A stretch of 10,753 nt of DNA from Candidatus Fermentibacterales bacterium (lineage in GTDB: Bacteria; Fermentibacterota; Fermentibacteria; Fermentibacterales; JAFGKQ01): contig JAFGKQ010000030.1 of the NCBI GenBank assembly GCA_016928495.1, positions 1-10,753 of the forward strand, in the 5' to 3' direction. A program made the translations under genes and the position numbers. Under the pieces are notes generated by a model. The model saw only the letters and a list, made by a program, of their open reading frames with translations. It did no database searches and had not been told where the DNA came from. Positions 1 through 10,753 of the stretch are shown one piece after another; the stretch's first letter is position 1; each line of letters begins with the position of its first letter.

Positions 1-21
1 GCTCTCGCTGAACAAGGCGGA

Positions 22-48
22 GCCGCCGACGGAAGAACCGTCGGCGGC
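22..48 (-). terminator. Hairpin downstream of the VIT/VWA gene, probable terminator
   Basis: A perfect 11-bp inverted repeat (arms 22-32 and 38-48) with a 5-base loop lies 25 bases past the stop codon of the minus-strand VIT/VWA gene. Read on the minus strand, the stem is followed only by a weak T-rich run (CTTGTT, about 15-9), so this is a strong stem with a poor U-tract. It could be an intrinsic terminator or a 3'-end stabilising structure. No coding sequence is visible in 1-73. Confidence 0.55.
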
Positions 49-73
49 CCGCAGTCTACCGATGGGCGCTCGC

Positions 74-2548
74 CTACCAGACCGCCTCGAAGCAGAGCAC
101 CACGCGCAGGCTCCCGGCTCCTTCGGGCGGGGAGGGGAACGTGGCTGTCTCGAGGATGCGTGCCACTTCCTCCTCGAACCCCGGCGAGTCCAGCTCCGAG
201 CTCTCGACGGATACCGACTCGACTGATCCTGTGCCGCTCACGCTGAGCACGAACGTCACCGAGCCCGACGGGAAGCTCTCCTCGTCGTCCGTGAAGGCCT
301 GAGCGAACTCCGCGTATGCCTCCTCGACGTGGTCGAGAACGGCCCTGACGGCGGACCTGACGGTTGACGGCAGCATGCCGAGGGTCGGGCTGGCAGACGA
401 GAGCCTGACCACCGGGGTAGCAGCGTAGAAGTAGTCGCTGTCATCCCAGCCGTAGTAGTCCTCCTCACAGCATTCGTCGAAGGTGAGGTAGGCCCCTCCG
501 AGGCCTCTTCCGCCTCCGCTCATGGCGGGAGACTGCGCGGAGCTCCTCGCGGCCACCGGTCCGGCGGGGTAGTAGATCGCGCCGCTGCCGTCCTCCCCGA
601 ACACGCCCTCGTAGGAGACGCCTTCGGGCATGTTGACGGGCACCTCCACCGTCACCAGCTCACCGTCGATATTGCGAACCTCCTCGCTCACGGCGACGAA
701 GGAGGTGTACTGGCTCATGATCTGGTAGTCCAGGGCTATGTCGGTTATCTCGTCCACCAGATCTTGATCGTACTGCTCGTATCCCGACGGCGTGTACATG
801 TCCCTGGAGAGCTCCGCGATCTTCATCCTGGCCCAGAGAGTGGCGACTACGTCGTTGGCTTCCTCCTGTCCGGGCAGCCTTACGTCCATCTCCCGGTGCC
901 ATCTCGAGCCCGCCACCCTTCCGGTGATGGATATCTCGTCGCTCCCTCCCCTGTCGTACCTCCCGACGATTACCAGCGGCTCGCCGGCGTAGAGGTCGGG
1001 TATCCTCGACGGGTAGACGTCGCGAACCGAGAGACTTCCCCAGTCGATGTCGATGCCCACGAGGTAGGGGTTGTTGATCTTCTCGTAGATGGCTCCGACA
1101 GCGTCTTCGGGATCCTCGCCCAGCGCGACGTAGTAGGCATGCCCGCGGCCGATCTCCGCGAGCTCTTCGATGAGATACCTGTTGGGGCTGGAGCCGACGC
1201 CGATGCTGAAGAGCCTGGTGTTGTCGCCGAGAGTGGTCTCCAGCTCGCCCAGTATCTCGGCCTCGTTGCCGATGAAGCCGTCGGTCAGGAAGACGACGAA
1301 ACGGATCCTGCCGGTGTCCTCGGGGTATCCCACGGAGGCCCTGATGCCCTCTATCATCATGGTTCCGCCCTGGCCGCTCAGCCCGTTGATGTAGCCGATG
1401 CCCCTCTCGATGTTGTCCCGGGTGTTGCTCAGGGGGTGCCTGGACATTCCGCTTGCATTCTCGCTGAAGCGGATGATCTGGAAGGTATCGTCCGGGTTCA
1501 TGCCCCTGACGAACTGCCTCACCGTCTCCTTGGCCACCTCGATGGGCTGACCGCTCATCGAGCCGGAGCAGTCGATCACGAAGAACATCTCCTTGGGCGC
1601 TATCTCGTCCACATCCACGTCTACGTCGGGCTGCAGAACGAGCATGAAGTGCCCGCCCAGCTCGCCGCAGTGGGTTATCAGACCGGCCTCTATCCTGTCG
1701 GAGGCGGTGGTGTACCTCAGGACGAAGTCCTTGTTCGGTATCACCGCATCGTCGGCAAGGCTCACCTCGGTGATCCCGTTCCTGCCCGTCTCCTCATCGA
1801 TGTCGTGGTTGACGGACTCGAGGTCCCTGACCTCGAAGCCGGGGTTCAGGAACACCGATACCTCGATGTCGTAGCCGGTCCTGTAGCCCTCGGGGACCAG
1901 GTGCGGAGTGATGCGGTCGGCATCGGGGACCTGATCGGTGGGGGAGGCCCAGCCGGTGCCCCTGATGAGGTCGAGCGGGTTGCCCGGTATGAACCTGGGC
2001 CCGACGACCATGGGGAAGACGACCTCGTAGACGCCGTCGTCGTACCCGACCGGTGCCACGTAGCTGATCTCGATGGTGATCCGGTCGCCCGGCAGGATGT
2101 TGCCGACGCTCTGAGTGAAGATGTTGGGCCGCTCCTGCTCCAGGAGACTGGCGGTCTGCCCGGCCTCGATCGCGTCCTCGTAGATGTTCCGGGCCAGCTC
2201 TCTCTCGTAGATCCTCCCATAGACCGCCCGGTCCCCGATGTACATGTCCATGCGGTCCACCGCGCCGTTTTCCGGCAGGGGGAAGATGTAGACGGCCTCG
2301 ATCACCTCGTCGTAGGGATTGCCGTAGACCTGTCGCACGGTTGCCCTCTGCAGGTTGCCGCTGACGGTGATCTCGACACTCGTTCTCTGGAGCGGCAGAT
2401 CCCCTATGACTCCCTCCTCGCCGGACACCACCTGGAGCCTTCCCGACATCGCCTCGTCGTCCGCCCGAGCCATGGCGGCAGGGCAGAGACACAGAGCCAG
2501 GCCGACCAGCAGCATTGCTCCGGCAGTGACACGCTTCCTCTCGACCAT
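74..2548 (-). CDS. Secreted VIT and von Willebrand A domain protein with AgmX/TonB-like C-terminus
   Basis: This 824-residue protein starts at ATG 2548, eight bases after a strong Shine-Dalgarno. Residues 1-29 form a signal peptide (KR-rich start, hydrophobic core, probable cleavage after ARA); the Cys residues there do not make a lipobox. A VIT domain covers about 38-165, with the typical QVYGNPYDEVIEAVYIFPLPENGAV stretch (73-97, shortened here to key residues Y75, N77, F89, P90, L91). A VWA domain covers about 318-490 with a MIDAS-type DCSGS (326-330) and a later LTDG (421-424), so metal binding is likely. Residues 665-708 are a low-complexity linker with an acidic, aromatic, CC-containing patch. 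Residues 757-824 resemble the AgmX/PglI or TonB C-terminal fold: a GSVTFVLSVSGTG-type start, LD, and FPSPPEG. No LPXTG or C-terminal membrane anchor is present, so it is not a sortase target. The role is unknown; envelope adhesion or protein-protein interaction is plausible. The domain calls are firm, the function is not. Confidence 0.9.
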   Translation of the reverse strand: MVERKRVTAGAMLLVGLALCLCPAAMARADDEAMSGRLQVVSGEEGVIGDLPLQRTSVEITVSGNLQRATVRQVYGNPYDEVIEAVYIFPLPENGAVDRMDMYIGDRAVYGRIYERELARNIYEDAIEAGQTASLLEQERPNIFTQSVGNILPGDRITIEISYVAPVGYDDGVYEVVFPMVVGPRFIPGNPLDLIRGTGWASPTDQVPDADRITPHLVPEGYRTGYDIEVSVFLNPGFEVRDLESVNHDIDEETGRNGITEVSLADDAVIPNKDFVLRYTTASDRIEAGLITHCGELGGHFMLVLQPDVDVDVDEIAPKEMFFVIDCSGSMSGQPIEVAKETVRQFVRGMNPDDTFQIIRFSENASGMSRHPLSNTRDNIERGIGYINGLSGQGGTMMIEGIRASVGYPEDTGRIRFVVFLTDGFIGNEAEILGELETTLGDNTRLFSIGVGSSPNRYLIEELAEIGRGHAYYVALGEDPEDAVGAIYEKINNPYLVGIDIDWGSLSVRDVYPSRIPDLYAGEPLVIVGRYDRGGSDEISITGRVAGSRWHREMDVRLPGQEEANDVVATLWARMKIAELSRDMYTPSGYEQYDQDLVDEITDIALDYQIMSQYTSFVAVSEEVRNIDGELVTVEVPVNMPEGVSYEGVFGEDGSGAIYYPAGPVAARSSAQSPAMSGGGRGLGGAYLTFDECCEEDYYGWDDSDYFYAATPVVRLSSASPTLGMLPSTVRSAVRAVLDHVEEAYAEFAQAFTDDEESFPSGSVTFVLSVSGTGSVESVSVESSELDSPGFEEEVARILETATFPSPPEGAGSLRVVLCFEAVW

Positions 2549-2556
2549 CTCACTCT

Positions 2557-2565
2557 CCTCCTTCC
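2557..2565 (-). promoter_or_regulatory. Strong ribosome binding site of the VIT/VWA gene
   Basis: The minus strand reads GGAAGGAGG eight bases before ATG 2548. This near-perfect Shine-Dalgarno settles the start codon of the VIT/VWA gene. No convincing -35/-10 pair was found upstream on the minus strand. Confidence 0.8.
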
Positions 2566-2668
2566 GGATCCAGTTCGCGTAGCTCGCTCGTTCGTCAGCG
2601 ACGTCTGTCGTTCAACGCTGATATGCGCTCGGCACCCGGCTTATTCCATCATCGGCCTACCCGGGCCA

Positions 2669-2698
2669 TTGCTCCGGGACCCGGGCCGGTCTTACAAT
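2669..2698 (+). promoter_or_regulatory. Candidate sigma70-type promoter for the glycosyltransferase-kinase pair
   Basis: TTGCTC (2669-2674) and TACAAT (2693-2698) are separated by 18 bases. The -10 matches the consensus at five of six positions and the -35 at three. Transcription would start near 2705, about 38 bases before the preferred ATG at 2743, which supports that start over the upstream ATG at 2623. Copies of CCCGGGC lie at 2660, 2680 and 2721 in and around the element. Promoter consensus in this lineage is unknown, so this is a reasoned guess. Confidence 0.4.
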
Positions 2699-2742
2699 CC
2701 TCAGCCGGCAGGGCGGAAAGCCCGGGCAGGCAACGACTGGTC

Positions 2743-4314
2743 ATGCAGCCCCGGAGGTTCGAGCTGACAGCGTACGAGGATACACCTTCTGCGGCAGCCC
2801 CGGAAGCGCGGGTCAGGGTCTTCCTGCCTGCCGTGGCAGCCGGCATCCTGGCGATGGTGGTTCTCGCCGTGGTCGCGATCGCGCGGATCGGCTACCCCTT
2901 CGATCTGGAGTGGATGGAGGGAAGCGTCGTGGACCACGTCGCAAGAGTGGCCGATGGCCGGCCGCTCTACGTCGAGCCGGGAATAGGCTTCGTGCCACTC
3001 ATCTACACCCCTCTCTACTACTACCTGTCGGCGGTCCCCTACTCCCTTCTGGGCGGCGGCTACGCTCCTCTGAGGGCGCTGTCTCTGGCGTGCTCCTTCC
3101 TCAGCATCCTGCTCGTCGGGCTGATCGCCGGGAGGGTCTCCGGCAGGATCGCGGGATTCCTTGCGGCCGGCTTCTTCGCTGCATCCTACGGCCTGTCCGG
3201 AACCTGGTTCGACCTGGCCAGGGTGGATGCCCTGTTCCTGGCCCTGCTCCTTCTGTCGGTCAGCCTCTTCCAGAGGGGTACGGCCCGCGGGTCCGGCGCG
3301 CTGCTGGGACTCTCCGGCGCGGCGCTCGCGGCCTCGTGTCTCGCGAAGCAGTCGGGGCTGCTGACGTCTGTCGTCCTGGTGGCGGCATGCGCGCTCTGGC
3401 CCGGGCTGTCCTGGAAACGCCACCGAGCGGTCATGGCGGGGACCTTCCTCACGGTGCTCCTGGTTCCGGCCGCGCTGCTCCAGTCCTCCAGTGGCGGCTG
3501 GTTCAGCTACTACGTCCTCGAGCTGCCCTCGCGCCACGAGCTGATCCTGCACTACCTCGCACACGGCTTCTGGATAGAGGATCTGCTCCTGAGAGCCCCG
3601 CTGCTCCTGGTCTCTGCACTGCTGGTCTCGGCGGCAACGCTCTGGAGCAGGCCGGGTGCGGACAGAGCGAGGAGGGTCCTCATGCTGGCGGTGCTCTGGA
3701 GCATGGTGGCCTGCTCCTGGATGTCGCGGGCAAAGAGCGGGGGGTACCTGAACGTGCTGATGCCGGGGCACGCCGCTCTCGCCGTGCTCGGTGCGGCAGG
3801 GCTGGTGTCGGTCCGCCGGTCCCGGCGGCTCGCCGGCCGGGGCAGGCAAGCGGCCCTGGGGGCCCTCGCCCTGGCTCAGGTCGTCTACATGGTGTTCGCG
3901 CTGGGCAGCCCTCTCTCCCGGATCCCTGACCGGACGGACCTCCTGGAGGGCCAGCGGCTCCTGGCGCTGATCTCCGGCTTCGAAGGGGAGGTCCTGGTCC
4001 CCTACCACTCCCACTACCCGGTCATGGCGGGCAAGAGCTCGCTCGCCCACGACATGGCCATCTGCGACGTGATCCGTGCAGGGGAGTCAGAGGGCAGAGA
4101 CCTGCTGCTGCAGGACATGGCCGCCGCTTTCGAATCGGGCCGCTTCGATGCCATCATCCTCGACGACGAGTGGTTCCTCGGCGATCTGATGGAGCATGCC
4201 TACGAACGAGTGGATACGACTCTGTTCGAGGGCAGCCCCGAGGCCTTCTGGCCGGTCACGGGGATGCAGACGCGACCGCAGGCTCTCTACCTGCGAAGGG
4301 CGGCAGGGCGTTGA
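2743..4314 (+). CDS. Multi-pass membrane GT-C-type glycosyltransferase (ArnT/PMT-like)
   Basis: The 523-residue protein has a short cytoplasmic N-terminus, a first membrane segment at about 27-48, and then a loop carrying FDLEWMEG (53-60). The acidic D54/E56 pair is placed like the catalytic acidic residues of GT-C enzymes such as PMT and ArnT, which transfer sugars from polyprenyl-phosphate carriers. The DGRPLY (71-76) and YTPLYYYL (88-95) stretches, the ARVDALFL segment (159-166), and many Leu/Ala/Val-rich helices up to about 387 fit that family. A soluble domain of about 135 residues follows. I chose ATG 2743 because a candidate promoter sits just upstream and similarity-like features start there. 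An in-frame ATG at 2623 would add 40 Pro/Arg-rich residues and has no ribosome site; the site for 2743 is also weak. The stop overlaps the start of the kinase gene. Donor and acceptor cannot be read from sequence. Confidence 0.8.
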   Translation: MQPRRFELTAYEDTPSAAAPEARVRVFLPAVAAGILAMVVLAVVAIARIGYPFDLEWMEGSVVDHVARVADGRPLYVEPGIGFVPLIYTPLYYYLSAVPYSLLGGGYAPLRALSLACSFLSILLVGLIAGRVSGRIAGFLAAGFFAASYGLSGTWFDLARVDALFLALLLLSVSLFQRGTARGSGALLGLSGAALAASCLAKQSGLLTSVVLVAACALWPGLSWKRHRAVMAGTFLTVLLVPAALLQSSSGGWFSYYVLELPSRHELILHYLAHGFWIEDLLLRAPLLLVSALLVSAATLWSRPGADRARRVLMLAVLWSMVACSWMSRAKSGGYLNVLMPGHAALAVLGAAGLVSVRRSRRLAGRGRQAALGALALAQVVYMVFALGSPLSRIPDRTDLLEGQRLLALISGFEGEVLVPYHSHYPVMAGKSSLAHDMAICDVIRAGESEGRDLLLQDMAAAFESGRFDAIILDDEWFLGDLMEHAYERVDTTLFEGSPEAFWPVTGMQTRPQALYLRRAAGR

Positions 4315-5372
4315 TGGACCTCTTCGTGCCGGGGAGGATATGCCTGTTCGGCGAGCACAGTGACTGGGCCGGAGGCTACAGGCGAGTGAACGCCTCTCTG
4401 GAGAAGGGGCACGCGATCCTGGTCGGCACGGATCAGGGCCTGAGAGCCAGAGCCCGGCCGCACCCGGACAGCCTGCTCGTGACCTCCACGCTCACCGATG
4501 GCTCCAGGACGCCGACCTTCGAGATCCCGATGAGGGAGGAGCTTCTCCGGACCGAAGCCGCAGAGGGAGGCTTCTTCAGCTACGTTGCCGGAGCAGCCCT
4601 GCAGATGATGAGGAGCTTCGAGGGCATCGACGGAATCGAGATCGACAACTACGCAACGGATCTGCCCATCCGCAAGGGGCTCTCCTCCAGCGCGGCGGCA
4701 TGCGTGCTGGTCGTGCGGGCCTGCAACCGGCTCTACAGGCTCGGCCTGAGCCGCAGGGAGGAGATGGAGCTGGCCTATCAGGGAGAGATAGCGACCCCTT
4801 CGCGGTGCGGGCGCCTGGATCAGGGCTGCGCCTACGGAAGCACTCCCGTGTTGATGGTGTTCGATGGAGACGAGCTGTCCGTTACCGAGCTGGAGTGCGG
4901 TGGCGTGCTGTTCATGCTGATAGTGGACCTGGGCGCCACCAAGGACACGAGGAAGATCCTGGCCTCGCTCCACGCCTGCTATCCCTTCGCGTCGGGCGAC
5001 AGGGAGAGGATCGCTCAGGAGTACCTCGGGCCGGTCAACAGGGGCATCACCACCGAAGCGGTCGAGCAGCTCGCGAAGGGCGACGTGGAAGAGATCGGGA
5101 GGCTCATGACCCTTGCCCAGTCGCAGTTCGATGCATGCCTGGCTCCCCTGTGCACCTCCGAGCTGACGGCACCCGTTCTGCACGGCCTTCTCGAGGATCC
5201 TGTGGTCAGGGACCTCAGCTTCGGAGCCAAGGGAGTCGGGTCACAGGGCGACGGGTCCGCCCAGATACTCGCACGTACCCCGGAGGCCAGGCTCGAGCTT
5301 GCCGACTACCTGCGGCGCAAGCGAAGCATGAGGAGCCTGCCCCTCACAATAGGTGGAGCAGCCCGGGACTAG
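4314..5372 (+). CDS. GHMP-family kinase, probably acting on a sugar
   Basis: This 352-residue protein shows all three GHMP motifs. Motif 1 is PGRICLFGEHSDW (6-18), resembling the galactokinase/mevalonate kinase entry strand. Motif 2 is the phosphate-binding PIRKGLSSSAAA (118-129). Motif 3 is the Gly-rich GAKGVGSQGDGSAQ (304-317). GRLDQG (166-171) supplies a likely catalytic Asp (D169), as in the GxxDQ of galactokinases. The enzyme should phosphorylate a small hydroxylated substrate with ATP in the cytoplasm. It lacks the full galactokinase signature, so I do not assign galactose; mevalonate-type, heptose or uronic-acid substrates are alternatives. ATG 4314 shares its A with the TGA of the glycosyltransferase gene, so the two are probably translationally coupled. 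A longer in-frame opening from 4170 lies inside the neighbour and is not used. The gene ends two bases from the convergent metH-like stop. Confidence 0.85.
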   Translation: MDLFVPGRICLFGEHSDWAGGYRRVNASLEKGHAILVGTDQGLRARARPHPDSLLVTSTLTDGSRTPTFEIPMREELLRTEAAEGGFFSYVAGAALQMMRSFEGIDGIEIDNYATDLPIRKGLSSSAAACVLVVRACNRLYRLGLSRREEMELAYQGEIATPSRCGRLDQGCAYGSTPVLMVFDGDELSVTELECGGVLFMLIVDLGATKDTRKILASLHACYPFASGDRERIAQEYLGPVNRGITTEAVEQLAKGDVEEIGRLMTLAQSQFDACLAPLCTSELTAPVLHGLLEDPVVRDLSFGAKGVGSQGDGSAQILARTPEARLELADYLRRKRSMRSLPLTIGGAARD

Positions 5373-5374
5373 GC

Positions 5375-7807
5375 TTACGCGGGCCCGTCGGCGCCGTCGA
5401 CCATGGAGTCGATGATCCTCGCCGCCTCGATGGCGTCCGCAGCGTAGAGAGCGCCTATTCCCGCTGCGTACTCCCCGGTTACGACCGCTCCTCCCACGAT
5501 GATCCGCGGAAGGGGCTCGGAGGCTCTCTCCCTTATGTGCTCGACCGTCTGACGCATGGACACGAGGCTCGGGGTCAACAGCGCGCTGAGCCCCAGGACC
5601 AGGGGCCGCTCGGTCTCTATCGCCTCGACTATGGCATCCCTGGGCACGTTCTTGCCGAGATCCACCACCCTGTAGCCATGACCTGCGAGGACCGTCCTTA
5701 TGATGTTCTTGCCTATGTCGTGGACATCGCCCTCCACCGTCGCCAGCAGGACGGTCCCCCTGTCAGCGGCGGGCGAGGCGCCCGGCATCGCTGACCTTAT
5801 CGCATCGAAGGCAGCCTGTACCGCGTTCGCCGAGGCCATGAGCTGTGGCAGGAACACCTCCCCGCGCTCGTACCAGTCGCCCACCTGACGGATGGTCGGT
5901 ATGAGCACACGGTCCACCAGCTCCATCGGCCCGGTATCCGCCAGGGCGCTGGCAACCGCCTTCTCGATCTCCTCCGTGCTGCCCTGGAGGATGAGATCGG
6001 ACAGCCGGGGCTCATCCTCCGTTCCGGAGGCCGCCTGCTCTTCGAGCTCCGGAGAGGGGGGCAGCCCGGCATGGACCGAGACGAACCTGACCGCGTCCGC
6101 ATCGCGTCCGGCCATGATCTCCGCTGCGCGGATCTCGTGCATGAGATCCGAGTCCAGGGGATCGAGTATGGCCGCGTCCAGGCCTTCCCGGATCGCCATG
6201 GCCAGGAAGGTCCGGTTGAGCAGCCCCCGGGCGGGAAGGCCGAAGGAGACATTGCTCAGGCCCATCACCGTCGGCAGCCCGTAGACCCGCCCGACATCCC
6301 TTATGACCTCCAGGGTAGCGCAGGAAGCTGACTGGCTCGACGCCAGGGGCAGGACGACGGGATCCACGAGCACCATCCCGCCAGGGAGCCCCGCCCGGTC
6401 GGCAGCGGCCAGTATCCGCTCGAGGATGGACAAGCGCTCTGCAGGCGTCTCCCGCACGCCCCGCTCATCCATGAGCAGCGCGACTATTCCGGCACCGAAC
6501 CTCACTGCAAGATCCAGGAGCATCTCGAGCCTTCCGGGCTCTCCGCTCACCGAGTTGAGCACGGGGCTCCCGGCATGCTCCCGAAGACCGGACTCCATGA
6601 CGGAGGGGAAGGGCGAGTCGATGAAGACCGGAGAGTCCACGGAGTTCCCGAGGCGCCTCAGGGTGCTGACCATCAGCCTCGACTCGGCCTCCTCGTCACC
6701 TATGCCCAGGTTGATGTCGAGTGCTCCGGCTCCGGCCTCGACCTGCCTGGACGCCAGCTTCCTGACCCTCGAGACGCGGCCCCGGAGCAGCTCCTCCCGA
6801 AGCCTCTTCCTCCCCGAGGGGTTTATCCTCTCTCCGACGGGCACGAAGGGCAGTCCGGCTCCGATGCTGACGCAGGTCGTCCTGGAGGCGGTCCGGAAGA
6901 CCCGCTGCTTCCTCTCCCGGGATCCGACGGGCATCCCCTCTACTGCCCTGCGGATCTCCCGCGTGTGCTCGGGGGTCGAGCCGCAGCAGCTGCCCACTAT
7001 CGCGGCGCCGCTCTCGACGAAGCGGACGGCGAGATCAGCCAACTCTCCGGGAAGGGCCGGGAAGACCGCAAGACCGTCGCGAAGCTCCGGCAGCCCCGCA
7101 TTGGGCTGTACCGAGAACGGAACGGAGCAGTGACACCCCAACTGCTTCGCCACTCCGGACATTGCCTCCAGGGACCCGCCGCAGTTGCTGCCGATCGCGT
7201 CCGGCCTCATGGCCTCGGCCGCTATCACGAAGGCTTCCACCGGGGTCCCGGTCACGCTCCTCTGGCCCGAGTCGAAGCTCATCTGCAGGAGAAGCGGCAC
7301 CGCCGGGGCTTCCCGCCTGGCGGCGAGAGCGGCGGCTCTGAGCTCCCTCAGGTCGGTCATTGTCTCGACCGCTATCAGGTCCACGCCCTCACGGGCGAGC
7401 AGCGAGCAGACCTTCGCGAACGAGTCCACCGCCTCATCCCACTCGATGCTGCCGAAGGGCAGCATGAAGCTGCCGAGGGGCCCTACCGATCCTGCGACCA
7501 GGGTGCCCTCTCTCTCACGGGCAGCCTCCCTCGCCGCGCTGACGGCTCTCGCCACGATCTCTTCCTGACGACCTTCCAGGCCGTATTCGCTGAGCTTCAG
7601 TGCGCCCGCGCCGAAGGTGTTGGTCGTGATCATCTCGGCTCCGGCAGACACGTAGTCTCGATGGACGTCCCTCACGAGCCCGTAGTCCGTCAGCAGAAGC
7701 TCCTCCGGAAGGGCGGGAGAAGCGCACCGCCCGGCCAGGACAGTGCCCATGGCACCGTCCGAGACCAGGACGCTTCCCCGCGACAGCCTGCTCAGGAACG
7801 CTTCCAA
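5375..7807 (-). CDS. metH: Cobalamin-dependent methionine synthase lacking the reactivation domain
   Basis: The 810-residue protein has the first modules of MetH in order. The homocysteine S-methyltransferase barrel (about 8-290) has zinc ligands C209 (GSNCGG) and C274/C275 (GSCCGSTPEH). The pterin-binding barrel (about 318-570) has GERINPSGRK (325-334), DINLG (364-368) and GLSNVSFGLP (516-525). The helical cobalamin cap (about 600-675) is followed by the B12-binding domain (about 683-805), with DVHDIG (694-699) carrying the cobalt ligand H696, and VGGAVVTG (771-778). It would transfer methyl from 5-methyl-THF through cobalamin to homocysteine. It stops right after the B12 domain, whereas E. 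coli MetH (about 1,227 residues) continues with an AdoMet-binding reactivation domain. That function is supplied by the gene just upstream, which this one overlaps by 16 bases. The start is TTG (7807-7805) behind a GGGGGTGG-like site, so initiation probably depends on coupling. No in-frame ATG or GTG lies near. Confidence 0.93.
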   Translation of the reverse strand: MEAFLSRLSRGSVLVSDGAMGTVLAGRCASPALPEELLLTDYGLVRDVHRDYVSAGAEMITTNTFGAGALKLSEYGLEGRQEEIVARAVSAAREAAREREGTLVAGSVGPLGSFMLPFGSIEWDEAVDSFAKVCSLLAREGVDLIAVETMTDLRELRAAALAARREAPAVPLLLQMSFDSGQRSVTGTPVEAFVIAAEAMRPDAIGSNCGGSLEAMSGVAKQLGCHCSVPFSVQPNAGLPELRDGLAVFPALPGELADLAVRFVESGAAIVGSCCGSTPEHTREIRRAVEGMPVGSRERKQRVFRTASRTTCVSIGAGLPFVPVGERINPSGRKRLREELLRGRVSRVRKLASRQVEAGAGALDINLGIGDEEAESRLMVSTLRRLGNSVDSPVFIDSPFPSVMESGLREHAGSPVLNSVSGEPGRLEMLLDLAVRFGAGIVALLMDERGVRETPAERLSILERILAAADRAGLPGGMVLVDPVVLPLASSQSASCATLEVIRDVGRVYGLPTVMGLSNVSFGLPARGLLNRTFLAMAIREGLDAAILDPLDSDLMHEIRAAEIMAGRDADAVRFVSVHAGLPPSPELEEQAASGTEDEPRLSDLILQGSTEEIEKAVASALADTGPMELVDRVLIPTIRQVGDWYERGEVFLPQLMASANAVQAAFDAIRSAMPGASPAADRGTVLLATVEGDVHDIGKNIIRTVLAGHGYRVVDLGKNVPRDAIVEAIETERPLVLGLSALLTPSLVSMRQTVEHIRERASEPLPRIIVGGAVVTGEYAAGIGALYAADAIEAARIIDSMVDGADGPA

Positions 7808-8394
7808 CCCACCACCCCCGATATGGACTTCCTCGGCACCATGGTGCTGCCGGCCAGAGAGACACCGACAGCCTCACCCAGGTTCTCGACGAACCAGGCC
7901 TGGCTCTCGAGGCCGAAGTCGCCGTAGCCCGGGCTGAAGCGCGGCGTGACGCGACAGCCGGAGAGCCGTGCCCGCTGACCCAGCGCTCTGCTCACCCATC
8001 TCGCCGTCGCTTCGGCAGCCTCAGAGCCTATCGCATCGGTTACGACCTGTCGATGGGGCAGGCCCGACTGCCGCTCTATCAGCTCGTCTATCTCCGGACC
8101 CACGGTAAGCAGGAACAGGGATGCCGACTCGCAGCGGCCGAGAAGACTGGCGAGGTTCTCGCTGCGGGCCTCGAGGCCGTCCAGGCGGCACACCCCTTCC
8201 GCCACGGTCACCTCGCAGGTGGTGAGCCAGGCGGCCCTGGGAGCGAGCAAGCGCTCCACCTCTACGATCTCCTGCCTGACCGTGCCCAGGAGGGAGAGAG
8301 AGCGCGAATCGCCCCCGAGCCTCCTCACGATACCGAGGGGATCCAGCTCTATCGAGACCTCCTCACATATCGAGCATCTCTTCGACGATCTCAT
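7792..8394 (-). CDS. Stand-alone methionine synthase reactivation (AdoMet-binding) protein
   Basis: The 200-residue protein matches the MetH activation-domain family. It has LLTVGPEID (95-103), DAIGSEAAEA (120-129), the hallmark RFSPGYGDF (152-160, equivalent to the R-x-x-PGY AdoMet-binding motif of E. coli MetH), and a C-terminal MVPRKSISGVVG (185-196). In MetH this module binds S-adenosylmethionine and re-methylates cobalamin that has oxidised to cob(II)alamin. Here it is a separate polypeptide next to a MetH that lacks it, as in Thermotoga maritima TM0268/TM0269. It starts at ATG 8394, seven bases after GAGG, and overlaps the reductase fusion by 32 bases and the metH-like gene by 16. The first 12-14 residues, with two Cys, precede the domain proper. 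A perfect GAGGAGG follows the upstream stop, but only an in-frame ATA (residue 15) is suitably spaced, so I keep ATG. The electron donor needed for reduction is not in the window. Confidence 0.9.
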   Translation of the reverse strand: MRSSKRCSICEEVSIELDPLGIVRRLGGDSRSLSLLGTVRQEIVEVERLLAPRAAWLTTCEVTVAEGVCRLDGLEARSENLASLLGRCESASLFLLTVGPEIDELIERQSGLPHRQVVTDAIGSEAAEATARWVSRALGQRARLSGCRVTPRFSPGYGDFGLESQAWFVENLGEAVGVSLAGSTMVPRKSISGVVGWKRS

Positions 8395-10204
8395 ATCTCC
8401 GCCTCGGAGGGATGATGCAGACCCCGCTGACGCCGATGGCCCGCAGGCGCTCGAGCAGCTCGCGAGCGAGACGGATCCCGACCTTCTCCTCGGCCCTCTC
8501 GGGCTCGAGCCCGGGCTCCAGGCTCGTGGCCTCTGCCATCCTCTGCAGCATCGTATCGGGGATCTCTATGCCGGGCACCTCGTGCCTGAAGTACTCGAGG
8601 CTCGACATGCTCGTCAGCGGCATGAGGCTGGCCACTACCGGGACACCGAGTCCCCGCAGCCTCTCGTGGAAGCGCTCGAAGCTCTCCGCGTCGAACACCG
8701 GCTGAGTCTGCACGAACGCGACGCCGTGCGAGATTTTGTCTGCGACGGTCTCGATCTCACGGTCCTGGTCGGCGGGCGATGACGGGCATCCCCCGCCGAT
8801 GAAGAACCCTGTGCTCGCGTTCAGCCTGTTTCCGAGAATGTCGCGACCCCTGTTGAGGCTATCGATTATCCTTATCAGGCCCGAGGACCTGACGTCGTAC
8901 ACTGCCGTAGCGAAGGGATAGTCCCCGAGGCTGGGCGGGTCCCCGGAGAGCGCGAGCACGTTGTGGAGGTCCATGGCGGAGTAACCGAGGAGATCGGACT
9001 GTATGGCCAGCAGGTTCTTGTCCCTGCAGGTCACGTGGAGTATCACCTCGAGGTTCAGGCTCCTCCGGATCAGCTCCGCAATAGCCACCGGGGACATGCG
9101 GAGTCTTGCCATGGGGCTGTCCGAGACATTGACGGCATCCACCCCGAGGCCCTTGAGCCTTCTGAGGCCCGCAAGGGCCTTCTCCGCGCCGGGACCTCTC
9201 GGCGGGTCCACTTCGACGCTGATCACGAGCTTGCGCCCGAGCATCTGCCTGAGCGTAGTCTCGACCTCCTGCCTGGCGCGCTCCTCCTCGTCTCGACCGG
9301 CCGCCTCGACTCTCACGAGCTTCCTCCCGGCCGGGCGCATGCCCTCGGTATTGGAGCGTATCTGCCTCACGTGCTCCGGCGTGGTGCCGCAGCACCCGCC
9401 GATGCAGGCGCAACCCGCTTCGACCAGCTTCCTGGCATAACGGCCCAGGTACTCCGGGTTGTGGGGGTAGACGAAGCGGCCGTGCGCGAACCGGGCTACC
9501 CCTGCGTTCGGCATCGCCAGAAGGGGCTTGGTGGTCACCTGGCCGATCCTGTTGATCACTCTCAGCACGTCACGCGGGCCGGTCCCGCAGTTGGCCCCCA
9601 CGATCTCCGTGCCGAGCTGATCCATGAGGCCGCCCGCCACCTGGGCATCCATGCCGGTAAGGGTCGCGCCGGCCTCCGGGAAGGTCATGCAGGCGGCCGC
9701 AGACAGCCCTTCGAAACGGGAGACGACCCTGGCAGCGGCCTGCAGCTCCTCGATCCTCGAGAAGGTCTCGAACACGATGAAGTCCACTCCCCCGCCGACC
9801 AGTGCCTCTATCTGCTCGTGGTAGACGGACTCCATCTGCTCGACTGGAATCTCCCCGAAGACCTCGGCAGGGCGCGACAGCGGGCCGACCGAGCCTGCCA
9901 CGGCGCGGCCCCCTGCGGCGCTGCGGGCTATGATCGCTCCCTCGCAGTTGATGTCCGGGGTCCTGTCGCCAAGGTCGTAGTACCTGTCCAGGATGATCCT
10001 GTTGGCTCCGAACGTATTGGTCGTCAGGACGTGGGCCCCGGCCCCCGCATAGTCCTCCAGAACGGAGCGAACGATCGAAGGGTCGGACAGGTTCAGCTCG
10101 TCGTAGCAGTGACCGCGGGGGACGCCCCGCTCGTAGAGCATGGTCCCCATGGCCCCGTCGAAGACCACCACCCCATGCCTCTCGAGAAGCTCGGTCAGCG
10201 TCAT
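8363..10204 (-). CDS. Homocysteine S-methyltransferase / methylenetetrahydrofolate reductase fusion
   Basis: The 613-residue two-domain enzyme resembles B. subtilis YitJ. Residues 3-290 are a homocysteine methyltransferase barrel with FDGAMGTML (15-23), TTNTFGAN (61-68), zinc ligand C206 in GANCGTGP, and C271/C272 in GGCCGTTPEH. A linker of about 30 residues, rich in Glu/Arg, leads to a MetF-type FAD reductase (about 322-613). That half shows EVDPP (331-335, with the likely catalytic Glu), HVTCRDKN (390-397), ALSGDPP (418-424) and FVQTQPVFD (497-505). The reductase makes 5-methyl-THF, the methyl donor for the MetH-like protein two genes downstream. The role of the methyltransferase half is uncertain, since MetH carries its own. 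No B12 or pterin domain is present. It is the first gene of the operon. ATG 10204 follows GAGAGG by 11 bases, a moderate site. The stop codon lies inside the activation gene. Confidence 0.92.
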   Translation of the reverse strand: MTLTELLERHGVVVFDGAMGTMLYERGVPRGHCYDELNLSDPSIVRSVLEDYAGAGAHVLTTNTFGANRIILDRYYDLGDRTPDINCEGAIIARSAAGGRAVAGSVGPLSRPAEVFGEIPVEQMESVYHEQIEALVGGGVDFIVFETFSRIEELQAAARVVSRFEGLSAAACMTFPEAGATLTGMDAQVAGGLMDQLGTEIVGANCGTGPRDVLRVINRIGQVTTKPLLAMPNAGVARFAHGRFVYPHNPEYLGRYARKLVEAGCACIGGCCGTTPEHVRQIRSNTEGMRPAGRKLVRVEAAGRDEEERARQEVETTLRQMLGRKLVISVEVDPPRGPGAEKALAGLRRLKGLGVDAVNVSDSPMARLRMSPVAIAELIRRSLNLEVILHVTCRDKNLLAIQSDLLGYSAMDLHNVLALSGDPPSLGDYPFATAVYDVRSSGLIRIIDSLNRGRDILGNRLNASTGFFIGGGCPSSPADQDREIETVADKISHGVAFVQTQPVFDAESFERFHERLRGLGVPVVASLMPLTSMSSLEYFRHEVPGIEIPDTMLQRMAEATSLEPGLEPERAEEKVGIRLARELLERLRAIGVSGVCIIPPRRRYEIVEEMLDM

Positions 10205-10232
10205 GCGATCATCCGCCTCTCAGTCGCCGGAT

Positions 10233-10251
10233 CGCTGCCCGGGCGGCAGCG
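10233..10251 (-). promoter_or_regulatory. Hairpin in the methionine-operon leader
   Basis: Seven-base arms (10233-10239 and 10245-10251, CGCTGCC with GGCAGCG) enclose a 5-base loop between the terminator T-tract and the operon's ribosome site. It lies about 28 bases before ATG 10204. It may shape access to the ribosome or compete with leader sequences: GGCAGC also occurs inside the short ORF, so it could pair with the CGCTGCC arm. The role is inferred from position only. Confidence 0.35.
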
Positions 10252-10254
10252 CCG

Positions 10255-10285
10255 AAAAACAAAAGGGGGCGGCCGGGCCGCCCCC
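10255..10285 (-). terminator. Intrinsic terminator upstream of the methionine operon (possible attenuator)
   Basis: On the minus strand a perfect 9-bp GC stem (arms 10277-10285 and 10265-10273, loop of three) is followed directly by TTTTGTTTTT (10264-10255). This is a classic rho-independent terminator. It ends transcripts coming from the partial gene at the right edge or from the short leader ORF. Only 50 bases separate its T-tract from ATG 10204, and no -35/-10-like pair lies between. Transcripts reaching the methionine operon therefore probably read through it, which makes a regulated attenuator plausible. Confidence 0.85.
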
Positions 10286-10308
10286 ACCTGCTCACCTGGT
10301 GAAAGCGG

Positions 10309-10383
10309 CTATGTGCTGCCGGGCATCGCCATGGCGCAGGCCGTTCCCGAGCCTGCGGCGGAGCCGTTCAATGCTGACTGCAT
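10309..10383 (-). CDS. Short ORF, candidate leader peptide of the methionine operon
   Basis: A 24-codon ORF starts at ATG 10383, seven bases after a strong Shine-Dalgarno (GGAGGGAG, 10398-10391), and stops at TAG 10309. That is 23 bases before the terminator stem. The peptide is small and Ala/Gly/Ser-rich, and its last third reads CAMAMPGST: one Cys and two Met codons shortly before the stop, three Met in all. This layout (strong start, codons for the pathway product, then a terminator ahead of the biosynthetic operon) resembles ribosome-mediated attenuation leaders such as those of the trp or his operons. A leader of this kind for methionine would be unusual. It may instead be a chance ORF or encode an unrelated small protein; no family is recognised. 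Confidence 0.4.
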   Translation of the reverse strand: MQSALNGSAAGSGTACAMAMPGST

Positions 10384-10422
10384 GTCTCTGCTCCCTCCAT
10401 GGCTGGCCGCTTCGATCGCCCG

Positions 10423-10450
10423 ACAATAAGGAATCGCAGCCTCCCCGCAA
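10423..10450 (-). promoter_or_regulatory. Weak candidate promoter of the methionine leader
   Basis: On the minus strand TTGCGG (10450-10445) and TATTGT (10428-10423) are 16 bases apart, just past the stop of the right-edge gene. This is the most AT-rich part of the leader. Transcription would begin near 10416, giving a leader of about 210 bases that carries the short ORF and the terminator. Both boxes match consensus only partly. Confidence 0.3.
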
Positions 10451-10465
10451 AGAGCCGCCGGAAGC

Positions 10466-10753
10466 CTACCTCAGGACGACCAGCGGCGCGATCGCGCTCA
10501 CTCCCGGCCCCCGGAGCCTCAAGAAGTAGATGCCGTCGGGAACCTGTGCACCCCGGGCATCGGTGAGGTCCCAGATGGCTGTCTGCGAGCCGATGCCGGC
10601 GTCGCCGTCGACGAGCGTGCGGACGATCCGGCCGCAGAGATCGTAGACCTCTACGGCAACGCCGTGCTCATCCCCCGGAGCCACGATGAAGGGCAGGCTG
10701 ACCGCGATCCGGCAGGGGTTCGGCACGGGAGAGCCCATGCCGGTGACCCAGAC
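10466..10753 (-). CDS. C-terminal end of a secreted protein with FlgD-like / sorting-type tail (partial)
   Basis: The frame is open to the window edge, so the true start lies beyond 10753; the ATG at 10738 is internal. The visible 95 residues hold one module. It starts with a GSPVPNPCRI linker, typical of the PNP motif before such tails. It continues with VYDLCGRIVRTLVDGDAG, WDLTDARGAQVPDGIYFLRL (key residues W, D, G, P, G, Y) and a short hydrophobic end VLR. This is the pattern of FlgD Ig-like and type-A C-terminal secretion domains found on exported proteins in FCB lineages. It says the missing body is probably extracellular or surface-bound, but not what it does. The stop TAG at 10468-10466 is followed by the methionine-operon leader. 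Confidence 0.8.
   Translation of the reverse strand, partial: VWVTGMGSPVPNPCRIAVSLPFIVAPGDEHGVAVEVYDLCGRIVRTLVDGDAGIGSQTAIWDLTDARGAQVPDGIYFLRLRGPGVSAIAPLVVLR

Follow-up and report, generated by a model that had tools for sequence, protein, structure and literature searches.

Methionine genes are mostly reported to be under the control of SAM riboswitches, T-boxes or repressor proteins. The attenuators of the trp, his, thr and leu/ilv operons combine a short ORF preceded by a Shine-Dalgarno (SD) sequence, critical codons near the end of that ORF, and mutually exclusive antiterminator and terminator structures, the antiterminator strand being masked once the ribosome reaches the stop codon. Methionine feedback on the met operon of the Gram-negative bacterium Xanthomonas campestris acts outside the promoter; this operon (metA-metB-hom) is governed mainly at translation initiation, and weak transcription attenuation has also been suggested (PMC6230763). 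In Actinobacteria, cysteine leader peptides are encoded by short ORFs with sulphur-amino-acid codons ahead of sulphur operons (PMC1262725). No methionine-codon leader peptide was found in the literature searched, which covered few subscription papers, and the same search returned no description of a leader-peptide attenuator reading Met codons in the lineage considered here.

We analyzed a leader region in a window of 10,753 nucleotides (the whole stretch of DNA under study), which is contig C92 of a draft genome in 337 contigs of a Candidatus Fermentibacterales bacterium. Tentatively, and at somewhat less than even confidence, we propose on the basis of modeled structures that this region is a lineage-specific ribosome-mediated transcription attenuator placed before a methionine-synthesis operon. 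It shares with the trp, his, thr and leu/ilv attenuators the short SD-preceded ORF, the critical codons near its end, the exclusive antiterminator and terminator, and, in silico, the masking of the antiterminator strand when the ribosome has arrived at the stop codon. Unlike those leaders, it has no run of critical codons but two Met codons set apart and a single Cys codon, its strand competing with the antiterminator precedes the ORF instead of lying inside it, and no conservation was seen across 42 genomes of the order. SAM riboswitches (SAM-I, SAM-II, SAM-I/IV) likewise control methionine and SAM genes, but this leader contains no SAM aptamer. The locus resembles the X. campestris met operon in its long 5'UTR (PMC6230763), and it resembles the actinobacterial cysteine leaders in that codons for sulphur amino acids occur in a short ORF ahead of a sulphur operon, whereas in those leaders the Cys codons form runs close to the stop, and the leaders are conserved between species and have no terminator hairpins (PMC1262725).

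The methionine operon and its upstream region

The leader region comprises the 261 bases between an upstream FlgD_ig-domain gene and the operon start codon, ATG 10204. The surrounding genes are as follows.

Stop at 10466, (-) strand: upstream gene with a FlgD_ig-like domain at its end (Pfam E 1.9e-5, just under the cut-off)
8363..10204, (-) strand: first operon gene, homocysteine S-methyltransferase fused to methylenetetrahydrofolate reductase (MTHFR; PF02574, E 2.6e-60; PF02219, E 7.4e-35)
7792..8394, (-) strand: second operon gene, MetH-activation-like candidate without a Pfam match, named from its position
5375..7807, (-) strand: third operon gene, B12-dependent methionine synthase with S-methyl transfer, pterin-binding and B12-binding domains

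From its position, the second gene probably encodes a MetH-activation type protein. No Cys_Met_Meta_PP enzyme (metB/metC/metY type) exceeded the Pfam cut-off anywhere in the 81%-complete genome (G000), and the operon may therefore recycle homocysteine rather than serve complete methionine synthesis.

The leader ORF and its terminator

Three elements described in the initial annotation were recovered within the leader, namely a 24-codon ORF with an excellent Shine-Dalgarno sequence, a strong intrinsic terminator 23 bases past that ORF, and a further hairpin before the operon start.

10309..10383, (-) strand: 24-codon ORF MQSALNGSAAGSGTACAMAMPGST, with SD GGAGG at 10398-10394 and stop TAG at 10311-10309
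10255..10285, (-) strand: intrinsic terminator whose stem joins 10285-10277 to 10273-10265 through 9 G-C pairs and leads into TTTTGTTTTT
10233..10251, (-) strand: second hairpin between the terminator and the start codon, without a T-run (-13.6 kcal/mol)

The end of the ORF had been called rich in Met and Cys. Its last nine codons do hold two Met (10332-10330 and 10326-10324) and one Cys, although these are separated and form no run; at least two Met in the last eight codons would be expected with P 0.013 under the codon usage of the genome. In codon usage the ORF as a whole scores lower than 99.9% of real-gene segments of matching length, and no homologue was found among the 42 genomes of the order. 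A longer, 52-codon frame (10450-10292, (-) strand), which opens before the 24-codon ORF and stops 6 nt before the terminator, was rejected as having no Pfam match, no homologue and a low coding score.

The terminator, whose core is calculated at -20.3 kcal/mol, lies 60 nt upstream of the operon start and is one of the top four intergenic terminators by strength in the 545 kb of the genome that were analyzed (80 contigs plus the window). Across these 545 kb and parts of two relatives, clear gene-end terminators begin 17-29 nt past the stop codon (loci L188, L206, L167, L186, L157, L234, L229, L239 and L246), with own-genome distances of 22, 25, 22, 22 and 23 nt, a rule of the order that should be useful for annotation. 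The terminator in the window begins 23 nt past the 24-codon ORF but 180 nt past the upstream gene. Its placement at the usual gene-end distance supports a translated ORF, whereas the codon usage given above speaks against one.

As the main alternative, the same structure could, with a probability that we regard as appreciable though on the low side, be the ordinary intrinsic terminator of the FlgD_ig-domain gene or of a small intergenic transcription unit; the ORF and the alternative hairpins would then be coincidental in G+C-rich DNA, and the operon would be expressed from an unrecognized promoter or by leaky readthrough. Consistent with this explanation, a same-strand gene ends 180 nt upstream without a terminator of its own, elsewhere in the genome there are strong gene-end terminators beyond which another gene on the same strand begins within as little as 44-56 nt, and the codon usage of the ORF resembles that of non-coding sequence. 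The stable core is also of the gene-end type, given that terminators at 5' positions reportedly have a lower stability than those at 3' ends (PMC2965389). Against it stands the distance rule itself, under which a terminator of the upstream gene would start 17-29 nt, not 180 nt, past the stop codon.

Promoters

A promoter model of the order, learned by expectation-maximization on 290 upstream regions, converged on a TTGAC(C/A)-N17-TATATT-like sequence with a spacer sharply set at 17 bases. The best candidate ahead of the leader is listed here.

10423..10450, (-) strand: promoter-like sequence TTGCGG-N16-TATTGT (score 4.0)

Transcription starting from this sequence at about 10416 would begin just before helix P1, described below. 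Of 1000 shuffled versions of the region, 485 scored as high, so its score is not above chance and the weak promoter of the initial annotation was not borne out; it is possible that the leader is reached by readthrough from the upstream gene. The accompanying claim that no promoter-like element lies between the terminator and ATG 10204 held, with a best model score of -0.27 in that interval. This result weighs against an ordinary gene-end terminator, since in two comparable cases promoter-like sequences of the next gene (scores 5.1 and 4.8) begin within the T-tract.

In a further reading, the segment at about 10416-10255 would be a short gene or small RNA in its own right, with a terminator of its own and no relation to operon control. 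The normal gene-end distance between the ORF stop and the terminator would suit such a unit; the lack of any homologue of the ORF or the RNA, the lack of a promoter above chance and a codon usage unlike that of genes make it quite improbable.

Alternative pairings and a proposed attenuation mechanism

Folding of the single available sequence yields an antiterminator of the kind that the initial annotation had sought, in which 10309-10298 pairs with 10288-10277 over 12 pairs, together with a long-range helix, P1, that competes for the same strand.

10298..10309, (-) strand: antiterminator 5' strand GCCGCUUUCACC, pairing with 10288-10277; positions 10309-10303 also form the 3' strand of P1
10277..10288, (-) strand: antiterminator 3' strand GGUGGGGGCGGC, overlapping the 5' arm of the terminator
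10406..10412, (-) strand: helix P1, 7 bp, 5' strand AAGCGGC, pairing with 10309-10303
10328..10403, (-) strand: branched domain with two hairpins, GCCATGG 10403-10397 pairing with CCATGGC 10334-10328 (minimum-free-energy folds of the single sequence)

In these folds the antiterminator is mutually exclusive with both the terminator and P1. In nascent RNA extending to 10276, the antiterminator (-67.4) is better than P1 (-57.4) by 10 kcal/mol, and in the finished RNA the combination of terminator and P1 (-79.5) is favored over the antiterminator (-75.3). A ribosome modeled at the stop codon (10311-10309) masks the antiterminator strand almost exactly and blocks its pairing, and with a ribosome stalled on either Met codon the antiterminator becomes the preferred nascent fold; the two Met codons and the Cys codon sit at positions from which a stalled ribosome would not obstruct the antiterminator. 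Sequence and folding show the ORF and the terminator as well as the exclusive pairings and how all of these are arranged, and this geometry is a good fit to a classic attenuator, as a prediction for a single genome.

A ligand-binding (riboswitch-like) or protein-binding leader, with the ORF incidental, would make different use of these pairings: a ligand would stabilize P1 of the branched domain (10412-10303), sequestering the antiterminator strand and causing termination. P1, the antiterminator and the terminator do follow one another in riboswitch-like order, the P1-closed domain (10299-10413) folds better than shuffled sequences (z -2.86; 3 of 500 shuffles fold equally well), and riboswitches of the cobalamin and SAM-II types are in use in the lineage. 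We nevertheless consider such a leader unlikely, as P1 is the weaker partner by the 10 kcal/mol given above in nascent RNA and there is no second copy in this genome or the order, whereas known riboswitch classes are usually common to relatives. Nor did any Rfam family match the leader at its gathering score, cobalamin and SAM-I riboswitches and T-boxes included, and none of relevance appeared up to E 10, in agreement with the earlier report that no SAM-I, SAH or cobalamin riboswitch motifs were found.

For the attenuator, we infer transcription of the leader, translation of the ORF with stalling at its Met codons, and methionine as the signal. Transcription would run through the 24-codon ORF and reach the terminator. 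With charged Met-tRNA plentiful, the ribosome would proceed to the stop codon at 10311-10309 and cover 10309-10298, so that the terminator (10285-10265) would form and the operon would be off. With Met-tRNA scarce, the ribosome would stall at the Met codons at 10332-10330 or 10326-10324; the antiterminator (10309-10298 with 10288-10277) could then form before the 3' arm of the terminator is made, and the polymerase would read through. The attenuation leader suggested initially thus gains an antiterminator and a ribosome geometry that fit, and loses ground in being unconserved among the 42 genomes and in having no detectable promoter. Because the element is unconserved as far as testable, has a promoter candidate at chance level and contains few Met codons, we classify it as a candidate and not as a member of the attenuators. 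The fuller proposition, that an uncultured lineage places B12-dependent methionine synthase and MTHFR under a Met-codon ribosome-mediated attenuator and has metK under a SAM-II riboswitch as well, is one that we hold as possible but doubtful; if true, the classic leader-peptide mechanism, by reading Met codons, would also serve methionine.

Frequency of the arrangement in shuffled sequences

The energy of the antiterminator duplex by itself is not unusual, being reached in 28% of shuffles, and was dropped as evidence. Combinations of features are rarer. A three-state switch, in which a segment far upstream such as P1 can also pair with the antiterminator strand, was formed by 2.1% of shuffles; of 11 ordinary terminators none had one, though two had eight local antiterminator-type pairs. 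An SD-preceded ORF of at least 15 codons with its end 21-25 nt ahead of the terminator was found in 0.3% of dinucleotide shuffles; an SD-preceded ORF ending 17-29 nt before it was found in 1.4%, and in 0.12% when a local antiterminator was also present. An SD-preceded ORF together with an antiterminator strand lying under the terminating ribosome occurred in 5 of 12,000 shuffles (0.04%), by a criterion that was set after the element had been seen. The rarity of this joint geometry of ORF and antiterminator speaks against an ordinary gene-end terminator, with the reservation that these figures overstate the case by an unknown factor, since the criteria were chosen with the element in view.

Comparison with relatives

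The comparison set consisted of 42 genomes of the order, in which the genome of the window is the sole representative of its family; the closest homologues of the first operon protein share 56-59% identity. Neither a DNA search nor a single-sequence covariance model (R1) found a homologue of the leader in these genomes or elsewhere in its own, the covariance model recovering only the window itself. The best DNA match covers 26 nt of G008:C28 within a TldD-like coding gene and was rejected, as was a covariance match in G018:C83 (E 0.019), which falls within the coding sequence of a repeat protein. Lack of conservation in relatives, which the initial annotation had named first among the findings that would refute the leader, is thus what was observed as far as testable, with neither the ORF nor the terminator kept in the 42 genomes, where the nearest homologue of the first operon protein is 59% identical.

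In the three nearest relatives (G002, G006 and G008), the same operon stands behind a short, simple promoter, TTGCG(G/C)-N17-CATAAA, near the start codon, without a leader or an intervening terminator; the -10 element ends 66-80 bases ahead of the first aligned residues, and in G006 the terminator of the preceding gene lies upstream of the operon promoter. The arrangement differs again in another family of the order, where an epimerase-like gene stands immediately before the operon. When 20 relatives of the operon in other phyla were scanned with Rfam, tRNAs alone were found. This lack of conservation in the order is as expected of an ordinary terminator. For the proposed attenuator, the absence of a second copy means that the element is either new in the lineage or not functional, and the distance of the relatives precludes a firmer statement.

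RNA-mediated control elsewhere in the lineage

Cobalamin riboswitches are numerous in the order. The one in the genome of the window (L263, G000:C267, reverse strand) lies behind the consensus promoter TTGACC-N17-TATTCT, and no intrinsic terminator was obvious by eye in its leader, which suggests translational control; premature termination is therefore not otherwise seen in this genome, a point against the proposed attenuator. The metK gene of the same genome (G000:C305) has a SAM-II-like aptamer ahead of it (L286 2684-2744, (-) strand; E 2.2e-6, 41.2 bits where the cut-off is 44), itself preceded by TTGACA-N17-CATATC, and this aptamer is likely to be a genuine SAM-II riboswitch just under the threshold. 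Together, the cobalamin riboswitches and the metK aptamer indicate that control of methionine genes by RNA is normal here, by other means than the one proposed for the leader. SAM_alpha-type matches occur in 22 of the 42 genomes of the order, most of them below the cut-off, and one relative carries a SAM-I/IV riboswitch (49.7 bits; L143 2330-2432, (+) strand; about 40329-40431 of G011:C16).
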